A stretch of DNA of 64,000 bases from Tabrizicola soli (lineage in GTDB: Bacteria; Pseudomonadota; Alphaproteobacteria; Rhodobacterales; Rhodobacteraceae): assembly GCF_015999335.1 (NCBI RefSeq), contig NZ_JAEACP010000014.1, forward strand, positions 1-64,000. The letters run 5' to 3'. The notes under the pieces were generated by a model. The model did no database searches. It worked only from the letters and a program-made list of their open reading frames with translations, and was not told the DNA's origin. A program made the translations under genes and the position numbers. Shown here piece after piece: positions 1 through 64,000 of the stretch (its first letter is position 1; every line of letters starts with the position of its first letter).

Positions 1-132
1 CCCACATCCGACGCGAGAAACGCCGATCTGCCGCGCTGGCTTGACTGGTTCAACCGATCAAGACCACACTCCGCACTCAACCGAACGCCTCCCCTCTCAA
101 AGGTGAACGACCTCGTAAGAACTCACACCTAG
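1..132 (+). CDS. IS481-like transposase, C-terminal end (partial)
   Basis: The first frame of the window is open from the edge to a TAG at 130-132. It encodes 43 residues that read like the C-terminal end of an integrase-core (DDE) transposase. The stretch WFNRSRPHSALNRTPPLSKV matches the 'RPHSALGGRPP' pattern typical of IS481-family enzymes just after the catalytic Glu helix. The catalytic domain lies outside the window. The stop overlaps the stop of the convergent rhomboid gene by four bases, so the element ends exactly at the rhomboid gene's 3' end. Family assignment rests on this short tail only. Confidence 0.65.
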   Translation, partial: PTSDARNADLPRWLDWFNRSRPHSALNRTPPLSKVNDLVRTHT

Positions 133-875
133 CGCCGCCGTCTCGGCACCAGCGGGATGTTCGACCGCGCGGCCTCGAACTCGGACGCCGGATGCGGCGG
201 GCGGCCCCGCGTTGCCTGCCAGTAACCCCCCGCCCCGCGCCGCAACCAGGCCGGCAGGGTCAGGAGCAGCCCGGCGACGAATCCGCCCGCATGGGCCCAG
301 TAGGCGACCCCGCCGGCATCGCTGGGGGTGCTGAGGCCCGCGAAGATCTGGATGCCGAACCACAGGCCCAGCACGATCCAGGCCGGGACCGCGAAGATGC
401 GGAAGAAGATCAGGAAGATGAACAGCACATCGACCTTCGCGCGGGGAAACAGCAGCAGATAGCCCCCCATCACCCCCGCGATCGCGCCCGAGGCCCCGAC
501 CATCGGCAGGCGCGAGCCGGTGTCGGCCAGCGTCTGCAACCCCGCGGCCGCCAGCCCGGCGACAAGATAGAAGAGGAGGAAGCCGAAATGCCCCATCTCC
601 TCTTCCAGATTGTCGCCGAAGATCCACAGGAACAGCATGTTCCCCGCCAGATGCAGCCAGCCCGCATGCAAAAACATCGAGGTCACGATGGTCTCGTAGC
701 TGTGGCCCGCCATGATCCGGGCCGGGATCAGCCCCCAGTGGAAGAAGATCTCCTGCAGCTGGAAATCGTTCCGCCCGAGGAAGAACCCCAGGAAGACCAG
801 CACGTTGATGGCGATCAGCGCGAGGGTGACAAAGGGCGTCTGGCCTGACGGATTATGGTCGCGGATCGGGAACAT
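129..875 (-). CDS. Rhomboid family intramembrane serine protease
   Basis: 248-residue polytopic inner-membrane protease that cleaves transmembrane segments of other proteins. The catalytic Ser is in GASG (Ser129) and the catalytic His is in the last core helix (AYWAHAGG, His195). The conserved HxxxN (His75, Asn79) that supports the oxyanion hole is present, as is the GxxWR-like L1 loop region. About six hydrophobic helices are visible, followed by a basic C-terminal tail (VPRRRR). The gene lies 30 bases downstream of putA on the same strand and could be read through from it. Its substrate cannot be inferred. The 3' end abuts an IS481-like remnant, but the protein looks full length. Confidence 0.93.
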   Translation of the reverse strand: MFPIRDHNPSGQTPFVTLALIAINVLVFLGFFLGRNDFQLQEIFFHWGLIPARIMAGHSYETIVTSMFLHAGWLHLAGNMLFLWIFGDNLEEEMGHFGFLLFYLVAGLAAAGLQTLADTGSRLPMVGASGAIAGVMGGYLLLFPRAKVDVLFIFLIFFRIFAVPAWIVLGLWFGIQIFAGLSTPSDAGGVAYWAHAGGFVAGLLLTLPAWLRRGAGGYWQATRGRPPHPASEFEAARSNIPLVPRRRR

Positions 876-905
876 GGCGCAGCGTTCCCGATCCGCGCAG
901 GGGCG

Positions 906-3900
906 TCAAGCCTCGGCGACAGCGGCCAGAAGCTGGGCGTTCCCGCCCGAGGCCGTGGTGTCGATGCACAGGTGCCGCTCCAGCAGCGCATGACCCGCAT
1001 CTGGCGCGGCGATCAGGGGCAGGATCGGCCCGGCCCGCCCGGCAAGCGCCTGGGTATAGGCGCGCCCTTCGGCCGCATCGCCCCACCAGACGGCGCCGGA
1101 AAAGCCCTTCAGGTCGGCCAATGCTGCGGGCGCAAGGCCCGGCGCCTCGACCGCATGGCCGCCCAGCTTGCGCACCGCCTCGGCCTGCTCCAGCGCCGTG
1201 GTCCGTCCGGGACCCAGGCAGAGGACAGGCAGGCGCGGCACCTGCGTCAGCCGGTTCGATTCGCCGGTCGGCCCTGGCATGTCCTGCGCCACGGGCGTGA
1301 CCACCGGCGCTGGCGCGGCCAGGGCGCGGGCGACATCGGCCACCGCGGTCGTCGCCCCGTCCGGGTCCGCGGCCGGAACCGGCGGCAGGGTGAAGCGGGC
1401 CAGGTAGTGCGGCCCGCCCGCCTTGGGCCCGGTGCCCGAAAGCCCCTCGCCGCCGAAGGGCTGGGAGCCGACGACCGCGCCGATCTGGTTGCGGTTGACA
1501 TAGGTGTTGCCCACCGTCAGCCCCTCGACGATGCTCTGCACCCGGTCGTCGATGCGGCTATGCAGGCCGAAGGTCAGGCCATAGCCGGTGGCGTTGATCG
1601 CCTGGATCACCTTGTCGATGTCCGGCGCCTTGAAGGTGGCGATGTGCAGGACCGGCCCGAAGATCTCGCGCGGCATGTCCTGGATGCCGTTCACCGACAG
1701 CACCGTGGGGGCGATGAACGTCCCCTGCGCCGGGGCCGCGAGTTCCTTCAGCACCCGTCCCTCGGCCCGCGCCGCATCGACATAGGCGCGGATGCCCGCC
1801 TGCGCCTCGGCGTCGATCACCGGGCCGATGTCGGTGGCAAGCGCCCAGGGATCGCCCAGCGCCAGATCCTCCATCGCGCCGAAAAGCATCTCGGTCACGT
1901 TTTCCGCCACGTCCTCCTGCACATAAAGGCAGCGCAGCGCCGAGCAGCGTTGCCCGGCCGACTGGAAGGAGGAGGCGATGACGTCGCGCACCGCCTGTTC
2001 CGGCAGGGCGGTGGAATCGACCAGCATCGCGTTCAGCCCGCCGGTTTCGGCGATCAGCGGCGCGGTCGGATCCAGATGGTCGGCCATCGACCGCCGGATC
2101 GCCTGCGCCGTCTCTGTTGAGCCGGTGAAGGCCACGCCGTTCACCCGCGGGTCGCGCGTCAGCGCCGCGCCCACGGTCCCATCACCGGGCAGAAGTTGCA
2201 GCGCGGTCGCGGGCACGCCCGCCGCCAGCAGGTGATCGACCGCCAGCGTCGCGATCAGCGGCGTCTGCTCGGCCGGTTTCGCCAGGACGGCATTTCCGGC
2301 GGCCAGCGCCGCGCCGATCTGGCCGCAGAAGATCGCCAGCGGGAAGTTCCACGGGCTGATGCAGGCGAAGACGCCCCGGGCGGGGTGCGGCTGCGCGGTC
2401 TGGCTGGCGTAGTAGCGCAGGAAGTCCACCGCCTCGCGCAGCTCGGCCACGGCGTCGGGCAGGGTCTTGCCCGCCTCGCGCGCCAGGACCGCGAAGATGC
2501 GGCCGGCGTCGGCCTCCATCCGGTCGGCGGCGCGGTTCAGCACCTCGGCGCGTTCCGGCGCGGCGGCGGCCCAGGGCTCGGCCAGGCGCAGCGCGGTGTC
2601 CACATCCGGCAGGCCGGCGGTGGTGACATGGCCGACCAGCGCGCCGGTGGCCGGATTCAGGACCGCGAGTTGCGGCCCGCCCACCACCCGGCCCGCCAGA
2701 CGCGGCGCGGCGTCGAACGGGGCCTCGGCATAGGGGATGCGCGCCGTCTCCAGCGCCTGAAGCTCGGCCGTGTCGGTCAGGTCCCAGCCGCGCGAGTTCG
2801 CACGGGGCGAGAACAGCGCCGGCCCGGTCGCCAGCGCCGGGTTCGGGATCGTCGCCAGCCCCTCCACCGCCGTCAGCGGGCAGGCGGCGACGGTTTCCGG
2901 CGGCACGTCCTCGTCGACGATCTGGTTGACGAAGCTGGAGTTCGCGCCGTTTTCCAGCAGGCGGCGGACGAGGTAGGCCAGCAGGTCGCGATGTGCGCCG
3001 ACCGGAGCGTAGATCCGGCAGCGGGTGCCGCTGTCGGTCAGCACGATGTCGTGCAGCCGCTCGCCCATGCCGTGCAGGCGCTGGAATTCATAATCCAGCG
3101 GCGTCAGCCCCTGCGCGCCCGCCAGTTGCAGGATCGCGGCGACGGTATGGGCGTTGTGGGTGGCGAACTGCGGATAGATCCGGTCGGTCAGCGACAAGAG
3201 CTTCCGGGCATTGGCGATATAGCTGACATCGGTGGACTGCTTGCGGGTGAAGACCGGGAAGGACGCCAGCCCCAGCACCTGCGCCCGCTTCACCTCGGCG
3301 TCCCAATAGGCGCCCTTGACCAGCCGGACCATGATCTTGCGATCCAGCCGCACGGCCAGCGCATGCAGCCAGTCGATCACCGCCCCTGCCCGGCGGCCGT
3401 AAGCCTGCACCACGACGCCGAACCCGTCCCAGCCCTTCAGCGCCGGGTCCGAGAGCGTGGCCTCGATCACCTCCAGCGACAGGGCCAGGCGGTCGGCCTC
3501 CTCGGCGTCGATGTTGAAGCCAAGGCCCGCCGCCTTGGCCAGCGAGGCCAGCGCCCGGACGCGGGGGACCAGTTCCTCCATCACCCGCTCGCGCTTGGCG
3601 ACCTCATAGCGCGGATGCAGCGCCGAGAGCTTGACCGAGATCCCCGGATTGGTGCGGATGTCGTTGCCCTTGGCGGCCCGGGCGATGGCGGTGATCGCGC
3701 GGGAATAGGCCAGGTGATAGCGCCGCGCATCGGCTTCGGTCCGCGCGGCCTCGCCCAGCATGTCGTAGCTGTAGGTATAGCCCTTCGCCTCCAGTTCCTC
3801 GGCCCGGTGCATCGCCTTGTCGATGGTCTCGCCCAGGACGAAGTTGCGCCCCATTTCCTTCATCGCCCGCGACACCGCCGTCCGGATCACCGGCTCGCCC

Positions 3901-4355
3901 AGGCGCCGCACGGCCCCCCGCAGCGCCCCGGCGATGCCGCCCTCGCGGTCGTCAAGCACCTTGCCGGTGAGCATCAGCGCCCAGGTCGAGGCGTTGACCA
4001 GCGACGAGGCCGACTTGCCCAGATGCCGGCCCCAGTCGGACGGGGCGATCTTGTCCTCGATCAGCGCATCCATCGTCTCGGCGTCGGGCACCCGCAGCAA
4101 CGCCTCGGCCAGGCACATCAGCGCGATGCCCTCGTCGGTGGAGAGGCCGTATTCGGCCAGGAACACCTCCATCAGCCCCGGCTTCGCACTAGCGCGGATG
4201 CGCTTCACGAGGTCGGCGCCCTTGGCCACGACAGCGGCGCGGGCGGGCGCATCCAGCGCGGCCTCGGCCACCAGGCGCTGCACCAGCGCGGTCTCGTCGG
4301 TCAGGGTTCCGGTCTGGATGATCGACCAGGCGGAGGGGGCGGTTTGGCTTGGCAT
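906..4355 (-). CDS. putA: Bifunctional proline dehydrogenase / L-glutamate gamma-semialdehyde dehydrogenase
   Basis: 1149-residue trifunctional-size PutA that oxidises proline to glutamate in two steps. An N-terminal helical region is followed by the FAD-dependent proline dehydrogenase barrel (about residues 150-490, ending with the RRLLENGANSSF motif). The NAD-dependent aldehyde dehydrogenase domain has its general base Glu in IAETGG (about 770) and catalytic Cys in SAGQRCSALR (about 804). A C-terminal extension of roughly 190 residues follows. There is no N-terminal ribbon-helix-helix domain, so this PutA should not be its own repressor; that role falls to the divergent Lrp-type gene. The start at 4355 was chosen over longer frames because GAAAGG lies seven bases upstream and the family begins there. 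Confidence 0.95.
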   Translation of the reverse strand: MPSQTAPSAWSIIQTGTLTDETALVQRLVAEAALDAPARAAVVAKGADLVKRIRASAKPGLMEVFLAEYGLSTDEGIALMCLAEALLRVPDAETMDALIEDKIAPSDWGRHLGKSASSLVNASTWALMLTGKVLDDREGGIAGALRGAVRRLGEPVIRTAVSRAMKEMGRNFVLGETIDKAMHRAEELEAKGYTYSYDMLGEAARTEADARRYHLAYSRAITAIARAAKGNDIRTNPGISVKLSALHPRYEVAKRERVMEELVPRVRALASLAKAAGLGFNIDAEEADRLALSLEVIEATLSDPALKGWDGFGVVVQAYGRRAGAVIDWLHALAVRLDRKIMVRLVKGAYWDAEVKRAQVLGLASFPVFTRKQSTDVSYIANARKLLSLTDRIYPQFATHNAHTVAAILQLAGAQGLTPLDYEFQRLHGMGERLHDIVLTDSGTRCRIYAPVGAHRDLLAYLVRRLLENGANSSFVNQIVDEDVPPETVAACPLTAVEGLATIPNPALATGPALFSPRANSRGWDLTDTAELQALETARIPYAEAPFDAAPRLAGRVVGGPQLAVLNPATGALVGHVTTAGLPDVDTALRLAEPWAAAAPERAEVLNRAADRMEADAGRIFAVLAREAGKTLPDAVAELREAVDFLRYYASQTAQPHPARGVFACISPWNFPLAIFCGQIGAALAAGNAVLAKPAEQTPLIATLAVDHLLAAGVPATALQLLPGDGTVGAALTRDPRVNGVAFTGSTETAQAIRRSMADHLDPTAPLIAETGGLNAMLVDSTALPEQAVRDVIASSFQSAGQRCSALRCLYVQEDVAENVTEMLFGAMEDLALGDPWALATDIGPVIDAEAQAGIRAYVDAARAEGRVLKELAAPAQGTFIAPTVLSVNGIQDMPREIFGPVLHIATFKAPDIDKVIQAINATGYGLTFGLHSRIDDRVQSIVEGLTVGNTYVNRNQIGAVVGSQPFGGEGLSGTGPKAGGPHYLARFTLPPVPAADPDGATTAVADVARALAAPAPVVTPVAQDMPGPTGESNRLTQVPRLPVLCLGPGRTTALEQAEAVRKLGGHAVEAPGLAPAALADLKGFSGAVWWGDAAEGRAYTQALAGRAGPILPLIAAPDAGHALLERHLCIDTTASGGNAQLLAAVAEA

Positions 4356-4447
4356 GGGGGCACCTTTCGTTTCGCCCAGCATATACCGAAACTGCCGGGC
4401 TGTTTTCCCGAAGCTTGGATGATATGCAGGCGATAGGATGCCGAACC

Positions 4448-4921
4448 ATGGAAAACGCGATGCCAAACGACCGCGCCGAACTGGACCGCTTCGACCTCGC
4501 CATCCTGCGGGTCCTGCAGACCGATGGCCGGATCCCGGCGGTGGAGCTTGCCCGCCGCATCGGCCTGTCGAAATCGCCGACCCAGGCGCGGATGAAACGG
4601 CTGGAGGAAGCGGGGATCATCACCGGCTACCGGGCGATCCTGGATCCGATCAGGATGGGCCAGGCGCATGTCGCCTTTGTCGAGGTGCGGCTTTCGGACA
4701 CGCGCGAATCGGCGCTGACCGCCTTCAACCGGGCGGTGCTGAACGTGCCGGAGGTCGAACAGTGCCACATGATGGCGTCCAGCTTCGACTACCTCATGAA
4801 GGTGCGCACCGCCGACATCCAGAGCTACCGCCGCGTGCTGGGCGAGGTGATCTCGGCCCTGCCGCATGTCGCCTCGACCTCGACCTATGTGGCGATGGAG
4901 GCGGTGAAGGAGGTGTTCTGA
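4448..4921 (+). CDS. putR: Lrp/AsnC-family regulator of proline utilisation
   Basis: 157-residue Lrp/AsnC protein. The N-terminal winged HTH (LAILRVLQTDGRIPAVELAR...IGLSKSPTQARMKRLEEAGII) is followed by the RAM effector-binding domain (about residues 70-150). It is transcribed divergently from putA across 92 bases. In Rhodobacter capsulatus a homologous, identically placed gene (putR) activates putA in response to proline, so the same role is inferred. The start is uncertain: ATG 4448 has AGG about ten bases upstream, and ATG 4460 four codons later also has GGAAA in front of it. Confidence 0.9.
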   Translation: MENAMPNDRAELDRFDLAILRVLQTDGRIPAVELARRIGLSKSPTQARMKRLEEAGIITGYRAILDPIRMGQAHVAFVEVRLSDTRESALTAFNRAVLNVPEVEQCHMMASSFDYLMKVRTADIQSYRRVLGEVISALPHVASTSTYVAMEAVKEVF

Positions 4922-4922
4922 C

Positions 4923-4950
4923 GTAGGGTGGGCAATATTGCCCACCTTAC
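4923..4950. terminator. Bidirectional hairpin between convergent putR and the GlxA-type regulator
   Basis: A perfect 20-base palindrome (GGTGGGCAATATTGCCCACC, 4927-4946), extended by further pairs to 4923-4950, sits two bases after the putR stop and 18 bases before the stop of the convergent regulator. There is no strong T tract, but the position fits a two-way terminator. Confidence 0.6.
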
Positions 4951-4968
4951 GAGGGGCCTCCCGCCTGC

Positions 4969-5949
4969 CTAGCCGCTTTGCCGGACCCTTGCCGCAGGCT
5001 CCGCGGCCCGGACCGCGCGCTCGTTGGCCGGGGAATAGCCGAAGCGGGTGCGGAACACCTTGGAGAAATGCGACATCGACGAGAAACCGCAGGCGACCGC
5101 GATCTCCGAGACGCTGGCCTCGGACTGCAAGAGCAGGTTGCGCGCCCGGCCCAGGCGCAGCTCCAGCCAGTAGCGCATCGGCGCGACATCCAGGTGCTTG
5201 GCGAAGATCCGTTCAAGCTGGCGGCAGGAGATTCCCAGCTCCCCCGCCAGTTCATGCGCCTGCATCGGCGTCTCGATGTTCTCGTTCATCCGCGCGATGG
5301 CGCGGGCCAGCAGCGAGTTGCGCACTCCGTGACGGAACTGGGCCGAGAAGCGTTGCAGCGACTTGCCGTCGCGCATCCCCGAGCAGACCAGTTGTTCGGC
5401 CACCGCCACCGCCAGGTCGCGGCCATGGTCCTGAAAGATCATGTGCAACAGAAGGTCCAGCGTCGCCATGCCGCCCGAGCAGGTCGGATGCAGCGCATCT
5501 GCCACATACAGCGACTTGGTCAGGCGGACATTCGGGAACCGCTCGGAAAACGCGTCGTGATAGGCCCAGTGGATCGCGGCCTCGCGCCCGGACAGAAGCC
5601 CCGCCCGCGCCAGCGGATAGGCCCCCGAACAGACCCCGCCCAGGATCGCGCCCCGGGCGCGCTGGGTGCGCAGCCAGGCGCCGAGGTCGGCCCCATGGTC
5701 GCGCAACGCCTCGTCTCCCGCGACGATCAAGAGCTTTTCGCGCCGCTCGAGTTGCATCAACCCCTGGCCGACCGGCGTCGACAAGCCGTTCGAGGCCGTG
5801 ACCGCCCCCCCGTCGAGCGAGGCGAGGCTCCAGCGGTAGATTTCGGCGCCGGCGACATGGTTCGCCAGCCGCAGCGGCTCGATCGCGCAGGACAGCGAGA
5901 TATGCGGAAAGCCGTCGAGCAGCAGGAAGATGAAATGCGACGGCCCCAT
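4969..5949 (-). CDS. GlxA-family transcriptional regulator (DJ-1/PfpI-like domain plus AraC HTH)
   Basis: 326-residue regulator with an N-terminal DJ-1/PfpI (class I glutamine amidotransferase-like) sensor domain, including GGVCSGAYPLARAGLL around residue 105-118. Its C-terminal AraC/XylS domain carries two HTH motifs (LAGELGISCRQLERIF and VSEIAVACGFSSMSHFSKVF). It lies downstream of the MttB-family methyltransferase on the same strand. Members of this family next to choline, betaine and carnitine genes (GbdR, CdhR) activate quaternary-amine catabolism, so control of the adjacent methyltransferase is a reasonable inference. A GC-rich hairpin separates the two genes, so it may have its own promoter. 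Confidence 0.88.
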   Translation of the reverse strand: MGPSHFIFLLLDGFPHISLSCAIEPLRLANHVAGAEIYRWSLASLDGGAVTASNGLSTPVGQGLMQLERREKLLIVAGDEALRDHGADLGAWLRTQRARGAILGGVCSGAYPLARAGLLSGREAAIHWAYHDAFSERFPNVRLTKSLYVADALHPTCSGGMATLDLLLHMIFQDHGRDLAVAVAEQLVCSGMRDGKSLQRFSAQFRHGVRNSLLARAIARMNENIETPMQAHELAGELGISCRQLERIFAKHLDVAPMRYWLELRLGRARNLLLQSEASVSEIAVACGFSSMSHFSKVFRTRFGYSPANERAVRAAEPAARVRQSG

Positions 5950-6048
5950 GGATCACCGTTCCGGCAGGGTTGCAGACTGGTCGCGCGACCCGAAGGTCTG
6001 GGTCCGGTGGGGCACTCCCCCGTCGGCCGGATTCGGACGCGCGGAACA

Positions 6049-6070
6049 CCGCCCCCGCGCTCGGGGGCGG
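6049..6070 (-). terminator. GC-rich stem-loop after the MttB-family gene
   Basis: CCGCCCCC (6049-6056) pairs with GGGGGCGG (6063-6070) across a six-base loop, 17 bases past the methyltransferase stop. There is no T run, so it could be a Rho-type or attenuating hairpin rather than an intrinsic terminator. Confidence 0.5.
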
Positions 6071-6086
6071 CGGATCGGTCAGGCGC

Positions 6087-7658
6087 TCAGTACCACATGT
6101 CGGCCATCGAGGCCTTGCGCCGCGCCATGAAGTCCTGCAGCGCCTCGTCGATGCCCTGGTCCAGCGCCGGGGCCTCGTATTCGCGCAGGATCTTCTTCCA
6201 GCGGGTGTTGGCCCGCTGGGCATAGTCGATGCCGCCCTGTTCGTCCCAGGTTTCCCACGGCTGGTTGTCGTCCAGCGCGCTGTCCCAATAGGCCGTCTCG
6301 TAGTGCCGCAGCGTGTGCTGGGTCGAGAAGAGGTGCTGGCCCGGCCCAAGCTCGGCCAGCGCCTCGAAGGCCAGCGTGTCCTCGTTCACCGCCATGCCGT
6401 CGAGATAGGCATGCAGCGCGCCGCACATGTCGGTGTCCATCACCAGCTTCTCGTAGGACATCGACAGAAGGCCATCCAGGAAGCCGGCCGAGTGCAGGAC
6501 ATAGTTCGCGCCACCCTGCACCGCCGACATCATCGACATCATGCTCTGCTGCATCGCCTGCCCGTCCGGCAGTTTCGAGGTCGAGAAGTTCCCCGCGCAA
6601 CGCAAGGGCAGGTTGATCCGCCGGGCCAGCTGCCCCATCGCCAGCGAGCCGATCGCGGGCTCGGGCGTGCCGAAGGTGGGCGAGCCGGTGCGCAGCGACA
6701 TCGACGAGAAGAACGAGGCCAGGATCGCGGGCGAACCGGGGCGGACAAGCTGGGTCAGCGCGCAGGAGGCCATCGATTCGGCGAAGCCCTGCGCCACCAT
6801 TCCGGCGATGGTCAGGGGCGCCACGGCCCCGCCCAGAAGGAACGGCAGGTGGATCGAGCCCTGGTTCGCCGCGGCATAGGTGCGGATGCCGGCGGCGGTC
6901 ACGCCGTCGATCACCAGAGGCGAGGTGGTGTTGAAGTTGCCCATCACCACGCAGTTCTGGTCGGCGAAGCTTTCGCCGAAGACGATCCGCGCCATCTCGA
7001 CGCTGTCGGCCGCACGTTCGGCCGCAGTGATCGAGCCCAGGAAGGCACGGTCGGAATAGCGGATGTGGGAATAGACCATATCCAGGTGGCGCTTGTTCAC
7101 CGGGACGTCGGTCGGCTCGCAGACCGTGCCGCCGGAATGGTGCAGCCAGGGCGAGGATTGCGACAGCTTGATGAAGTTCCGGAAATCCTCGATCGTGCCG
7201 TAGCGGCGACCATTATCGAGGTCCATCACGAAGGGGCTGCCGTAGGAGGGCGCGAAGACCACGTTCCTGCCGCCGATCCGCACGTTGTTGGCGGGATTGC
7301 GGGCGTGCTGGGTGAACTCGGCCGGAGCGGTCTTCAGGATCTCGCGCAGCATTCCGGGCGCGAACCGGATCCGCCAGACATCCTCGGTCTCGCTCGTGAC
7401 CTCGGCCCCGGCGGCCTTGTAAAGCCGCATCGCCTCATGGTCCTCGCGCAGCTCGATCCCGATCTCGGCCAGGATACGGTCGGCGGTGGCCTCGATCGCC
7501 TGCAGGCTTTCCTCGGACAGGATGTCATAGGTCGGGATGCCGCGCACGATATAGGGGCGGTGGGTCCCCGCCTCGACGCCGACGCGTGCGTCCCGACGCT
7601 GCTGCCGGCCACCGCGGCTGCGCCGTGCTTCCTGGCCTGTGGTGTCGCCGTCTGCCAT
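6087..7658 (-). CDS. Trimethylamine methyltransferase (MttB) family protein, non-pyrrolysine
   Basis: 523-residue member of the MttB superfamily, which transfers a methyl group from a methylated amine to a Co(I) corrinoid protein. The frame is continuous with no internal amber codon, so it is not a pyrrolysine enzyme. Family knowledge shows non-Pyl members such as MtgB act on quaternary amines (glycine betaine, proline betaine, carnitine). Start 7658 is preceded by AAGGGGGCG. It is flanked by a GlxA-type and a divergent LysR regulator. Its obligate partner, a corrinoid protein, is not adjacent but is encoded at 41.8-42.5 kb with a homocysteine methyltransferase near by. Which substrate it uses cannot be read from sequence. 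Confidence 0.87.
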   Translation of the reverse strand: MADGDTTGQEARRSRGGRQQRRDARVGVEAGTHRPYIVRGIPTYDILSEESLQAIEATADRILAEIGIELREDHEAMRLYKAAGAEVTSETEDVWRIRFAPGMLREILKTAPAEFTQHARNPANNVRIGGRNVVFAPSYGSPFVMDLDNGRRYGTIEDFRNFIKLSQSSPWLHHSGGTVCEPTDVPVNKRHLDMVYSHIRYSDRAFLGSITAAERAADSVEMARIVFGESFADQNCVVMGNFNTTSPLVIDGVTAAGIRTYAAANQGSIHLPFLLGGAVAPLTIAGMVAQGFAESMASCALTQLVRPGSPAILASFFSSMSLRTGSPTFGTPEPAIGSLAMGQLARRINLPLRCAGNFSTSKLPDGQAMQQSMMSMMSAVQGGANYVLHSAGFLDGLLSMSYEKLVMDTDMCGALHAYLDGMAVNEDTLAFEALAELGPGQHLFSTQHTLRHYETAYWDSALDDNQPWETWDEQGGIDYAQRANTRWKKILREYEAPALDQGIDEALQDFMARRKASMADMWY

Positions 7659-7723
7659 GCTCGCCCCCTTCGCATAAACCGTCCGCAAATTACGCCTGCG
7701 CGATCCTTGCGTGACGCTGGAAA

Positions 7724-7745
7724 AGTTTCATCGACTTGATAAACT
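7724..7745. promoter_or_regulatory. Candidate LysR operator between the methyltransferase and its divergent regulator
   Basis: An interrupted dyad AGTTT-N12-AAACT occupies 7724-7745, directly before the LysR start and within the 93-base divergent intergenic region. This is the layout expected for a LysR-type site that autoregulates and controls the divergent gene. The assignment is inferred from symmetry and position only. Confidence 0.4.
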
Positions 7746-7751
7746 GCGCTT

Positions 7752-8660
7752 ATGGAGAATCTGCGCCGCCTGCTGCCCTCGATCAACAGCCTCGTCGTCT
7801 TCGAGGCGGCGGGGCGGCTTTCCAGTTTCACCGCCGCGGCGCGGGAGCTGCGCATGACCCAGGCGGCGGTCTCCTATGCCATCGCGCGGCTCGAGGATCA
7901 TCTGGGCGCCGCGCTGTTCCGGCGCGAGCATCGCCGCGTCCGGCTCAGCGAGGCGGGCGAACGCTTTCATGCCGATGTCACCATCGGCCTGTCGCATATC
8001 CAGCGCTCGGCGCAGAACCTGCGGGCGGTGGCGACGGGCGGCCATGTGACCCTGGCCTGCTCCACCGCCTTCGCGGCCTGGTGGATGGTGCCCCGCATGG
8101 CCCGGTTCCGCGCCGACCTGCCGCATATCGACCTGCGGATCCAGTCGGCCGACCGCGACCTCGACCTGGTGGGCGAGGGCATCCCGCTGGCGGTGCGCGG
8201 CGGCAATCCGGGCGACTGGCCGCAATACCAGGCCGAGCCGCTGGCCCCGGAAGAGATCTACCCCGTCTGCGCGGCGAGCTACCTGGCCGGGCGCACGCGC
8301 CCCGAAACCGCGGCAGATCTGCTGAGCCACCCGCTGATCCACCTGGAAGAACCCCATCGCTCGGCCGCGACCTGGCGCGACTGGTTCGCCGCCGTGGGGA
8401 TCGACGGGCGGCGGGTGCCCAAGGGCCTGCAGATCAACGATTACGTGCTGGTGATCCAGTCGGTCATGGCGGGCCAGGGCGTGGCGCTCGGCTGGCGGCA
8501 TCTGGTCGACGGGCTGGTGGACAGCGGCGTGCTGGTCCGGCTCACCGATCATGTGCTGGCCACGGGGATGCAGTTCCACGTCATCTGGCCGCGCGAGGTC
8601 GCCCTCAGCCGCCCCGCGCAAGAGGTGCGCGACTGGCTTCTCGCCCAGCCGGGGGCCTGA
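7752..8660 (+). CDS. LysR-family transcriptional regulator (GcvA-like)
   Basis: 302-residue LysR protein. The N-terminal winged HTH (about residues 8-66, LPSINSLVVFEAAGRLSSFT...MTQAAVSYAIARLEDHLG) is of the GcvA subgroup, followed by a periplasmic-binding-like effector domain. The start at 7752 follows the AT-rich 3' half of a dyad. It is divergent from the MttB-family methyltransferase, and LysR regulators normally control the divergent gene, so methylamine or betaine induction is the working hypothesis. The methyltransferase therefore has two candidate regulators of different families on its two sides, which is unusual for a single-gene locus. Confidence 0.9.
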   Translation: MENLRRLLPSINSLVVFEAAGRLSSFTAAARELRMTQAAVSYAIARLEDHLGAALFRREHRRVRLSEAGERFHADVTIGLSHIQRSAQNLRAVATGGHVTLACSTAFAAWWMVPRMARFRADLPHIDLRIQSADRDLDLVGEGIPLAVRGGNPGDWPQYQAEPLAPEEIYPVCAASYLAGRTRPETAADLLSHPLIHLEEPHRSAATWRDWFAAVGIDGRRVPKGLQINDYVLVIQSVMAGQGVALGWRHLVDGLVDSGVLVRLTDHVLATGMQFHVIWPREVALSRPAQEVRDWLLAQPGA

Positions 8661-8679
8661 TCCGGCAGCAGGGAAGCAT

Positions 8680-8765
8680 TGGTGCCCGCGGCCGGATTCG
8701 AACCGGCATGGCCTTGCAGCCGAGGGATTTTAAGTCCCCTGTGTCTACCGTTCCACCACGCGGGC
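8680..8765 (-). tRNA. tRNA-Leu (anticodon TAA)
   Basis: On the minus strand the gene starts GCCCGCG (8765-8759) and closes with CGCGGGC plus discriminator A and an encoded CCA (8682-8680). The anticodon arm has loop CTTAAAA, giving anticodon TAA that reads UUA. The long variable arm typical of class II tRNAs and the GGTTCGAATCC T-arm are present. Length is 86 bases including CCA. Confidence 0.95.
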
Positions 8766-8829
8766 CCCGTGGCGGCACCATACGGATTTCGCAACGCAAC
8801 GCCACAGCCTTCCTGCCGCCGAGGCCTCC

Positions 8830-8891
8830 CCTGTTCGACGTCGTCTCCTCCATGGCCCGCCCGGCGAGGAGTGACGAAGTCATCGACGAGC
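8830..8891. repeat. Dispersed imperfect-hairpin repeat, copy A
   Basis: A 29-base core at 8863-8891 (begins GGCGAGGAGTGACGAAGTC, ends CGACGAGC) recurs almost unchanged at 34408-34435 and 53440-53468. An upstream segment (8831-8850) is nearly its inverted complement, so the unit can fold into a long imperfect hairpin. It lies 13 bases beyond the 3' end of the PAS-LuxR gene and upstream of tRNA-Leu. It is non-coding. Confidence 0.75.
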
Positions 8892-8903
8892 AGTCATCCG
8901 CGA

Positions 8904-9452
8904 TCACTCCGCCGCGGGGGCCGCCAGCAACCGGCTCACCAGTTCGAAACTGTTCCTGACCTGCATCTTACGCACCATGTTCGCCCGGTGCACCTCGACC
9001 GTCCGGGGCGAGGATCCCAGGGCCAGCGCGATTTCCTTCGAGGTGAAGCCGTTCACCAGATAGCGCGCGATCCGCCGTTCCGTGGGCGTCAGCGCGCCCG
9101 CAGGCCCCTCGCCTTCCAGCGGACGATAGGTCCAGACCGCCAGGCGCTGCGGGTCCTCGGGGTCCAGCGCGGTGCCGCGCCCCTCCATCCAGACGACCTG
9201 CCCGTCCTTGCGCCGCATGAAGCGTTCGTCACGGTAGACCTCGGCCGCCTGCATCGCCTTGCGCGCCCGCTCCCCGATCACCTCATAATCGGTCGGGCCG
9301 GGATAGAGCATGCGGATCGACTGCCCCTCCAGTTCCTTGGGCGTCCAGCCGAACACCGCCTCGACCCGCAGGCTGGCGCGCAGGACCACCCGGTCCGCCA
9401 GGATCAGGGTGGCGTCCGGGGCATGGCGAAAGGCGAGTCGGTCGTAATCCAT
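8904..9452 (-). CDS. PAS-domain LuxR-family transcriptional regulator
   Basis: 182-residue cytoplasmic regulator with an N-terminal PAS fold (about residues 10-110, including the [16 protein letters not shown] segment). The C-terminal LuxR/NarL HTH ([43 protein letters not shown]) occupies about 125-180. There is no receiver domain, so it is not a classical response regulator; the PAS domain may sense a ligand or cofactor. It is divergent from scoAB, and three TACGTA-type repeats stand between the two starts. Control of the CoA-transferase operon and itself is inferred. The start at 9452 (MDYDRLAF) was preferred to a longer frame lacking similarity; the RBS is weak. Confidence 0.87.
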
Positions 9453-9462
9453 GGCGGGCGAT

Positions 9463-9491
9463 CTACGTAGGCTTCTACGTATTCTTACGGA
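9463..9491. promoter_or_regulatory. TACGTA repeat cluster, candidate operator of the PAS-LuxR regulator
   Basis: CTACGTAG (9463-9470), a second CTACGTA (9475-9481) and a diverged third TACGGA (9486-9491) are spaced about one helical turn apart, 12 and 10 bases core to core. The array starts 11 bases before the PAS-LuxR start codon and 80 bases before scoA. Confidence 0.5.
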
Positions 9492-9570
9492 TGGCAGGCC
9501 GGGATGCAATCTTTCACAGTCCGGTCCATCCCCGGGCCCCGACAGGCGGGTCCGGGCGGGGAGAACAAGG

Positions 9571-10275
9571 ATGAACAAGGTTTACCCAAGCGCCGCCGAG
9601 GCGCTGAACGGCGTGCTGCACGACGGCATGCTGATCGCCGCCGGGGGCTTCGGCCTTTGCGGCATCCCGGAACTGCTGATCGCGGCAATCCGCGACTCGG
9701 GCGTCAAGGGCCTCACCGTCGCCTCGAACAACGCGGGCGTCGACGGCTTCGGCCTCGGCGTCCTGCTGGAGACCCGGCAGGTCAAGAAGATGATCTCGTC
9801 CTATGTCGGCGAGAACGCGGAGTTCATGCGCCAGTATCTCTCGGGCGAGCTGGAGCTTGAATTCAACCCGCAGGGCACGCTGGCCGAGCGGATGCGGGCG
9901 GGCGGCGCGGGGATCCCCGGCTTCTACACCGCCACCGGCGTCGGCACGGTGATCGCCGAGGGCAAGGAACACCACGACTTCGACGGCAAGACCTATATCC
10001 TGGAGCGCGGCATCGTCGCCGACCTGTCGATCGTCAAGGCCTGGAAGGCGGACCCGAGCGGGAACCTCGTCTTCCGCAAGACCGCGCGCAACTTCAACGT
10101 CCCCGCCGCCACCTGCGGCAAGACCTGCGTCGTCGAGGTCGAGGAGATCGTGCCCTTGGGCAGCCTAGACCCCGACGCGATCCACCTGCCCGGAATCTAT
10201 GTCCACCGGATCGTCGCCGGACAGCACGAGAAGCGCATCGAACAGCGCACCACCCGCAAGAAGGAGGCCGTGTGA
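9571..10275 (+). CDS. scoA: 3-oxoacid CoA-transferase subunit A
   Basis: 234-residue alpha subunit of a two-subunit succinyl-CoA:3-ketoacid (acetoacetate) CoA-transferase, which activates acetoacetate for oxidation or PHB and ketone-body turnover. It shows the family I CoA-transferase signature near the start ([19 protein letters not shown]) and the Rossmann-like core. Start 9571 has a GGGGAG/AAGG purine stretch immediately upstream. It overlaps scoB by one base, giving translational coupling. The upstream PAS-LuxR gene is the likely regulator. Whether the CoA donor is succinyl-CoA or acetyl-CoA cannot be told with certainty from sequence; similarity favours SCOT. Confidence 0.92.
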
Positions 10276-10916
10276 TGAGCGAGGCAAAAGGCTGGGACCG
10301 CAACGGCATGGCCGCCCGCGCGGCGCAGGAACTGCGCGACGGGATGTATGTCAACCTCGGCATCGGCATCCCGACGCTGGTGGCGAACTACATCCCCCAG
10401 GGCGTGAACGTGACCCTGCAATCGGAAAACGGCATGCTGGGCATGGGTCCCTTCCCCTGGGAGGGCGAGGAAGACCCCGACCTGATCAACGCCGGCAAGC
10501 AGACCATCACCGAACTGCCGCAGACCGCCTATTTCGACAGCGCCACCTCCTTCGCGATGATCCGCGGCGGCAAGATCGCCATGGCGATCCTCGGCGCGAT
10601 GGAGGTGGCCGAGAACGGCGACCTCGCGAACTGGATGATCCCGGGCAAGCTGGTCAAGGGCATGGGCGGGGCGATGGACCTGGTGGCCGGCGTCGGCCGC
10701 GTGGTCGTGGTGATGGACCACACCTCGAAGCACGGCGAGTCTAAGGTGCTGAAGGCCTGCACCCTGCCGCTCACCGGCAAGGGCGTGGTCGACCGGATCA
10801 TCACCAACCTCGGCGTCCTCGACGTGGGCCACAAGGGCCTGCACATCGTCGAACTCGCCCCCGGCATGACGGAGGCGGAACTCCGCGCCGCGACGGAGGC
10901 GACCATTGTCGACTGA
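10275..10916 (+). CDS. scoB: 3-oxoacid CoA-transferase subunit B
   Basis: 213-residue beta subunit of the CoA-transferase. The catalytic glutamate that forms the CoA-thioester intermediate is in SENGMLGMG (Glu51). Initiation is set by a perfect AAGGAGG at 10261-10267 inside the end of scoA, seven bases before ATG 10275, whose first base is the last base of the scoA stop. It forms the heterotetramer with ScoA. The operon appears to end here: what follows is a damaged acetyltransferase gene and then foreign DNA. Confidence 0.93.
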
Positions 10917-10917
10917 C

Positions 10918-11081
10918 CGTCAGGTCACGCGCGAACACGGGGCGACCAAGGGTCGCTTCGTGATCCGCTGCGGGCGGAAGAGGCCGAGCTGACCTATTCC
11001 GTCACCATCCCCGGCCTGATCATCGCCGACCACACCGGCGTGCCCGACAGCTTCCGCGGCACCGGCGCGGGCCTCGCGCTG
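10918..11081 (+). pseudogene. GNAT N-acetyltransferase remnant, frameshifted and 3'-truncated
   Basis: Directly after scoB one frame reads RQVTREHGATKGRFVIRC. A second frame then reads EEAELTYSVTIPGLIIADHT followed by GVPDSFRGTGAGLAL. Together these match the start and acetyl-CoA binding loop (GTGAGLAL) of the small GNAT proteins that often begin 'MTEVTRE'. The start codon is lost, the two halves are in different frames, and the homology stops abruptly after GLAL at about 11081, where peptidase-coding DNA of different character begins. The missing 3' half was not found on the far side of the island. It is non-functional as it stands. Confidence 0.75.
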
Positions 11082-11097
11082 CCCCCTCGAGAGCGCC

Positions 11098-11838
11098 GTG
11101 CCGGTCGACCAGATTGCCTCGGAACTAGGAATCGCCGAGATCCGCCGGGAGGTGCTGGACGGCTGTGAAGGGATCTTGCTGACAGATCGTGTCCGCAGCA
11201 TCGGAAAGATCCTCGTCAATTCGGCCCGAGGGCCCCAAGCGGCGCGCTTTGGGATTGCCCACGAGTTGGGGCATTTCCTCCTCGAACGGCATGTGCTCGG
11301 TCTGGGAGATACGTTTACCTGCAGCCTCAAGGACATGCGCGAGACGCGCACCGCCCGGTTGCATGAACGCCAGGAAGTCGAAGCAAATGCCTTTGCCATC
11401 GGTCTTCTCGTGCCTGACGACCAGCTGGCGCCCTTTTTGAACGAGCATCCAGACATCAGTTCGGTGGCCGGGTTGCGAACGAAGCTCGACATCAGCCTGG
11501 AAGCCGCAACACGGTGCCTGGTCGACCGCCATGATGAGCCAATTGCTGCCGTTTGGACCCTGAACGGGAGGATCCGTTATGTCGTCCGCGGTAAGACCTT
11601 TCCGTGGATCGCGCGGAGTGCAGGGGATAGCGTTTCTTCGCTTAGCCGAACGGCCAGCGCCTTGGCGAAAGGTAAGTCAGGCATCACCGGAATGCACGAG
11701 GTTGCTGCCGCAGCTTGGACAACGGCCGACATTCCAGAACTTTACGAGCAGGTCCGAGTTGGCCGCGACGGCCATGCCCTGACGCTCCTGTGGGCTTCAT
11801 TGCCTGGTGCGGATGGAGCGGACCGGGACGAAGACTGA
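11098..11838 (+). CDS. ImmA/IrrE-type metallopeptidase, possibly 5'-truncated
   Basis: 246-residue protein with the zinc-peptidase HEXXH motif (HELGHFLLERH, about residue 57-67) of the ImmA/IrrE family. Members cleave or displace repressors of mobile elements or of stress genes. The usual domain start (PVDxxxIA followed by the strand leading to IAHELGH) is present from residue 2, but no XRE-type partner or convincing RBS precedes it. The frame is open only from 11020, and the GTG at 11098 is simply the first plausible start. The left junction with the broken GNAT gene falls about 15 bases upstream, so a short N-terminal piece and a partner gene were probably lost. Function is inferred from fold only. 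Confidence 0.75.
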   Translation: MPVDQIASELGIAEIRREVLDGCEGILLTDRVRSIGKILVNSARGPQAARFGIAHELGHFLLERHVLGLGDTFTCSLKDMRETRTARLHERQEVEANAFAIGLLVPDDQLAPFLNEHPDISSVAGLRTKLDISLEAATRCLVDRHDEPIAAVWTLNGRIRYVVRGKTFPWIARSAGDSVSSLSRTASALAKGKSGITGMHEVAAAAWTTADIPELYEQVRVGRDGHALTLLWASLPGADGADRDED

Positions 11839-12018
11839 GGCAACGTGCGACGGATTAGCCGTCAACTGAACCCAAGACCTGACGATCAGACTTCTGTGAC
11901 AAACCAGTGGACTTCGCCCGCCGGTGGAGCGTTGCTGTGACCCATGCCCGGCACCGTCCGGGCTCGGTTCGGTACCGGGGCGCGGCATCCCGCCCGCCCG
12001 GTTGGACCGGAGCCGATC

Positions 12019-12594
12019 ATGACCAAAGGAACGACAACCTGCCGCCCTTCCGCCCAGGCGGCAGAACCCAAGACGCACGGCGATACCGGCGGGGCCAAGG
12101 CGAAGCCCCCGCGCGGCAAGGCGGCGACCGTCAACCAGACGAGCACCGCATCGTCAGGAGAGACCGGGGCCCCGATCCCGGCCGCAGCGCCCATCACGAC
12201 ACCAAAGCCACAGCGCCAGACCAAGGCCGCGCTCCTGCGGGCGCGGCTCGCCGCACCGGGGGGTGTGTCCCTCGCCGCCCTGATCGCCGCAACCGGCTGG
12301 CAGGCCCATACCCTGCGCGCGGCCCTGAGTGGGCTGCGCAAGGAAGGGCTGAACCTCACCCGGCGCCGCGATGGCGAGGACACCATCTATGCGATCGCGC
12401 CGGGCGACGCAGAAGCGGCCTGCACCGTCGACACCGTAGACGGCACCGCTGATGGCGAAGCAGCGCCCGGCGCGCCCGACCCAAGCGGGGCGGGCGGCGC
12501 AACCGGTACGGACGGCGATGCCGCCATCAGCGAGGACAGCCCTGCCCCCTCGGCGGCGTCCCCCGCATCCCAGTTGACCGGACGGGTTGCATGA
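12019..12594 (+). CDS. DUF3489 domain-containing protein
   Basis: 191-residue protein of unknown function with a winged-helix-like DUF3489 core at about residues 70-130 (KAALLRARLAAPGGVSLAAL, then TGWQAHTLRAALSGLRKEGL). Low-complexity Ala/Gly/Thr-rich arms lie on both sides. The start at 12019 (MTKGTT) has GGAG six bases upstream; an earlier ATG at 11944 lacks support. It overlaps the next gene in an ATGA junction. The trio DUF3489-DUF2924-serine recombinase is a recurring cassette in alphaproteobacteria, so this is probably a DNA-binding accessory of the recombinase; that role is an inference. Confidence 0.82.
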   Translation: MTKGTTTCRPSAQAAEPKTHGDTGGAKAKPPRGKAATVNQTSTASSGETGAPIPAAAPITTPKPQRQTKAALLRARLAAPGGVSLAALIAATGWQAHTLRAALSGLRKEGLNLTRRRDGEDTIYAIAPGDAEAACTVDTVDGTADGEAAPGAPDPSGAGGATGTDGDAAISEDSPAPSAASPASQLTGRVA

Positions 12595-13085
12595 CCATGC
12601 TCGCCGATCTCGAGGCGATGGACCGGGCGGGACTTGCCCGTCTCTGGAAGGACCTGATTGGCGGATCCGTCCCGGCCAGCATGAGCCAGCCGATGCAGCG
12701 CCGCTTCCTCGCCTTCGAGCTGCAGGCAAAGCTGGAGGGCGGCTTATCCGCCGCCCTCCGCGCCCGGCTGGACCGCATCGCCGCGGGCGAGGAGCGCAAA
12801 GCGTCTCCCACGCTGCAACCCGGTGCCCGCCTCCTGCGCGAATGGAACGGGACCACGCATGTCGTCGATGTTCTGGCCGATGGCTTTCTCTGGAACGGCA
12901 CGTCCCATCGCTCGCTCTCCGCCATCGCCCGCGCCATCACCGGCGCGCGCTGGTCGGGACCGCGCTTCTTCGGGCTGGTCAGAGCGGTCGATGATGGCGG
13001 AGACAGATCCGCGAGGGGCAAGGCACAAAAACGGACGACGCGGCGCCTTGTGCCCAGCAAGTCGAAGCGGGAGCGCGCGGCATGA
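12591..13085 (+). CDS. DUF2924 domain-containing protein
   Basis: 164-residue protein with the two recognisable halves of DUF2924. The first is an N-terminal helical part (LEAMDRAGLARLWKDLIGG, then MQRRFLAFELQAKLEGG). The second is a C-terminal DNA-associated-looking module (GARLLREWNGTTHVVDVLAD, then HRSLSAIARAITGARWSGPR), followed by a basic tail. It is translationally coupled at both ends (ATGA with DUF3489 upstream and with the recombinase downstream). The family is almost always next to this recombinase type. The module resembles HTH-containing recombinase accessories; a biochemical role is not known. Confidence 0.85.
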   Translation: MTMLADLEAMDRAGLARLWKDLIGGSVPASMSQPMQRRFLAFELQAKLEGGLSAALRARLDRIAAGEERKASPTLQPGARLLREWNGTTHVVDVLADGFLWNGTSHRSLSAIARAITGARWSGPRFFGLVRAVDDGGDRSARGKAQKRTTRRLVPSKSKRERAA

Positions 13086-14743
13086 CGCAGAAGCCGGTGA
13101 TCCGTTGCGCGATCTATACCCGGAAGTCGAGCGACGAAGGTCTGGACCAGGCCTTCAACTCGCTCGATGCGCAGCACGAGGCCTGTGCCGCCTATATCGC
13201 CAGCCAGCGCCACGAGGGCTGGAAGCTCATCCCCGACCGCTTCGATGATGGCGGGCTCTCGGGCGGCACGCTTGACCGTCCTGCCCTGCAGCGGCTCCTC
13301 GCCGAGATTGATGCTGGCCGCATTGGCATGGTGGTCGTCTACAAGATCGACCGCCTGACCCGGTCACTCGTCGACTTCGGTCGTCTCGTCGAGCGGCTCG
13401 ACGCCAGGGGCTGCTCCTTCGTCTCGGTGACCCAGGCCTTCAACACCGCAACCTCGATGGGACGCCTCACCCTGAACGTGCTTCTGTCCTTCGCCCAGTT
13501 TGAACGTGAAGTCACCGCCGAGCGCATCCGCGACAAGATCGCGGCCTCGAAGAAGAAGGGGCTCTGGATGGGCGGTGCCCTGCCCCTCGGCTACGACCGC
13601 CACCCCGATCCCCAGCGCCGGGAACTGGTCGTCAATCCGGTCGAGGCCGAAGTGGTGCAGCAGCTCTTCCGGCTCTACGCCGACCTCGGCAACCTGCGGC
13701 TCGTGGAGATCGAGGCTGAGCGGCGCGGGCTTCGTCCAAAGACACTGGTCTCGCGGACGGGTCGCGTCCGGGGCGGCGCTCCCTTTGCCCGCGGTCAGTT
13801 GCATCACCTCCTGTCCAACCCGGTCTACATCGGGCGCATCCGGCACAAGGATCAGACCTATCCGGGCCAGCATCCGGCGATCATCGAGGACGGGCTCTGG
13901 CAGGAGGTTCAGGACAAACTCATCGCCGCCTCGGCGCGCCCGCGGGGACGGAATGAGGCGACCACCGATCCGCGGATCCTGACCGGCAAGCTTCGCGACG
14001 AGGCCGGCGACCTCCTGACTCCGACCCACACCCTGAAGGCTGGTCGGCGTTTTGCCTACTACGTCTCGAACCGCCTGATCGCGGGCGGCAAGGACCCCTC
14101 CGGCTGGCGCCTGCCTGCCGCGGCGCTGGAGAGCACGTTCCGGCAGGTCGTGGTCGCTCATCTGCGGCGCGCCGCCACGGGCCATGCACTCCTGGCTGAG
14201 CCGGAAGCGAGTGGTGCCGCCGACCTGATGCGTCGTGCGACTGAACTGGCGGATCAGGTTGAACGTGAGCCGGCGCATCTCGGCAGCCTCGTCGCGTCCG
14301 GATCACTCGCTCCGGGCAGGCTGCAGCTTGAGCTTGTTCCAGGCGTGATCGCCGCGGCGCTGGAGGTGTCGGTTGCAGCCCTGTCCGACAGCCTCCTGCG
14401 GGTCAGCTGCGCCTTTGCCCTCCGCCGTCGCGGCGCCGAGACCCGGATCATCGCGGGCGAGACCATGCCCGCACCCGACGAGGTCCTGCAGCGCACGCTC
14501 GCGGAGGCGCATCTCTGGGCACGGGCCTTGCGCCGGGGCACCTCGCTCACCGAGATCGCCCGCAAGACCGGACGGTCAGAGCCCTATATCCGCACCAGGA
14601 TTCCGCTGGCCTTCCTCGCGCCAAAGCTGCAGGCCGCAATCCTCGACGGGCGGCAGTCGGTCCACCTCTCGGTGGCCCAGTTCATCCGCGAGGACGTTCC
14701 CCTGGACTGGACCGAGCAGGCCCGTCTCTTCGAGATCACCTGA
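13082..14743 (+). CDS. Large serine recombinase
   Basis: 553-residue serine integrase-type recombinase. The N-terminal resolvase catalytic domain (1-150) carries the nucleophile in YTRKS (Ser16), the GGLSGGTLDRPALQRLL segment and KIDRLTRS. The central recombinase domain spans about 160-290. The region that holds a Cys4 zinc ribbon in phage integrases is present in outline but has no cysteines (LLTPTHTLKAGRRFAYYVSN). The C-terminal ~200 residues include an HTH-like EIARKTGRSEPYIRTRIPLA. Catalytic residues are intact, so it may be active. It is the third gene of the coupled DUF3489-DUF2924 cassette and is followed by an AT-rich repeat tail that could hold its crossover sites. Confidence 0.92.
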   Translation: MTQKPVIRCAIYTRKSSDEGLDQAFNSLDAQHEACAAYIASQRHEGWKLIPDRFDDGGLSGGTLDRPALQRLLAEIDAGRIGMVVVYKIDRLTRSLVDFGRLVERLDARGCSFVSVTQAFNTATSMGRLTLNVLLSFAQFEREVTAERIRDKIAASKKKGLWMGGALPLGYDRHPDPQRRELVVNPVEAEVVQQLFRLYADLGNLRLVEIEAERRGLRPKTLVSRTGRVRGGAPFARGQLHHLLSNPVYIGRIRHKDQTYPGQHPAIIEDGLWQEVQDKLIAASARPRGRNEATTDPRILTGKLRDEAGDLLTPTHTLKAGRRFAYYVSNRLIAGGKDPSGWRLPAAALESTFRQVVVAHLRRAATGHALLAEPEASGAADLMRRATELADQVEREPAHLGSLVASGSLAPGRLQLELVPGVIAAALEVSVAALSDSLLRVSCAFALRRRGAETRIIAGETMPAPDEVLQRTLAEAHLWARALRRGTSLTEIARKTGRSEPYIRTRIPLAFLAPKLQAAILDGRQSVHLSVAQFIREDVPLDWTEQARLFEIT

Positions 14744-14820
14744 CGCAGGAAGGATGTTCAGAGCATCTCTGAATGCGCTCAAAACACGGCGTCAGCGCGT
14801 CAGAACCCGGAAACACAAGC

Positions 14821-15070
14821 TTCCCTGTTCTTCCCAATTCTTTCCCTGTTCGGCCGAATTTTATTCCCTGATCTACTGACTTAATTTCCCTGTTCTTGCG
14901 GAGCAGGGAATTCGCTCGTAACCCACGGAAAAGACGCGATGTTTCCGGGGCGAAAATCCCGGAAACAGCCCTGGTAAATCGAAATTCCCTGTTAATTCCC
15001 TGTTCTTCGCGCGCGGGCAAACCGAACGGGACGCGCGGCCGGGAGAGACGCGGCGCACATTTGCAGGGAA
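14821..15070. repeat. TTCCCTGTTC-type repeat cluster downstream of the recombinase
   Basis: The 430-base gap between the recombinase and tRNA-Ser has no gene. TTCCCTGTTC occurs exactly at 14821-14830, 14842-14851, 14886-14895 and 14996-15005. Near copies are at 14864-14873 (TTCCCTGATC) and 14985-14994 (TTCCCTGTTA). Inverted partial copies (GCAGGGAA) are at 14903 and 15063. Base composition is much more AT-rich than the surroundings. Candidate roles are recombinase binding sites or the end of the mobile unit. Confidence 0.7.
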
Positions 15071-15175
15071 GGCAGATGGGTCGGAGCGTCTCCGTCGAGG
15101 TCCCGGCAGCGTAACCCCCGGAAACACGGGGAAATACCGACGAGATCGGAAAAATCGTGCAATATCAACGGGTTA

Positions 15176-15265
15176 TGGCGGACAGTGAGGGATTCGAACC
15201 CTCGAGACGGTTCCCCGCCTACACACTTTCCAGGCGTGCGCCTTCGACCACTCGGCCAACTGTCC
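15176..15265 (-). tRNA. tRNA-Ser (anticodon GGA)
   Basis: The minus-strand gene begins GGACAGT (15265-15259) and ends ACTGTCC plus discriminator G and encoded CCA (15178-15176). Anticodon loop CTGGAAA gives GGA, reading UCC/UCU. The long variable arm and GGTTCGAATCC T-arm are present. Length is 90 bases with CCA. It marks the right border of the foreign segment. Confidence 0.95.
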
Positions 15266-15313
15266 GTGGCGCGGTGCTTAGCCTGCCGGACGCGGGGGTT
15301 CAAGCACTTCCTG

Positions 15314-16033
15314 TCACTCGGAAAGATGGATCGTGACGCGACGGTTCTGGCGGCCCTTGTTCTCGATCTTGCCGATCTCGATCCGGCCGATCTCGCCGGT
15401 GCGGGCGACATGGGTGCCGCCGCAGGGCTGCAGGTCGACCTGATCCGCCCCCTGGCCGATCCGCACCAGCCGCACCCTGCCCTGGCCGGCCGGCGGACGG
15501 ACGGACATGGTCTTGACGAGGCCGGGGTTCGCGGCAAGCTCCTCGTCCGTGATCCAGTCCTCGGTCACCGGCAGGTCACGGTCGACGAGGCGGTTCAGGA
15601 CGCCCGCGATGGCGGCGATGTCGCCCGGCGGCTCGGGCATGTCGAAGTCGAGCCGGCCGCGATCCTGGGCGATGGCGCCGCCGGTCACCGGCAGGGGGAT
15701 CACCACCGACAGAAGGTGCAGCGCGGTATGGATGCGCATGTGGCGGTGGCGGCGCGACCAGTCGACCAGTTGCCGCGCGGGGGTGCCCACCGGGGGCATG
15801 GCCATGGGCTCGGCCGGGACCAGAGCCACCTGGCCGCCTTCAACCTTCAGCGTGGTGGCGATGGGCATGCGCACCCCTCCCCATTCCAGCATACCGCTGT
15901 CGCCGGGCTGGCCGCCACCCGTGGGGTAGAAGACCGTCCGGTCGACCACCAGCCCGCCCTCGGCCGTATGGCCGATGATCCGGCACTCGGCCGCCGTCTG
16001 GTAGGCATCCGCCCTGAACATCAGTTCCGTCAT
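15314..16033 (-). CDS. alaX: Alanyl-tRNA editing protein AlaX
   Basis: 239-residue free-standing homologue of the AlaRS editing domain, which hydrolyses Ser-tRNA(Ala) (and Gly-tRNA(Ala)) in trans. The zinc-binding motifs are visible: HTALH (about residue 98-102) and CGGTH (about 207-211), together with the FYPTGGGQPGD signature near residue 40. The start at 16033 has AAGGGGGAAG in front and overlaps the stop of the upstream channel gene in an ATGA junction, so it is translationally coupled. Operon order is cysK, mscS-type channel, alaX. Confidence 0.92.
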   Translation of the reverse strand: MTELMFRADAYQTAAECRIIGHTAEGGLVVDRTVFYPTGGGQPGDSGMLEWGGVRMPIATTLKVEGGQVALVPAEPMAMPPVGTPARQLVDWSRRHRHMRIHTALHLLSVVIPLPVTGGAIAQDRGRLDFDMPEPPGDIAAIAGVLNRLVDRDLPVTEDWITDEELAANPGLVKTMSVRPPAGQGRVRLVRIGQGADQVDLQPCGGTHVARTGEIGRIEIGKIENKGRQNRRVTIHLSE

Positions 16034-18441
16034 CGCTCTTCCCCCTTGTCGTTGCCGGCCTGCCCCTTCCGCCCGGCCCGCTTCGCCAGCGGCGCCCTTT
16101 CCTCCTGCACCAGATCGGCCAGCGCCAGCACGGTCTGGGCGGTCTTCACCGGATCGGGCTCGGCCGGCGGGGCCGGGGGCGGGACGATATGGATGCCCTC
16201 GGCCTTGAACCGCTCGAGGATGCGGTGGTTCATGTCGCTGCGCACGGAAATCGAGAAGTTCACGTCGCGCAGGATCACCCGGATCTCGAAATTCAGCTGG
16301 TTGGTGGTATAGCCCATCAGCACGACCATCGGCGGCGGCTTCAGGATGGCAAGCGGCTGCGCCTCGGCGATCTCCTGCAGGATGCGCGCGACCTGGCGCG
16401 TGTCCGATCCCATCGCGACCGAGACCGGCACGATCAGGCGACCGGAGAGGTTGAAGCGGGTCCAGTTCGTCACCCGGCCGGTGATCAGGTCGGCGTTCGG
16501 CACGATCACGTCGTTGCGGTCGAAGGTCTCGATCCGGGTCGAGCGGACGCTGATCGCCCGCACCCTGCCCTGCACGCCGCCGACCTCGATCCAGTCGCCC
16601 TCGCTGACCGGCCGCTCGACGAGAAGGATGATGCCCGAGATGAAGTTCGACACGATCTGCTGCAAGCCGAAACCGATGCCGACCGAGAGCGCGCCGGCGA
16701 CGATGGCGAGGCCGGAAAGGTCGATCCCGGCGGCGTTGATCGCCACCAGCGCGGCTAGGAAGATGCCGACATAGCCGATCCCCGAGACCAGCGCGGTCTG
16801 GCCGCCCTGCTCCATCCGGGTCTTGGGCAGGATCGTGGTGCGCAGCGCGCCCTGAAAGAGCCGCGTCAGCATGTAGCCGATCACGAAGACCCCGGCAAAG
16901 ATCATGAAATCGGTGGGCGAGATCCGCGTCTCGCCCATCTGGAAGCCCTCGGTGAAACGGGTCCAGAGTTCCGTCAGGTCGGACAGGCGCGCACCCCAGA
17001 TCAGGGCGAAGACCGGCAGTGCGGCCAGCGTCATCGTGAAACCCGCCAGCACCGGCACCAGCGTGTCGGCCGCCTGTTCGTCCGCCTTGACGATCAGCGC
17101 CCAGACATCGCCGATCAGCCGCTGCAGGATGAAGAGCAGCGTCACCAGCCCCAGGGTCAGGATCGCCGGATAGATCAGCGCCGTCGCGGCCTGGACATAG
17201 CCCAGCCCCGCCAGCACCGGCCCCGCGACCCCCACCACCGTCAGGCCGCGCGCCAGGACGAGAAGCAGCCGCAGCACATAGCTCTTGTCCTCGGCGTCCC
17301 GCGCCTGGTGCAGCAGCCGTCCGGTCCGCATCAGGATAAGCCCGCCGGTCAGCAGGATCGGGAAGGACATGACCGCCGTCGTCGCATCGGAATAGGCCTG
17401 CGCATCCATCGCAGCCGAGCGCAGCCTCTCGACCGCGACGACCAGGCCCATGAGCACGGCAAGGAAGCGGCCCTCGGCCCGGCGTTCGGGCGGCAGCGGC
17501 AGGACCGCGCCCTCGTGCTGGACCCGCGGGAAGGCCCGTGCGCCCAGCCAGGCGGCAGCAAAGATCACGAAGCCCATCAAGGGCAGCGCCCGGACCACCT
17601 GCGCCCCGATCTCGCCTGTCATCCCGGCTGCGATCAGCGCGGCCGCGAGCGCCACCATGCCCAAAGTCGGCAGGATGACCTCGCCCAGCGAGGCCAGAAG
17701 CGACCAGACCTTGCGCCCCCGGACCGAGGCGCCCTGCTGCAGCCGTTCGGTGAACCGCTCTACCCAACGCCGGACATAGACCACCAGCGCCAGCGCCACG
17801 CCCAGAAGCGCAAGGATCAGTGGCAGACTGTCGAACAGTTCCGCCCGTGCCTTGCGGTCGGTCCAGACCATCGCGGCCTCGTCCCAAAGCCGCAGCACCG
17901 TGTCGGAAAAGCCCACCGCCGCCTCGGGCCAGTTGCCAGGGTTCAGCGGCGAGGGCCAGAGTTGCAAAAGCTCGTCCGCCTGCCGTTCGCGCAGTGTCCG
18001 GTCGATCTCGCGGATCAGGCCGTCGGCGCGGCGATAGCCTTCCTCGGCGGCGATGCCGGGGGCCTGCAGCTTGACCAGCTGCTGCGCCAGCTCCTGCCGG
18101 CGGCGGCTGATCTCGTCGGCCTCGGTCTCGCCTTCGGCCGGTGCGGGACCCAGGGCCGCGATCTGCTCGCGCACGGTGGCGATGCGGGCCGAATTGGCGT
18201 TCTGCGCCGTCAAGAGCGCCGTTCGCCACTGCGCCAACTGCGTCCGGATCTCCTCCAGCCGGTCCGATGAGGTGCGGCGTTCGGCGATCTCGGCCTCCGC
18301 CCGGCTGGCCATGCGCCGCCAGTCCTCATAGTCAAGCTGGGCCGCCGCCTCCGCCCCCGGCTGGGCGACCATCTCCTGCGCCGCCAGCGGTCCGGCCAGC
18401 AGGACCAGGACCAGCGCCAGCCATCGCAGGAGCAGGCTCAT
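16030..18441 (-). CDS. MscS-family mechanosensitive ion channel with DUF3772 domain
   Basis: 803-residue inner-membrane channel. A signal peptide (MSLLLRWLALVLVLLAGPLAAQ) is followed by a periplasmic coiled-coil domain of the DUF3772 type (about 30-200). About ten hydrophobic segments then lead into the MscS pore and beta domain (from about 600: GLAIVAGALSVGIGFGLQQI, then the FISGIILLVERP signature). A Pro-rich cytoplasmic tail ends the protein. It resembles the large MscK/YjeP type that protects against hypo-osmotic shock. It overlaps cysK upstream and alaX downstream by ATGA junctions, so all three are translated as a coupled unit. Confidence 0.92.
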   Translation of the reverse strand: MSLLLRWLALVLVLLAGPLAAQEMVAQPGAEAAAQLDYEDWRRMASRAEAEIAERRTSSDRLEEIRTQLAQWRTALLTAQNANSARIATVREQIAALGPAPAEGETEADEISRRRQELAQQLVKLQAPGIAAEEGYRRADGLIREIDRTLRERQADELLQLWPSPLNPGNWPEAAVGFSDTVLRLWDEAAMVWTDRKARAELFDSLPLILALLGVALALVVYVRRWVERFTERLQQGASVRGRKVWSLLASLGEVILPTLGMVALAAALIAAGMTGEIGAQVVRALPLMGFVIFAAAWLGARAFPRVQHEGAVLPLPPERRAEGRFLAVLMGLVVAVERLRSAAMDAQAYSDATTAVMSFPILLTGGLILMRTGRLLHQARDAEDKSYVLRLLLVLARGLTVVGVAGPVLAGLGYVQAATALIYPAILTLGLVTLLFILQRLIGDVWALIVKADEQAADTLVPVLAGFTMTLAALPVFALIWGARLSDLTELWTRFTEGFQMGETRISPTDFMIFAGVFVIGYMLTRLFQGALRTTILPKTRMEQGGQTALVSGIGYVGIFLAALVAINAAGIDLSGLAIVAGALSVGIGFGLQQIVSNFISGIILLVERPVSEGDWIEVGGVQGRVRAISVRSTRIETFDRNDVIVPNADLITGRVTNWTRFNLSGRLIVPVSVAMGSDTRQVARILQEIAEAQPLAILKPPPMVVLMGYTTNQLNFEIRVILRDVNFSISVRSDMNHRILERFKAEGIHIVPPPAPPAEPDPVKTAQTVLALADLVQEERAPLAKRAGRKGQAGNDKGEER

Positions 18442-19472
18442 GCGTCTTCGTAGACGGTCGGGATCGCCCGGCCCGGCCGGTCCAGCCATTCGGGGACGGG
18501 CAGGCCCTTCTCGCGCAGGAAGGTGGGGTTGTAGATCTTGGACTGGTAGCGGCTGCCATAGTCGCACAGGATCGTGACGATGGTCTTGCCCGGCCCCATC
18601 TCGCGCGCCATGCGGATCGCCCCGGCGATGTTGATGCCGGTCGAGCCGCCCATGCACAGCCCCTCATCGGTCAAGAGGTCGAAGATGATCGGCAGCGCCT
18701 CGGCATCCGGAATCCGATAGCTGAAATCGGGGGTGAAACCTTCCAGGTTGGCGGTGATCCGGCCCTGGCCGATGCCCTCGGTGATCGAGGTGCCGGGGCT
18801 TTCCAGCTTGCCAGAGGTGTAGAAGCTGTGCAGCGCCGCGCCCTCGGGATCGGCAAGGCCGATCTTCACTCCCTTGGGCTGCAGCGCCATGCCCACCCCG
18901 GCCAGCGTCCCGCCCGAGCCCACGGCGCAGATGAACCCGTCCACCTTGCCGCCGGTCTCTTCCCAGATCTCGGGCCCCGTGGTCTCGATATGCGACTGCC
19001 GGTTGGCCACGTTGTCGAACTGGTTGGCCCAGATCGCGCCGTTCGGTTCCGTCTTGGCCAGGGCTTCGGCCAGGCGGCCCGAATAGCGGACATAGTTGTT
19101 CGGGTTGCGATAGGGCGCGGCCGGAACCTGCACCAGCTCGGCCCCCGCCAGCCGCAGCATGTCCTTCTTTTCCTGGCTCTGCGTCTCGGGGATGACGATC
19201 ACGGTTCGGAAGCCCATGCTTGCGCCCACCAGCGCCAGACCGATCCCGGTATTCCCCGCCGTCCCCTCGACGATGGTGCCACCCGGCTTGAGCTGGCCCT
19301 TCGCGATGGCGTCGCGGATGATGTAGAGCGCGGCCCGGTCCTTGACCGACTGGCCGGGATTCATGAACTCCGCCTTGCCCAGGATGGTGCAGCCCGTGAT
19401 CTCGGAGGCCTTCTTCAGCTTCAGAAGCGGCGTGTTCCCGATCGTGTCGGCCAGGTCCTGATGAATACGCAT
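18438..19472 (-). CDS. cysK: Cysteine synthase A
   Basis: 344-residue PLP enzyme (O-acetylserine sulfhydrylase) making cysteine from O-acetylserine and sulfide. The PLP lysine is in SVKDRAA (Lys44). The substrate loop EGTAGNTGIGLA, the PLP-phosphate loop GSGGT and the C-terminal GSTGINIAGA are present. It is about 30 residues longer than E. coli CysK at the C-terminus, as is common in the CysK1 subgroup of alphaproteobacteria. It is the first gene of the coupled cysK-channel-alaX unit. In Rhodobacter sphaeroides cysK was isolated with trgAB as a tellurite-resistance locus; here trgAB lies 5.5 kb away. Confidence 0.93.
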   Translation of the reverse strand: MRIHQDLADTIGNTPLLKLKKASEITGCTILGKAEFMNPGQSVKDRAALYIIRDAIAKGQLKPGGTIVEGTAGNTGIGLALVGASMGFRTVIVIPETQSQEKKDMLRLAGAELVQVPAAPYRNPNNYVRYSGRLAEALAKTEPNGAIWANQFDNVANRQSHIETTGPEIWEETGGKVDGFICAVGSGGTLAGVGMALQPKGVKIGLADPEGAALHSFYTSGKLESPGTSITEGIGQGRITANLEGFTPDFSYRIPDAEALPIIFDLLTDEGLCMGGSTGINIAGAIRMAREMGPGKTIVTILCDYGSRYQSKIYNPTFLREKGLPVPEWLDRPGRAIPTVYEDA

Positions 19473-19523
19473 GGGGTCGGTCCTTCCTTTGTCCCCAAGG
19501 TGTATGTGTGTCGGGGGCCAAAC

Positions 19524-20240
19524 TCAAGCCGGGGCAACGGGACGCGCGGCAAAGAGCTGCCGCACCCCCGGCACCATCACCACGAAAATGATCAGGATCG
19601 ACACCAGGCACCAGATCGCCGGGGCCTCGGCCGGATTGTCGGTCAGGTATCCGGCCGCAATCGGCCCGACAAGCGCATGGAACAGCGCGAACCGCCACAG
19701 GCCGTAGAAGAGCGGCAGCACGAAGACCGCCAGCACATAGCCGGGAAATCCGAAATTGGTGCCAAGGATCCGGTCCGGCAGGCCGAAGATGTCGCTGTAG
19801 TCCAGCGTCCAGCCCAGATGCCAGTTGCCCGAGATCGTGCACAGCACCTCACCGCACAGGGGCTGGCCCGGCATGCAGCGGCCCAGTCCCGCCCAGGGCA
19901 GCATCTGCACCATGACCAGGGCCGAGCCCAGCGTCGCCAGGCGCATCACCCGTTGCCGAAGCCGGGGAGCGGCGTCCGGACGGAACCAGGCCAGCATGAA
20001 GGCATTGATGACGATGGGCTGCAGGGCGATGTGCAACAACGACAGCGCCGTCATCACCCGGTTCGCCGGAGTGCCGCACTGGTCGATGACCAGGTAGCCA
20101 CCCAGCTGCAAGCCTTCCATCGCCGCGAAGTAGAGGCAGGTCAGCGGCACCGCCGCCGGATCGCCCCGCCGGGCCGAAAACCCGGCCGCGGCGATCCCCG
20201 CGACCGTGAATCCGGCGGTGACCTCGATCCCCCAGCACAT
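19524..20240 (-). CDS. DUF5765-like integral membrane protein
   Basis: 238-residue protein with about seven hydrophobic helices and no signal peptide beyond the first helix. It begins MCWGIEVTAG, and the 'MCW' start with conserved Cys, Trp and Tyr residues resembles the DUF5765 family of Rhodobacterales. Cysteines cluster in the loop CMPGQPLCGEVLC near residue 122-134 and could form disulfides or bind metal. RBS AAGGGGG precedes start 20240. It lies 50 bases upstream of cysK on the same strand, but cotranscription is uncertain. Function is unknown. Confidence 0.72.
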   Translation of the reverse strand: MCWGIEVTAGFTVAGIAAAGFSARRGDPAAVPLTCLYFAAMEGLQLGGYLVIDQCGTPANRVMTALSLLHIALQPIVINAFMLAWFRPDAAPRLRQRVMRLATLGSALVMVQMLPWAGLGRCMPGQPLCGEVLCTISGNWHLGWTLDYSDIFGLPDRILGTNFGFPGYVLAVFVLPLFYGLWRFALFHALVGPIAAGYLTDNPAEAPAIWCLVSILIIFVVMVPGVRQLFAARPVAPA

Positions 20241-20321
20241 GTCCGGCCCCCTTGCGGCACGACTCCCGCCACCATGGCGCGAAGCGGTGCGGCTTGCAAA
20301 GGGGCCGCGGCCCGGCGGCCG

Positions 20322-21716
20322 TCAGGCCTCGACCCAGAGACCCTCGTCCTTGACGATCTTGTAGGCCTCGTCCAGCGACTTGCGGGCGCGCTCGATCAGC
20401 ACGTCGATCTCGGCCGGGGTGATCACCAGCGGCGGCGAGATGATCATCCGGTCGCCGACGTGGCGCATGATCAGGTTGTTGGCGAAGCAGCGCTCGCGGG
20501 TCTTGAAGCCCACGGTCCCGGCCTCGCTGGCGAACTTCGCACGCTTTTCCTTGTTCGGCGTCAGCGCGATCGAGCCCATCAGGCCCACCAGCTTCGCCTC
20601 GCCCACCATCGGATGGTCGGTCAGGGCCTCCCAACGCTCCTTCAGATAGGGGTTCGCGACGTCGCGGACATGCTCGACGATCTTCTCGTCCTGCATGATC
20701 CGCAGGTTCTCCAGCGCCACCGCGCAGGCGACCGGGTGGCCCGAGTAGGTATAGCCGTGGAAGAACTCGCCGGCGCCGCCCACCACATTCGCCACCTCGT
20801 CGCAGACGATGCTGCCGCCGATCGGCTGGTACCCCGAACTGAGGCCCTTGGCGATGGTCATGATATGCGGCTTGATCTCCAGGGTCTGGCTGCCGAACCA
20901 GTTGCCGGTGCGGCCAAAGCCGGTGATGACCTCGTCCGCGATCAGCAGGATGCCGTACTTGTCGCAGATGCGCTGGATTTCGGGCCAATAGGTCTTCGGC
21001 GGCACGATCACCCCGCCCGCGCCCTGGATCGGCTCGCCGATGAAGGCGGCGACGTTGTCGGGCCCGACTTCGAGGATCTTCTTCTCCAGCTCCTGCGCGC
21101 GAGCCAGGCCGAAGGCGTCTTCGTCCATATCGCCGCCCTCGCCCCACCAGTAGGGCTGGTCGATATGCTCGATCCCGTCGATCTTGCCGCCATGCGCATG
21201 GATCGGCTTCATGCCGCCAAGGCTGCCGCCGCCCATGGTCGAGCCATGGTAGCCGTTCCACCGCGCGATGATCGTGCGGCGCCAGGGCTTGCCCTTGACG
21301 TCCCAGTAGCGGCGGACGAGGCGGATGTTGGTGTCGTTCGCCTCCGAGCCAGAGCCGGCGAAGAACACATGGTTCAGGTCGCCAGGCGCCAGCTTGGCGA
21401 TCTCGGCGGCCAGCGCGATGGCCGGAACATGGGTGGTCTGGAAGAAGGTATTGTAATAGGCCAGCTCCTCCATCTGCCGCGCCGCGACCTGGGCCAGTTC
21501 CTTGCGGCCATAGCCGATGTTGACGCACCAGAGGCCCGCCATCCCGTCGATGATCCGATTGCCCTCGCTGTCGGTCAGCCAGACGCCCTCGCCCCGGGTG
21601 ATGACCCGTGCGCCCTTGGCGGCAAGCCCCGCCTTGTCGGTGAAGGGGTGGAAATGATGCGCGGCGTCCAGACGCTGCAGCTCGGCCGTGGGCAGGTGGT
21701 TGGTGATCATGTTCAT
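20322..21716 (-). CDS. Class III aminotransferase (putrescine/omega-amino acid:pyruvate type)
   Basis: 464-residue fold-type I PLP aminotransferase. The PLP lysine is in TIAKGLSSGY and the cofactor Asp in LIADEVITGFGRTG. GSGSEANDTNIRLVRRYW and EPIQGAGGVIVPP are also typical of omega-aminotransferases of the SpuC/beta-alanine:pyruvate subgroup. Likely substrates are polyamines or omega-amino acids, with pyruvate as acceptor. Start 21716 has GAGGGA five bases upstream. Two TGATCA palindromes stand upstream and match one before the neighbouring GntR gene, so control by that regulator is likely. Confidence 0.87.
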   Translation of the reverse strand: MNMITNHLPTAELQRLDAAHHFHPFTDKAGLAAKGARVITRGEGVWLTDSEGNRIIDGMAGLWCVNIGYGRKELAQVAARQMEELAYYNTFFQTTHVPAIALAAEIAKLAPGDLNHVFFAGSGSEANDTNIRLVRRYWDVKGKPWRRTIIARWNGYHGSTMGGGSLGGMKPIHAHGGKIDGIEHIDQPYWWGEGGDMDEDAFGLARAQELEKKILEVGPDNVAAFIGEPIQGAGGVIVPPKTYWPEIQRICDKYGILLIADEVITGFGRTGNWFGSQTLEIKPHIMTIAKGLSSGYQPIGGSIVCDEVANVVGGAGEFFHGYTYSGHPVACAVALENLRIMQDEKIVEHVRDVANPYLKERWEALTDHPMVGEAKLVGLMGSIALTPNKEKRAKFASEAGTVGFKTRERCFANNLIMRHVGDRMIISPPLVITPAEIDVLIERARKSLDEAYKIVKDEGLWVEA

Positions 21717-21767
21717 GGGCTTCCCTCGCGGAATCGGCGGGGCAGACACCCCGACTTCAAGCACAGG

Positions 21768-21810
21768 ATATGATCAAACGCTCCCGGCTTCAAGGAATTT
21801 GATCAAATTT
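21768..21810. promoter_or_regulatory. Paired TGATCA palindromes, candidate GntR operators
   Basis: A perfect 12-base palindrome ATTTGATCAAAT (21797-21808) and a weaker ATGATCAAAC (TGATCA core 21771-21776) lie 50-95 bases before the aminotransferase start, cores 29 bases apart. FCD-type GntR proteins bind such short AT-flanked dyads. Confidence 0.5.
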
Positions 21811-21869
21811 CTCCCGCAATCCCGCGACTCCCGTCGCAGCGGGGGCGCTTCGCCCCCCGCACCCCCCGA

Positions 21870-21920
21870 GAGTATTTTCGCCAAGAGGAAGATGCGGGCT
21901 TCCTCTTGGCGAAAATACTC
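21870..21920. repeat. Perfect 22-bp inverted repeat (long hairpin element)
   Basis: Arm 21870-21891 (GAGTATTTTCGCCAAGAGGA then AG) and arm 21899-21920 are exact complements across the seven-base loop ATGCGGG. One arm recurs alone at 24076-24097 with two mismatches, so this is a dispersed element. It sits between the aminotransferase promoter region and the end of the GntR gene and may also end transcription of the latter. Confidence 0.8.
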
Positions 21921-21955
21921 CCGCCGGAGGCGCGCGCATTGCGGCCAGGCGCGAG

Positions 21956-22612
21956 TCAGGGTGCCTCGGCCAGGGCCTGGCGTACGTGGTCGATGCCCTG
22001 CTGGATGTCGCGCTCGATGGCGGCCGCCAGCGCGCCCGCGTCCCCCGCCCGCATCGCCGCCAGCGCCTCGCGGTGCAGGTCGGGCGCGACCTCGCGACCG
22101 TATCGGTCGATCACCGCGCGCAAGCTCGGCCCAGCCCGAAGCCAGAGCGACCGGGCCAGGTCCAGGAGCACGGGGGCTTCGGCCGCCTCGTAGAGGGCGA
22201 AATGGAAGGCATGGTTCGCCGCCAGATATTCCGGCAGGTTTCCGCTCTCGATGGCGCGGTTGACCCGGCCGTCGATCGCCTCCAGCCGGTCGATCTGCGC
22301 CGGGGTCAGGCGCGGGGCGGCCAGTTCCGCGAGCTTCGGCTCGATCGCGAGGCGCGCAAAGGCCACCTGGTCCAGCATCTCGGCCGAAAGCTCCGGCACC
22401 GCCACCCGCCGGTTGCCCTGCGGCAAGAGCGCGCCCTCGGCCGTCAGCCGCCGGATCGCCTCGCGCACCGGGGTCATGCCCGCGCCGAGATCGCCGATCA
22501 GCCCCTGGATCGTCACCGGAGCCCCCGGCGCCAGATGACCAAAGAGGATCATGTCGCGCAGGCGCGCATAGGTGACCTCGTGACTGGGTATCTTCCGGGT
22601 GTCGGCGTCCAT
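21956..22612 (-). CDS. GntR-family transcriptional regulator (FCD subgroup)
   Basis: 218-residue regulator. The N-terminal winged HTH (about 10-75, VTYARLRDMILFGHLAPG...GMTPVREAIRRLTAEGAL) is followed by the all-helical FCD effector domain (about 85-210) with the His-rich metal site outline (NHAFHFALYEAAE). It lies directly upstream of the class III aminotransferase on the same strand, about 240 bases away. TGATCA dyads stand before both genes, suggesting autoregulation and control of the aminotransferase. AAAGGG precedes the start. The ligand is likely an amine or amino acid, by context only. Confidence 0.9.
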   Translation of the reverse strand: MDADTRKIPSHEVTYARLRDMILFGHLAPGAPVTIQGLIGDLGAGMTPVREAIRRLTAEGALLPQGNRRVAVPELSAEMLDQVAFARLAIEPKLAELAAPRLTPAQIDRLEAIDGRVNRAIESGNLPEYLAANHAFHFALYEAAEAPVLLDLARSLWLRAGPSLRAVIDRYGREVAPDLHREALAAMRAGDAGALAAAIERDIQQGIDHVRQALAEAP

Positions 22613-22917
22613 CGGCGGCCCTTTCGCATCACCCCTTTATGCCCGCATCCGCCGGGCATTCAAGATGTGATCAAATCCCATGACCCACAGGTGCCGATGC
22701 CTGGCGCCTCCAGAGCACCGGCACCGTCAGGGCATCAATCGCGACCTGATGCAGGTCGTGAAGAATCCCACACTGCACATTGATCCCATTGTGCTTTTCA
22801 CCATCCCGACACCGATCCCCTGCCATGCCCGCCCGGTGCCGGACCCGACTTTCCTCTTGCCTGCCCAAGCCAGCCACGATCTGATCGGGGCACCGGCCCG
22901 CAAGGAGGCAGCGCCAG
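22613..22917. other. Intergenic region between the GntR regulator and the Gfo/Idh oxidoreductase
   Basis: 305 bases without a gene, flanking two divergent starts. The only clear element is TGATCA in GTGATCAAATC (core 22668-22673), matching the dyads before the aminotransferase. Near the right end is AAGGAGG, the ribosome binding site of the oxidoreductase. Confidence 0.5.
22666..22675. promoter_or_regulatory. TGATCA site before the GntR gene
   Basis: TGTGATCAAA (core TGATCA 22668-22673), 56 bases before the GntR start, matches the two dyads before the aminotransferase gene. This suggests autoregulation. Confidence 0.4.
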
Positions 22918-24066
22918 ATGACCGAACCCACCCGCCACGAACGGCTCCGCCTCGGCATGGTCGGCGGCGGGCGCGACGCCTTCATCGGCGCGGTACACCG
23001 CATCGCCGCGCGGATCGACGATCACTATGAACTGGTGGCCGGCGCCTTCTCGTCCGGCCCCGAGAAGGCGCTCGCCTCGGCCGCCGACCTCGGCGTCGCT
23101 CGCGCCTATACCAGCTTCGCCGAGATGGCCGTCCGGGAATCGCGCCGCAAGGACGGGATCGACGCCGTCGCCATCGTCACCCCGAACCACCTGCACGCGC
23201 CGGTGGCGATGCAGTTCCTGAAGCGCGGCATCCATGTCATCTGCGACAAGCCCCTGACCGCCACCCTGCCCGAGGCGAAACGGCTGGCAAAGGCCGCCGA
23301 GGCTGCGGGCGTGGTCTTCGCGCTGACCCACAACTACACCGGCTATCCGCTGGTCCGGCAGGCGAAAGCCATGGCCGCGGCGGGCGAGCTGGGCGCGCTG
23401 CGCTTGGTCCAGGTCGAATATGCCCAGGACTGGCTGACCGAAACCGTCGACAGCAAGCAGGCCGACTGGCGCACCGATCCGGCGCGGTCCGGTGCCGGGG
23501 GATCGACCGGCGACATCGGCACCCATGCGTTCAACCTTGCGTCTTTCGTCACCGGCCTGACGCTCGACCAGCTCGCTGCCGACCTCACGGCCTTCGTGCC
23601 CGGCCGCCGCCTCGACGACAACGCCCATGTGCTGCTGCGCTACCACGGCGGAGCACGGGGGATGCTGTGGTGCAGCCAGGTCGCGCCCGGCAACGAGAAT
23701 GGCTTGCGCCTGCGCCTTTACGGATCGAAGGGCGGGCTGGAATGGGCGCAGGAGGACCCGAACCGGCTCTGGTTCAGCCGCCTTGGCCAGCCGAGACACA
23801 TGATCACCCGCAGCGGCGCCGGCACCGGCCCCGAGGCCGCCCGCGTGACCCGCCTGCCCCCCGGCCACCCCGAGGGCTATCTGGAAGCCTTCGCCAACAT
23901 CTATACCGAAGCCGCCCGCGCCATCCGCGCGGTCCGGACGGGCACCCCGGTCCCCGAAGGCACCACCTTCCCGGGCCTGAAGGAAGGGCTCGAAGGCGTG
24001 GCCTTCGTCGATGCCTGCGTCCGGTCGTCCGCCCGCAACGGCGCCTGGGTCAGGCTGGCTCTCTGA
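22918..24066 (+). CDS. Gfo/Idh/MocA-family oxidoreductase
   Basis: 382-residue NAD(P)-dependent dehydrogenase. The N-terminal Rossmann fold has a GGGRDAF-type loop (MVGGGRDAFIGAVHR, about residue 12-26), and the EKP-like segment ICDKPLT is at about 115-121. The C-terminal alpha/beta domain carries GSTGDIGTHAFNL with the catalytic-type Asp and His (about 195-207). The family acts on sugars, inositols and sugar acids; the substrate here is not predictable. AAGGAGG stands nine bases before start 22918. It appears monocistronic, with no transporter beside it. GntR-type TGATCA at 22668 could place it under the neighbouring regulator. Confidence 0.88.
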   Translation: MTEPTRHERLRLGMVGGGRDAFIGAVHRIAARIDDHYELVAGAFSSGPEKALASAADLGVARAYTSFAEMAVRESRRKDGIDAVAIVTPNHLHAPVAMQFLKRGIHVICDKPLTATLPEAKRLAKAAEAAGVVFALTHNYTGYPLVRQAKAMAAAGELGALRLVQVEYAQDWLTETVDSKQADWRTDPARSGAGGSTGDIGTHAFNLASFVTGLTLDQLAADLTAFVPGRRLDDNAHVLLRYHGGARGMLWCSQVAPGNENGLRLRLYGSKGGLEWAQEDPNRLWFSRLGQPRHMITRSGAGTGPEAARVTRLPPGHPEGYLEAFANIYTEAARAIRAVRTGTPVPEGTTFPGLKEGLEGVAFVDACVRSSARNGAWVRLAL

Positions 24067-24075
24067 CCTCCGCAC

Positions 24076-24097
24076 CTTCCTCCTGGTGAAAATACTC
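24076..24097. repeat. Single arm of the 21870-21920 repeat
   Basis: CTTCCTCCTGGTGAAAATAC plus TC matches the right arm of the long inverted repeat at 21899-21920 at 20 of 22 positions. It lies ten bases past the oxidoreductase stop. Confidence 0.65.
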
Positions 24098-24169
24098 GAC
24101 TTGCGACGCATCCGCAGAGGCTTCCGGATCCAAGGAAAGCGCAGGCGCAAGGCGGGGGTTTCACCCAGC

Positions 24170-25003
24170 CTACCCCGCCGCCCGCAACCGCTCCCGCTCG
24201 CGCTGCAGCCAGAGCACCGTCAGAAGCAGCGGCGCATTGCCGATCTCTCCTGCCGCCACGGCCGCCAGAAGCCGGTCGAAGGGCACCAGCTGCCCGCGGA
24301 TATCCTCGGCCTCCCCTGCCGCGCCGAACAGCCCCGCCACCCCGTCCGGCAGGTCGCAGGACGCGACGTAGGAATAGAGATATTCCGTCACCGCCCCCGG
24401 CGTCGGATAATATTCCGCGACCTTCTCCAGAGCGCCCAGGACCAGCCCCGCCTCCTCCACCGCCTCGCGCCGCGCGGCCGCCTCGGGGGTCTCGCCGGGG
24501 TCGATCCGGCCCGCGATCGCCTCCAGCTGCCAGGGCAAGGGGTCACCGCGCCCGAAGGGGCCCATGCGGAACTGCTCGACCAGCAGCACCCGGTCGCGCC
24601 GGGGATCATAGGGCAGCACCGTCACCGCATCGCCCGCCACGAAGACCTCGCGCAGCAACCGCGCGCTCCGGCTGCCGTCAAAGCGCGGATGGGTCAGTTG
24701 CAGTTCCTCCAGCCCGAAGAACCCCAGATGCGGATGCCGCCGGGCCAGCACCTCGACCGGCCCGCCGCCCCGGCGCAGCCCGGCTTCCGCCGCCGCCATG
24801 GCGCGGACCCGGCTTGCCGCCGCCACCCGCAGCGATCCCAGCCGGCGCCGCAGGACCGCGACCGGAATCTCCGGGCAGCACTCCCCGATCAGCTGCAGCA
24901 ACGCCGCTTCCTCGGCTGCATGCGGGGGCGAGACCTCGCCCTCCAGCCCCAGCACCGCCGCGTAACAGTCCAGCGCGCGGTCGCCTCCGGGGCCTTCCCT
25001 CAT
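24170..25003 (-). CDS. trgB: TrgB-like NUDIX hydrolase (ADP-ribose pyrophosphatase type)
   Basis: 277-residue protein. The C-terminal half is a NUDIX domain with the metal-binding box GRIDPGETPEAAARREAVEE at about residue 170-190, continuing AGL. The upstream segment VLPYDPRRDRVLLVEQFRMG is typical of ADP-ribose/NDP-sugar pyrophosphatases. The N-terminal ~90 residues form a separate small domain resembling a gamma-glutamylcyclotransferase-like start (YAAVLGLEGEV). The start at 25003 lies one base after the trgA stop (TGAGATG), indicating coupling. Paired with trgA it corresponds to the trgAB tellurite-resistance pair described in Rhodobacter sphaeroides. The true substrate is not known. Confidence 0.83.
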   Translation of the reverse strand: MREGPGGDRALDCYAAVLGLEGEVSPPHAAEEAALLQLIGECCPEIPVAVLRRRLGSLRVAAASRVRAMAAAEAGLRRGGGPVEVLARRHPHLGFFGLEELQLTHPRFDGSRSARLLREVFVAGDAVTVLPYDPRRDRVLLVEQFRMGPFGRGDPLPWQLEAIAGRIDPGETPEAAARREAVEEAGLVLGALEKVAEYYPTPGAVTEYLYSYVASCDLPDGVAGLFGAAGEAEDIRGQLVPFDRLLAAVAAGEIGNAPLLLTVLWLQRERERLRAAG

Positions 25004-25004
25004 C

Positions 25005-25457
25005 TCAACGCCAGCGCCTGTTCGCATTCTCGGCCAGGATCCCGCCGATCACGCCGCCAAGGACCATGGCGCCGATCACGCCGCCGGTGGCCAGCGTCGG
25101 CGCCCGCTCCAGCATCCGTCCGAAGATGTCGACGATCGCGTCCAGCGGCCCCTCGTAGCGCATCTTCATCGATTCCTGCAGCATCTCGTAGATCCCGACC
25201 ACCAGAAGCGAGAAGAAGACCAGCACGATCACCGTCTTCAGCCCTGCCGCGGCCGATTCCAGATAGCCCTTCCCGACCGAGGGCCCCATCACGCGCCAGC
25301 CCACGATCGCGCCGATCAGCGCCGCGATCTCGCGTACGCGGCCCACCGCCTCGGCGACGGGCATGTTCTGGACATAGGCGTTGGCGACCAGCCAGCCGAC
25401 CACCGCAAAGGCGACGGCGGACATGGCCTTGGCTCCGGTCGGCATCTGGGTCGGCAT
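25005..25457 (-). CDS. trgA: TrgA-family membrane protein
   Basis: 150-residue inner-membrane protein with four predicted helices, including FAVVGWLVANAYV, the ALIGAIVGWRVMGPSVGKGY segment, and a C-terminal glycine-rich pair of helices (GVIGAMVLGGVIGGILAENA). The middle RYEGPLDAIVDIF motif matches TrgA proteins of Rhodobacterales. It is nine bases downstream of cfa and directly followed by trgB, so it forms part of the phr-cfa-trgA-trgB unit. TrgA was named from a tellurite-resistance clone; its molecular function is unknown. Confidence 0.85.
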   Translation of the reverse strand: MPTQMPTGAKAMSAVAFAVVGWLVANAYVQNMPVAEAVGRVREIAALIGAIVGWRVMGPSVGKGYLESAAAGLKTVIVLVFFSLLVVGIYEMLQESMKMRYEGPLDAIVDIFGRMLERAPTLATGGVIGAMVLGGVIGGILAENANRRWR

Positions 25458-25466
25458 GGACAGTCC

Positions 25467-26681
25467 TCAGTTCGGGCGCGTCACCGTGATCTGCGTCACG
25501 TCGCAGTTTCCACCCTGGAAGGCCCCCGCGCAAGAGGCGAGGTAGAAGTCCCACATCCGCTTGAAGCGGTCGTCGAAGCCCAGCCGCCTTACCTCGCTCC
25601 AGCGGTCCGAGAAGCTCTCGTGCCAGCGCCGCAGCGTCAGGCTGTAGCTTTCGCCGAATTCGATGGAGCCCCGGACCCGCAGCCCCGCCCTCTCCACCTC
25701 GGCCCGCAGCACCGAGGGCGCGGGCAGCATCCCGCCGGGGAAGACGTATTTCTGGATGAAATCCACGCCGCGCCGATACATCTGCCAGCGTGCATCGGCG
25801 ACGGTGATGATCTGCAGGGTGGCGTTCCGGCCCGGCTTCAGCCGCTGCCGCAGCCCGTCGAAATAGATTGGCCAGTAGCGTTCGCCCACCGCCTCGAACA
25901 TCTCGATGCTGGCGATCCCGTCATAGCTGCCGCGCTCGTCGCGATAGTCCTGCAGCCGGATCTCCACCCGGTCCGAAAGCCCGGCGCGGCGGATGCGTTC
26001 CACGGCATGATCGTGCTGCGCCCGGCTGATCGTCAGCCCCGTGACCCGCAGGCCCCGCTCTCCGGCGGCATATTCCGCAAAGCCGCCCCAGCCGCAGCCG
26101 ATCTCCAGCACATGCTCGCCGGGCCTTGCGCCGATCCGGTCGACCATGCTGGCATATTTCCGGCGCTGCGCCGTCTCCAGGCTTTCCTGCGGGCTTTCGA
26201 AGATCGCCGAGGAATAGGTCATCGTCTCGTCCAGCCAGAGCCGGTAGAACTCGTTGCCCAAGTCGTAGTGATGCGCGATGTTCTTCTGCGCCTGGCGTTT
26301 CGAGTTCGACTGCAGCCAGAACCGCAGCCGCTCCCAGGCGCGCACCAGGCCCAGGCCCGGAAAGCCGTCGCCGACGACGTTGTTCGCCGGCCGCTGGATC
26401 AGGTCGAGGAAGGCCTGCAGGTCCGGGCTTTCCCACCAGCCGTCCAGATAGGCGTCGCAGAAGCCCAGGTCGCCCTCCCGCACCAGCCGCGCGAAAAGGT
26501 CGGGGTTCACCACCCGGATCTCTGCCGCAAGGCCCGGAGCCCTGCCTTCCGCCCGGAACCGCCGCCCGTCGGGCAGGACGAAATCCAGCCGCCCCTCGCC
26601 CAGCCGCCGCGCCGTCTCGAACACCCTGGCGAAGTAGCGCGGCAATCCGCCCTGGCCCTTCACCGTTGTCAAAACCTCCAT
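25467..26681 (-). CDS. cfa: Cyclopropane-fatty-acyl-phospholipid synthase
   Basis: 404-residue SAM-dependent enzyme that methylenates double bonds of membrane phospholipid acyl chains. The SAM-binding motif VLEIGCGWGGFAEYA (about 190) is clear. The AHHYDLGNEFYRLWLDETMTYSSA block and the EMFEAVGERYWPIYF helix are diagnostic of CFA synthases. It sits between a photolyase gene and trgAB on one strand with short spacings (58 and nine bases). In Rhodobacter sphaeroides cfaA and phrA belong to the RpoE singlet-oxygen regulon; the same grouping here suggests shared stress control. Confidence 0.93.
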   Translation of the reverse strand: MEVLTTVKGQGGLPRYFARVFETARRLGEGRLDFVLPDGRRFRAEGRAPGLAAEIRVVNPDLFARLVREGDLGFCDAYLDGWWESPDLQAFLDLIQRPANNVVGDGFPGLGLVRAWERLRFWLQSNSKRQAQKNIAHHYDLGNEFYRLWLDETMTYSSAIFESPQESLETAQRRKYASMVDRIGARPGEHVLEIGCGWGGFAEYAAGERGLRVTGLTISRAQHDHAVERIRRAGLSDRVEIRLQDYRDERGSYDGIASIEMFEAVGERYWPIYFDGLRQRLKPGRNATLQIITVADARWQMYRRGVDFIQKYVFPGGMLPAPSVLRAEVERAGLRVRGSIEFGESYSLTLRRWHESFSDRWSEVRRLGFDDRFKRMWDFYLASCAGAFQGGNCDVTQITVTRPN

Positions 26682-26739
26682 GGGCCCTCCCCCGGGGTCT
26701 CTGTCGATCGCTTCACTTTCACCAAATCAGATGCGTCGC

Positions 26740-28152
26740 TCAAGCCTTTCGTGCCCCATATGCCGCAAGGGCGGCCGCGCGGCCGCGGGCGAGATCCACC
26801 ACCGGCGCCGGATAGGGCTGCCCCGCCCGCAGCCCCCAGGACCGCGGCACCGCCCGGAAGAACTCCAGCGCCTCCGGTCCCGGCTCTCTCGACAGTTCCG
26901 CGATGAAGCGCAGGCGGTAACGCCCATCCGCATCGAACTTCCCGGCCTGGCCCGCGGGATTGAAGATGCGGAAATAGGGCGCGGCATCGGGCCCCGAGCC
27001 CGCAACCCATTGCCATCCCATCGCATTCGCGGCCGGGTCCCAGTCGGTCAGGCAGTCCGCGAACCAGTCGAGACCCACCTTCCAGTGCGTCAGAAGATGC
27101 TTGGTCAGATAGCTCGCCGCGATCATCCGCGCCCGGTTGTGCATCGTTCCCGTCACATACATCTCGCGCAGCGCCGCATCGACGAAAGGCTCGCCGGTCA
27201 CCCCCCGCCGCCAGCATTCGGCATCCGGATTGTCGCCGCGCCAGGGAAAGCTGTCCCACTCCTCCCGCCAGTTGGCGCGGGTGATCTGCGGCGTATGGTG
27301 CATCAGGTGATAACTGAACTCGCGCCAGGCGAGTTCGCGCAGGAAGCTTTCCGCCCCCGCCTTGCCCTCGTCCCGCGCCCGCAGGCCTTCGTGCCAGACC
27401 TCGCGGATGCCGATCTCGCCATAGGTCAGGTTCTCCGACAGGCGCGAGGTCCCCGCCACGCCTGGAAAGTCCCGCATCTCACCGTAGCGCCCGACCGGCC
27501 CCGCCAGGAACGCCCTGAGCCGCTCCCGCGCCGCGCCCTCGCCCACCGCCTGATACCGCGCGACGACTGCCGCCCCGCGGTTCATCGCCCCCCCCAGCCG
27601 CCAGTCCTCCAGCTGGTCGCCCGCGGGCCAGGCCGCCACCCCGCGCAGACGCTTCGGAGCCGCCTCCGGCCCCGCGACGCCCATCCCCCGCATCGCCTTC
27701 CAGTAGGGCGTGAACACCCGGTAGAAGCTGCCCTGCCCGGTCTCCACCTCCCAGGGCTCGTGCAAGAGATGTCCCGCGAAACTCCGCGCCTCGACCCCTG
27801 CCGCCTTCAGCGCCGCCTTCACCGCAGTATCCCGCGCGACCGAGGCCGGGTCATAGAGCCGCGACCACCAGACCCCGCCCGCCCCCGTCTCCGCTACCAA
27901 AGCCCGCAGCACCTCCAGCGCCGGCTCCCGCCGCAGCACCAGCCGCACCCCCAGCTCCTCCAGCGCCCGCGCGAAGGCTCCGACCGCCAGGCCCCACCGC
28001 CATTTCGGCGCCGCGCCAATCGCTTCCGTCTCCGGGTCCAGGATGACGACCGGCAACAGCGCCCGCCCCGAGGCCGCAGCCGCAGCCAGCATCGGCTGGT
28101 CCCCCAGCCGCAGGTCGCGGCGAAACCACAGGATCAACGGTGTCTCGGTCAT
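26740..28152 (-). CDS. phrB: Deoxyribodipyrimidine photolyase (CPD class I)
   Basis: 470-residue flavoprotein that repairs UV-induced cyclobutane pyrimidine dimers with blue light. An N-terminal alpha/beta antenna-binding domain starts ILWFRRDLRLGDQP. The C-terminal FAD domain carries REFSYHLMHHTP, the MYVTGTMHNRARMI helix and DWFADCLTDWDPAANAMGWQ, with the electron-transfer tryptophans in the usual places. Start 28152 has AAAGG seven bases upstream. It is the first gene of the phr-cfa-trgA-trgB set. A TGATCC element with an 18-base spacer precedes it. Confidence 0.93.
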   Translation of the reverse strand: MTETPLILWFRRDLRLGDQPMLAAAAASGRALLPVVILDPETEAIGAAPKWRWGLAVGAFARALEELGVRLVLRREPALEVLRALVAETGAGGVWWSRLYDPASVARDTAVKAALKAAGVEARSFAGHLLHEPWEVETGQGSFYRVFTPYWKAMRGMGVAGPEAAPKRLRGVAAWPAGDQLEDWRLGGAMNRGAAVVARYQAVGEGAARERLRAFLAGPVGRYGEMRDFPGVAGTSRLSENLTYGEIGIREVWHEGLRARDEGKAGAESFLRELAWREFSYHLMHHTPQITRANWREEWDSFPWRGDNPDAECWRRGVTGEPFVDAALREMYVTGTMHNRARMIAASYLTKHLLTHWKVGLDWFADCLTDWDPAANAMGWQWVAGSGPDAAPYFRIFNPAGQAGKFDADGRYRLRFIAELSREPGPEALEFFRAVPRSWGLRAGQPYPAPVVDLARGRAAALAAYGARKA

Positions 28153-28168
28153 GCCCCAGCCTTTCCCT

Positions 28169-28198
28169 TGAATACGCCGGGAACCGGCCGCCGGATCA
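28169..28198 (-). promoter_or_regulatory. Candidate RpoE (ECF sigma) promoter of the phr-cfa-trgAB unit
   Basis: Read on the minus strand, TGATCC (28198-28193) is followed after 18 bases by TATTCA (28174-28169), 17 bases before the phr start codon. TGATCC is the -35 element known for Rhodobacter sphaeroides RpoE. The -10 is a weaker match. Confidence 0.4.
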
Positions 28199-28259
28199 AC
28201 CGGGTCTTGCTCTTTTTCCTTATTCCCGGCGGTTTTGGAGGTGGAAGACTCCCAACGCC

Positions 28260-28288
28260 GTCCCTTGCGCACTCTTCGCGCAAGGGAC
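28260..28288 (-). terminator. Hairpin after the class V aminotransferase gene
   Basis: GTCCCTTGCGC (28260-28270) pairs perfectly with GCGCAAGGGAC (28278-28288) across a seven-base loop, about 40 bases beyond the aminotransferase stop and upstream of phr. No T tract follows. Confidence 0.5.
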
Positions 28289-28329
28289 AAGCGCAAAGGC
28301 CTGCGCGCCGGCGCTCCGCCAGGCTGACC

Positions 28330-29556
28330 TCAGAGCACCCGGTCCAGCGCGGCGATCAGGCGCGCCACTTCCTCGGCGCTGGTGTAATGCGTCCCCGACA
28401 TCCGCAGTACCCCCTTCGCCCGGTCGATCCCCAGCGCCTCCAGTGGCCGGACCGCGTAGAAATCCCCCGCCCAGCAGGCGATCCCGTTGCGGCCCAACTC
28501 CTCGCTGACCGGCTCGGCCGCCCGGTCCAGTTCCACCGCCACCGTCGGCGCCCGCCGCGCCGCGTCGCGGGGGCCGAGGAGCCGCACATCGTTCCGCTGC
28601 ACCAGATAGTCGAGCAAGGGCTGGATCACCGCCACCTCCTGCGCCCGCATCAGGTCATGCACCCCCCCGTTCCGCGCCACCGCGTCGCCCGAAACCCCAT
28701 GCCGCGCCGCCAGCGCGTCGATGTAATCCGCCATCCCGGCGCAGGCCGCCACCTGGGCATGGTCCGGCCCCGCCGGGGTATGGCGTTTGTACAGGACCCC
28801 GTGGTTGAAGAAATGCGCCTGTCCGGGCAATTCCATCCCGAAGGCCTCGCGGATCACCATGATCCCCTGATGCGGGCCATAGGTCTTGTAGGCCGAGAAC
28901 AGATACACATCGCAGCCCAGCGCCAGCACATCGGGGAAGCCGTGCGGCGCATAGCTCACCCCGTCCACCACCGTCCGCGCGCCCGCCGCCCTGGCCAGCG
29001 CGCAGATCGCCGCCACGTCGTTGATCTCGGCGATCACGTTCGAGCAATGCGGGAAGCATAGCAGCCGCACCTTCCCATCCGCCAGCAGCGCCTCCAGCGC
29101 CTCCAGCCCCAGCGAGCCCGTGGCCGGGTCCAGCTTCCACTCCCGGACCTCGATCCCCTCCTCGACCAGACGCCGCCAGACACCCGAGTTCGCCTCGTGG
29201 TCCTGGTTCGTCACCACCACCGCGCCGCCGGTCCCCGCCAGCCACTTCCGCGCTGCCTGCGCCAGCACATAGGTGTTCGCGCTGGTCGAGGGTCCGAAGG
29301 ACACTTCCTCGCGGCGGACCCCCATCATCGCCGCCAGCCGCTCCCGCGCCTCGTCCATCTCGGCCCCGCCCGCCTGCGCCCCCGGATAGGGCCCATAGGG
29401 TTGCACCTTGCGGTCGTGGTAGAAGCGGGTCAGCCGGTCCACCACCTGCCGGCAGGGATAGCTTCCCCCCGCATTCTCGAAGAAGGCATGCGAGGACAGC
29501 ACCGGCGACGAAAACGCCGGGAATTGCGAACGGACGAAGTCGAGATCAAGCGCCAT
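28330..29556 (-). CDS. Class V aminotransferase / cysteine desulfurase-like protein
   Basis: 408-residue fold-type I PLP enzyme of the SufS/CsdA-like group. The PLP lysine is in FSAYKTYGPHQG (about residue 223), the cofactor aspartate in VVDGVSYAPHG (about 198) and the SSXN-type helix in FGPSTSANTYVLAQ. The desulfurase-type catalytic cysteine loop (RSGHHCAQP) is not visible; the C-terminal segment reads ACWAGDFYAV instead, with Cys followed by WAGD. It is therefore probably an aminotransferase or lyase rather than an Fe-S desulfurase. It is monocistronic, between phr and an orphan binding protein. The substrate is unknown. Confidence 0.82.
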   Translation of the reverse strand: MALDLDFVRSQFPAFSSPVLSSHAFFENAGGSYPCRQVVDRLTRFYHDRKVQPYGPYPGAQAGGAEMDEARERLAAMMGVRREEVSFGPSTSANTYVLAQAARKWLAGTGGAVVVTNQDHEANSGVWRRLVEEGIEVREWKLDPATGSLGLEALEALLADGKVRLLCFPHCSNVIAEINDVAAICALARAAGARTVVDGVSYAPHGFPDVLALGCDVYLFSAYKTYGPHQGIMVIREAFGMELPGQAHFFNHGVLYKRHTPAGPDHAQVAACAGMADYIDALAARHGVSGDAVARNGGVHDLMRAQEVAVIQPLLDYLVQRNDVRLLGPRDAARRAPTVAVELDRAAEPVSEELGRNGIACWAGDFYAVRPLEALGIDRAKGVLRMSGTHYTSAEEVARLIAALDRVL

Positions 29557-29927
29557 GCGGGCGGCTCCATGTTGGGGCCGCAGGGCCGGGGCGCGCGCAG
29601 GGCGGGCGGGCCCGGTCTGCGGCAGGTCTTCCAGCCAGACCCGGGATTGTCTCCCCCCGGGCCAGAGCCGGGACGGCGCCCCGGCATCGCCCACAGGATT
29701 AGCCGCGCCACCCCCGGCCCGCAAGCCTCTGCCGCCGCCCGTCCGCGAAACCGGGCCCCGGCCCGGCAGCGCACCACGAAATTTCCCGCAGCGCGCAGAT
29801 TTCTCTTGTCCTTTTCGCGGCCCCCGCCCAATTTCCGGGCAGGGACGCCGGGTGTGGGGAAGCGCGTCTGCAGGAAAATCGCCACCGGCGGAACGCGCCC
29901 TCCCCAGGGCGACGAAAGGAGACCTTC
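29557..29927. other. Intergenic region before the polyamine-type binding protein
   Basis: 371 GC-rich bases between two divergent genes. No gene, riboswitch or repeat is recognised. AAAGGAGACC just before 29928 is the ribosome binding site. The promoter of the binding protein presumably lies here, but no consensus is obvious. Confidence 0.4.
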
Positions 29928-30974
29928 ATGAAAAGCAAATCCCTTGCCCTTCTCAGCGCGGCCTCGCTGCTGTCGCTCTCCGTCGCCGCCCGGGCGGCCG
30001 ATCCGGAGCTGACCGTGCTCGACTGGGCCGGATGGGAAATCGACGGCATGCTCCAGCCCTATGTCGACAAGGTGGGCCAGAAGCCGACCTTCGTCTTCTT
30101 CGCCGACGACGACGAGGCGTTCCAGAAGGTTTCCTCCGGCTTCAAGGCCGATGTCGTGCACCCCTGCGCCTCTTCGGTGCCGCGCTACAGGAACGCCGGT
30201 CTGATCGAGCCCTGGGATGTCTCGAAGATCCCGGAATTCGCCAACAACCCGGAACGGCTGACCAAGCCCTTCACCGATGCCGAGGGCGTCTGGTTCATCC
30301 CGACCGACTATGCCTATACCGCCGTCGCCTACAACGCCGAGACCGTTCCGGCCGAGGATGTTGCCTCGCTCTCGGTCTTCACCAACGAGAAATACGCCGG
30401 CCGCCTGGCAATGCCCGACAACACCGATGACGTCTGGTCGCTGGCCTTCCTCGCCACCGGCGTCACCTCCTGGGACAATGTGACGGACGAGCAGTTCCAG
30501 GCCGCCGCCGACTGGCTGCGCAAGGTGCACCCGAACATCCGCGCCTACTGGGCCGACCCGTCGGAACTCAGCCAGCTCATGGCCTCGGGCGAGGTGCAGG
30601 TCGCCTGGTCCTGGAACGACCCGGTCGCGATCCTGCAGTCGGAAAACTTCCCCGTCGGCTTCAACCGCGCGCCCGCCGAAGGGGCCGCGACCTGGTATTG
30701 CGGCTATGTGAACATGAAGGACGGCCCCGGCAACGAGGAGAAGGCCTACGACTTCATCAACTCGATGCTCGCCCCGACCTCGGCCCAGCCGCTTCTCGAT
30801 GCGATCGGCTATGCGCTTGCCAACGATGCCGCGATGGCCACGATTTCGGAAGATGCGCTGAAGGCGGCCTTCGTCGATCCGATCACCACGACGCTGTTCG
30901 TGCAAAGCCCGCCCAGCCCGGAGCTGCGCGAGAAGATGATCGAGGAATTCGAGCTGATCAAGTCGGGCTTCTGA
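29928..30974 (+). CDS. Orphan ABC transporter substrate-binding protein, spermidine/putrescine (PotD) type
   Basis: 348-residue periplasmic protein. The signal peptide (MKSKSLALLSAASLLSLSVA, cleaved after ARA-A) is followed by a family 1 polyamine-binding fold. It shows the PotD-like opening LTVLDWAGWEIDG, a FADDDEAFQKVSSGFKADVV block, the hinge segment FIPTDYAYTAVAYN and the ligand-pocket tryptophans in AWSWNDPVAI. No permease or ATPase gene is adjacent: downstream is a terminator and then an unrelated enzyme. It must pair with a transporter elsewhere or be a receptor. The ligand is probably an amine or short organic acid. Confidence 0.87.
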   Translation: MKSKSLALLSAASLLSLSVAARAADPELTVLDWAGWEIDGMLQPYVDKVGQKPTFVFFADDDEAFQKVSSGFKADVVHPCASSVPRYRNAGLIEPWDVSKIPEFANNPERLTKPFTDAEGVWFIPTDYAYTAVAYNAETVPAEDVASLSVFTNEKYAGRLAMPDNTDDVWSLAFLATGVTSWDNVTDEQFQAAADWLRKVHPNIRAYWADPSELSQLMASGEVQVAWSWNDPVAILQSENFPVGFNRAPAEGAATWYCGYVNMKDGPGNEEKAYDFINSMLAPTSAQPLLDAIGYALANDAAMATISEDALKAAFVDPITTTLFVQSPPSPELREKMIEEFELIKSGF

Positions 30975-30998
30975 GGCCCGGAAGATCCGGCAACCATG

Positions 30999-31030
30999 GC
31001 GCCCGGGGAATCCTCGGGCGCTTCTTTCTT
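30999..31030 (+). terminator. Intrinsic terminator after the binding-protein gene
   Basis: GCGCCCG (30999-31005) pairs with CGGGCGC (31015-31021), followed by TTCTTTCTT. Stem plus T-rich tract begins 25 bases past the stop at 30974. Confidence 0.7.
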
Positions 31031-31044
31031 GGCAGGGGGCAAAG

Positions 31045-32415
31045 ATGCGCCTGGTGAACCGCACCTTCGACGAGTTGGAACCCGGCGACACCGCGGAATT
31101 GCGCCGCCTGATCACCGCCGACGACCTTTTCGTCTTTGCCGTCGCCTCGGGCAACTACAACCCGATGCACCTCACCGAAACCGACCTCGACGCCGACGGC
31201 CAGACCGAGCGTGTCGCCCCCGGCATGTTCGTGGCCTCGCTCATCTCCGCCGTCCTCGGCACCCAGCTGCCCGGCCCCGGCACCGTCTACCGCCGTCAGG
31301 TGCTGGACTTCCACAACCGCGCCCTCGCCGGGCAGGAGGTGGTGGTCCGCGCCCGCGTCCTGTCCAAGGCCGACGGCTTCGTCCGCCTCGCGACCGAGGT
31401 CCGCCGCCTTGCCGACGACGCTCCCCTCGTCACCGGCGAGGCCGAGGTCGCTGCGCCCTCCGAACCCTTCGCCGCCGAGGATGTCGAGATTCCCGGCCTC
31501 ATCGTCCAGCGCCATCGCCATTTCGAGGCGCTCCTCGACCGCGCCCGCCCCCTGCCCGCGCTGCCCACCGCCGTCGTCTGCCCCGACGACACCAATTCGC
31601 TGGCCGGCACGCTGATGGCGCGGCGCGAAAGCATCATCACCCCGATCCTCGTCGGCCGCGCCGCCGCGATCCACGCCGCCGCGGCCGAGTTGCACGCCGA
31701 CCTCTCGGGGATCGAGATCGTCGACGTCGAGACCGACCTCGCCGCCGCCACCCGCGCCTGCGCCCTGGTGCACGAGGGCCGGGTCCAGGCGGTGATGAAG
31801 GGCCACCTGCACACCGACGATCTCCTGAAACCCATGGTCGACCGCGACACCGGCCTGCGCATCGGCCGCCGCCTGACCCATGTCTTCGTGATGGATGTCC
31901 CCGGCCAGCCCGAGCCGATCCTCGTCACCGACGCCGCGATCAACATCGCGCCCGACCTCCTGACCAAGCAGGACATCTGCCAGAACGCCATCGACCTCGC
32001 CCGCTCGCTGGGGATGGATCCGCGCGTGGGCGTGCTCTCGGCCGTCGAGACCGTGAACCCCGCGATCCAGTCCTCGATCGACGCCGCCCTCCTGTCCAAG
32101 ATGGCCGACCGCGGCCAGATCACCGGCGGCCATGTCGAGGGGCCGCTGGCCATGGACAATGCCATCGACCTCGCCGCCGCCCGCACCAAGGGCCTGCAGG
32201 GGTCGGTGGCGGGGCGCGCCAACATCCTCGTTGTGCCGGGCATCGACGCAGGCAACATGCTGGCCAAGCAACTTGCCTTCATGAGCCATGCCGAGGGCGC
32301 GGGCCTCGTGCTTGGCGCCAGGGTCCCGGTGATCCTGAATTCGCGCTCCGACAGCCCGATGTCGCGCCTTGCCTCCTGCGCCGTGGCCGCGATCCACAGC
32401 CTCGCCAAGGGATAG
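31045..32415 (+). CDS. Bifunctional enoyl-CoA hydratase / phosphate acetyltransferase
   Basis: 456-residue fusion. Residues 1-140 form a MaoC-like hot-dog hydratase domain with the catalytic Asp/His equivalents in FAVASGNYNPMHLTETD. The remainder is a phosphate acetyl/butyryltransferase domain (GHLHTDDLLKPMVD, then the VLSAVETVNPAIQSSIDAAL and GPLAMDNAID segments). The two activities could link beta-hydroxyacyl-CoA hydration with acyl-phosphate formation; the physiological substrate is not established for this fusion family. AGGGGG lies upstream of start 31045. It is followed 14 bases later by a KefB-like antiporter, perhaps in one operon. Confidence 0.9.
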   Translation: MRLVNRTFDELEPGDTAELRRLITADDLFVFAVASGNYNPMHLTETDLDADGQTERVAPGMFVASLISAVLGTQLPGPGTVYRRQVLDFHNRALAGQEVVVRARVLSKADGFVRLATEVRRLADDAPLVTGEAEVAAPSEPFAAEDVEIPGLIVQRHRHFEALLDRARPLPALPTAVVCPDDTNSLAGTLMARRESIITPILVGRAAAIHAAAAELHADLSGIEIVDVETDLAAATRACALVHEGRVQAVMKGHLHTDDLLKPMVDRDTGLRIGRRLTHVFVMDVPGQPEPILVTDAAINIAPDLLTKQDICQNAIDLARSLGMDPRVGVLSAVETVNPAIQSSIDAALLSKMADRGQITGGHVEGPLAMDNAIDLAAARTKGLQGSVAGRANILVVPGIDAGNMLAKQLAFMSHAEGAGLVLGARVPVILNSRSDSPMSRLASCAVAAIHSLAKG

Positions 32416-32429
32416 GGCCGCGCGGCCGC

Positions 32430-33986
32430 ATGCTTGAAGTCATCTCGATCTCCTTCGCCTTCCTCTTCGGCCTCGCGGTGCGCCAGATCGGCCTGCCGCC
32501 GCTGATCGGCTATCTGGCGGCAGGTTTCGCGCTCTCGGCCTGGGGCCCCGCCATCGGCCTGCCGCAGGAGACGCGCCCGATCCTCGACCATGTGGCGCAT
32601 CTGGGGGTGCTGCTCCTTCTGTTCGCGGTCGGGCTGAAGCTCAAGCTCGGCCAGATCACCCAGCCGCAGGTCCTGGGCGGCGCGCTTGGCCATTCGGCGC
32701 TCACGACCGCGCTCCTTGGCCCGGTCCTCGCCCTTGCGCTGGGACTCGACTGGTCCGACGCGCTCCTCCTTGCGGTGTCGCTGTCCTTCTCCTCCACCGT
32801 CTTCGCCGCCAAGGCGCTCGAGGCGAAGCGCGATCTCGGCACCTTCTACGGCCGCACCGCGATCGGCGTGCTGATCATGCAGGACCTGATCGCGCTGGTC
32901 GTCCTTGCCGTCTGGGGCGGCCAGACCCCCAGCCCCTGGGCGCTGCTCCTTCTTGCCATCCCGCTCGTCCGTCCGCTGCTCCACCGCCTGCTCGACCTCG
33001 CCGGCCATGACGAGCTGATGGTGCTGGCCGGTCTCCTGCTGGCGCTCGTCCTTGGCGGGGCGGGGTTTCAGGCCCTGGGCCTCAGCTCAGAGATCGGCGC
33101 CCTGGCCATGGGCCTGATTCTCTCGACCCACCGCCAGGCCGGAGAGTTGTCGGACGCGCTCTGGTCCCTGCGCGAGGTCTTCCTGGTCGGCTTCTTCCTG
33201 CAGATCGGCCTTTCCGGCCTGCCCGACCTGCAGGACCTGGGCTTTGCCGCCGTGCTGGTGCTGATCCTGCCGGCGAAGGCCGCGCTCTTCTTCCTCCTCT
33301 TCGTCCGCTTCGGCCTGCGCGCACGCTCGGCCTTCCTAGCGGCGCTGAACCTCGCCACCTACAGCGAGTTCGCCCTGATCGTCTCGGCGACGCTCCTGCC
33401 CGACTGGCTGGTGCCGCTGGCCCTGGCCGTCAGCCTGGCCTTCCTGGTCGCGGCCCCGCTCGACCGCCTGGCCCAGCGCCTCTTCGAACGCTTCGAGACC
33501 CGGCTCGGCCATTTCGCGCCGCAAAAGCTGCACCGCGACGACCAGCCGGCCCGGCTGGGCGGCGCGGGGGTGCTGATTCTCGGCATGGGCCGTACCGGGA
33601 CCGCGGCCTATGACCGCCTCTCCGACACCCGCGACGACCTGCTCGGCCTCGATGCCGACAGCTACCGGGTCGCCGCCCACCGGGCCGAGGGGCGCAATGT
33701 CCTTCTCGCCGATGTCGAGGATGCGGGCTTCTGGCGCGACCTCGAGCTCGGCCCGCTCGCCGCCGTCCTGCTGGCGATGGACAATGTCGAGGCCAAGGAC
33801 ACCGCCGCCCGGGCGCTCCGGCGCAAGGGGTTCCGCGGCCCGATCATCGCCCATGCGCTTTACGACGACGAACTGCCGCGCCTGCAGAGCGCGGGCGCCA
33901 CGCATCTGCACCTGGCGATGGCCCAGACCGGGGTGGCACTGGCGGACGAGACCGGCCGCGCGCTGCAGGACACGCCCGCGGCCTGA
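32430..33986 (+). CDS. CPA2-family monovalent cation:proton antiporter with RCK/TrkA-N domain (KefB-like)
   Basis: 518-residue membrane protein. About twelve helices make up the CPA2 antiporter domain (residues 1-365; GVLLLLFAVGLKLKLGQI and the LSFSSTVFAAKALEAK motif are typical). A cytosolic NAD-binding TrkA-N domain (GGAGVLILGMGRTGTAAYDR, about 372-391) follows. It resembles glutathione-gated K+/H+ antiporters KefB/KefC but is shorter at the C-terminus. An ATG at 32430 with weak RBS was chosen because the first helix starts immediately; longer in-frame extensions upstream are out-of-frame reading of the previous gene. Likely role: potassium efflux and cytoplasmic pH control during electrophile stress. 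Confidence 0.9.
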   Translation: MLEVISISFAFLFGLAVRQIGLPPLIGYLAAGFALSAWGPAIGLPQETRPILDHVAHLGVLLLLFAVGLKLKLGQITQPQVLGGALGHSALTTALLGPVLALALGLDWSDALLLAVSLSFSSTVFAAKALEAKRDLGTFYGRTAIGVLIMQDLIALVVLAVWGGQTPSPWALLLLAIPLVRPLLHRLLDLAGHDELMVLAGLLLALVLGGAGFQALGLSSEIGALAMGLILSTHRQAGELSDALWSLREVFLVGFFLQIGLSGLPDLQDLGFAAVLVLILPAKAALFFLLFVRFGLRARSAFLAALNLATYSEFALIVSATLLPDWLVPLALAVSLAFLVAAPLDRLAQRLFERFETRLGHFAPQKLHRDDQPARLGGAGVLILGMGRTGTAAYDRLSDTRDDLLGLDADSYRVAAHRAEGRNVLLADVEDAGFWRDLELGPLAAVLLAMDNVEAKDTAARALRRKGFRGPIIAHALYDDELPRLQSAGATHLHLAMAQTGVALADETGRALQDTPAA

Positions 33987-33993
33987 CGGCCGC

Positions 33994-34022
33994 TTGCGCC
34001 CGCCGTTTCGCCTCCCTATATT
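33994..34022 (+). promoter_or_regulatory. Sigma70-type promoter of the tmRNA gene
   Basis: TTGCGC (33994-33999), a 17-base spacer and TATATT (34017-34022) stand directly before the tmRNA acceptor piece. This would start transcription near 34029. Confidence 0.65.
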
Positions 34023-34028
34023 GGACCT

Positions 34029-34344
34029 GTCGGGGGCAACCCCGACTATGGCGATAAACGCACCTGTAATAATCGGCTCGGACCCGGGGGCGGTACCCGG
34101 CGGCTCCACCAGACCTCCCGTTCGTTGCGGGCGTGTGGGGCCGAAATAGGATCGACGAACGACCAAAGAGGCCAGCTTTCGCTCGGTGAGGTACCACCGT
34201 TATCGGTCCATGATCACAGTTGCCAACGACAACCGTGCTCCGGTGGCGCTGGCCGCGTAAGCGGCTCGCAATACCAAACCTAAGCCCTTGCGGGTAGCAC
34301 CGTAAGGCGGGGTTCGCAGGTACCTGGCAACAGAAACCTGCACC
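34029..34344 (+). ncRNA. ssrA: Two-piece (circularly permuted) tmRNA
   Basis: Ribosome-rescue RNA in the permuted order typical of alphaproteobacteria. The acceptor half comes first and ends in CGGCTCCACCA (CCA at 34109-34111). An internal spacer that is removed follows, then the coding half starts GGGGCCGAAATAGGATCGACG at 34137. GGGGCCG pairs with CGGCTCC to form the acceptor stem. The tag frame 34222-34260 encodes ANDNRAPVALAA and a TAA stop, a classic alphaproteobacterial degradation tag. The 3' end pairs GCAGGT with ACCTGC near 34315-34341. End points are approximate. SspB, the tag-recognising ClpX adaptor, is encoded 2.2 kb downstream. Confidence 0.93.
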
Positions 34345-34370
34345 TTCCCGACCGCTCCCCTCGACCGCTC

Positions 34371-34497
34371 CTCGTTCGCCTCCGGCTTCTCGTCGCCTGG
34401 GACCTCCGCGAGGAGTGACGAAGTCATCGACGAGCGATCTGGTCCAGCCGCCCCGCCCATTCCCCCGCGATCCCAAGAGACGAAGACATCGACGAGC
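34371..34497. repeat. Dispersed imperfect-hairpin repeat, copy B plus a partial second arm
   Basis: The core at 34408-34435 matches copies A and C, with a partly complementary arm at 34371-34398. A second, decayed arm (AGAGACGAAGACATCGACGA then GC) lies at 34476-34497. The block fills the gap between the tmRNA 3' end and the DUF1194 gene. Confidence 0.7.
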
Positions 34498-34536
34498 GGC
34501 CTTGCCAGACCCGCCGCCCCTGCCACATCCTGTCCC

Positions 34537-35184
34537 ATGCTCCGCGCCGCCGCCCTCGCCTGCCTGACCGCCTCGCCCGCCCCGGCCTGCGAGACCGCGC
34601 TCATCCTCGCCATCGACGTCTCCGGTTCGATCGACACCGCCGACTACCGGCTCCAGGCCGAAGGCCTCGCTTCAGCCCTCACCGACCCCGAGGTGGCCGA
34701 GGCCCTGGTGCGGGACCAGGTGGCCCTTGCCGTGGTGCACTGGTCCGGCATGGACCAGCAGAAGCTCTCCCTGCCCTGGCAGCGGATGCTCTCCCCCGCC
34801 TCCGTCGCCGGCTTCGCCACCCGCGCCGCCGCCCTGCCCCGCGCCTACCAGGGCTCGGACACCGCCGTCGGCCAGGCGGTCGACTTCGCCCTCGCGCAAT
34901 TCGCCGTTGCCGACTGCCGCCGCCATGTCATCGACATCTCCGGCGACGGGCAGGAGAACACCGGCTTCACCGACGCCCGCGCCCGGACCAGGGCCGTGGC
35001 TCAGGGCGTCACCATCAACGCCATCGCGATCGAGGAGCCCGGCCCCGCCTTCCCGATCACCAGCTATTACCACAGCCGCATCATCACCCCCGAAGGCTTC
35101 ACGGTCACCGCGCGCGGCCTGCAGGACTATGCCGAGACGCTGCGCCTGAAACTCCTGCGTGAACTGGCCGAACCGATCGGCTAG
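34537..35184 (+). CDS. DUF1194 domain protein (von Willebrand factor A-like)
   Basis: 215-residue exported protein. A short signal peptide (MLRAAALACLTASPAPAC) is followed by a VWA fold with the MIDAS metal motif DVSGS (about residue 27-31) and later IDISGDGQEN. The DUF1194 family is frequent in Rhodobacterales and Rhizobiales; its function is unknown. The Cys pair (residue 18 and the DCRRH cysteine) could form a disulfide in the periplasm. It is not obviously in an operon: tmRNA lies upstream and a chromate transporter gene starts 41 bases downstream on the same strand, which could be cotranscribed. Confidence 0.85.
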   Translation: MLRAAALACLTASPAPACETALILAIDVSGSIDTADYRLQAEGLASALTDPEVAEALVRDQVALAVVHWSGMDQQKLSLPWQRMLSPASVAGFATRAAALPRAYQGSDTAVGQAVDFALAQFAVADCRRHVIDISGDGQENTGFTDARARTRAVAQGVTINAIAIEEPGPAFPITSYYHSRIITPEGFTVTARGLQDYAETLRLKLLRELAEPIG

Positions 35185-35225
35185 CTGTCATCCATCCGTC
35201 GCACGCGCCCGCTAGAAGGCCCCCC

Positions 35226-36482
35226 ATGCCCCCAAGCCTGCCCGAGCTCACCCGCACCTTCGCCCGCATCGGCTGCCTCTCCTTCGGCGGCCCGGCGGCG
35301 CAGATCGCGCTGATGCACCGGGTGATCCTGGACGAACGGCGCTGGATCTCCGAGGCCGACTACCTGCGCGCGCTTTCGTTCTGCATGCTCCTGCCGGGGC
35401 CCGAGGCGATGCAGCTGGCCACCTGGATCGGCTGGCGCATGCATGGCGTGGCGGGCGGGCTGATCGCCGGGGGCCTTTTCGTCCTGCCCGGCGCGCTGGT
35501 GATCCTGGCGCTGTCGCTGATCTACGCCGCCGCCGGAGAGGTGCCGCTCGTCGCCGCGCTGTTCACCGGGATCCAGGCCGCCGTCATCGCCATCGTGATC
35601 GAGGCGCTGATCCGCGTCTCGCGCCGCGCCCTGCGCTCGGCCGAGGCCTATCTGATCGCCGCCGCCGCATTTGTCGGCCTTTTCCTGCTGAAACTGCCCT
35701 TCCCCGCCATCATCCTCGCCGCCGCGCTCTGGGGCTTCCTGCGCACCCGGCCCGGCCTCCGCGACCTCTCCGCCCCGCCGCCGCCCGCCGTGCTTGCCCG
35801 TTCGCTCCGGGCGCTGGCGCTCTGGCTCGCGATCTGGCTCCTGCCGCTTGCCGCGCTGATCACCCTCGCCCCCGGCAGGCTGGCCGAAATCGGCATCTTC
35901 TTCTCCCGCCTTGCCGTCCTCACCTTTGGCGGGGCCTATGCGATCCTGGCCTGGATGGCGCAGGACGTGGTCGAGGCCAAGGGCTGGCTCACCCTGCCGC
36001 AGATGATCGACGGGCTTGGCCTGGCCGAGACGACGCCGGGCCCGCTGATTCTCGTCACCCAGTTCGTCGGCCACATGGCCGGGCAGCAGGTCGGCGGCTG
36101 GCCCATGGGCCTGGCCGGTGCCGCAGTCGCGCTCTGGACGACCTTCGTGCCCTCGTTCCTGTTCATCTTCACCTTCGCCCCCTTCATCCAGCGCCTGACC
36201 CACATGCCCCGCCTGTCCGGCGCGCTGGCCGCGATCACCGCCGCCGTGGTCGGCGTCATCGCCAATCTCTCGCTCTGGTTCGCGCTGCATGTCCTTTTCG
36301 CCAGCGTCTCCGAGGCGACATCCGGCCCCCTCCACCTGGTCTGGCCCGAACCCGCCTCGCTCCGCCCGCTGCCCGCCGCCATCGCCGCGCTGGCCGCTGC
36401 GGCGCTGCTCTGCGGACGCTGGCCGCTCCTGCCGGTGCTGGCGCTCTCGGCCGCAATCTCGGCCGGTGCCACCCTTCTTTGA
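35226..36482 (+). CDS. chrA: Chromate transporter family protein
   Basis: 418-residue CHR-family membrane protein with the two homologous halves of the long-chain type. The first half carries RIGCLSFGGPAAQIALM (about residue 13-29) and CMLLPGPEAMQLATWIGW. The second has RLAVLTFGGAYAILAWM and LAETTPGPLILVTQFVGHMAG. About ten to twelve helices are predicted. ChrA proteins export chromate, but many genomic homologues have no proven substrate. The C-terminal half of the protein ends in three tight hydrophobic helices. It stands alone between the DUF1194 gene and sspB. Confidence 0.92.
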   Translation: MPPSLPELTRTFARIGCLSFGGPAAQIALMHRVILDERRWISEADYLRALSFCMLLPGPEAMQLATWIGWRMHGVAGGLIAGGLFVLPGALVILALSLIYAAAGEVPLVAALFTGIQAAVIAIVIEALIRVSRRALRSAEAYLIAAAAFVGLFLLKLPFPAIILAAALWGFLRTRPGLRDLSAPPPPAVLARSLRALALWLAIWLLPLAALITLAPGRLAEIGIFFSRLAVLTFGGAYAILAWMAQDVVEAKGWLTLPQMIDGLGLAETTPGPLILVTQFVGHMAGQQVGGWPMGLAGAAVALWTTFVPSFLFIFTFAPFIQRLTHMPRLSGALAAITAAVVGVIANLSLWFALHVLFASVSEATSGPLHLVWPEPASLRPLPAAIAALAAAALLCGRWPLLPVLALSAAISAGATLL

Positions 36483-36565
36483 CGGAACGGCGACAAACCC
36501 GCTGCCGCCCCTTCCCTTGGCCCCTGAATCCCCTATGCTGCAACCCAACCGGGAAAGGACGGCAT

Positions 36566-37027
36566 ATGGCGCGCAGCATCGACTATGGCACCCTCATGCA
36601 CCGGGCGATGCGCGGGCTGATCCAGACCGTCCTGTCCGATGTGGCGCAGCACGGCCTTCCGGGCGCGCATCACTTCTTCATCACCTTCGACACCACCCAT
36701 CCCGGCGTGGAAATCGCCGACTGGCTGCGCGACCGCTACCCGACCGAGATGACCGTGGTCCTGCAGCACTGGTTCGAGAATCTCGAGGTCGAGGAAGACC
36801 TGTTCCGCGTCACCCTGAACTTCGGCAACCAGCCCGAGCCGATGGTGATTCCCTTCGACGCGGTGCGCACCTTCGTCGACCCTTCCGTCGAATTCGGCCT
36901 GCGCTTCGAATCGCAGTCCGACGACGAAGAGGAAGACGAGGAGGACGAGATCGAAGTCGAGATCGAGGATTCCGAACCCCGCCGCGATGCCGAGGTCGTC
37001 TCGCTCGACAAGTTCCGCAAACAGTGA
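36566..37027 (+). CDS. sspB: SspB-family ClpXP adaptor protein
   Basis: 153-residue protein. The N-terminal SspB fold (ARSIDYGTLMHRAMRGLIQTV ... HHFFITFDTTHPGVEIADWL, about residue 2-55) is followed by the QHWFENLEVEEDLFRVTLNF strand block. An acidic linker (about 115-135, runs of Asp/Glu) and a short C-terminal tail (VVSLDKFRKQ) end the protein; the tail contacts the ClpX zinc domain. It tethers tmRNA-tagged proteins to ClpXP. The tmRNA gene itself is encoded 2.2 kb upstream. GGGAAAGGA stands before start 36566. The stop overlaps the next start by one base. Confidence 0.9.
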   Translation: MARSIDYGTLMHRAMRGLIQTVLSDVAQHGLPGAHHFFITFDTTHPGVEIADWLRDRYPTEMTVVLQHWFENLEVEEDLFRVTLNFGNQPEPMVIPFDAVRTFVDPSVEFGLRFESQSDDEEEDEEDEIEVEIEDSEPRRDAEVVSLDKFRKQ

Positions 37028-37581
37028 TGACCAGCGACATCGCGCTCTTCCGCCGCCGGCTTCTGAAGAATCCGCGCCAGGTTTCGGCCATTGCGCCATC
37101 CTCGCGCACGCTTGCCCGCGCCATGACCCTGGGCCTCGGCCCGCGTTCGGGCCCGGTGGTGGAATTCGGCCCCGGCACCGGCCGCTTCACCGAGGCGATC
37201 CTTGCCCGCGGCGTCCTGCCCCGCGACCTGACCCTGTTCGAGCTGGATGAGGAATTCGTTCCCTACCTGCGGCAGAAGTTCCCCGGCGTGACCGTCCACC
37301 AGGTCCCCGCGCAAGAGGCCCCGCGCCTTGTCGGCCAGGGCGTCGGCACGGTGATCTCGGGCTTGCCGCTCCTGTCGATGCCGCCCGAGGTGCGCGAGGG
37401 CATCATCTCGGCAGCCTTCGCCATCCTCGCCCCGCGCGGCCGGTTCGTCCAGTTCACCTACGGCCCCCGCCCGCCGCTGCCGCCCGAGACCATCACCGCA
37501 CTCGGCCTCACGGTGGGCAAGGGCAACAAGGTCTGGGCCAACCTGCCGCCCGCCACCGTCTACCGCTTCCGCCGCGGCTGA
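37027..37581 (+). CDS. Class I SAM-dependent methyltransferase, PmtA-like
   Basis: 184-residue methyltransferase with the SAM motif VVEFGPGTGRFTEAIL at about residue 44-59 and motif LFELDEEF. The family opening LKNPRQVSAIAPSSRTLARAM matches the Rhodobacter-type phosphatidylethanolamine N-methyltransferase and ribosomal-RNA-dimethylase-like group. It would methylate phosphatidylethanolamine toward phosphatidylcholine, but a different small-molecule or lipid acceptor is possible. It overlaps sspB by one base (TGATG), giving coupled translation; no functional link to SspB is known. Confidence 0.8.
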   Translation: MTSDIALFRRRLLKNPRQVSAIAPSSRTLARAMTLGLGPRSGPVVEFGPGTGRFTEAILARGVLPRDLTLFELDEEFVPYLRQKFPGVTVHQVPAQEAPRLVGQGVGTVISGLPLLSMPPEVREGIISAAFAILAPRGRFVQFTYGPRPPLPPETITALGLTVGKGNKVWANLPPATVYRFRRG

Positions 37582-37755
37582 GCGCGCCCGGCTCGGAGTT
37601 CCTTCCGCATCAGCGCAATGCCCGCCGCCACAGGCCGCGAACTCCTGTCTTCCGGACGGGAACCAGGCCACGACCTCGCAGTATGCAACGGCATACCGAT
37701 TGCTTTCGCCGCCCCCCGGCGCTAAGGGGCGGACAGAGCTTGCGAGGAGATTCCG

Positions 37756-39150
37756 ATGACTGCGACCCGTACCGAAACCGACAGCTTTGGCCCGCTCGAG
37801 GTTCCCGCCGACAAATACTGGGGCGCACAGACCCAGCGGTCGATCATCAACTTTCCCATCGGCTGGGAGCGCCAGCCGGTTCCGATCATCCGCGCTCTCG
37901 GCGTGATCAAGAAGGCCTGCGCCCGGGTCAACATGGCGCAGGGCGACCTCCCGGCCGAGCTGGGCAACGCCATCCTGGCCGCCGCGACCGAGGTGATCGA
38001 GGGCAGGTTCGACGACAACTTCCCGCTGGTGGTCTGGCAGACCGGGTCCGGCACCCAGTCGAACATGAACGCGAACGAGGTGATCTCGAACCGCGCCATC
38101 GAGATGCTGGGTGGCGTGAAGGGCTCGAAAAAGCCGGTGCATCCGAACGACCATGTGAACATGGGCCAGTCCTCGAACGACACTTTCCCGACCGCGATGC
38201 ATGTGGCGATCGGGATGCACACGCGCGACGTCCTGATCCCGGGGCTGGAGAAGCTGTCCAAGGCGCTCTGGGCGAAGTCCAACGAGTTCAAGGACATCAT
38301 CAAGATCGGCCGCACCCATACTCAGGACGCGACCCCGCTGACGCTGGGCCAGGAATTCTCGGGCTACGCCACCCAGGTCGACAAGGGCATCGCCCGCGTC
38401 AAGGCCTGCCTGCCCGACATCTACGAGCTTGCCCAGGGCGGCACCGCCGTCGGCACCGGCCTGAACACCCGCGTCGGCTTCGACGCCCGCGTCGCGGCCG
38501 CGATCGCCGAAATCACCGGCCTGCCCTTCGTCACCGCCCCGAACAAGTTCGAGGCGCTGGCCGCGCATGACGCGATGGTCATGTTCTCGGGCGCGCTGAA
38601 GACCGTGGCCGGGTCGCTGTTCAAGATCGCCAACGACCTCCGCCTCCTCGGCTCCGGCCCGCGCTCGGGCTTGGGCGAACTGATCCTGCCGGAGAACGAG
38701 CCCGGCTCCTCGATCATGCCGGGAAAGGTCAACCCCACCCAGGCCGAAGCCCTGACCATGGTCTGCGCCCATGTCATGGGCAACGACGCCGCCGTGGGCT
38801 TCGCCGGCAGCCAGGGGCATTTCGAACTGAACGTCTACAACCCGATGATGAGCTACAACGTGCTGCAGTCGATCCAGCTTCTGGGCGACGCGGCGGGCAG
38901 CTTCACCGACAACATGGTGGTGGGAACGCAGGCGAACGTGGCGCGGATAGACCGGCTGATGAAGGAAAGCCTGATGCTGGTGACGGCGCTGGCCCCGACC
39001 ATCGGCTACGACAACGCGACCAAGGTCGCGAAGACCGCGCACCGGAACGGCACGACGCTCAGGGAAGAGGCCATCGCGCTGGGATTTGTCGACAGCGAGA
39101 CCTTCGACCGCATCGTGCGGCCCGAGGACATGGTGGGTCCCAAGGGCTGA
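37756..39150 (+). CDS. fumC: Class II fumarate hydratase
   Basis: 464-residue oxygen-stable fumarase interconverting fumarate and malate in the TCA cycle. Superfamily signature [15 protein letters not shown] lies around residue 316-330. The catalytic residues are in [30 protein letters not shown] (His/Ser-bearing) and the [15 protein letters not shown] loop. Length is normal for FumC. GAGGAG precedes start 37756. It is followed without a gap by the small DUF4169 frame, a common arrangement in this order. Confidence 0.96.
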
Positions 39151-39319
39151 TGGCCGAGCTCGTCAACCTGCGGCAGGCGAAGAAGCAGGCGGCCCGCAAG
39201 GCCGCCCGCGTCGCGGCGGACGCCAATGCCGCGAAGCATGGCCGGACCGGGAACTGGAGCAGGCGCGGAACGACAAGGCCGCACGCACGCTGGACGGGCA
39301 CAAGCGCGATACGGAGTAA
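39150..39319 (+). pseudogene. DUF4169 protein gene with a single-base frameshift
   Basis: The frame from ATG 39150 (overlapping the fumC stop by one base) reads [20 protein letters not shown] and continues to KHGRT at about 39248. The continuation of the DUF4169 pattern (RELEQARNDKAARTLDGHKR then DTE stop at 39319) is found only in another frame. Inserting one C into ACCGGG near 39247-39252 restores a ~57-residue protein with the usual Lys/Ala/Arg-rich helical pattern of DUF4169. It is either a real loss-of-function deletion or a sequencing error. The function of the family is unknown. Confidence 0.75.
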
Positions 39320-39366
39320 CCTCCGCTTAACGCAGTTCGGGCAGGCTGCGCGCAGGAGGTGCGCCG

Positions 39367-39597
39367 ATGTCCCATTTGCCCGAAGTGATCTCGCCCGAGA
39401 AATGGATCGTCCATCTTTTCTCGGCAAAAAGCGTGGCCGAAGGCGGAACCGTCAGACGCAAGGTCAGCGATGTGGAACGACTGGTCGGCCGCGAACGTTT
39501 TCTTCACGAAGTCCTGCGTCGCGGCTTTCGCGTGGTCGAAAATGCGGGTCAGTTTATCATCTTCTGCAACCGGGAACCCGTCCACGTCCTCGCCTGA
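39367..39597 (+). CDS. Conserved hypothetical protein of Rhodobacterales
   Basis: 76-residue cytoplasmic protein (MSHLPEVISPEKWIVHLFSA..., RRKVSDVERLVGRERFLHEV, ending FRVVENAGQFIIFCNREPVH then VLA). AGGAGG stands seven bases before start 39367. Similar small proteins in the group are sometimes mislabelled phosphoribosylanthranilate isomerase, but it is far too short for that barrel. The fold and role are unknown. It lies between the frameshifted DUF4169 gene and a palindrome. Confidence 0.7.
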   Translation: MSHLPEVISPEKWIVHLFSAKSVAEGGTVRRKVSDVERLVGRERFLHEVLRRGFRVVENAGQFIIFCNREPVHVLA

Positions 39598-39611
39598 CAG
39601 TGCGGCCGTGC

Positions 39612-39635
39612 GCAAATCTTTTCGAAAAGATTTGC
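39612..39635. repeat. 24-bp perfect palindrome, copy 1
   Basis: A perfect palindrome with centre TTTTCGAAAA flanked by GCAAATC/GATTTGC, present again at 43775-43798. It follows the 76-residue gene by 14 bases and is a likely terminator or dispersed element. The + strand continues AAAATC. Confidence 0.75.
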
Positions 39636-39668
39636 AAAATCGTCGCAGCGTTGCGCTACCCTTCCACC

Positions 39669-39887
39669 ATGACCACCCGCCCCGCCAAGCACTCGCTCAC
39701 CCTCCACGGCCACCGCACCAGCGTCTCGCTCGAACCGGAGTTCTGGGACGCCTTCCGCACCATCGCCGCCGAACGAGCGACCCCCCTCAACGCCCTGGCC
39801 GCCGAAATCGACGCGTTGCGTCGCGGAGAGGAAGGCCTCGCCTCGGCGATCCGGGTCTTCTGCCTGAACCATTACCGGAGACCCTGA
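39669..39887 (+). CDS. Ribbon-helix-helix domain protein
   Basis: 72-residue protein of the RHH_4 type: the strand HGHRTSVSLEPEFWDAFRTI is followed by two helices (AAERATPLNALAAEIDALRR and SAIRVFCLNHYR). Such proteins are small dimeric DNA binders. It overlaps the start of the zinc alcohol dehydrogenase by one base (TGATG), so it may regulate or simply be co-translated with that gene. In related genomes an RHH gene also follows fumC/DUF4169. The target is unknown. Confidence 0.82.
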   Translation: MTTRPAKHSLTLHGHRTSVSLEPEFWDAFRTIAAERATPLNALAAEIDALRRGEEGLASAIRVFCLNHYRRP

Positions 39888-40924
39888 TGCGCGCCGCCGT
39901 CCTTCGTGCCTATCGTGAACCCCTGAGCCTCGATTCCGTCCCCGACCCGGTCTGCGAGGCCGACGGCGTGGTCCTGAAGACGCTCGCCTGTGGCATCTGC
40001 CGCTCTGACTGGCACGGCTGGGTCGGCGAGCATCCGAAGGTCACACCCGGCGACATCCCCGGCCACGAATATTGCGGCGAGGTGGTCGAGGCCGGCCCCT
40101 TGGCAAAGTGGCGCAAGGGCGATCGGGTCATCGCCCCCTTCATCCTTGCCTGCGGCGACTGTCCCGAGTGCCGGTCGGGCCAGACCACCACCTGCCGGGC
40201 GCAGCGCGTGCCCGGCTTCGGCGACCGCGGCGCCTATGCCGAATATGTCTCGGTCCCCCACGCCCACAACCTGACCCGCCTGCCCGATAGCCTCTCGCCC
40301 GCCCTCGCCGCAGGCCTCGGCTGCCGCGTCACCACCGCCTTCCACGCCCTCACCGGCCGCGCCGCGCTGCAAGCCGGAGAATGGCTCGCCGTCCACGGCA
40401 CCGGCGGGATCGGGCTTTCCTGCCTGCTCATCGGCAAGGCGCTCGGCGCGCGGGTGATCGTGGTGGATGTGGTGCCCGAGAAGCTGGCCCATGCCCTGTC
40501 GCTGGGCGCCGAGGCCGCATTCGACGCGCGCGACGGCGATGTGGCCGCCCGGATCGTCGACCTGACCGGCGGCGGCGCCCATGTCAGCGTCGAGGCGCTG
40601 GGGATCGAGGCCACGGCCAACAACTCGCTGAAATGCCTGCGCCCGCTGGGCCGCCATGTCCAGGTCGGCCTGCCGGTCGGCCATACCGCAGAGATGCGGA
40701 TCGACATGAACACGCTCTACATGCGGCAACTGGCCGCCTTCGGCACCCGCGGCATGCCTGCCTGGCGCTATCCGACGCTGCTTTCCCTGATCGAGACCGG
40801 CCGCATCGACGTGTCCCCGATCGTCGCCCGCACCGTCGCCCTAAGCCAGGCGACCGAGGAACTGCGCGCCTTCGACGGCCCCACCGCCCCCGGAGTCGCG
40901 GTCATCACCGATTTCGCCGGCTAA
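39887..40924 (+). CDS. Zinc-dependent alcohol dehydrogenase
   Basis: 345-residue medium-chain dehydrogenase. Catalytic zinc ligands are in ACGICRSDWHG and IPGHEYCGEV; the structural zinc loop is CGDCPECRSGQTTTC (four Cys, about residue 87-101). The Rossmann fold carries GTGGIGLSCLLIG near 168-180, and the following DVVPEKLAHA suggests NAD preference (Asp at the end of beta-2). It may oxidise a secondary or aromatic alcohol; the substrate is not known. It is coupled to the RHH gene by a one-base overlap, and its 3' end overlaps the convergent DUF1638 gene by four bases. Confidence 0.92.
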   Translation: MRAAVLRAYREPLSLDSVPDPVCEADGVVLKTLACGICRSDWHGWVGEHPKVTPGDIPGHEYCGEVVEAGPLAKWRKGDRVIAPFILACGDCPECRSGQTTTCRAQRVPGFGDRGAYAEYVSVPHAHNLTRLPDSLSPALAAGLGCRVTTAFHALTGRAALQAGEWLAVHGTGGIGLSCLLIGKALGARVIVVDVVPEKLAHALSLGAEAAFDARDGDVAARIVDLTGGGAHVSVEALGIEATANNSLKCLRPLGRHVQVGLPVGHTAEMRIDMNTLYMRQLAAFGTRGMPAWRYPTLLSLIETGRIDVSPIVARTVALSQATEELRAFDGPTAPGVAVITDFAG

Positions 40925-41553
40925 CGGGCCACCTCGGCCAGCGTCACCGCCAGGTCGCCATAGCCGGTGAACCGCCGCTCGTACTCCAGCCCCAGACGCG
41001 CGGCGCAGTCGCGCGCCTTCAGGTCCAGCGCCGGGTCGTCCCGCTGCGCCTGATAGACCAGCTTGCGGTAGTTGCCGAAATACATGTCCCGCAACTGGGG
41101 GTGCCGGTCGAGGCCCATCGGCCGCCAGACGAAGGCATCGAACTGGCGCACCAGGAAATCGGTCAGGTAGAAAGCGTCGAACTCGCTGTCGGCGTGCTCG
41201 GCAAAAACCGCGTTGCCCTCGAAGAAGGAATAGCAATGCGGGCCCGCGACCATCTCGACGCCCAGCTCGCGGCATTTCTCCTGCAGAAGGCCCCCGGTGC
41301 CGCAATCGGCATAGACGACGAAGACCGTCTCGTAGCGCCCGCGCGCCTCGTCCACCGCCGCCTCGACCGCAGGCGGGATCCGGTCCGGCCAGAGGTGCAG
41401 GTTCGCCGGCAGGCATTGCAGGTCGATATGCGTCCAGCCGTTCGCGGCCTTCAGCGCCAGGATCTCGTGCGCCAGCGCCCCGCAGGCGATCAGCAGGATG
41501 CGGCCCGCGCGCTGCGGCGCCAGGCCGGTTTCCGAAAGCGTCAGATCATCCAT
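40921..41553 (-). CDS. DUF1638 domain protein, associated with corrinoid methyltransferases
   Basis: 210-residue cytoplasmic protein with the DUF1638 pattern: RILLIACGALAHEILALKA near residue 18-36, a VFVVYADCGTGGLLQEKCRE block (about 78-97), then AGPHCYSF. Conserved cysteines (Cys24, and in DCGTGG and HCYSF) could bind metal or cofactor. DUF1638 genes repeatedly occur beside methylamine/betaine methyltransferase and corrinoid genes in methanogens and alphaproteobacteria, and the same holds here: a small membrane protein and a corrinoid protein follow upstream on the same strand. Function is unknown, perhaps methyltransferase activation. Confidence 0.85.
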   Translation of the reverse strand: MDDLTLSETGLAPQRAGRILLIACGALAHEILALKAANGWTHIDLQCLPANLHLWPDRIPPAVEAAVDEARGRYETVFVVYADCGTGGLLQEKCRELGVEMVAGPHCYSFFEGNAVFAEHADSEFDAFYLTDFLVRQFDAFVWRPMGLDRHPQLRDMYFGNYRKLVYQAQRDDPALDLKARDCAARLGLEYERRFTGYGDLAVTLAEVAR

Positions 41554-41575
41554 GGATCACCCCGCGACGGGCAGG

Positions 41576-41734
41576 TCAGCGGCTGACCCGCGTCCAGGCC
41601 AGGATCACGCTGGCCGAAAGCGCCGCGAACATCAGCGCCACGAAGGGAAGGCCGGTATGGAAGGCCAGCCAGAGGGTCAGGGCGGCGGCGAGAATCACCA
41701 GCGCGATCAGTCCCAGGAAATGCGTCAGCGGCAT
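41576..41734 (-). CDS. Small two-helix membrane protein in the corrinoid gene set
   Basis: 52-residue frame MPLTHFLGLIALVILAAALT ... LPFVALMFAALSASVILAWT then RVSR. It has two hydrophobic helices separated by a short WLAFHTGLP loop and a basic end. AAGGGGG stands eight bases before ATG 41734. It lies 22 bases upstream of the DUF1638 gene and 76 bases downstream of the corrinoid protein, on the same strand, so it belongs to that operon. No family is recognised. It is too short for routine gene calls; a real gene is supported by the RBS, hydrophobic pattern and operon position. Confidence 0.65.
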   Translation of the reverse strand: MPLTHFLGLIALVILAAALTLWLAFHTGLPFVALMFAALSASVILAWTRVSR

Positions 41735-41810
41735 GGCGTGTCCCCCTTGCCACCAATCTGTGCCCTGACCCGGCCAGGGACAAGCCCCGGCCGGATCACA
41801 GCGCCGTGCG

Positions 41811-42506
41811 TCAGGCGCCGAGCTGGTTGTGCTTGCGCGCCACGAACTGCTTGGCAGTCTCCACCGCCACGGCGGCGTCGCGGCAATAGGCGTCGGCGCC
41901 GATCGCCTTGCCGAACTCCTCGTTCAGCGGGGCCCCGCCGACCAGGACGACATAGTCCTCGCGCATGCCCTTTTCCTTCAGCGTGTCGATCACGACCTTC
42001 ATGTAGGGCATCGTGGTGGTCAGAAGCGCAGACATGCCCAGGATGTCGGGCTGCTCCTTCTCCAGCGCTTCCAGATATTTCTCGACCGCGTTGTTGATGC
42101 CCAGGTCCACGACCTCGAAGCCCGCGCCTTCCATCATCATCGCGACAAGGTTCTTGCCGATGTCGTGGATGTCGCCCTTGACGGTGCCGATCACCATCTT
42201 GCCCATGCGCGGCGCCCCGGTCTCGACCAGAAGCGGTTTCAGGATCTGCATCCCCGCCTTCATCGCGTTCGCCGCCAGCAGCACTTCCGGCACGAAAAGG
42301 ATGCCGTCGCGGAAGTCGGCGCCGACGATGGTCATGCCGGCGACCAGCGCCTTGGTCAGGACGTCATAGGGCGTCCAGCCGCGCTCGATCAGGATGTTGA
42401 CGCCTTCTTCGATCTCTTCCTTGAGACCGTCGTAAAGGTCGTCGTGCATCTGCAGCACAAGCTCGTCATCCGACAATTCGGAGAGGATGATTTCGTCGTC
42501 GGCCAT
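41811..42506 (-). CDS. Methyltransferase corrinoid protein (MtbC/MtgC type)
   Basis: 231-residue cobalamin-binding protein. The helical cap domain (about 15-95) is followed by the B12-binding Rossmann domain with base-on His ligand in GDIHDIGKN (His114), the SALLTTT strand and VLVGGAPLN, the standard DxHxxG...SxL...GG motif. It shuttles methyl groups from a methyltransferase of the MttB family to an acceptor methyltransferase. The MttB-family gene is 34 kb away in this window; a homocysteine methyltransferase lies 1.3 kb upstream. GGAG precedes start 42506. Two tandem 11-bp repeats stand upstream. Confidence 0.92.
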   Translation of the reverse strand: MADDEIILSELSDDELVLQMHDDLYDGLKEEIEEGVNILIERGWTPYDVLTKALVAGMTIVGADFRDGILFVPEVLLAANAMKAGMQILKPLLVETGAPRMGKMVIGTVKGDIHDIGKNLVAMMMEGAGFEVVDLGINNAVEKYLEALEKEQPDILGMSALLTTTMPYMKVVIDTLKEKGMREDYVVLVGGAPLNEEFGKAIGADAYCRDAAVAVETAKQFVARKHNQLGA

Positions 42507-42593
42507 GGCGCGCGCTCCAAGCGGAAGGATCTTGTCCCCGTGAATGGCCGCAAACCCGGCCGCTCACTATTCGCCAAACGACATACACCGAAT

Positions 42594-42615
42594 GAAAGCC
42601 GACAGAAAGCCGACA
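42594..42615. promoter_or_regulatory. Tandem 11-bp direct repeat upstream of the corrinoid gene
   Basis: GAAAGCCGACA occurs twice back to back (42594-42604, 42605-42615), about 90 bases before the corrinoid start and 60 bases before the divergent radical SAM gene. One helical turn spacing fits a direct-repeat activator site. Confidence 0.4.
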
Positions 42616-42649
42616 GATGGTTGGGGCGGGCGGGAAAGTGCTGGCTTTT

Positions 42650-42664
42650 GTTCTTGTTTTGTTC
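42650..42664. promoter_or_regulatory. LexA (SOS) box of the alphaproteobacterial type
   Basis: GTTCTTGTTTTGTTC fits the alphaproteobacterial LexA consensus GTTC-N7-GTTC exactly. It lies 12 bases before the start of the radical SAM gene, a position that would block its transcription or initiation. Confidence 0.75.
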
Positions 42665-42676
42665 TAGAGTTGCGTC

Positions 42677-43759
42677 ATGAGCGACAGCAGCATCCTTCCC
42701 GGCCGGTGCCTGCGGGCGCGGGGGGCCGGCAGCAATCGCGCCGGCCGGTATGAGGCGGTGACGCAGGACGCCTTCGACGACGGCTGGGACCTGTCCGAGG
42801 AGGAACGGCTGGTTGCGACCGAGGTCCGGCTGGAACGTCCGCGTTCGGCCCTGACCTTCAACCGCTCACCGGACGTGCCCTTCGACCGCTCGATCAACCC
42901 CTATCGCGGCTGCGAGCATGGCTGCATCTACTGCTTCGCCCGCCCGACCCATGCCTGGCTCAACCTCTCCCCCGGCCTCGATTTCGAGACAAGGCTGATC
43001 GCCCGTCCCGGCATCGCCGCCGTCCTCGACCATGAACTCCGCCGCCCCGCCTACAAGGTCGCGCCGGTGGCCATCGGCACCAACACCGACGCCTACCAGC
43101 CGGTGGAGCGCGAGCACGGCCTGATGCGCGAGATCCTGACCGTGCTTTCGGCCTTCCGCCACCCGGTCTGGATCACCACGCGCGGCACGCTGGTCGAGCG
43201 TGACATCGACCTGATCGCCCCCCTGGCCGCGCAGGGCCTCGCCTCGGTCTCGGTCTCGGTCACCACCCTCGACGCGGGCCTCGCCCGGCGGATGGAGCCG
43301 CGCGCCCCTGCCCCCGCCAGGCGGCTGCAGATCATCCGGGCGCTCGCGGCCGCGGGTATCCCGGTCCGGGTCCAGGTCTCGCCGCTGATTCCAGCCCTGA
43401 CCGACCATGAGCTCGAGGCCGTGATGCAGGCCGCCCGTGATGCTGGCGCGCGGCAGGCCAACGCCATCCCCCTGCGCCTCCCGCAGGAAGTGGCGGGGCT
43501 CTTCCGCGACTGGCTCGAAACGACCTTCCCCGACCGCGCCGCCCGGGTCATGGGCCGGGTGCGCGAGTTGCACGGCGGGCGCGACTATGACCCAGACTTC
43601 GGCAAGAGGATGCGCGGCCAGGGCCTCTGGGCCGAGTTGATCCACCGCCGCGCCGATCTCGCGCGCCGAAGGCTCGGCATGGCCGAGGGTCTTGCGCCCC
43701 TGCGCACCGACCTTTTCGCCCCGCCGCCACGGCCCGGGGACCAGTTGTCGCTCTTCTGA
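42677..43759 (+). CDS. PA0069-family radical SAM protein
   Basis: 360-residue radical SAM protein with the CX3CX2C iron-sulfur motif in RGCEHGCIYC (Cys79, Cys83, Cys86), the GTNTDAYQPVEREHGL block and VRVQVSPLIPALTD. The family is distantly related to spore photoproduct lyase, and its substrate is not established. It is preceded by an exact alphaproteobacterial SOS box, so it is probably DNA-damage inducible. It is divergent from the corrinoid gene and convergent with bmt, with a double palindrome as terminator. Confidence 0.9.
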   Translation: MSDSSILPGRCLRARGAGSNRAGRYEAVTQDAFDDGWDLSEEERLVATEVRLERPRSALTFNRSPDVPFDRSINPYRGCEHGCIYCFARPTHAWLNLSPGLDFETRLIARPGIAAVLDHELRRPAYKVAPVAIGTNTDAYQPVEREHGLMREILTVLSAFRHPVWITTRGTLVERDIDLIAPLAAQGLASVSVSVTTLDAGLARRMEPRAPAPARRLQIIRALAAAGIPVRVQVSPLIPALTDHELEAVMQAARDAGARQANAIPLRLPQEVAGLFRDWLETTFPDRAARVMGRVRELHGGRDYDPDFGKRMRGQGLWAELIHRRADLARRRLGMAEGLAPLRTDLFAPPPRPGDQLSLF

Positions 43760-43774
43760 CCGCCGCGGCCGGGC

Positions 43775-43818
43775 GCAAATCTTTTCGAAAAGATTTGCAA
43801 AATCCTTCGAAGGATTTT
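43775..43818. terminator. Double palindrome between convergent radical SAM and bmt genes
   Basis: The 24-bp palindrome seen at 39612 recurs at 43775-43798 and is followed at once by a second perfect 20-bp palindrome (AAAATCCTTCGAAGGATTTT, 43799-43818). Lying 16 bases after one stop and 16 before the other, it suits a two-way terminator. Confidence 0.75.
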
Positions 43819-43833
43819 GGCCCGCGCCCCGCC

Positions 43834-44841
43834 CTACCCCCGCCGGCCGCGCCGTTCGCGCCGAGGCTCGCCCTCGCCCGTGCCATCCGAGGCCGAGGAG
43901 AAGCCGCCCAGCTTGGCCGAGATATCCTCCAGCGTCGGGCGCGGCCCCTTGGGCCGGGTCTCCAGCGCCTGGCGCATCGCGCGCAGATGCTCGGGCATAG
44001 TGCCGCAGCAGCCGCCTATGATCCGCACGCCCGCATCCCGCGCCAGCACCGCATATTCCGCCATCAGCTCCGGCGTGCCGTCGTAATGGATATGGCCGTC
44101 ATGGTATTTCGGGATCCCGGCATTGCCCTTGGCGATGATCGGCCGCGCCGTCCCCGTCGAGGCAAAGCCCAGCACAGTGCGCATCAGGTCGCTCGCCCCC
44201 ACGCCGCAATTCGCGCCGAAGGCGATCGGTGGATTCGGCAGCTTCTCCACCAGTTCGGCCAGCGCGGCCGAGGTCACGCCCATCATCGTCCGGCCCGCCG
44301 TGTCGAAACTCATGGTGCCGCACCAAGGCATCCCCGCCCGTGCTGCGGCCTCGGCCGCCGCCTTGAATTCCTCGGGCGCGCTGATCGTCTCGACCCAGAG
44401 GACATCGGCGCCGCCCTCCTTCAGCCCCTCGGCCTGTTCGTGGAAGATCTCGACCGCTGTGGCATGGGTCAGGCTGCCCATCGGCTCGAAGATCTCGCCC
44501 GTCGGACCGACCGACCCCGCGACCACCACCGGCCGGCCCGCCGCATCGGCGATCTCGCGCCCCAGTTCCGCGCCGATCCGGTTCAGCTCGCGCACCCGGC
44601 CTTGCGCGTTGTGCAGCTTCAGCCGCGCGGCATTGCCGCCGAAGGTATTGGTCAGGAACAGGTCCGATCCGGCCTCGACCGCGCCTCGATACAGCTGGCG
44701 GATGTTGTCGGGCTTGTCGACGTTCCACAGTTCCGGCGGCTCGCCCGAGGAAAGCCCCATGTTGAACAGGTTGGTGCCCGTGGCCCCGTCGGCCATCAGC
44801 CAGTCGCGGTCGGCAAGCATCCGGGAAAGCGCGTCGGTCAT
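43834..44841 (-). CDS. bmt: Betaine-homocysteine S-methyltransferase
   Basis: 335-residue homocysteine S-methyltransferase barrel. Zinc ligands are the Cys of ANCGVGASD (about residue 212) and the Cys pair in [10 protein letters not shown] (about 280). The opening [11 protein letters not shown] is typical. In alphaproteobacteria this group (Bmt) takes methyl groups from glycine betaine, directly or via a corrinoid protein, to make methionine. A corrinoid protein is encoded 1.3 kb away, beyond the radical SAM gene, on the same strand. Start 44841 (MTDALSRML) matches the family; an ATG ten codons earlier is less likely. The C-terminal tail is charged and short. Confidence 0.88.
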
Positions 44842-44963
44842 TCGGTCAGGGCCCTTCGATTGGCTAAGCATGACGAAACCCTTGCCACGTCACCGGGGCA
44901 AGGGCAATTTCATAATCCGCATGTCGACTTGCGCCCGGCCGCAACTTGGCGCCGGGCCGGGGG

Positions 44964-45278
44964 TCAGAGTTCGGCCAGCAGCTGCGCCTTGGCCACCGGC
45001 AGAAGCTCCTTCAGCTTGGCCCGCACCTCGTCCGCGCTGGCCTTGCCGGCGAGATCGGCCACGACCTTGCGCACCACATCCTCGTCGCCCGCTTCCTCGA
45101 AGTCGGCACTCACCACGTCCAGCGCATAGGCGTCGGCGGCTTCCCCGGTCTTGCCCATCAGCCCGGCGGCCCAGAGACCCACCAGCTTGTTCCGGCGCGC
45201 CTCGGCCCGGAACTGCATCTCGCTGTCATGGGCAAACTTGGCCTCGAAGGCGGTTTCGCGATCGTCGAAGGTGGTCAT
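44964..45278 (-). CDS. ATP synthase F1 inhibitor zeta subunit (DUF1476)
   Basis: 104-residue helical protein. It opens [20 protein letters not shown] with an amphipathic N-terminal inhibitory helix, followed by [20 protein letters not shown] and the [18 protein letters not shown] segment. The family was identified in Paracoccus denitrificans as the zeta subunit that blocks F1-ATPase rotation and ATP hydrolysis, analogous to mitochondrial IF1. Length equals that of the known protein. It is divergent from purC, an arrangement that recurs in the order; no link to purines is implied. Confidence 0.92.
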
Positions 45279-45445
45279 GGGGGCCCCCAAGGTTGGCGTT
45301 TCCTCCCATATGCCCCTCCCCCGGCCATGCCGCAAGCCCCCATGCGGGCCCTCGCGCCTTGCGACAGGGCCACCCTTGGACTATAGGCCAAGGGAACACC
45401 CCCGGGACCATCGGCCCCATGCGGGGACCCGTTGGCGGAGCAGGC

Positions 45446-46198
45446 ATGGCACGGCGCAAGAAGGTCTACGAAGGCAAGGCGAAGATCCTTTACGAAGGCC
45501 CCGAACCCGGAACGCTGATCCAGTATTTCAAGGACGACAGCGCCCCCACCGTCGCCGCCCCGGCCACGCTGGAAGGCAAGGGCGTCCTGAACAACCGCCT
45601 GTCCGAGTTCTTCATGGCCGGGCTGAACCAGATCGGCGTGCCGACGCATTTCATCCGCCGGCTGAACATGCGCGAGCAGCTCGTGCGCATGGCCGAGATC
45701 GTCCCGCTGGAAGTCGTGGTGCGCAATTTCTCGGCCGGGCCGATGACCGCACGGCTCGGCATCCCCGAGGGCACGCAGCTTCCCCGGCCGATCGTGGAAT
45801 ACTACTACAAGGACGACCGCCTGAATTCGCCCCTTGTGGCCGAGGAGCACATCGTCGCCTTCGGCTGGGCCAACCAGCAGGACCTCGACGACATCGTGGC
45901 GCTGGCCCTGCGGGTGAACGATTTCCTCTCGGGCGTGATGATGGGCGTCGGCATCCGGCTCGCGGATTTCAAGATCGAGGTCGGCCGGATCTGGGAGGGC
46001 GATTTCATGCGCCTGATCGTCGCCGACGAGATCAGCCCCGACAGCTGCCGCCTGTGGGACATGCGCCTGCCCGAACGGCCCGACGGCTCGGCCCCCGAAC
46101 CGCAGCCGCTGGCGGACGTCTATACGGAACTGGCGCGGCGGCTGGGCGTGATGCCCTCGAACGTCACCCATACGACGAAGCCCACGCTGATCAACTGA
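45446..46198 (+). CDS. purC: Phosphoribosylaminoimidazole-succinocarboxamide synthase
   Basis: 250-residue SAICAR synthetase of purine synthesis (CAIR plus aspartate plus ATP). ATP-grasp-like signature segments are visible: [20 protein letters not shown] at the N-terminus, then [11 protein letters not shown], the [10 protein letters not shown] turn, [10 protein letters not shown] and [18 protein letters not shown] stands before ATG 45446. PurS follows 66 bases downstream, so the two form a purine operon; purL would be expected near by but is not in this window. Confidence 0.96.
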
Positions 46199-46264
46199 AC
46201 CCGCCCTTGCCCGTGGCCCGGCCCTTCGCTAAGGACCGGCCAAACCATCCCCGGAGGCCCCCCG

Positions 46265-46504
46265 ATGAAAGCCCGTGTCACCGTCATGCTGAAGACCGGC
46301 GTCCTTGATCCCCAGGGCGAGGCCGTGCGCCACGCGCTCGGCTCCCTCGGCTTCCAGGGCGTGAACGGGGTGCGGCAGGGCAAGGTGATCGAGCTCGACC
46401 TGGCCGAGACCGATGCAGCCAAGGCCGAGGCCGAGGTCAAGGCGATGTGCGAGAAGCTGCTCGCCAACACCGTCATCGAAAGCTACCGGGTCGAGATCCT
46501 GTGA
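46265..46504 (+). CDS. purS: Phosphoribosylformylglycinamidine synthase subunit PurS
   Basis: 79-residue small subunit of the three-part FGAM synthase (PurS, PurL, PurQ). It shows the family opening MKARVTVMLKTGVLDPQGEA, the LGSLGFQGVNGV strand and C-terminal ANTVIESYRVEIL. It forms a scaffold dimer for PurL and PurQ. It is downstream of purC and closed by a strong hairpin. The partner purQ is encoded 10 kb away on the other strand rather than adjacent, as is usual in most relatives. Confidence 0.94.
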   Translation: MKARVTVMLKTGVLDPQGEAVRHALGSLGFQGVNGVRQGKVIELDLAETDAAKAEAEVKAMCEKLLANTVIESYRVEIL

Positions 46505-46508
46505 CCTT

Positions 46509-46535
46509 GCAGGGTGGGTGAATCACCCACCCTGC
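46509..46535. terminator. Bidirectional terminator after purS
   Basis: A 12-bp perfect stem (GCAGGGTGGGTG / CACCCACCCTGC) with loop AAT sits four bases after the purS stop and 35 bases before the convergent P450 gene's stop. It resembles the palindrome at 4923-4950. Confidence 0.7.
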
Positions 46536-46569
46536 CCTGCGCCTCGCAAGCCGGGCAATATCGCCCAGC

Positions 46570-47895
46570 CTACCGCCGCGCCACCCGCAGCCAGATTCCG
46601 TCCCGTGCCCGCACCGTCAGATGCGCCACCGGCACCGGCGCGCGCGCCTCTAGCGCTTCGAAACGGAACGCCCGCACCAGATGCGCCAGCATCAGCGTGC
46701 CCTCCAGCATCGCGAACCCCGCCCCCGGACAGACCCTTGCGCCGCGAGAGAACGGCAGGTAGGCCCCCTGCGGCACCTCCCCCGCCCAGCGGTCCGGATC
46801 GAACTCGTCCGGCCGCTCCCACAGCCGCTCATGCCGGTGCAGGTGCCAGGGGCTGATCACCACCTGCGCCCCCCGCTTCGCCTGTCGCCCCCGGAACGCT
46901 TCCGGCCCCGCCGCCTCGCGCACCAGCATCGGCACCGGCGGGTAGAGCCGCAACGCCTCGCGGAACACGTCGCGGGTAAACCGCAGCGATCCCATGACCC
47001 CGAACTCCGGACGAAGCGCCGCCGCCTCCGCCGCCACCCGCTCCTGCGCCCCGGGGTTTGCCGCCAGCAGATACAGTGCCCAGCCCAGGGCCGAGGCGCT
47101 GGTCTCGTGCCCGGCCAGGAAGAAGATCGCCACCTGGTCCACCATCTCCGCCGTGCCGAAGGGCGTTCCCGTCACCGGGTCCGGCGTCGTCATGATCTTC
47201 GTCGCCAGATCCCGCGGCGCCCGCCCTTCGGCGATCGCCGCCGCCCGCCCGGCCGTCAGTCCCTGGATCAGCCCCCGGATCGCCCGCGCCGCGCGCAGCG
47301 TCGCCCGCCGGCGCAGCCGCGGCATCCAGCGCGGCAGCGGCAGGAAGGCCCCCAGGTTCAGGATCGGCGCACTGTGCTGATAGGCGCGGAACTCATGGAA
47401 CACCGCCTGCGCCACCGCATCCTCGATCGGGATCGAGAACAGCGTGCGGAAGATCACATCCGCCGCCGCATGGCTGGCCGCCAGCTCCACCTCGACCTCG
47501 CCCGGCTCCATCCGCGCCACCGCCGCCTCGCTCGCCGCCCAGATCGCCGGGAACGCCTCCTTCACCCGCCCGCCCTCGAAGGCCGGGTCGATGATCCGCC
47601 GCTGGCGCAGCCATTCCTCGCCGTTGGTGACGAAGACCGACCGGCCCAGCAAGGGCCGCAGCCCCTCGGTCACCCGGCTCGACTTCGGGAAATCCCCCGG
47701 CCGCCCGTCCAGCACCCGCCGCACCAGCGCCGGATCGTTGCAGAGGTAGCTCTCGAAGAAGGGCGTGCGGAACTCGGCCATCCAGGCCCGATACAGCCGC
47801 GCCGGCTGGGCCGAGAGGATATCCCGCCGGAAGGCCCTGAGATGCCCCAGAAGCGAGACCCGGTCCGCCCGCGGCGTGGGCTTCGGCGGGATCAT
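46570..47895 (-). CDS. Cytochrome P450
   Basis: 441-residue heme monooxygenase. Landmarks in order: I-helix oxygen-activation motif AGHETSASA (about residue 255-263), K-helix EALR (ExxR), and the PERF-like WERPDEFDPDRW. The heme-ligand loop FSRGARVCPGAGFAMLEG has its cysteine at about residue 390. There is no signal peptide. It overlaps a membrane hydrolase gene in an ATGA junction, so the two are co-translated. No ferredoxin or reductase gene is near. The substrate is unknown; lipids or carotenoid/steroid-like compounds are possible. Confidence 0.94.
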   Translation of the reverse strand: MIPPKPTPRADRVSLLGHLRAFRRDILSAQPARLYRAWMAEFRTPFFESYLCNDPALVRRVLDGRPGDFPKSSRVTEGLRPLLGRSVFVTNGEEWLRQRRIIDPAFEGGRVKEAFPAIWAASEAAVARMEPGEVEVELAASHAAADVIFRTLFSIPIEDAVAQAVFHEFRAYQHSAPILNLGAFLPLPRWMPRLRRRATLRAARAIRGLIQGLTAGRAAAIAEGRAPRDLATKIMTTPDPVTGTPFGTAEMVDQVAIFFLAGHETSASALGWALYLLAANPGAQERVAAEAAALRPEFGVMGSLRFTRDVFREALRLYPPVPMLVREAAGPEAFRGRQAKRGAQVVISPWHLHRHERLWERPDEFDPDRWAGEVPQGAYLPFSRGARVCPGAGFAMLEGTLMLAHLVRAFRFEALEARAPVPVAHLTVRARDGIWLRVARR

Positions 47896-49112
47896 GCCAC
47901 GTCCCTGAACGGCGACAGCGCCCGGTCGATACGGCCGGCCGAGGGCCTGCGGCCCCGGAACCGCTCCGCCAGCGTCACCGGCCCGGCGGTGATGCGGAAA
48001 TAATCGTAGTCCCCCGGCCGGTCGAAGGCGCAGAGATACTGGAAATGCAGCCGGAAGAACCGCCACCGCAACGCTCGCCACCTCTCCGCGCTCAGCGTTA
48101 GGCTGAAGGCGGCCGAGATCACCAGCGGCCATCTCTGACCCTCCGGCGCGACCCCGCTGACCGCCACCGGATCGCAGAGCGCAAAGGTGCAGCCATCCCC
48201 CGGCGCAGTCACGTCGACCCAGGTCAGTTCCTCACTCGCCGAGAGATAGCGCAGGTCGCCCCGCAGTCGCGCCGCCCCCGGCAGGAACGAGGCCATCGGC
48301 ACCACCTGCCCCAGGCTCAGGAACCCCAGCGCCGGGCCCCGCGGCATCCCCTCGCGGATCAGCCCGGCCAGCACCGAGACCGCCAGATGCACGCCCGAGG
48401 AATGTCCGACCACCAACACCTCGTCCACGCCCGTCGCCAGCGCCGCCCGAAGCCGCGCCCGGAACTGCGCCAGCCGCTCCTCCAGCGCCACCGGCCAGGC
48501 CCCGCGCGCCATCGCCGTGAAGGCATAGTCGTGCATCAGGTAATAGACGAAAAGCCGCCGGTCCAGCCGCCGGAACCCCTCCAACACCGCCCAGACCATG
48601 CCCGCCGCCAGCAGCCAGCCCACCCCCGCCCATGGCACCAGCCACAGCACCAGCGCCCCCGCCAGCAGCGCCACGACCAGTTGCAGCAGCAAGAGCACAG
48701 CCGGATACAGGGCCGCGATCATCGGCCCCTTGCGCAGCCGCACCAGCCGTCCCAGCGCGCCCGAGGCCAGATAGACCCAGGCCGTCCGCGCCAGCAGAAG
48801 ATAGGTGCCAGGGATCCCCCGTCCCATCGACCGGCGCACGAGGTCGGACCAGACCAGCACCTCGACCCAGGTCTCGGCCGGCCGGCCCATGTCGCTGCGC
48901 ACCCGCCAACCATAGTCGGGTCCGCCCCGGCCCTCGACCGTCAGCGCATAGCCCGAGATCGAGGCCTGCGCCGCGCCCTCCTTGCGGTAAAGCTCACGGT
49001 AGCGGCGCGGCGGGAAGGGATCATAGCCCGGAATGTACAGCACCCGGCGCCGGAAGACGCCTGCCTGCCCCTCGCTCTCGCCTGTACCGTCCAACACCAG
49101 TCTACCCGTCAA
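47892..49112 (-). CDS. Membrane-anchored alpha/beta hydrolase-like protein
   Basis: 406-residue protein. An N-terminal soluble segment opens with VLYIPGYDPFPPRRYRELY, the oxyanion-hole-like strand of alpha/beta hydrolases. Two long hydrophobic helices follow at about 130-185, then a domain containing the nucleophile elbow VVGHSSGVHLAV (Ser about 237). The topology suggests an esterase or lipase with a membrane insert. No close family is recognised. It is coupled to the P450 gene by an ATGA overlap; joint action on a hydrophobic substrate is an inference. The start at 49112 could be later. Confidence 0.7.
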   Translation of the reverse strand: MTGRLVLDGTGESEGQAGVFRRRVLYIPGYDPFPPRRYRELYRKEGAAQASISGYALTVEGRGGPDYGWRVRSDMGRPAETWVEVLVWSDLVRRSMGRGIPGTYLLLARTAWVYLASGALGRLVRLRKGPMIAALYPAVLLLLQLVVALLAGALVLWLVPWAGVGWLLAAGMVWAVLEGFRRLDRRLFVYYLMHDYAFTAMARGAWPVALEERLAQFRARLRAALATGVDEVLVVGHSSGVHLAVSVLAGLIREGMPRGPALGFLSLGQVVPMASFLPGAARLRGDLRYLSASEELTWVDVTAPGDGCTFALCDPVAVSGVAPEGQRWPLVISAAFSLTLSAERWRALRWRFFRLHFQYLCAFDRPGDYDYFRITAGPVTLAERFRGRRPSAGRIDRALSPFRDVA

Positions 49113-49155
49113 CCACGCGCCACCTTACCGCAAGGCCGGCAAAGGAAAAGCGCCC

Positions 49156-49914
49156 TCAGCCCGGCAGGGGCAGGCCCAGAAACTCGTAGGTCTCCAGCAT
49201 CCAGTAGCTGAAATCGGTGAAGGCCCCGGTCACCAGCGCCAGCCCGACAAGGATCAGGAGGCTACCCATCAGCCGCTCGATCAGCTTCATGTGCCGCTTG
49301 AGCTTCGCCATCAGGGTCATTGATCTTTCGATGAAAACCGCCGCCAGCAGGAAGGGCAGCCCCAGCCCCAGCGCATAGACGCCCAGAAGCAGCGTGCCGC
49401 GTTCCATGCTGCCCTCCTGCGCGGCCAGCGACAGGATCGCGCCCAGCTGCGGGCCGATGCAAGGCGTCCAGCCGAAGGCGAAGGCCAGCCCCAGCACATA
49501 GGCGCCAAGCGCGCCGCCGCCCTGCTCGCCCGCGTCCATGCGCATCTCGCGGTCCAGAAGCGGGATGCGGAAGATGCCCAGGAAATGCAGGCCGAAAACG
49601 ATGACCACCACGCCCGAAATCCGGGCCAGAAGCACCTGGTTGTTCAGTACGAAAGTCCCGAAGGCCGAGGCGGTGAAGCCCAGAAGCAGGAAGATCGTCG
49701 ACAGCCCCAGCACGAAGAACAGCGCGGGCAGGATCACCCGCCGCCGCGCCGCGCCCTGGCCGGTCATCTCGCCCATGCTGATCCCACCCATATAGGCCAG
49801 GTAGGGCGGCACGATCGGCAAGACGCAAGGCGAGAGGAAGGACAGCACACCCGCCAGAAGCGCCACCAGCATCGCGGGCATCAGGGCTGCGTCGATGATC
49901 TCGATTCCGAACAT
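49156..49914 (-). CDS. ccdA: Cytochrome c biogenesis protein CcdA
   Basis: 252-residue six-helix membrane thiol transporter that carries electrons from cytoplasmic thioredoxin to periplasmic thiol proteins for cytochrome c maturation. The two redox cysteines are in LSPCVLP (Cys30) and TPCIGPQ (Cys152). AAGGAG precedes start 49914. It is divergent from a tusA-like gene, and the two make a small thiol/sulfur relay neighbourhood, although direct cooperation is not proved. Confidence 0.93.
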   Translation of the reverse strand: MFGIEIIDAALMPAMLVALLAGVLSFLSPCVLPIVPPYLAYMGGISMGEMTGQGAARRRVILPALFFVLGLSTIFLLLGFTASAFGTFVLNNQVLLARISGVVVIVFGLHFLGIFRIPLLDREMRMDAGEQGGGALGAYVLGLAFAFGWTPCIGPQLGAILSLAAQEGSMERGTLLLGVYALGLGLPFLLAAVFIERSMTLMAKLKRHMKLIERLMGSLLILVGLALVTGAFTDFSYWMLETYEFLGLPLPG

Positions 49915-50027
49915 GGGGCACTCCTTCCCCATCCGGATAGCCGCTTTCGCCGCCCGCGTCACCGGGGCGCGGCGTCACATCCGCGTGCCGCTTGCGGGAG
50001 TGGCGCAGCAGGGCTACACCCCGGCGC

Positions 50028-50258
50028 ATGACGGACTGGAACGAGATCGTGGATTGCGAGGGGCTCCTCTGCCCCCTGCCGGTCTTGCGGGCGCGCAAGC
50101 GGCTTATGGCGATGGCGCCGGGTCATGTGCTTTGCGTCCGGGCGACCGATGCGATGGCGGCGGTGGACCTGCCGCATTTCTGCGCCCAGTCCGGGCACGC
50201 CTATCTCGGCTGCCGCGAAGAGGGTGCGGTCGCGCTGCACCTGATCCGCCGCGGCTGA
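50028..50258 (+). CDS. TusA-family sulfurtransferase
   Basis: 76-residue sulfur carrier with the CPxP motif in LLCPLPVLRA (Cys15 carries persulfide sulfur), a RKRLMAMAPGHVLCVRATD strand pair and VDLPHFCAQSGH. Family members feed 2-thiouridine synthesis, molybdenum cofactor or dissimilatory sulfur pathways. It is alone and divergent from ccdA by 113 bases, so a general thiol role is as likely as tRNA modification. It is convergent with rne and shares a terminator with it. Confidence 0.9.
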   Translation: MTDWNEIVDCEGLLCPLPVLRARKRLMAMAPGHVLCVRATDAMAAVDLPHFCAQSGHAYLGCREEGAVALHLIRRG

Positions 50259-50286
50259 AAAGAAAAGGGCGGCCCGGCGGCCGCCC
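50257..50286 (-). terminator. Intrinsic terminator of rne (and tusA-like gene)
   Basis: GGGCGGCC (50267-50274) pairs with GGCCGCCC (50279-50286). On the minus strand the stem is followed by TTTTCTTTTC. It lies 12 bases beyond the rne stop at 50298. Confidence 0.8.
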
Positions 50287-50297
50287 CCTTCCTGACA

Positions 50298-52982
50298 TCA
50301 GCGGCCCAGCGACCACCAGCCCTTGCGCTTCGGCTTCGGCGGCCCGTCCTCGGCCTCCGGCTCCGGCGCGGCCTCGACCGGCGCCGCGGCCTCGGCCGGA
50401 TCGGGCACCACGGTCTCGGCCGTGGCGGTCATCCCCGGATCGACCGCAAGCTTCGGTTGTTCTAGTGCAGCCTCGACCGCGGCTTCCGGCTCCGGCGCAG
50501 GCGCGGCTTCCGCCGCCTTCGCTCTGGACCGGCTGCGCGGCGCCTTGGCCGCAGGAGCCGCCGCAGGAGCTGCCGCCGCCTCGGCCTCGACCTTCTTCGC
50601 CCGCGAGGCCCGCTTCCTAGGCGCAGGCTTCACCTCCTCGGCGAGGACTTCGGCCGGCGTCTCGGCAACCATGGTTTCCGGTTCCGCCACGACAGCCTCG
50701 GGAGCCACGGCCTCCGCCGCCTTCTTCCCGCGCGGCGCGCGGGTGCGCTTCGGCGTGGCGGGGGCCTCGGCCACCACCTCGACCGGCTCGATCGGCGCGG
50801 CCTCGACGACCTCGGCCGGGGCTTCGCTCACCTCGCCCTCGTCCTCATCCTCCTCGGCCCCGTCCTCCTCGGCCCCGTCCTGCGCGGCCTCGGCCCCGTT
50901 CGGACCGCCCTCGCGCTGGCCATTCCGCCGCCGCCGCCGACGCCGGCGCTTCTTCTTGCCCGGCTCCCCCCCCTCGGCAGCAACCGGAGCCGCCTCGGCC
51001 TCGGCCACCTCATCGACCTCTTCCTCAAGGATCTCGTCGACCAGATCCTCGTCCTCCTCGTCGACGGGCGCACCCATCAGCCCGGCATGGCCCGAGATCA
51101 CCGGCGTCTCCGGCACCACGCGCAGCGCGGTCTTGAACTTCTCGATCGAGTAATCCGGGCTGACCAGCATCGGGTCCGCCTCGATCCGCACGGACATCCC
51201 GTAGCGCGCCTCGATCAGCGCCACATGTTCGCGCTTCTGGTTGATCAGGTAGTTCACGATCCCGACCGGGGCCTTCAGGAGAACCTCCTTCGACCGCTTC
51301 CGGGTGCCCTCCTCTTCCAGCGCGCGCAGGACCTGCAGCGCCATCGAATCATCCGACCGGATCAGGCCGGTGCCATGGCAATGCGGGCAGGGCTGGGTCG
51401 TCGATTCCAGCATCCCCGGCCGCAACCGCTGCCGGCTCATCTCCAAGAGGCCGAAGCCCGAGATCCGCCCGACCTGGATCCGTGCCCGGTCGGTCTTGAG
51501 CTTCTCCTTCAGGCGCTTCTCGACCGCGGCGTTGTTCTTCCGCTCCTCCATGTCGATGAAGTCGACGACGATCAGGCCGGCGAGGTCGCGCAGACGCAGC
51601 TGGCGCGCCACCTCGTCGGCGGCCTCCAGGTTGGTCTTCAGCGCCGTCTCCTCGATCGAGCCTTCCTTGGTCGCCCGACCTGAGTTCACGTCGATCGCCA
51701 CCAGTGCCTCGGTGACGCCGATCACGATGTAGCCGCCGGACTTCAGTTGCACCACCGGGTTGAACATCCCGCCGAGATAGCCCTCGACCTGGTATTTCGC
51801 GAAGAGCGGCGTCGGCTCGTTGTAGCGGATCACCTGCTTGGCATGGCTCGGCATGATCATCCGCATGAAGTCCTTGGCGGTGCGATAGCCGGCCTCGCCC
51901 TCGACCAGGACCTCCTCGATCTCGCGGCTGTAAAGGTCGCGGATCGTGCGCTTGATCAGGTCGCCTTCCTCATAGATCTTGGCCGGGGCGATCGACTTCA
52001 GCGTTAGCTCGCGGATCTGCTCCCAGAGCCGCATCAGATATTCGTAATCGCGCTTGATCTCGGGCTTGGTGCGCTTGGCCCCGGCGGTGCGGATGATCAG
52101 GCCGGCGCCTTCCGGCACCTCGATCTCGCCCGCGATCTCCTTCAGCTTCTTACGGTCCACCGCATTGGTGATCTTGCGGGAAATCCCGCCGCCGCGCGCA
52201 GTGTTCGGCATCAGCACGCAATAGCGGCCCGCGAGGCTGAGATAGGTGGTCAGCGCCGCGCCCTTGTTGCCGCGCTCCTCCTTCACCACCTGGACCAGCA
52301 TGATCTGCCGGACCTTGACCACTTCCTGGATCTTGTAGCGCCGGGCGCGCGGGCGACGCGGCTGGGCGATCTCCTCGGCGACATCTTCCTCGGCGATCGA
52401 TTCGATCTCGTCGTCGGTCTCGCTGGCGTGGTCCACCGCCTGGTAGAACCCGTCCTCGCCAGAGTCATTGCGCTCGGCCGCAGGTTCCTCGGCCACCTCG
52501 ACCGCCCGGGGAGCGAGATCCGCGGTCTCGACCAGGACAGCGCCATCGGCCTCGTCCTCGCCCAGATCGACCACATCCATCCCGGCCGGGCCTTCCACCA
52601 CCGCCTCGTCGGGCTTTGCGGCCTCGGCCCTTGCCTGCGGCCGCGCCGGACGGCGACGCGAGCGGCGGTTTTCTTCCTCTTCCTCGGCGCGGGCCATCGC
52701 CCGCTCCTCCTCGATCAGCGCCTTACGGTCGGCGACCGGGATCTGGTAGTAATCCGGGTGGATTTCGGCAAAGGCCAGGAAGCCGTGGCGGTTGCCGCCA
52801 TATTCCACGAAGGCCGCCTGCAGGGAGGGCTCGACCCGCGTCACCTTGGCCAGGTAGATGTTCCCGGCCAGCTGGCGCTTGTTTACGGTCTCGAAGTCGA
52901 ATTCCTCGACCTTGTTCCCGTCGACCACGACCACCCGGGTTTCCTCGGAATGGGTGGCGTCGATAAGCATCTTTCTTGACAT
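50298..52982 (-). CDS. rne: Ribonuclease E/G
   Basis: 894-residue endoribonuclease, central to mRNA decay and rRNA/tRNA maturation. The S1 RNA-binding domain begins MLIDATHSEETRVVVVDGNK and is interrupted by a long acidic insert (about residues 95-210). The RNase H-like and DNase I-like catalytic core includes VAIDVNSGRATKEGSIEETA, the catalytic Asp in VVDFIDMEERKNN, and the zinc-link CPHCHGTG. The C-terminal ~300 residues are a low-complexity Ala/Glu/Pro-rich scaffold with an Arg-rich patch (KKKRRRRRRRRNGQ), ending KPKRKGWWSLGR, the degradosome assembly region. Start 52982 is followed by the usual N-terminus. Confidence 0.95.
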   Translation of the reverse strand: MSRKMLIDATHSEETRVVVVDGNKVEEFDFETVNKRQLAGNIYLAKVTRVEPSLQAAFVEYGGNRHGFLAFAEIHPDYYQIPVADRKALIEEERAMARAEEEEENRRSRRRPARPQARAEAAKPDEAVVEGPAGMDVVDLGEDEADGAVLVETADLAPRAVEVAEEPAAERNDSGEDGFYQAVDHASETDDEIESIAEEDVAEEIAQPRRPRARRYKIQEVVKVRQIMLVQVVKEERGNKGAALTTYLSLAGRYCVLMPNTARGGGISRKITNAVDRKKLKEIAGEIEVPEGAGLIIRTAGAKRTKPEIKRDYEYLMRLWEQIRELTLKSIAPAKIYEEGDLIKRTIRDLYSREIEEVLVEGEAGYRTAKDFMRMIMPSHAKQVIRYNEPTPLFAKYQVEGYLGGMFNPVVQLKSGGYIVIGVTEALVAIDVNSGRATKEGSIEETALKTNLEAADEVARQLRLRDLAGLIVVDFIDMEERKNNAAVEKRLKEKLKTDRARIQVGRISGFGLLEMSRQRLRPGMLESTTQPCPHCHGTGLIRSDDSMALQVLRALEEEGTRKRSKEVLLKAPVGIVNYLINQKREHVALIEARYGMSVRIEADPMLVSPDYSIEKFKTALRVVPETPVISGHAGLMGAPVDEEDEDLVDEILEEEVDEVAEAEAAPVAAEGGEPGKKKRRRRRRRRNGQREGGPNGAEAAQDGAEEDGAEEDEDEGEVSEAPAEVVEAAPIEPVEVVAEAPATPKRTRAPRGKKAAEAVAPEAVVAEPETMVAETPAEVLAEEVKPAPRKRASRAKKVEAEAAAAPAAAPAAKAPRSRSRAKAAEAAPAPEPEAAVEAALEQPKLAVDPGMTATAETVVPDPAEAAAPVEAAPEPEAEDGPPKPKRKGWWSLGR

Positions 52983-53543
52983 GTTTGTCCATTGCGCCCC
53001 GGGCGCAAGAGACCCCCTGGCGGACCAGCGGGAAGGAAACGGACGGGGCGGCTTGTCTGGGCGCGGACGGCGGGCGCAAGCGCGGTTGTCCGGCCCAGGG
53101 GGCGGACTCCTGCCGTGCTATCTGTGCTCGCGCGCCTCATCGCGGTTTACATCTGAAGGGCCAGAACAGCCCCTCACCTCTGAAAGCCGGCAAATCCAGG
53201 GACTTGCAGGCAATGTGCACAACCTTGCGGTCGATCCGGCTCCCCGAACGAGACACGAATATGCGCATCCAACAGAAGGGGAGAGAATTCCTGGGGCGGT
53301 CAGACCGCCTTTCTGCGACCCTAAAGGCAAAAAAGGGGCAAGAGCAATGACGAATTTCGCCTCCCGCCTGGCGCGAGGTCGCATCGAGACGGGTCCGGAC
53401 CCCTCCTCGTTCGACTTCGTCTCCTCGTCGGTTGGCGACGGCGAGGAGTGACGAAGTCATCGACGAGCGGCCCCGTCAGGCGCGGACAAGTCCTGGCGAC
53501 GCCTGAACAACCCCGGCCAGGCCCTTGATTTCAGGCGATACGG
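52983..53543. other. Long gap upstream of rne
   Basis: 561 bases without a gene between dctD and rne, both on the minus strand. It should hold the rne promoter and a long 5' leader (rne leaders elsewhere are regulatory), but no promoter is certain. A short palindrome GGCGGTCAGACCGCC lies at about 53296-53310. The dispersed hairpin repeat (copy C) fills 53404-53468. Confidence 0.5.
53404..53468. repeat. Dispersed imperfect-hairpin repeat, copy C
   Basis: This is the cleanest copy: left arm 53404-53427 (TCCTCGTTCGACTTCGTCTC then CTCG) and right core 53440-53468, nearly complementary across a short GTCGGTTGGCGAC-like middle. It lies 76 bases past the dctD stop and upstream of the rne leader. 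Confidence 0.75.
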
Positions 53544-54872
53544 TCAGACATAGTCCGACCGGCTCAGCCCATACTTGGCCATCTTTTCGTTCAGGGTCCG
53601 CCGCGGCAGGCAAAGCTCCTCCATCACCGCCACGATCGACCCCTTGTGCCGCCGCATCGTGTTGTCGATCAGCATCCGCTCGAAAGCCTCGACATAATCC
53701 TTCAGCGGCTTGCCCTCCGTGGTCAGCGCCGGCCCCGCCGCCTCGTTGTCGGCCATCAGCAGCGAGGCGATCGACCCCGAGCCGCGCCGGTTCTGCAGGA
53801 CCGCGCGCTCGGCGATGTTGACCAGTTGCCGCACATTCCCCGGCCAGGGCGCCTGCAGAAGCTGCGCCGCCTCCTGCGCGGTCACCTGCGGCGCCTCGCA
53901 GCCGTATTCCTCGGCGAACTGCTCGCTCAGCCGGGTGAAGAGCGTCAGGATATCCTCGCCCCGGCTGCGCAGCGGCGGCAGCAGGATCGTCATCGCCCCC
54001 AGCCGGTAGTAGAGATCCGGTCGCAGCGCCTGTTCCAGCGTCGTGTCGGGGGCGTGCTGGTTACAGATCGCGATGATCCGGGTCTCGGGCGGGGTGCCCT
54101 GGTCGTTGATGAAGGCCAGAAGCCGCGCCTGCAGCGCGTTCGGCAGCGCCTCGATGTCCTCGAGGCAAAGCGTGCCGCCCCGCGCCTCCTCGACCAGGGG
54201 AATCGCCCCGTCCTCGCCCGGCCCGAAGAGCCGCGCCGCCAGCTGGTCCTCGCCCCAGGCAGCGCAGGAGATCGCGACGAACTTCTTCGACGCCCTCGGC
54301 CCCACCGCATGCAGGGCATGGGCGACCAGCGTCTTGCCGGTCCCGGTCTCGCCGTCGATCAGCACATGGCTGTCGGCCTGGCCGAGGTCGAGGATATCCT
54401 CGCGCAGCCGCTCGATCGCGGGCGAGGAGCCGATCAGCTTCTTCATGATGGTCGAGCCGTCCGACAGCTCCTTCCTGAGCGCCCGGTTGTCCAGCGTCAT
54501 CCGCCGCGCCTGGGTGGCCTTCTTGGCCAGCTCGGTCATCCGGTCGGGGTTGAAGGGCTTTTCCAGGAAGTCGAAGGCCCCGACCCGCATCGCCTCGACC
54601 GCCATCGGCACGTCGCCGTGGCCGGTGATCATGATCACCGGCAGCCCCGAATCCAGCCCCATCAGCCGCTTGAGGAAGGCCATCCCGTCCATGCCCGGCA
54701 TCCGGATGTCGCTGACCACCACGCCGGGGAAATCGGCGCCGATCACCTTCAGCGCCTCTTCCGCGCTGGCATAGGTTTCGGTGTCGAACCCCGAGAGCGC
54801 CAGCCACTGGCTGATCGACTGCCGCATGTCGGTCTCGTCGTCGACGATCGCCACTTTCATTGCCCGGGCCAT
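53544..54872 (-). CDS. dctD: Sigma54-type response regulator DctD lacking GAFTGA
   Basis: 442-residue response regulator paired with DctB, normally controlling C4-dicarboxylate uptake. The receiver domain has the phospho-acceptor Asp55 in VVSDIRMPGMDG. The AAA+ domain has Walker A GETGTGKT (174-181) and Walker B GGTLCLEDIE (232-241). The C-terminal Fis-type HTH ends RRTLNEKMAKYGLSRSDYV. The sigma54-contacting GAFTGA loop is absent: the segment reads LFGPGEDGAIPLVEEARGGT, about ten residues shorter than in NtrC or DctD. It may act on other polymerase forms, as known for Rhodobacter capsulatus NtrC. AGAGG precedes start 54872. Confidence 0.88.
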   Translation of the reverse strand: MARAMKVAIVDDETDMRQSISQWLALSGFDTETYASAEEALKVIGADFPGVVVSDIRMPGMDGMAFLKRLMGLDSGLPVIMITGHGDVPMAVEAMRVGAFDFLEKPFNPDRMTELAKKATQARRMTLDNRALRKELSDGSTIMKKLIGSSPAIERLREDILDLGQADSHVLIDGETGTGKTLVAHALHAVGPRASKKFVAISCAAWGEDQLAARLFGPGEDGAIPLVEEARGGTLCLEDIEALPNALQARLLAFINDQGTPPETRIIAICNQHAPDTTLEQALRPDLYYRLGAMTILLPPLRSRGEDILTLFTRLSEQFAEEYGCEAPQVTAQEAAQLLQAPWPGNVRQLVNIAERAVLQNRRGSGSIASLLMADNEAAGPALTTEGKPLKDYVEAFERMLIDNTMRRHKGSIVAVMEELCLPRRTLNEKMAKYGLSRSDYV

Positions 54873-54882
54873 CTGGACCTCT

Positions 54883-56640
54883 TCATTCTGCTGCTTCCTG
54901 TCTGTTGCCGAGGATCGGCAACTGCATTTCGAAAACGGCGCCGCCCCCTTCCGCGTTCCGTGCGGTCAGGCGTCCGCCAAGATCGGTCACGATCCCGGAC
55001 GAGATCGCCAGCCCCAGGCCCACGCCCTCGCCGGGTTTCTTGGTGGTGTAGAAGGGTTCGAACAGGTTCTCGAGATCGACGATCCCATGGCCGTTGTCCC
55101 GCACCGTCAGCGTCGCCGTCTCGCCCGCCGAGAGGAGGAGGTCGATCTGCGGCGAGGTCACATCCTTGGTCGCGTCCAGCGCGTTGCGCAAGAGGTTGAT
55201 GATCACCTGCTCCAGCCGGATCCGGTCGGCCATGACCATCACCGGCTGGCGCGGCATTCCCCGGCTGATCCTGACGACCCGCGCCTTCAGCTGCGGCTCC
55301 ATCATCGCCAGCGCCGCGGAGACGCAGGCGCGAAGGTCAACCTCCTCGAAGGCCTCTCCGCCCTTCCTCGCATAGGACTTCAACTGCCGCGTGATCGCGC
55401 CCATCCGCTCGATCAGGTCGTCGATCCGCTGAAAGCTGGACAGCGCCTCCTCGGGCCGCTTGCGCTGCAACAGAAGCCGCGCGCCGGCGAGATAGGTCTT
55501 CATCGCGGCGAGCGGCTGGTTCAGCTCGTGGCTGACCGCCGCCGACATCTCGCCCAGGGCGGCAAGCTTCGAGGACTGCGCCAGCGTCAGTTCGGCCACC
55601 TCCAGGTCCTTCTGCACCTTCTCGCGTTCGGCGATCTCGCGCTGGAGGCGGGCGTTCAGCTTGCGCAGTTCCAGCGATTCGCGCTGGAACGACAGCGAGC
55701 GCGACCAGGCCCGGCGCGACAGGATGTAGAAGGTGAAGGCCATCAGGATGGCGAAGCCCATGATTTCCAGCGCGAGGATGCCGTTCACCTGCTCGCGGAC
55801 CGAGCCATAGGCGGTGAAGGTCGACAGCTTCCAGCCGCGGAAGGGAACCCGCGCCTCGGTCTTCATCACGGCCTCGCCGCTGACATAGGCGTCGGGCGGC
55901 GTCTGCGCCCAGTCGGCGGTCGCCTGCAGCGCGCGCGCAATGGCCGAGGGCGGGTCGCGCAGCGCCAGCGCCTCCTCGATCTTCTGCCCGCGCCAACGCG
56001 GCTCGGTCGAGAGGACCACGGTTCCCTCGCTGTCGGTGACCATCACCGCATCCTGCAACCCCGCCCAGGCGCGTTCGTATTTCATCAGGTCGACCGAGAC
56101 CACGATCACCCCGATCGGCTTCGCATCCCCCATGATCGCCCGCGAATAAAGGAAGTCGAACCCGCCCGTATCGCGGCGCAGCGCGGTGAAGACGGTCTCC
56201 TTGTTGCGTTGCGCCGCGACGAAGAAGGTCTCGTTGCGCTGGCTGGTGCCCAGGACGTTGCGGTTGGTCGCCCCCACCGTGCGCCCGTCGGCATCCAGAA
56301 GCCGGATCGAGGCGACGCCGATCTGGCCCTGCAACGCGATCAGCTTGGCGGAAGTCGACGAGAAATTCCTGTCCCGCAGCGCCTGCACCAGAGCGGGGTC
56401 TGCGGCCAGAAGCAGCGGCACGACCGAGGTGCGCTGCAATTCGGCCATCAGGTTGCCGGTGTAAAGCGCCAGCCGGACCTCGGCCCGGCCCCTGGTATCG
56501 GCGGTATAGCGGTCGGTCAGCAGGCGGTTCGAGACCAGGACGATCCCGACCGCCAGCAGGATCAGCAGCCCCACCACCAGCTTCACGCGCCAGGGCAGGC
56601 CGGACGGGCTGCTGGAAAGAGGGGACGTCTCGGATCTCAT
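54883..56640 (-). CDS. dctB: C4-dicarboxylate sensor histidine kinase DctB
   Basis: 585-residue membrane sensor kinase. It has an N-terminal transmembrane helix (about 18-40), a periplasmic tandem PAS-like (Cache) sensor (about 45-280), and a second helix (about 288-308). A coiled coil (SLELRKLNARLQREIAEREK) precedes the phospho-acceptor H-box AAVSHELNQPLAAMKTY (His371). The HATPase domain carries NLLRNALDA, DNGHGI and GVGLGLAISSGIV. It lies ten bases upstream of dctD, in one operon. Ligand is C4-dicarboxylates by homology. The dctPQM transporter genes are not in this window. Confidence 0.92.
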   Translation of the reverse strand: MRSETSPLSSSPSGLPWRVKLVVGLLILLAVGIVLVSNRLLTDRYTADTRGRAEVRLALYTGNLMAELQRTSVVPLLLAADPALVQALRDRNFSSTSAKLIALQGQIGVASIRLLDADGRTVGATNRNVLGTSQRNETFFVAAQRNKETVFTALRRDTGGFDFLYSRAIMGDAKPIGVIVVSVDLMKYERAWAGLQDAVMVTDSEGTVVLSTEPRWRGQKIEEALALRDPPSAIARALQATADWAQTPPDAYVSGEAVMKTEARVPFRGWKLSTFTAYGSVREQVNGILALEIMGFAILMAFTFYILSRRAWSRSLSFQRESLELRKLNARLQREIAEREKVQKDLEVAELTLAQSSKLAALGEMSAAVSHELNQPLAAMKTYLAGARLLLQRKRPEEALSSFQRIDDLIERMGAITRQLKSYARKGGEAFEEVDLRACVSAALAMMEPQLKARVVRISRGMPRQPVMVMADRIRLEQVIINLLRNALDATKDVTSPQIDLLLSAGETATLTVRDNGHGIVDLENLFEPFYTTKKPGEGVGLGLAISSGIVTDLGGRLTARNAEGGGAVFEMQLPILGNRQEAAE

Positions 56641-56686
56641 GCGGCGAGAGTAGGGCCGGGGTCCGGCACCCTCAAGCGGGGGGCGG

Positions 56687-57355
56687 TCAGGCCAGCGCCA
56701 TCCCGCCCATCAGCGCGGCGAACAGCGGGCGGCCGTCCTCCGACCCCAGCGCGCCATCGGTCGCGCGTTCGGGATGCGGCATCATCCCCAGCACCCTGCG
56801 GTTTTCCGACAGCACGCCTGCGATGTCGGCGGAGCTGCCGTTCGGGTTCTGCTCATAGGTAAAGGCGATGCGATCCTCGCCCTGCAGCCGCGCCAGCCCC
56901 TCGGCGTCGATGGTATAGTTGCCGTCGTGATGCGCGATCGGAATCTGCAGCGCCTGGCCCTTCGCATAGCCGGAAGTATAGGCGCTGTCGGTGGTCGCCA
57001 CCCGCAGCGTGACCGTGCGGCAAAGGAATTTCAGCGTGGCATTGCGCATCAGCGCGCCGGGCAGCAGGCCCATCTCGGTGATGACCTGGAAGCCGTTGCA
57101 GATGCCCAGGACAAAGCCGCCCCGGTCGGCATGGGCGCGGATCGCGCGGCCGATGGGCGACTGGGCCGCGATGGCGCCGCAGCGCAGGTAATCGCCGAAG
57201 CTGAACCCGCCGGGGATGCCGACGACATCGACGCCCTTGGGCAGTTCGGTGTCCTTGTGCCAGACGCGGGCGACCTCGAATCCCGCGCCCTGGAAAGCGA
57301 CGGCGAGGTCGCGGTCGCAGTTCGATCCGGGGAAGGTGACGACGGCGGCTTTCAT
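56687..57355 (-). CDS. purQ: Phosphoribosylformylglycinamidine synthase subunit PurQ
   Basis: 222-residue class I glutamine amidotransferase that supplies ammonia to PurL. The nucleophile Cys is in LGICNGFQVI (about residue 86) and the catalytic His in MMPHPERA (about 194), with Glu two residues on. The N-terminus MKAAVVTFPGSNCDRDLAVA is typical. GGGAG precedes start 57355. It lies upstream of dctBD on the same strand with a 46-base gap and is divergent from a FAD-linked oxidase. It is separated from purS by 10 kb and by strand. Confidence 0.95.
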   Translation of the reverse strand: MKAAVVTFPGSNCDRDLAVAFQGAGFEVARVWHKDTELPKGVDVVGIPGGFSFGDYLRCGAIAAQSPIGRAIRAHADRGGFVLGICNGFQVITEMGLLPGALMRNATLKFLCRTVTLRVATTDSAYTSGYAKGQALQIPIAHHDGNYTIDAEGLARLQGEDRIAFTYEQNPNGSSADIAGVLSENRRVLGMMPHPERATDGALGSEDGRPLFAALMGGMALA

Positions 57356-57452
57356 GGCGCGACTCCCGTGCTGGCGGATGCGGGCTTTCTAGCGGATCGG
57401 CGCAGAAAGGGCCAGTGCTTGCGCCCCCATCGAAAGCGGCTAGGCTGGACCG

Positions 57453-58829
57453 ATGCTGACCGCTCCCGCCCTTGCCGCCCTGCGCGCCCTTTTCGGCGAC
57501 CGCGCCTCGACCGCCCCCGCCGTCCTGGCCGAACACGGCCAAAGCGAAAGCCTGGTCTCGGCCGGCCCACCCGACGCCGTGGTGTTCCCCCGCTCGACCG
57601 AAGAGGTCTCCGCCCTTGCCCGCTGGTCGGCCGGACATCGCGTGCCGCTGACCGGCTGGGGCGCGGGCACCTCGCTCGAGGGTCACGCGCTGGCGGTGGC
57701 GGGCGGCGTGGCGGTCGATTTCCGCGAGATGGCCGCGGTGCTTGAGGTGCGGCCCGAGGACCGTCTGGTCCGCGTCCAGCCCGGCATCACCCGCGAGGCG
57801 CTGAACCGCGAGCTTCGGACGACCGGGCTGATGTTCCCGGTCGATCCCGGCGCCAACGCCAGCCTGGGCGGCATGGCGGCGACCCGCGCCTCGGGCACGA
57901 CGGCGGTGCGCTACGGCACGATGCGCGACAATGTGCGCGGGCTGGTGGTGGTGCTGGCCGGGGGCGAGGTGATCCGCACCGGCTCGGGCGCGCCGAAATC
58001 GGCTTCGGGCTACGACCTGACCGCGCTGTTTGTGGGGTCCGAGGGAACGCTGGGCCTGATCACCGAGCTCACGCTGAAGCTGACCGGCCAGCCCGAGGCG
58101 GTGATGACCGCCGTGGCCGCTTTCCCCTCGGTCGCGGCGGCGGTCGATTGCGTGATCGCGACGATGCAGATGGGGCTGACCCCGGCCCGGATCGAATTTC
58201 TCGATGCCGAGACGGTCGCCGCCTGCAATGCCCATTCCGGCCTGACCCTCCCCCCTGCCCCGCAGCTGCTGGTGGAGTTCCACGGCCACCCGGAGGGCCT
58301 GGCCGAGGACGTCCGCCGCTTCCGCGACCTCGCGGCCGGGTTCGGGGCATCGGGTCTGGACTGGGCCGCGCAGCAGGAGGACCGCACCCGGCTCTGGGCC
58401 GCCCGCCACGCGGCCTATCGCGCGATCCTGGCCTCGCGGCCGGGGGCGAAGGCGGTGGTGACAGATGTCTGCGTGCCGATTTCCCGCCTTGCGGAAGCGG
58501 TCGAGGAGACGCGGGCCGACATCGCCGCCTCCGGCATCCCCGGTCCGATCCTGGGCCATGTCGGCGACGGCAATTTCCACGCGATCCTGATGGTCGATCC
58601 TGCCCGGCCCGAGGAAGTGGCCACCGCGAAGGCCCTGGCGACGCGGATGGCGGACCGCTCGCTGCGGCTGGGCGGGACCATCACCGGCGAGCATGGGGTG
58701 GGCTTCGGCAAGCTGGGCCTGATGGCGGCCGAGCATGGCGCGGCCTGGCAGGTCATGAGCGCGGTGAAGGCGGCGCTGGATCCGATGCGCCTGATGAACC
58801 CCGGCAAGCTGGTGCCGGGTCAGCCCTGA
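57453..58829 (+). CDS. FAD-linked oxidase, GlcD/D-lactate dehydrogenase type
   Basis: 458-residue flavoprotein. The FAD PCMH-type domain (about 30-210) shows VVFPRSTEEVSALARWSAGH, PLTGWGAGTSLEGHA and the MFPVDPGANASLGGMAATRA pyrophosphate loop. The C-terminal substrate cap carries HVGDGNFHAILMVD and ends ITGEHGVGFGKLGLM with the catalytic His. It oxidises a 2-hydroxy acid such as D-lactate or glycolate and passes electrons to quinone or cytochrome. No glcE/glcF partners are present, which favours the D-lactate dehydrogenase (cytochrome) type. It is monocistronic, divergent from purQ. Confidence 0.9.
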   Translation: MLTAPALAALRALFGDRASTAPAVLAEHGQSESLVSAGPPDAVVFPRSTEEVSALARWSAGHRVPLTGWGAGTSLEGHALAVAGGVAVDFREMAAVLEVRPEDRLVRVQPGITREALNRELRTTGLMFPVDPGANASLGGMAATRASGTTAVRYGTMRDNVRGLVVVLAGGEVIRTGSGAPKSASGYDLTALFVGSEGTLGLITELTLKLTGQPEAVMTAVAAFPSVAAAVDCVIATMQMGLTPARIEFLDAETVAACNAHSGLTLPPAPQLLVEFHGHPEGLAEDVRRFRDLAAGFGASGLDWAAQQEDRTRLWAARHAAYRAILASRPGAKAVVTDVCVPISRLAEAVEETRADIAASGIPGPILGHVGDGNFHAILMVDPARPEEVATAKALATRMADRSLRLGGTITGEHGVGFGKLGLMAAEHGAAWQVMSAVKAALDPMRLMNPGKLVPGQP

Positions 58830-58991
58830 TCAGAAGTCAAAGCTCGAGCGACGGAACAGCCCGCCCTCGATTTCGCGCTCGCGGCGCTCCAGGTCGATCC
58901 GCGAGACCGAGGCATTCAGATAGGCGCGTTCCAGCTCGGCGATGGAGGGGAAAGCCTTCCCGGAAATCAGCGATTTGAGAAACTTGAGCAT
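58830..58991 (-). CDS. Small DUF3563-like protein
   Basis: 53-residue protein (MLKFLKSLISGKAFPSIAEL then ERAYLNASVSRIDLERRERE ... GLFRRSSFDF). Its motif SRIDLERREREI matches the small DUF3563 group of helical proteins found in Rhodobacterales. AAGGAA lies eight bases before ATG 58991; a longer frame from 59021 has no support. It is convergent with the FAD oxidase (stop directly adjacent). Function is unknown. Confidence 0.65.
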   Translation of the reverse strand: MLKFLKSLISGKAFPSIAELERAYLNASVSRIDLERREREIEGGLFRRSSFDF

Positions 58992-59086
58992 TCTTGCGGT
59001 TCCTTGTCCTGTCCGGAACATAGGATGCCGCAGCGCAGCATCATAGGGGACGGCGCGACAGATCCGTCATGCGCCGGGCGCATGGA

Positions 59087-60730
59087 TCAGCCCGCCAGCA
59101 AGGCCCGCGCCGCCGCCCGCGCGGCCTCGGTCACCGTGTCGCCGGCCAGCATCCGGGCGATCTCCTCGACCCGGTCCCCCTCGCCCAGCCCGGTCACGGT
59201 CGAGAGCGTCTGCCCCTCCGCCACCCGCTTCTCCACCCGCCAGTGCCGCGCGCCGAAGGCCGCGACCTGCGGCGAATGGGTCACCACCAGCACCTGCGCG
59301 CCCTGCGCCAGCGCCTTCAGCCTGCGGCCCACCGCATCCGCCGTGGCCCCGCCGACGCCGCGGTCGATCTCGTCGAAGATCAGCGTTACGCCCGGACTAT
59401 CGCCGGTCAGGCAGACCTTCAGCGCCAGGAGGAAGCGGCTGAGTTCCCCGCCCGAGGCGATCCGGTTCAACGGCCCCGAGGGCGCGCCGGGATTGGTCGC
59501 CACGGTGAAGGTCACCGCATCAACGCCCTCCGGCCCCGGCTCGCCGCCGGTGATCTCGGTGGCGAAAACCGCGCGCTCCATCTTCAGGGGCGCCAGTTCC
59601 GCCGCCATCGCCGCGTCCAGCCGCCCGGCCGCTACGCGCCGCGCCGCCGTCACCCGCGCCGCCTCGGCCGCATAGCCCGCTTCCGCCTCGGCCACCGCCT
59701 TGCCCAGCTTCGCGATCCCCGCCGCCCCGCCGTCGATCGCCGCCAGCCGCGCCCTTAGCCCCTCGGCGAAACCGCCCAGATCGTCGGCCAGGACGCCATG
59801 TTTGCGCGCCAGCGCCCGGATCGCGAACAGCCGCTCCTCGACCCGCTCCAGCTCGCCCGGATCGAAGTCCAGCGCCTCCAGCGCCCGCGCCACCCCGTCT
59901 TGAACCTCGCCGAGTTCGATCAGCGCCCGGTTCAGCGCCTCCATCGGTGCTTCGAGCCGCCCCTCGGCCCGGTCCAGCGCCCCGTCGAGCCAGCGCAAGG
60001 CGTCACGCATCCGGCCCTCGGCACCCTCCTCCGACAGCGCGGCCAAAGCCTTCGCCACATCCTCGCGGATGCGGCCCGCGCCCTGCATCAGCCGCCGCCG
60101 CGCATCCAGCGCCGCATCCTCGCCCGGCTCCGGGTCCAACTTGTCCAGCTCCGCGACCGCATGGCGCAGGAATTCCTCCTCGGCCGCCGCCCGCGCCAGC
60201 GCGCCCTCGGCCTCGGCCAATGCCGCCCGCGCCTCGCGCTGCGACGCCCAGGCCGAGCGCAGGGCCGAAAGGTCCAGTCCAGCGAAAGCGTCCAGCAGCG
60301 CCCGATGCCCGCGCGGGTTCAGAAGGCCCCGGTCGTCATGCTGGCCATGCAGCTCCACCAGATGATCCGACAGGTCGCGCAAGACCTCGCCCGAGACGCG
60401 GCGGTCGTTCACGAAGGCGGTCTTGCGCCCGTCCGCGCTGTTGACCCGGCGCAGGATCAGCTCATCCCCGGCGGCGATTCCCGCCTCCTCCAGAACCGCA
60501 AGCGCGGCATGGCCGGGCGGAAGGTCGAAGACCGCCGTCACCTCGCCCTGCGCGGCGCCCGCCCGCACCAGCTCCGCCCGCCCGCGCCAGCCCAGGACGA
60601 AGCCCAGCGCATCCAGCAGGATCGACTTCCCCGCCCCCGTCTCGCCGGTCAGCACGTTCAGGCCGGGCCCGAGGTCGAGGCTCAGCCGGTCGATGATCAG
60701 CACATCGCGGATGTCCAGACTACGCAGCAT
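59087..60730 (-). CDS. recN: DNA repair protein RecN
   Basis: 547-residue SMC-like ATPase acting in double-strand break repair. Walker A is GETGAGKS (residues 29-36). Long coiled-coil arms occupy about 150-370. The ABC signature is in IASGGELSRFLLAL (about 420) and Walker B in LIFDEIDRGVGG with the D-loop after it. GAGG stands five bases before start 60730. It is downstream of bamD across a small hairpin. No alphaproteobacterial SOS box was found in the 36 bases between them, though recN is often damage-induced. Confidence 0.94.
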   Translation of the reverse strand: MLRSLDIRDVLIIDRLSLDLGPGLNVLTGETGAGKSILLDALGFVLGWRGRAELVRAGAAQGEVTAVFDLPPGHAALAVLEEAGIAAGDELILRRVNSADGRKTAFVNDRRVSGEVLRDLSDHLVELHGQHDDRGLLNPRGHRALLDAFAGLDLSALRSAWASQREARAALAEAEGALARAAAEEEFLRHAVAELDKLDPEPGEDAALDARRRLMQGAGRIREDVAKALAALSEEGAEGRMRDALRWLDGALDRAEGRLEAPMEALNRALIELGEVQDGVARALEALDFDPGELERVEERLFAIRALARKHGVLADDLGGFAEGLRARLAAIDGGAAGIAKLGKAVAEAEAGYAAEAARVTAARRVAAGRLDAAMAAELAPLKMERAVFATEITGGEPGPEGVDAVTFTVATNPGAPSGPLNRIASGGELSRFLLALKVCLTGDSPGVTLIFDEIDRGVGGATADAVGRRLKALAQGAQVLVVTHSPQVAAFGARHWRVEKRVAEGQTLSTVTGLGEGDRVEEIARMLAGDTVTEAARAAARALLAG

Positions 60731-60740
60731 GGTCAGCCTC

Positions 60741-60762
60741 GTAGGGTGCGCTACAGCGCACC
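60741..60762 (-). terminator. Hairpin between bamD and recN
   Basis: GTGCGC pairs with GCGCAC (60746-60761) inside GTAGGGTGCGCTACAGCGCA..., 11 bases before the recN start, without a T tract. It may attenuate or process the bamD-recN message. Confidence 0.45.
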
Positions 60763-60766
60763 ATTC

Positions 60767-61606
60767 CTACAACCACTCGCCCTTCACCATCTGGCGATAG
60801 ATCGTGCGCAGCCAGCTTTCGCCCTTGGCCTCGGGCGACAGCCCCTTGCCCTTCAGCAGCCGGTAGCTGTCCTCGTAGAAGGGCGAGGACTGGTAGTTGT
60901 AGCCCAGGATCGCCGCCGCCGTCTGCGCCTCGTCGTTCAGGCCCAGCGCGACATAGCTTTCCACCAGCCGGTGCAGCGCCTCGGCGGTATGGGTGGTGGT
61001 CTGGAAATCCTGCACCACGACGCGGAAACGGTTGATCGCGGCGGTGTAGTGGCGGCGCTTCAGATAATAGCGGCCGACCTCCATCTCCTTAGCGGCCAGC
61101 TGGTCGAAGGCGAGGTCGAACTTCAGGATCGCCGAGCGGGCATATTCGCTGTCGGGATAGGTCTCGATCACGTCGCGCATGCCCGAGAGCGCCTGGAAGG
61201 TGATCCCCTGGTCGCGGCCCACGTCGTCGATCTGGTCGTAATAGCTCAGCGCCATCAGGTACAGCGCATAGGGCGCATCCTCGTCGCCGGGGTAGAAGTC
61301 CAGAAAGCGCTGCGCGGCATCGCGGGCCTCGGGATATTCCTTGGCCTTGTGATGGGTATAGGCCTGCATGATCAGGGCGCGCTTGGCATATTCCGTATAG
61401 GGATACAGCCGCTCGACTTCCTGGAAGTAGACCAGCGCGTTCTTCGGGCGCTTGCCGGTCGCAAGCTCCAGCTCGCCCTTCTTGAAGATTTCTTCGGCGG
61501 TGTAGGTGTCCAGCGCAGGCTCTTTCGAGCCGCCTGCGCAACCTGCCAGCACCCCCGCGAGCAACGCGACCGTAAGGAGCCCTGCGGCGGGCCTTCTGCC
61601 TGACAT
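60767..61606 (-). CDS. bamD: Outer membrane protein assembly factor BamD
   Basis: 279-residue lipoprotein of the BAM complex. The lipoprotein signal LLTVALLAGVLAGC has the lipobox cysteine at residue 23. Five tetratricopeptide-like repeats follow (from YTAEEIFKKGELELATGKRP to the YYLKRRHYTAAINRFRVVVQ segment). It contacts BamA and helps insert beta-barrel proteins. The start 61606 (MSGRRPAAG) was chosen because the signal peptide begins there; frames extending further upstream lack a signal. It is part of the ftsZ-lpxC-bamD-recN run typical of alphaproteobacteria. Confidence 0.94.
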   Translation of the reverse strand: MSGRRPAAGLLTVALLAGVLAGCAGGSKEPALDTYTAEEIFKKGELELATGKRPKNALVYFQEVERLYPYTEYAKRALIMQAYTHHKAKEYPEARDAAQRFLDFYPGDEDAPYALYLMALSYYDQIDDVGRDQGITFQALSGMRDVIETYPDSEYARSAILKFDLAFDQLAAKEMEVGRYYLKRRHYTAAINRFRVVVQDFQTTTHTAEALHRLVESYVALGLNDEAQTAAAILGYNYQSSPFYEDSYRLLKGKGLSPEAKGESWLRTIYRQMVKGEWL

Positions 61607-61742
61607 TTTCAGCCTATCCAAACCCTTGCCCCTGTCCGGCATCCCCAGCGGGTCCGCCGCCCGGACGATTTGACTTGTCCTAGCACAGAAAAATCCGGGG
61701 CGCAAAACGCCTTTCACGACTTTTCCACGGCCGGGAAAGGGC

Positions 61743-62708
61743 TCAGGCCTGCGCGGGCAGGTCGCCGGCATGGACGCCCACGCCCGGCAGCTTGCCCAGG
61801 GTCTGCGGTCCGCAATCGACGAACCGCCAGGCCGAGGGGTCGGCGAACAGCGCGCGCAGCAGCCGGTTGGTCAGCGCGTGGCCCGCCCGCTCGCCGGTGT
61901 AACGGCCCAGGATCGGCCCGCCGGCCAGCGCAAGGTCGCCCACCGCGTCCAGCATCTTGTGCCGCACCGGCTCGTCCGCATGGCGCAGGCCGCCGGGCGA
62001 GAGCACCCGCTCGCCGTCGAAGACCACCGCATTCTCCAGCGTCCCGCCCAGCGCCAGCCCGTTGGCCCGCATCGCATCCACGTCCGACTGGCGGCAGAAG
62101 GTGCGGCTGTCCGACAGCTCGCGCACGAAGGCGCCATTGGCCATGTTCAGCCGCCGCGACTGCATCCCGATCGCGGCCTCGGCAAAGTCGATGCTGAAGT
62201 CGATCTCCAGCATGTCGGCCGGCTCCAGCCGGGCCACGGCCCCGCCCTCGCGGATCTCGACCGGCTTCAGCACCCGGATCGCGCGGACCGGGGCGTCCTG
62301 CTCCTCGATCCCCGCCTGCAGGAATCCCGCGACGAAGGGCATGGCCGAGCCGTCCAGGATCGGAACCTCGGGCCCGTCGATGTCGATCAGCGCGTTGTGG
62401 ATCGCCGAACCGGCCAGCGCCGCCATCACATGTTCGATCGTCGAGACCGAGGCCCCCTCGACATTCTCGACCACGGTGCACAGGCGCGAGGGCGTGACCA
62501 TATCCCAACGCGCGGGAATCAGCGAGCCGCCGGGGATGTCGGTCCGGCGGAACCAGATGCCGTGATCGGCCGGGGCCGGACGGACGACCATCCGCACCGG
62601 CTGGCCGGAATGCAGTCCGAACCCGGTGAAGGTCGCAGGGGATGCCACGGTATTCTGCACGACGCCTAACCTTTTCCCTGGCCGGTCTCGGCCGGCCTTC
62701 AGTCGCAT
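61743..62708 (-). CDS. lpxC: UDP-3-O-acyl-N-acetylglucosamine deacetylase
   Basis: 321-residue zinc enzyme of the first committed step of lipid A synthesis. Zinc ligands are the His of STIEHVMAAL (about residue 84) and the His/Asp pair in HKMLDAVGDLAL (about 245-249). The tandem fold shows FTGFGLHSGQPVRM, the DGSAMPFV loop and the SRTFC strand. The start is uncertain: ATG 62708 is used, and a later GTG at about the VVQNTV segment also fits. It lies downstream of ftsZ and separated from it by a strong terminator, so it has its own promoter. Confidence 0.93.
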   Translation of the reverse strand: MRLKAGRDRPGKRLGVVQNTVASPATFTGFGLHSGQPVRMVVRPAPADHGIWFRRTDIPGGSLIPARWDMVTPSRLCTVVENVEGASVSTIEHVMAALAGSAIHNALIDIDGPEVPILDGSAMPFVAGFLQAGIEEQDAPVRAIRVLKPVEIREGGAVARLEPADMLEIDFSIDFAEAAIGMQSRRLNMANGAFVRELSDSRTFCRQSDVDAMRANGLALGGTLENAVVFDGERVLSPGGLRHADEPVRHKMLDAVGDLALAGGPILGRYTGERAGHALTNRLLRALFADPSAWRFVDCGPQTLGKLPGVGVHAGDLPAQA

Positions 62709-62800
62709 TTTAGCTAGTCCCTGGGACGGCAGACCACAACTCACTCTTTGTGACGGTATGTGTCAGGTTTGAAACATGGATCAAGCGGTTGATTCCAAAG

Positions 62801-62825
62801 GAAAAGGCCCGGTCTCCCGGGCCCT
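62801..62825 (-). terminator. Intrinsic terminator of ftsZ
   Basis: On the minus strand GGCCCGG pairs with CCGGGCC (plus-strand 62806-62812 and 62817-62823) across a GAGA loop, followed by TTTTCC. It lies 26 bases after the ftsZ stop. Confidence 0.85.
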
Positions 62826-62850
62826 TCTCAATCCTCTCCGCAATCGCCTG

Positions 62851-63999
62851 TCAGTTTGCCTGACGGCGCAGGAAGGCGGGAATCTCGATCCGGTCCTGAT
62901 CGGTGCCCATGTCCGGATCGTCGTCATAGGCGGTCACCGGCGGCTGCTGGCGGCTGGCCGGGACGGCCGCGCCGGGGGTGTCGAGGTGGCCGGCCATCCG
63001 GTTGATCAGCGAGCCGATCCCGAACCGGGGCTTGGCTGCGGCATGGGCCACCGGGCTGGGCGCCTGCGCAACCGGGGTCGGCCGGGCCGTGCGCGCCGCA
63101 GGGGCGGCGGCCGGGCGGCTGACCGCGGCCTGCAGACGCGCCAGCGCCTCGGCCGAAGGCTGGCCCGCCTGGCGCGGACGCGGGGCGACGAAATCGCCGG
63201 CATCGGCCTCGATCGCGGCCGGGGTCGAGCGCACCAGCGAGGGTTGCTGCACCGGAGCCGGGCGATAGGCCGGGGGCGGCAGGTCGTCGGCCATCGGCTC
63301 GGCTTCATAGCCGGCGCGGGCGGCGACCGGGTCGAAGGCCGGCATCTTCGCCACCGGCTCGTCATATTCGGGCTCGTCCACGATCGACAGCGCGACCGGC
63401 GCGGGGGCCTGGACCTGCGGCGCCGGGGCGCGCGGAGCCTCGACCGGCTGGCTCGGGGCCATCGCCAGCGGCGCGGCCATCGAGCGGCGCGCGACCGGCT
63501 CCTCGGCGCGGGCGGCCGAAGCGTCGATGCCGGTGGCCACGACCGACACCCGGATCCGGCCTTCCATGCCGGTGTCCAGCGTCGAGCCGACGATGATGTT
63601 GGCTTCGGGGTCGACCTTGTCGCGGATGATGTTCGCAGCCTCGTCCAGCTCGAACAGGGTCAGGTCATAGCCGCCGGTGATGTTGATCAGCACGCCCTTG
63701 GCGCCGTTCAGGCTGATCTCATCCAGAAGCGGGTTGGCGATCGCCTTCTCGGCCGCCTGCACCGCGCGATCCTCGCCATCGGCCTCGCCGGTGCCCATCA
63801 TCGCCTTGCCCATCTCGTCCATCACCGACCGCACGTCGGCGAAGTCGAGGTTGATCAGGCCCGGCCGCACCATCAGGTCGGAAATGCCCTTCACGCCCTG
63901 GTAAAGCACGTTGTCGGCCATGGCGAAGGCTTCGGTGAAGGTGGTCCGCTCGTTCGCGAGGCGGAACAGGTTCTGGTTCGGAATGATGATCAGCGTGTC
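62851..63999 (-). CDS. ftsZ: Cell division protein FtsZ, C-terminal part (5' end outside window)
   Basis: Partial frame running into the window from the right edge: [20 protein letters not shown] precedes a run that includes the Leu-Asn-Phe-Ala-Asp helix ([20 protein letters not shown]). The catalytic T7-loop aspartate helix and the end of the GTPase core ([20 protein letters not shown]) are followed by a long Pro/Ala-rich linker (about 180 residues) typical of alphaproteobacterial FtsZ. The conserved C-terminal peptide [12 protein letters not shown] binds FtsA and other membrane anchors. The tubulin signature lies outside the window. A strong terminator follows. Confidence 0.96.
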
Positions 64000-64000
64000 G

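Follow-up and report, generated by a model that had tools for sequence, protein, structure and literature searches.

A DUF2924-associated serine recombinase cassette of Tabrizicola soli as a probable integration module at the 3′ end of tRNA-Ser genes

A three-gene cassette facing a tRNA-Ser gene

The window, a 64,000-nucleotide stretch of Tabrizicola soli DNA, carries three overlapping genes, and a tRNA-Ser(GGA) gene lies 432 bp past the recombinase and faces it. The features of the locus are as follows.

10920..11092, + strand: GCN5-type acetyltransferase gene, broken, on the chromosomal side of the truncation
11093..11838, + strand: CapP/ImmA-like metallopeptidase without its N-terminus, where the remaining element begins on the left
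12019..12594, + strand: DUF3489 protein, winged-helix-like (PF11994, 3.8e-16)
12591..13085, + strand: DUF2924 protein (PF11149, 2.9e-38), N-terminus helical (predicted model) and C-terminus RAMA-like
13082..14743, + strand: large serine recombinase with a fused C-terminal helical/HTH-like module (residues ~445-552)
14744..15175, no strand: non-coding proximal element end, TTCCCTG/CAGGGAA x8 (repeats 14821-15070)
15176..15182, − strand: presumed crossover core TCCGCCA, the tRNA 3′ end, attL
15176..15265, − strand: tRNA-Ser(GGA), intact, putative target gene (ARAGORN)

A sequence-only reading had described three genes joined by ATGA overlaps, and both overlaps (12591-12594 for DUF3489/DUF2924, 13082-13085 for DUF2924/recombinase) and the gene coordinates were confirmed. 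The tRNA-Ser, the TTCCCTG repeats and the truncated CapP/ImmA-like gene next to the cassette were absent from that reading. The same 4-base overlap, with starts chosen automatically, was found in 51 of 79 DUF2924/recombinase pairs from a set of 80 DUF2924 loci (the best 80 of 570, picked by similarity to a sequence of type II, as described below), and the overlap of these two genes is therefore not accidental. It makes translational coupling plausible; the stoichiometric translation that had been read into it is not forced by an overlap.

The recombinase matches the Pfam families Resolvase (PF00239, 1.5e-37) and Recombinase (PF07508, 7.8e-13), both domains being those of large serine integrases, as well as phrog_95 (1.2e-87) and phrog_14161 (4.6e-17). 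Residues Y12, R14, S16, D90 and R91 are invariant in 39 sequences, in agreement with the earlier view that the catalytic residues are kept; S16 is presumably the nucleophile. The four zinc-ribbon cysteines of large serine integrases are missing, again as previously noticed: the protein has 4 cysteines without a CxxC...CxxC arrangement, and the motif occurred in none of 79 recombinase relatives, 70 of which exceed 400 residues. Despite the missing cysteines, the zinc-ribbon domain is still recognisable in relatives, as PF13408 scored 29.3 bits (cut-off 25.3) in that of phage AcaML1, with 24.2 and 16.8 bits, both below the cut-off, in two further relatives and no match in the window's own recombinase. 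In the recombinase model most of residues 367-463, the stretch of a possible coiled-coil motif, lies below pLDDT 50, and no solved-structure relative of the C-terminal module was found by sequence. MAFFT aligned the C-terminal ORFs wrongly (alignment A3), and they were left out before folding.

Profile matches of the two DUF proteins to other families fell below cut-off, namely PaaX (2.5e-4) and MarR_2 (0.077) for DUF3489 and RAMA (PF18755, 3.7e-5) for DUF2924, which also matched CcrM weakly (E 0.011). Among solved structures, DUF2924 had no relative by profile and none by fold at E <= 0.001. Two other identities were rejected: anti-phage defence (in PADLOC neither DUF2924 nor the recombinase had a match, and DUF3489 one of only 0.052) and membership of the SCC/Ccr cassettes (CcrB scored 132 bits, the cut-off being 900).

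On the tRNA side, the eight TTCCCTG/CAGGGAA copies in 432 bp compare with a mean maximum of 2.4 in shuffled sequences, of which 0/300 reached 8. A comparable region separates the recombinase stop from the tRNA in relatives. The repeat cluster is missing at cassette-free tRNA-Ser(gga) loci of relatives. On the other side, the window copy is a truncated remnant whose distal part was lost at 11092/11093, and it is probably immobile on its own. That it is a small mobile element, still active, is very improbable: no damage is seen in the three genes or towards the tRNA, but DNA homology to a related element (G008:C74; 11093-15190, 79.6%) stops at 11093, within the peptidase gene (PADLOC capP, 2.7e-40) and beside the acetyltransferase remnant (PF14542, 8.4e-06 on 10980-11090, under cut-off and covering profile positions 13-45 of 80 only). 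Beyond the equivalent point, the related element continues with the peptidase N-terminus and then with two ORFs that by eye are HTH-like (L063:5642-5971) and ParB/methylase-like (L063:6122-7435). Moreover, neither a T-arm pattern (8000-20000) nor the type II profile located a distal half-site in the window.

DUF2924, but not DUF3489, stays with the recombinase

Both DUF families had been thought always to travel with this recombinase. This holds for DUF2924, which is nearly inseparable from it: among the matches listed, compared by hand, 38/43 adjoin a recombinase match (one a fragment), the other five comprising 1 at a contig edge and 4 that are partial or weak. A recombinase accompanies 79 of the loci in the 80-locus set, the remaining one being cut by the contig end, and all of the 80 DUF2924 viral contigs. 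DUF3489 is separable, with 34/48 matches lying apart from DUF2924 in 61 genomes; such stand-alone copies had been named beforehand as refuting the proposed link. Ten of these 34 share a contig with a DUF2924 gene, ~10-27 kb away, as judged by hand.

Serine recombinases without DUF2924 failed as a negative control, since they too were found at tRNA genes (9/20 overlap one). The 20 were hand-picked and include two short ORFs (292 and 311 aa), a probable family remnant (L244) and at least three with at most ~120 bp of downstream sequence (L234, L235, L238); in L225 and L239 a tRNA lies upstream instead. Targeting of tDNA alone is therefore no proof of a role for DUF2924.

Association with tRNA-Ser genes

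In 501 kb downstream of the cassettes of the 80 DUF2924 loci there were 22 facing tRNA-Ser genes, 2 facing tRNA-Glu, 1 facing tRNA-Gly and 1 non-facing tRNA-Arg, against no tRNA-Ser and a single tRNA (Met) in 530 kb upstream. In viral contigs, 114 kb downstream held 7 tRNA-Ser genes (6 facing), whilst 410 kb upstream held no tRNAs. At least 4 contigs are apparently common to the 80-locus set and the other genome sample, and the samples thus overlap. A facing tRNA-Ser within 8 kb was absent at 36 of the 57 loci that had either a match or 8 kb or more of downstream sequence; junctions or other tRNAs account for some, not all, of these. One viral contig (L270) is joined to a non-Ser site, and two loci of the window's own genome (C3, C35) have no tRNA-Ser within the sequence examined; there a type II-like distal half is joined to an apparent proximal end of the element's own.

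Three end profiles were positive after 31/74 sampled tRNA-Ser genes and 0/15 other tRNAs, in a test that includes 23 sequences already used in building the profiles and a sample gathered around cassettes and tRNA-Ser genes. DNA following the other 43 fits none of the three, yet some of these (L067, L068, L079, L081) face a cassette. Recombinases 98.7% identical occur at different isoacceptors (gga and tga), and nearest-neighbour recombinases had a common target gene in 12/39 cases against 8.7 in shuffles (p 0.19; 41 known-target loci entered, 39 had a neighbour). The usual target is the 3′ end of a tRNA-Ser gene, whichever its isoacceptor. Comparing loci shows where the elements lie and how they are oriented, and also shows their half-sites, the tandem junctions and the indifference to the isoacceptor.

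Attachment half-sites

Comparison of filled and empty sites, which had been suggested as a check, yielded the attachment sites. When filled tRNA-Ser(cga) loci are compared with others, homology stops no more than 8 bases from CCA in 9/11 genomes; in the remaining 2 a type II end is present. The sequence TCCGCCA ends 43/45 occupied tRNA-Ser genes. The distal half reads GGAGAAGGTTGGAnnTCAGGCCCATCCCCTCCG followed by CCA, or close to it, at 20 loci, 12 of which then continue with what the profile identifies as a type II proximal end, and 18/20 type II distal halves end in TCCG before CCA. Distal halves of relatives resemble a tRNA end, but only L070 and L078 show a clear T-arm likeness. Searching for distal ends with a T-arm pattern returned mostly chance matches (only L078 looked real); half-site profiles, proximal and distal, worked where it had not. 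No clear palindrome was found in the rebuilt type II attP (best 13/30 positions). Large serine integrases recombine attP with attB at a 2-bp crossover; comparison confines the presumed crossover here only to about TCCGCCA.

For element lengths, the first distal half after the tRNA was taken as the end of the first element; delimited elements include ones of 12 kb and 33 kb. Junction loci numbered nine. The gene carried by the mini-element is NOV_C.

A proposed integration mechanism and its alternatives

Locus comparison replaces the 'unknown purpose' formerly given to the cassette, and the earlier expectation was right in that the module is one for site-specific recombination and its accessory proteins are DNA-binding-like. 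We consider it very likely (probability about 0.87) that the cassette serves integrative elements, either prophage-derived or cargo islands, as their integration module, in which the serine recombinase would join element and tRNA-Ser gene at the 3′ end of the latter. With the crossover inside TCCGCCA, the host tRNA would keep its own complete sequence and any isoacceptor could be used. After integration the recombinase gene faces the tRNA across a non-coding end, or that end plus a cargo slot. In type I (DUF3489-DUF2924-fused recombinase) the non-coding end is mostly ~375-440 bp and often carries a TTCCCTG array. In type II (DUF2924-recombinase-separate C-terminal ORF) a cargo slot also precedes the tRNA; restriction-modification genes are often present in the gap between cassette and tRNA. 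As the half-site at the element's other end resembles a tRNA 3′ end, a second element could insert at the same tRNA and push the first outward. DUF2924 would act as a stoichiometric DNA-binding partner of the recombinase, whilst DUF3489 and the C-terminal module may be accessory DNA-binding or control factors. The earlier suggestions for the DUF proteins, directionality factor or specificity subunit, are candidate roles.

It is possible, though we consider it less probable than not, that the recombinase alone integrates at tRNA-Ser and that DUF2924 and DUF3489 are regulators, such as a repressor or directionality factor, outside target recognition. The winged-helix-like DUF3489, often encoded elsewhere, and the recombinases that reach tRNA genes unaided by DUF2924 agree with this; a DUF2924 almost inseparable from the recombinase, and overlapping it so often, would be unusual for a factor needing an off-state during integration. 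It is unlikely that DUF2924, made together with the recombinase, acts as the directionality factor of a module that mainly excises. Its RAMA domain is DNA-binding-like and the genes overlap, but constant co-expression would destabilise integrated copies, which are common and in many cases in tandem.

Hitch-hiking seems most improbable; here other (tyrosine) integrases would insert the islands at hot spots formed by tRNA genes, and the cassette would be an inversion system or mere passenger DNA. The tRNA-Ser loci are indeed hot spots with downstream DNA of many kinds, and in G008:C74 a 20-kb insert separates tRNA and cassette, with ~15 bases of the tRNA 3′ end copied at the junction. Against this, proximal end types match recombinase types, the facing orientation is nearly constant and distal half-sites recur in many genomes. 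A more specific form of the integration module was also considered, in which the RAMA-type DUF2924 subunit of a multi-subunit integrase replaces the zinc ribbon and reads the CcrM site GANTC in the attB T-arm, tying target choice and direction to cell-cycle methylation. CcrM methylates GANTC in the cell-cycle methylation of the host, and GANTC occurs in the last 32 nt of 44/45 occupied tRNA-Ser genes against 3/20 type II distal halves; the weak CcrM match of DUF2924 belongs here as well. As a GANTC-bearing T-arm motif is common among tRNAs in general, this is a lead only, and we regard it as very improbable.

Under the integration-module reading, two uncharacterised Pfam families (DUF3489 and DUF2924) are placed in a concrete context, with sites at which they can be tested directly. 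In these bacteria, tRNA-Ser loci would be stacking sites where elements swap restriction-modification and other cargo, and the short, widely conserved target is a possible landing site for genome engineering in Alphaproteobacteria.

Comparison with known systems

The system had been called functionally undescribed, which is not wholly so, as annotated relatives exist in phages AcaML1 and WO; in the window, as in both, DUF2924 directly precedes the recombinase. In the Acidithiobacillus phage AcaML1 (gp4-gp3-gp2-gp1), gp4 is DUF2924-like (53.6% over 34% of the query), gp3 is a recombinase 'large subunit' (48.8% over 67% of the query) and gp2, a 'small subunit', occupies the place of the C-terminal ORF. 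Its attB is given as 'srrA' with a 10-bp repeat, which we read as ssrA, the tmRNA gene; the record has CCACCATTTA at both ends. AcaML1 thus differs in its target (tmRNA, not tRNA-Ser) and is of the split type, with no DUF3489 annotated beside the module. In phage WO of Wolbachia the recombinase is 31-32% identical over 98-99% and DUF2924 is adjacent, whereas attB, in the parts of the source available, is either repeats (VNTR-105) or a gene for a protein (magnesium chelatase), unlike tRNA-Ser.

The canonical integrases of A118, Bxb1 and phiC31 have the resolvase and recombinase domains in common with the window recombinase, which differs in lacking zinc ligands and in having an extra C-terminal module and a DUF2924 partner. 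Foldseek of its model retrieved Bxb1 (E 1.4e-16) and A118 (1e-10), with TM-scores of only 0.2-0.4 and a mean pLDDT of 68.9. In the window and relatives an intact tRNA gene borders the element with its 3′ end, as in Islander tDNA islands, but those use a tyrosine integrase, the Islander paper being limited to that family. A 2015 survey stated that serine-type recombinases were not known to use tRNA genes. In the Dehalococcoides ssrA islands, by the sections of the source at hand, a CcrB-like serine recombinase (DsiB) acts at the 3′ part of a tRNA-like gene and islands lie in tandem; insertion is in the tmRNA T-loop and leaves a 20-bp repeat, the partner DsiA is a second serine recombinase, and those sections do not mention DUF2924. 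Phage AcaML1 (tmRNA), phage WO and the Dehalococcoides islands are thus precedents, and further serine recombinases in the genomes examined also overlap tRNA genes; the cassette is not the first of its kind.

The cassette in the window

The sequence-only reading had described three open reading frames joined by two ATGA overlaps, and all of these are present. They lie among the following features.

11093-11838: truncated CapP/ImmA-like peptidase gene, upstream of the cassette (PADLOC capP, 2.7e-40)
12019-12594, + strand: DUF3489 gene
12591-13085, + strand: DUF2924 gene
13082-14743, + strand: large serine recombinase gene
Non-coding, between recombinase and tRNA: array of eight TTCCCTG/CAGGGAA copies
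15176-15265, strand opposite to the cassette: tRNA-Ser(GGA) downstream, its 3' end toward the recombinase and 432 bp from it

Eight repeat copies were reached by none of 300 shuffles of the gap. The cluster is absent from 20 cassette-free tRNA-Ser(gga) stretches of relatives (two of which end at the tRNA), where isolated single copies occur. Of the cassette-bearing loci, L071 and L072 have no such array, and in L077, L010 and L011 the array is weak or does not reach significance. It may be a binding site of DUF3489 and the C-terminal module of the recombinase.

Positions 11093-15190 are homologous to DNA of a relative (G008:C74, 79.6%). Since this homology ends inside the peptidase gene, and an acetyltransferase gene is broken at the same edge (PF14542, positions 13-45 of 80 only), the window element is, on this comparison, a truncated one. 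The G008:C74 peptidase retains its N-terminus and has a neighbouring HTH-like ORF (by eye), resembling a phage repressor/protease pair.

Association with tRNA-Ser genes

Comparison between genomes establishes, at the level of sequence, the place, orientation and ends of these elements, their tandem stacking and their indifference to the isoacceptor. Two sets of loci, named and IMG/VR, were selected on sequence similarity, neighbourhood not being a criterion. Among the named loci (the best 80 of 570), a recombinase follows DUF2924 in 79, the remaining locus being cut by a contig end. The 501 kb downstream of these loci hold 26 tRNA genes, of which 22 tRNA-Ser, 2 tRNA-Glu and 1 tRNA-Gly face the cassette and 1 tRNA-Arg does not; the 530 kb upstream hold a single tRNA (tRNA-Met). 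Of the named loci, 57 extend at least 8 kb downstream or contain a hit; 21 of them have a facing tRNA-Ser, and nine further loci have an attachment junction in its place, seven recognised by the proximal-end profile and two (L153, L172) by the distal half. In the IMG/VR contigs the recombinase is present in 80/80, and the 114 kb downstream contain seven tRNAs, all tRNA-Ser and six of them facing; no tRNA was found in 410 kb upstream. The loci facing tRNA-Glu or tRNA-Gly (L171, L183 and L186; by title one Acetobacteraceae, Roseomonas and Neoroseomonas) have downstream DNA that is alike among all three by eye.

Relatives carry two forms of the cassette. In type I, as in the window, DUF3489 and DUF2924 accompany a recombinase to which the C-terminal module is fused. 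In type II, DUF2924 accompanies a recombinase of ~440 residues, and the C-terminal part is an ORF of its own. Where a tRNA is reachable, type I lies ~375-580 bp from a facing tRNA-Ser (gga, gct or tga), with two exceptions: G029:C13 (2.9 kb, with a mini-element in the gap) and G008:C74 (20 kb inserted). The latter insert (L062/L063) separates tRNA-Ser(gga) from an older type I element; its junction contains a copy of ~15 bases from the tRNA 3' end, and an integrase of another kind probably placed it at this tRNA. The type II gap is mostly 1-11 kb, in the same orientation, and 0.3-0.4 kb in two named loci. No tRNA-Ser occurs within the fetched stretch of five type I loci (L010, L011, L073, L074, L115), of type II loci L009, L069, L075 and L118, or of the cut locus L116.

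Attachment sites and element boundaries

Comparison of filled with other tRNA-Ser(cga) loci shows homology stopping no more than 8 bases from CCA in 9 of 11 genomes; the other two (G002, G014) themselves bear a type II end. Profiles of the proximal end, between recombinase and tRNA, also detected tRNA-less junctions, each preceded by a distal half resembling a tRNA 3' end. For type II this half reads GGAGAAGGTTGGAnnTCAGGCCCATCCCCTCCG|CCA or close to it at 20 loci, with a TCCG ending in 18. What follows it is a proximal end that the profile assigns to type II (12 loci), a type I-like end (L010, L011) or other DNA (6). For type I it reads GGAGACnGGTTCGCAnTCGTCTGnnAGCACCG|CCA in two cases (L074, L206), while L121 deviates. 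Two loci, L070 and L078, have a distal half that amounts to a near-perfect tRNA T-arm and acceptor end. The terminus TCCGCCA is found in 43 of 45 occupied tRNA-Ser genes. On a viral contig, the junction at L270:5103 reads TTCCG|CCA and links a type I-like proximal end to an apparent tRNA-Leu 5' part on the other strand, possibly a secondary attachment site.

The distal halves, proximal ends and tRNA ends together set element boundaries, and tandem stacks mix both types.

Elements delimited by their ends, with the tRNA faced by the host's C13 cassette
G030:C136, 1277-13662: type I element, 12.4 kb
G020:C5: type II element, 65 kb
G022:C6: type II element, 33 kb
Host C13: element, 37.7 kb
Host C13, 42365-42454: tRNA-Ser(tga), faced by the host's own cassette
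G029:C13, L070:4849-7385: element without recombinase, 2.5 kb, with both attachment halves and a NOV_C gene (2.3e-23); possibly a non-autonomous satellite

Recombinases 98.7% identical lie at tRNA-Ser(gga) and tRNA-Ser(tga), and across 39 loci a recombinase and its closest relative have their target gene in common 12 times (shuffling expectation 8.7, p = 0.19). This indifference fits a crossover in the last tRNA bases, which would leave the host tRNA whole.

The cargo scan covered 95 ORFs of at least 150 residues; they come from a set of 31 intervals between a cassette and its tRNA or junction, two of which contributed no ORF. PADLOC matches (type I methyltransferase models up to 8, type I restriction 6, specificity 6) and Pfam matches (N6_Mtase 6, HSDR_N 6, N6_N4_Mtase 5, Methylase_S 4, DNA_methylase 3, NOV_C 3) show that restriction-modification genes are frequent in this slot. 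The G030 element carries metabolic cargo (FAD-binding, short-chain dehydrogenase, solute-binding and ABC transporter genes).

Cassette proteins

The recombinase matches Bxb1 and A118 in Foldseek (1.4e-16 and 1e-10) with low TM-scores (model mean pLDDT 68.9), and its relatives keep the ribbon domain without the cysteines. The cassette proteins would catalyse integration, with crossover bases predicted at the tRNA 3' end. Fusion of the C-terminal module in type I and its separation in type II suggest that it cooperates with the recombinase.

Of 43 DUF2924 hits, 38 adjoin a recombinase match. The protein is helical in its N-terminal half and RAMA-like in its C-terminal half, and may be a DNA-binding partner; a Wolbachia paper describes RAMA as a partial match to DUF2924 (PMC11342252). 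DUF3489 lies next to DUF2924 in 14 of 48 cases, and 10 of the other 34 have it on the same contig at ~10-27 kb. In the host genome there are six genes for DUF2924 and seven for DUF3489. Only three of these seven belong to cassettes; the other four stand alone, on G000:C27, C24, C30 and C22 (at 30420), and the C22 copy is 17 kb away from a type II cassette. Like the C-terminal module, DUF3489 could act as an accessory or control factor.

Comparison with known systems

We recognised no description of this DUF2924 tRNA-Ser family in the open literature, covered mostly at the level of titles and abstract beginnings. In AcaML1 the module is split; its attB is given as 'srrA' with 10-bp repeats in a 2013 paper (PMC3826726), and its record has CCACCATTTA at both ends. 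The respective sources give the WO attB as a protein gene or repeats (PMC9203015) and the target of Dehalococcoides DsiB as ssrA (PMC3146451). Within the same genome set, 9 of 20 large serine recombinases lacking DUF2924 (L228, L229, L230, L231, L232, L236, L237, L240, L243) overlap a tRNA on its antisense strand at or near the recombinase 3' end (Thr three times, Arg and Met twice each, Ser, Gln), and a tenth (L241) lies ~0.1 kb from a tRNA-Met. These nine overlaps indicate that tDNA use by serine recombinases extends beyond the DUF2924 family, a wider habit that merits a separate survey.
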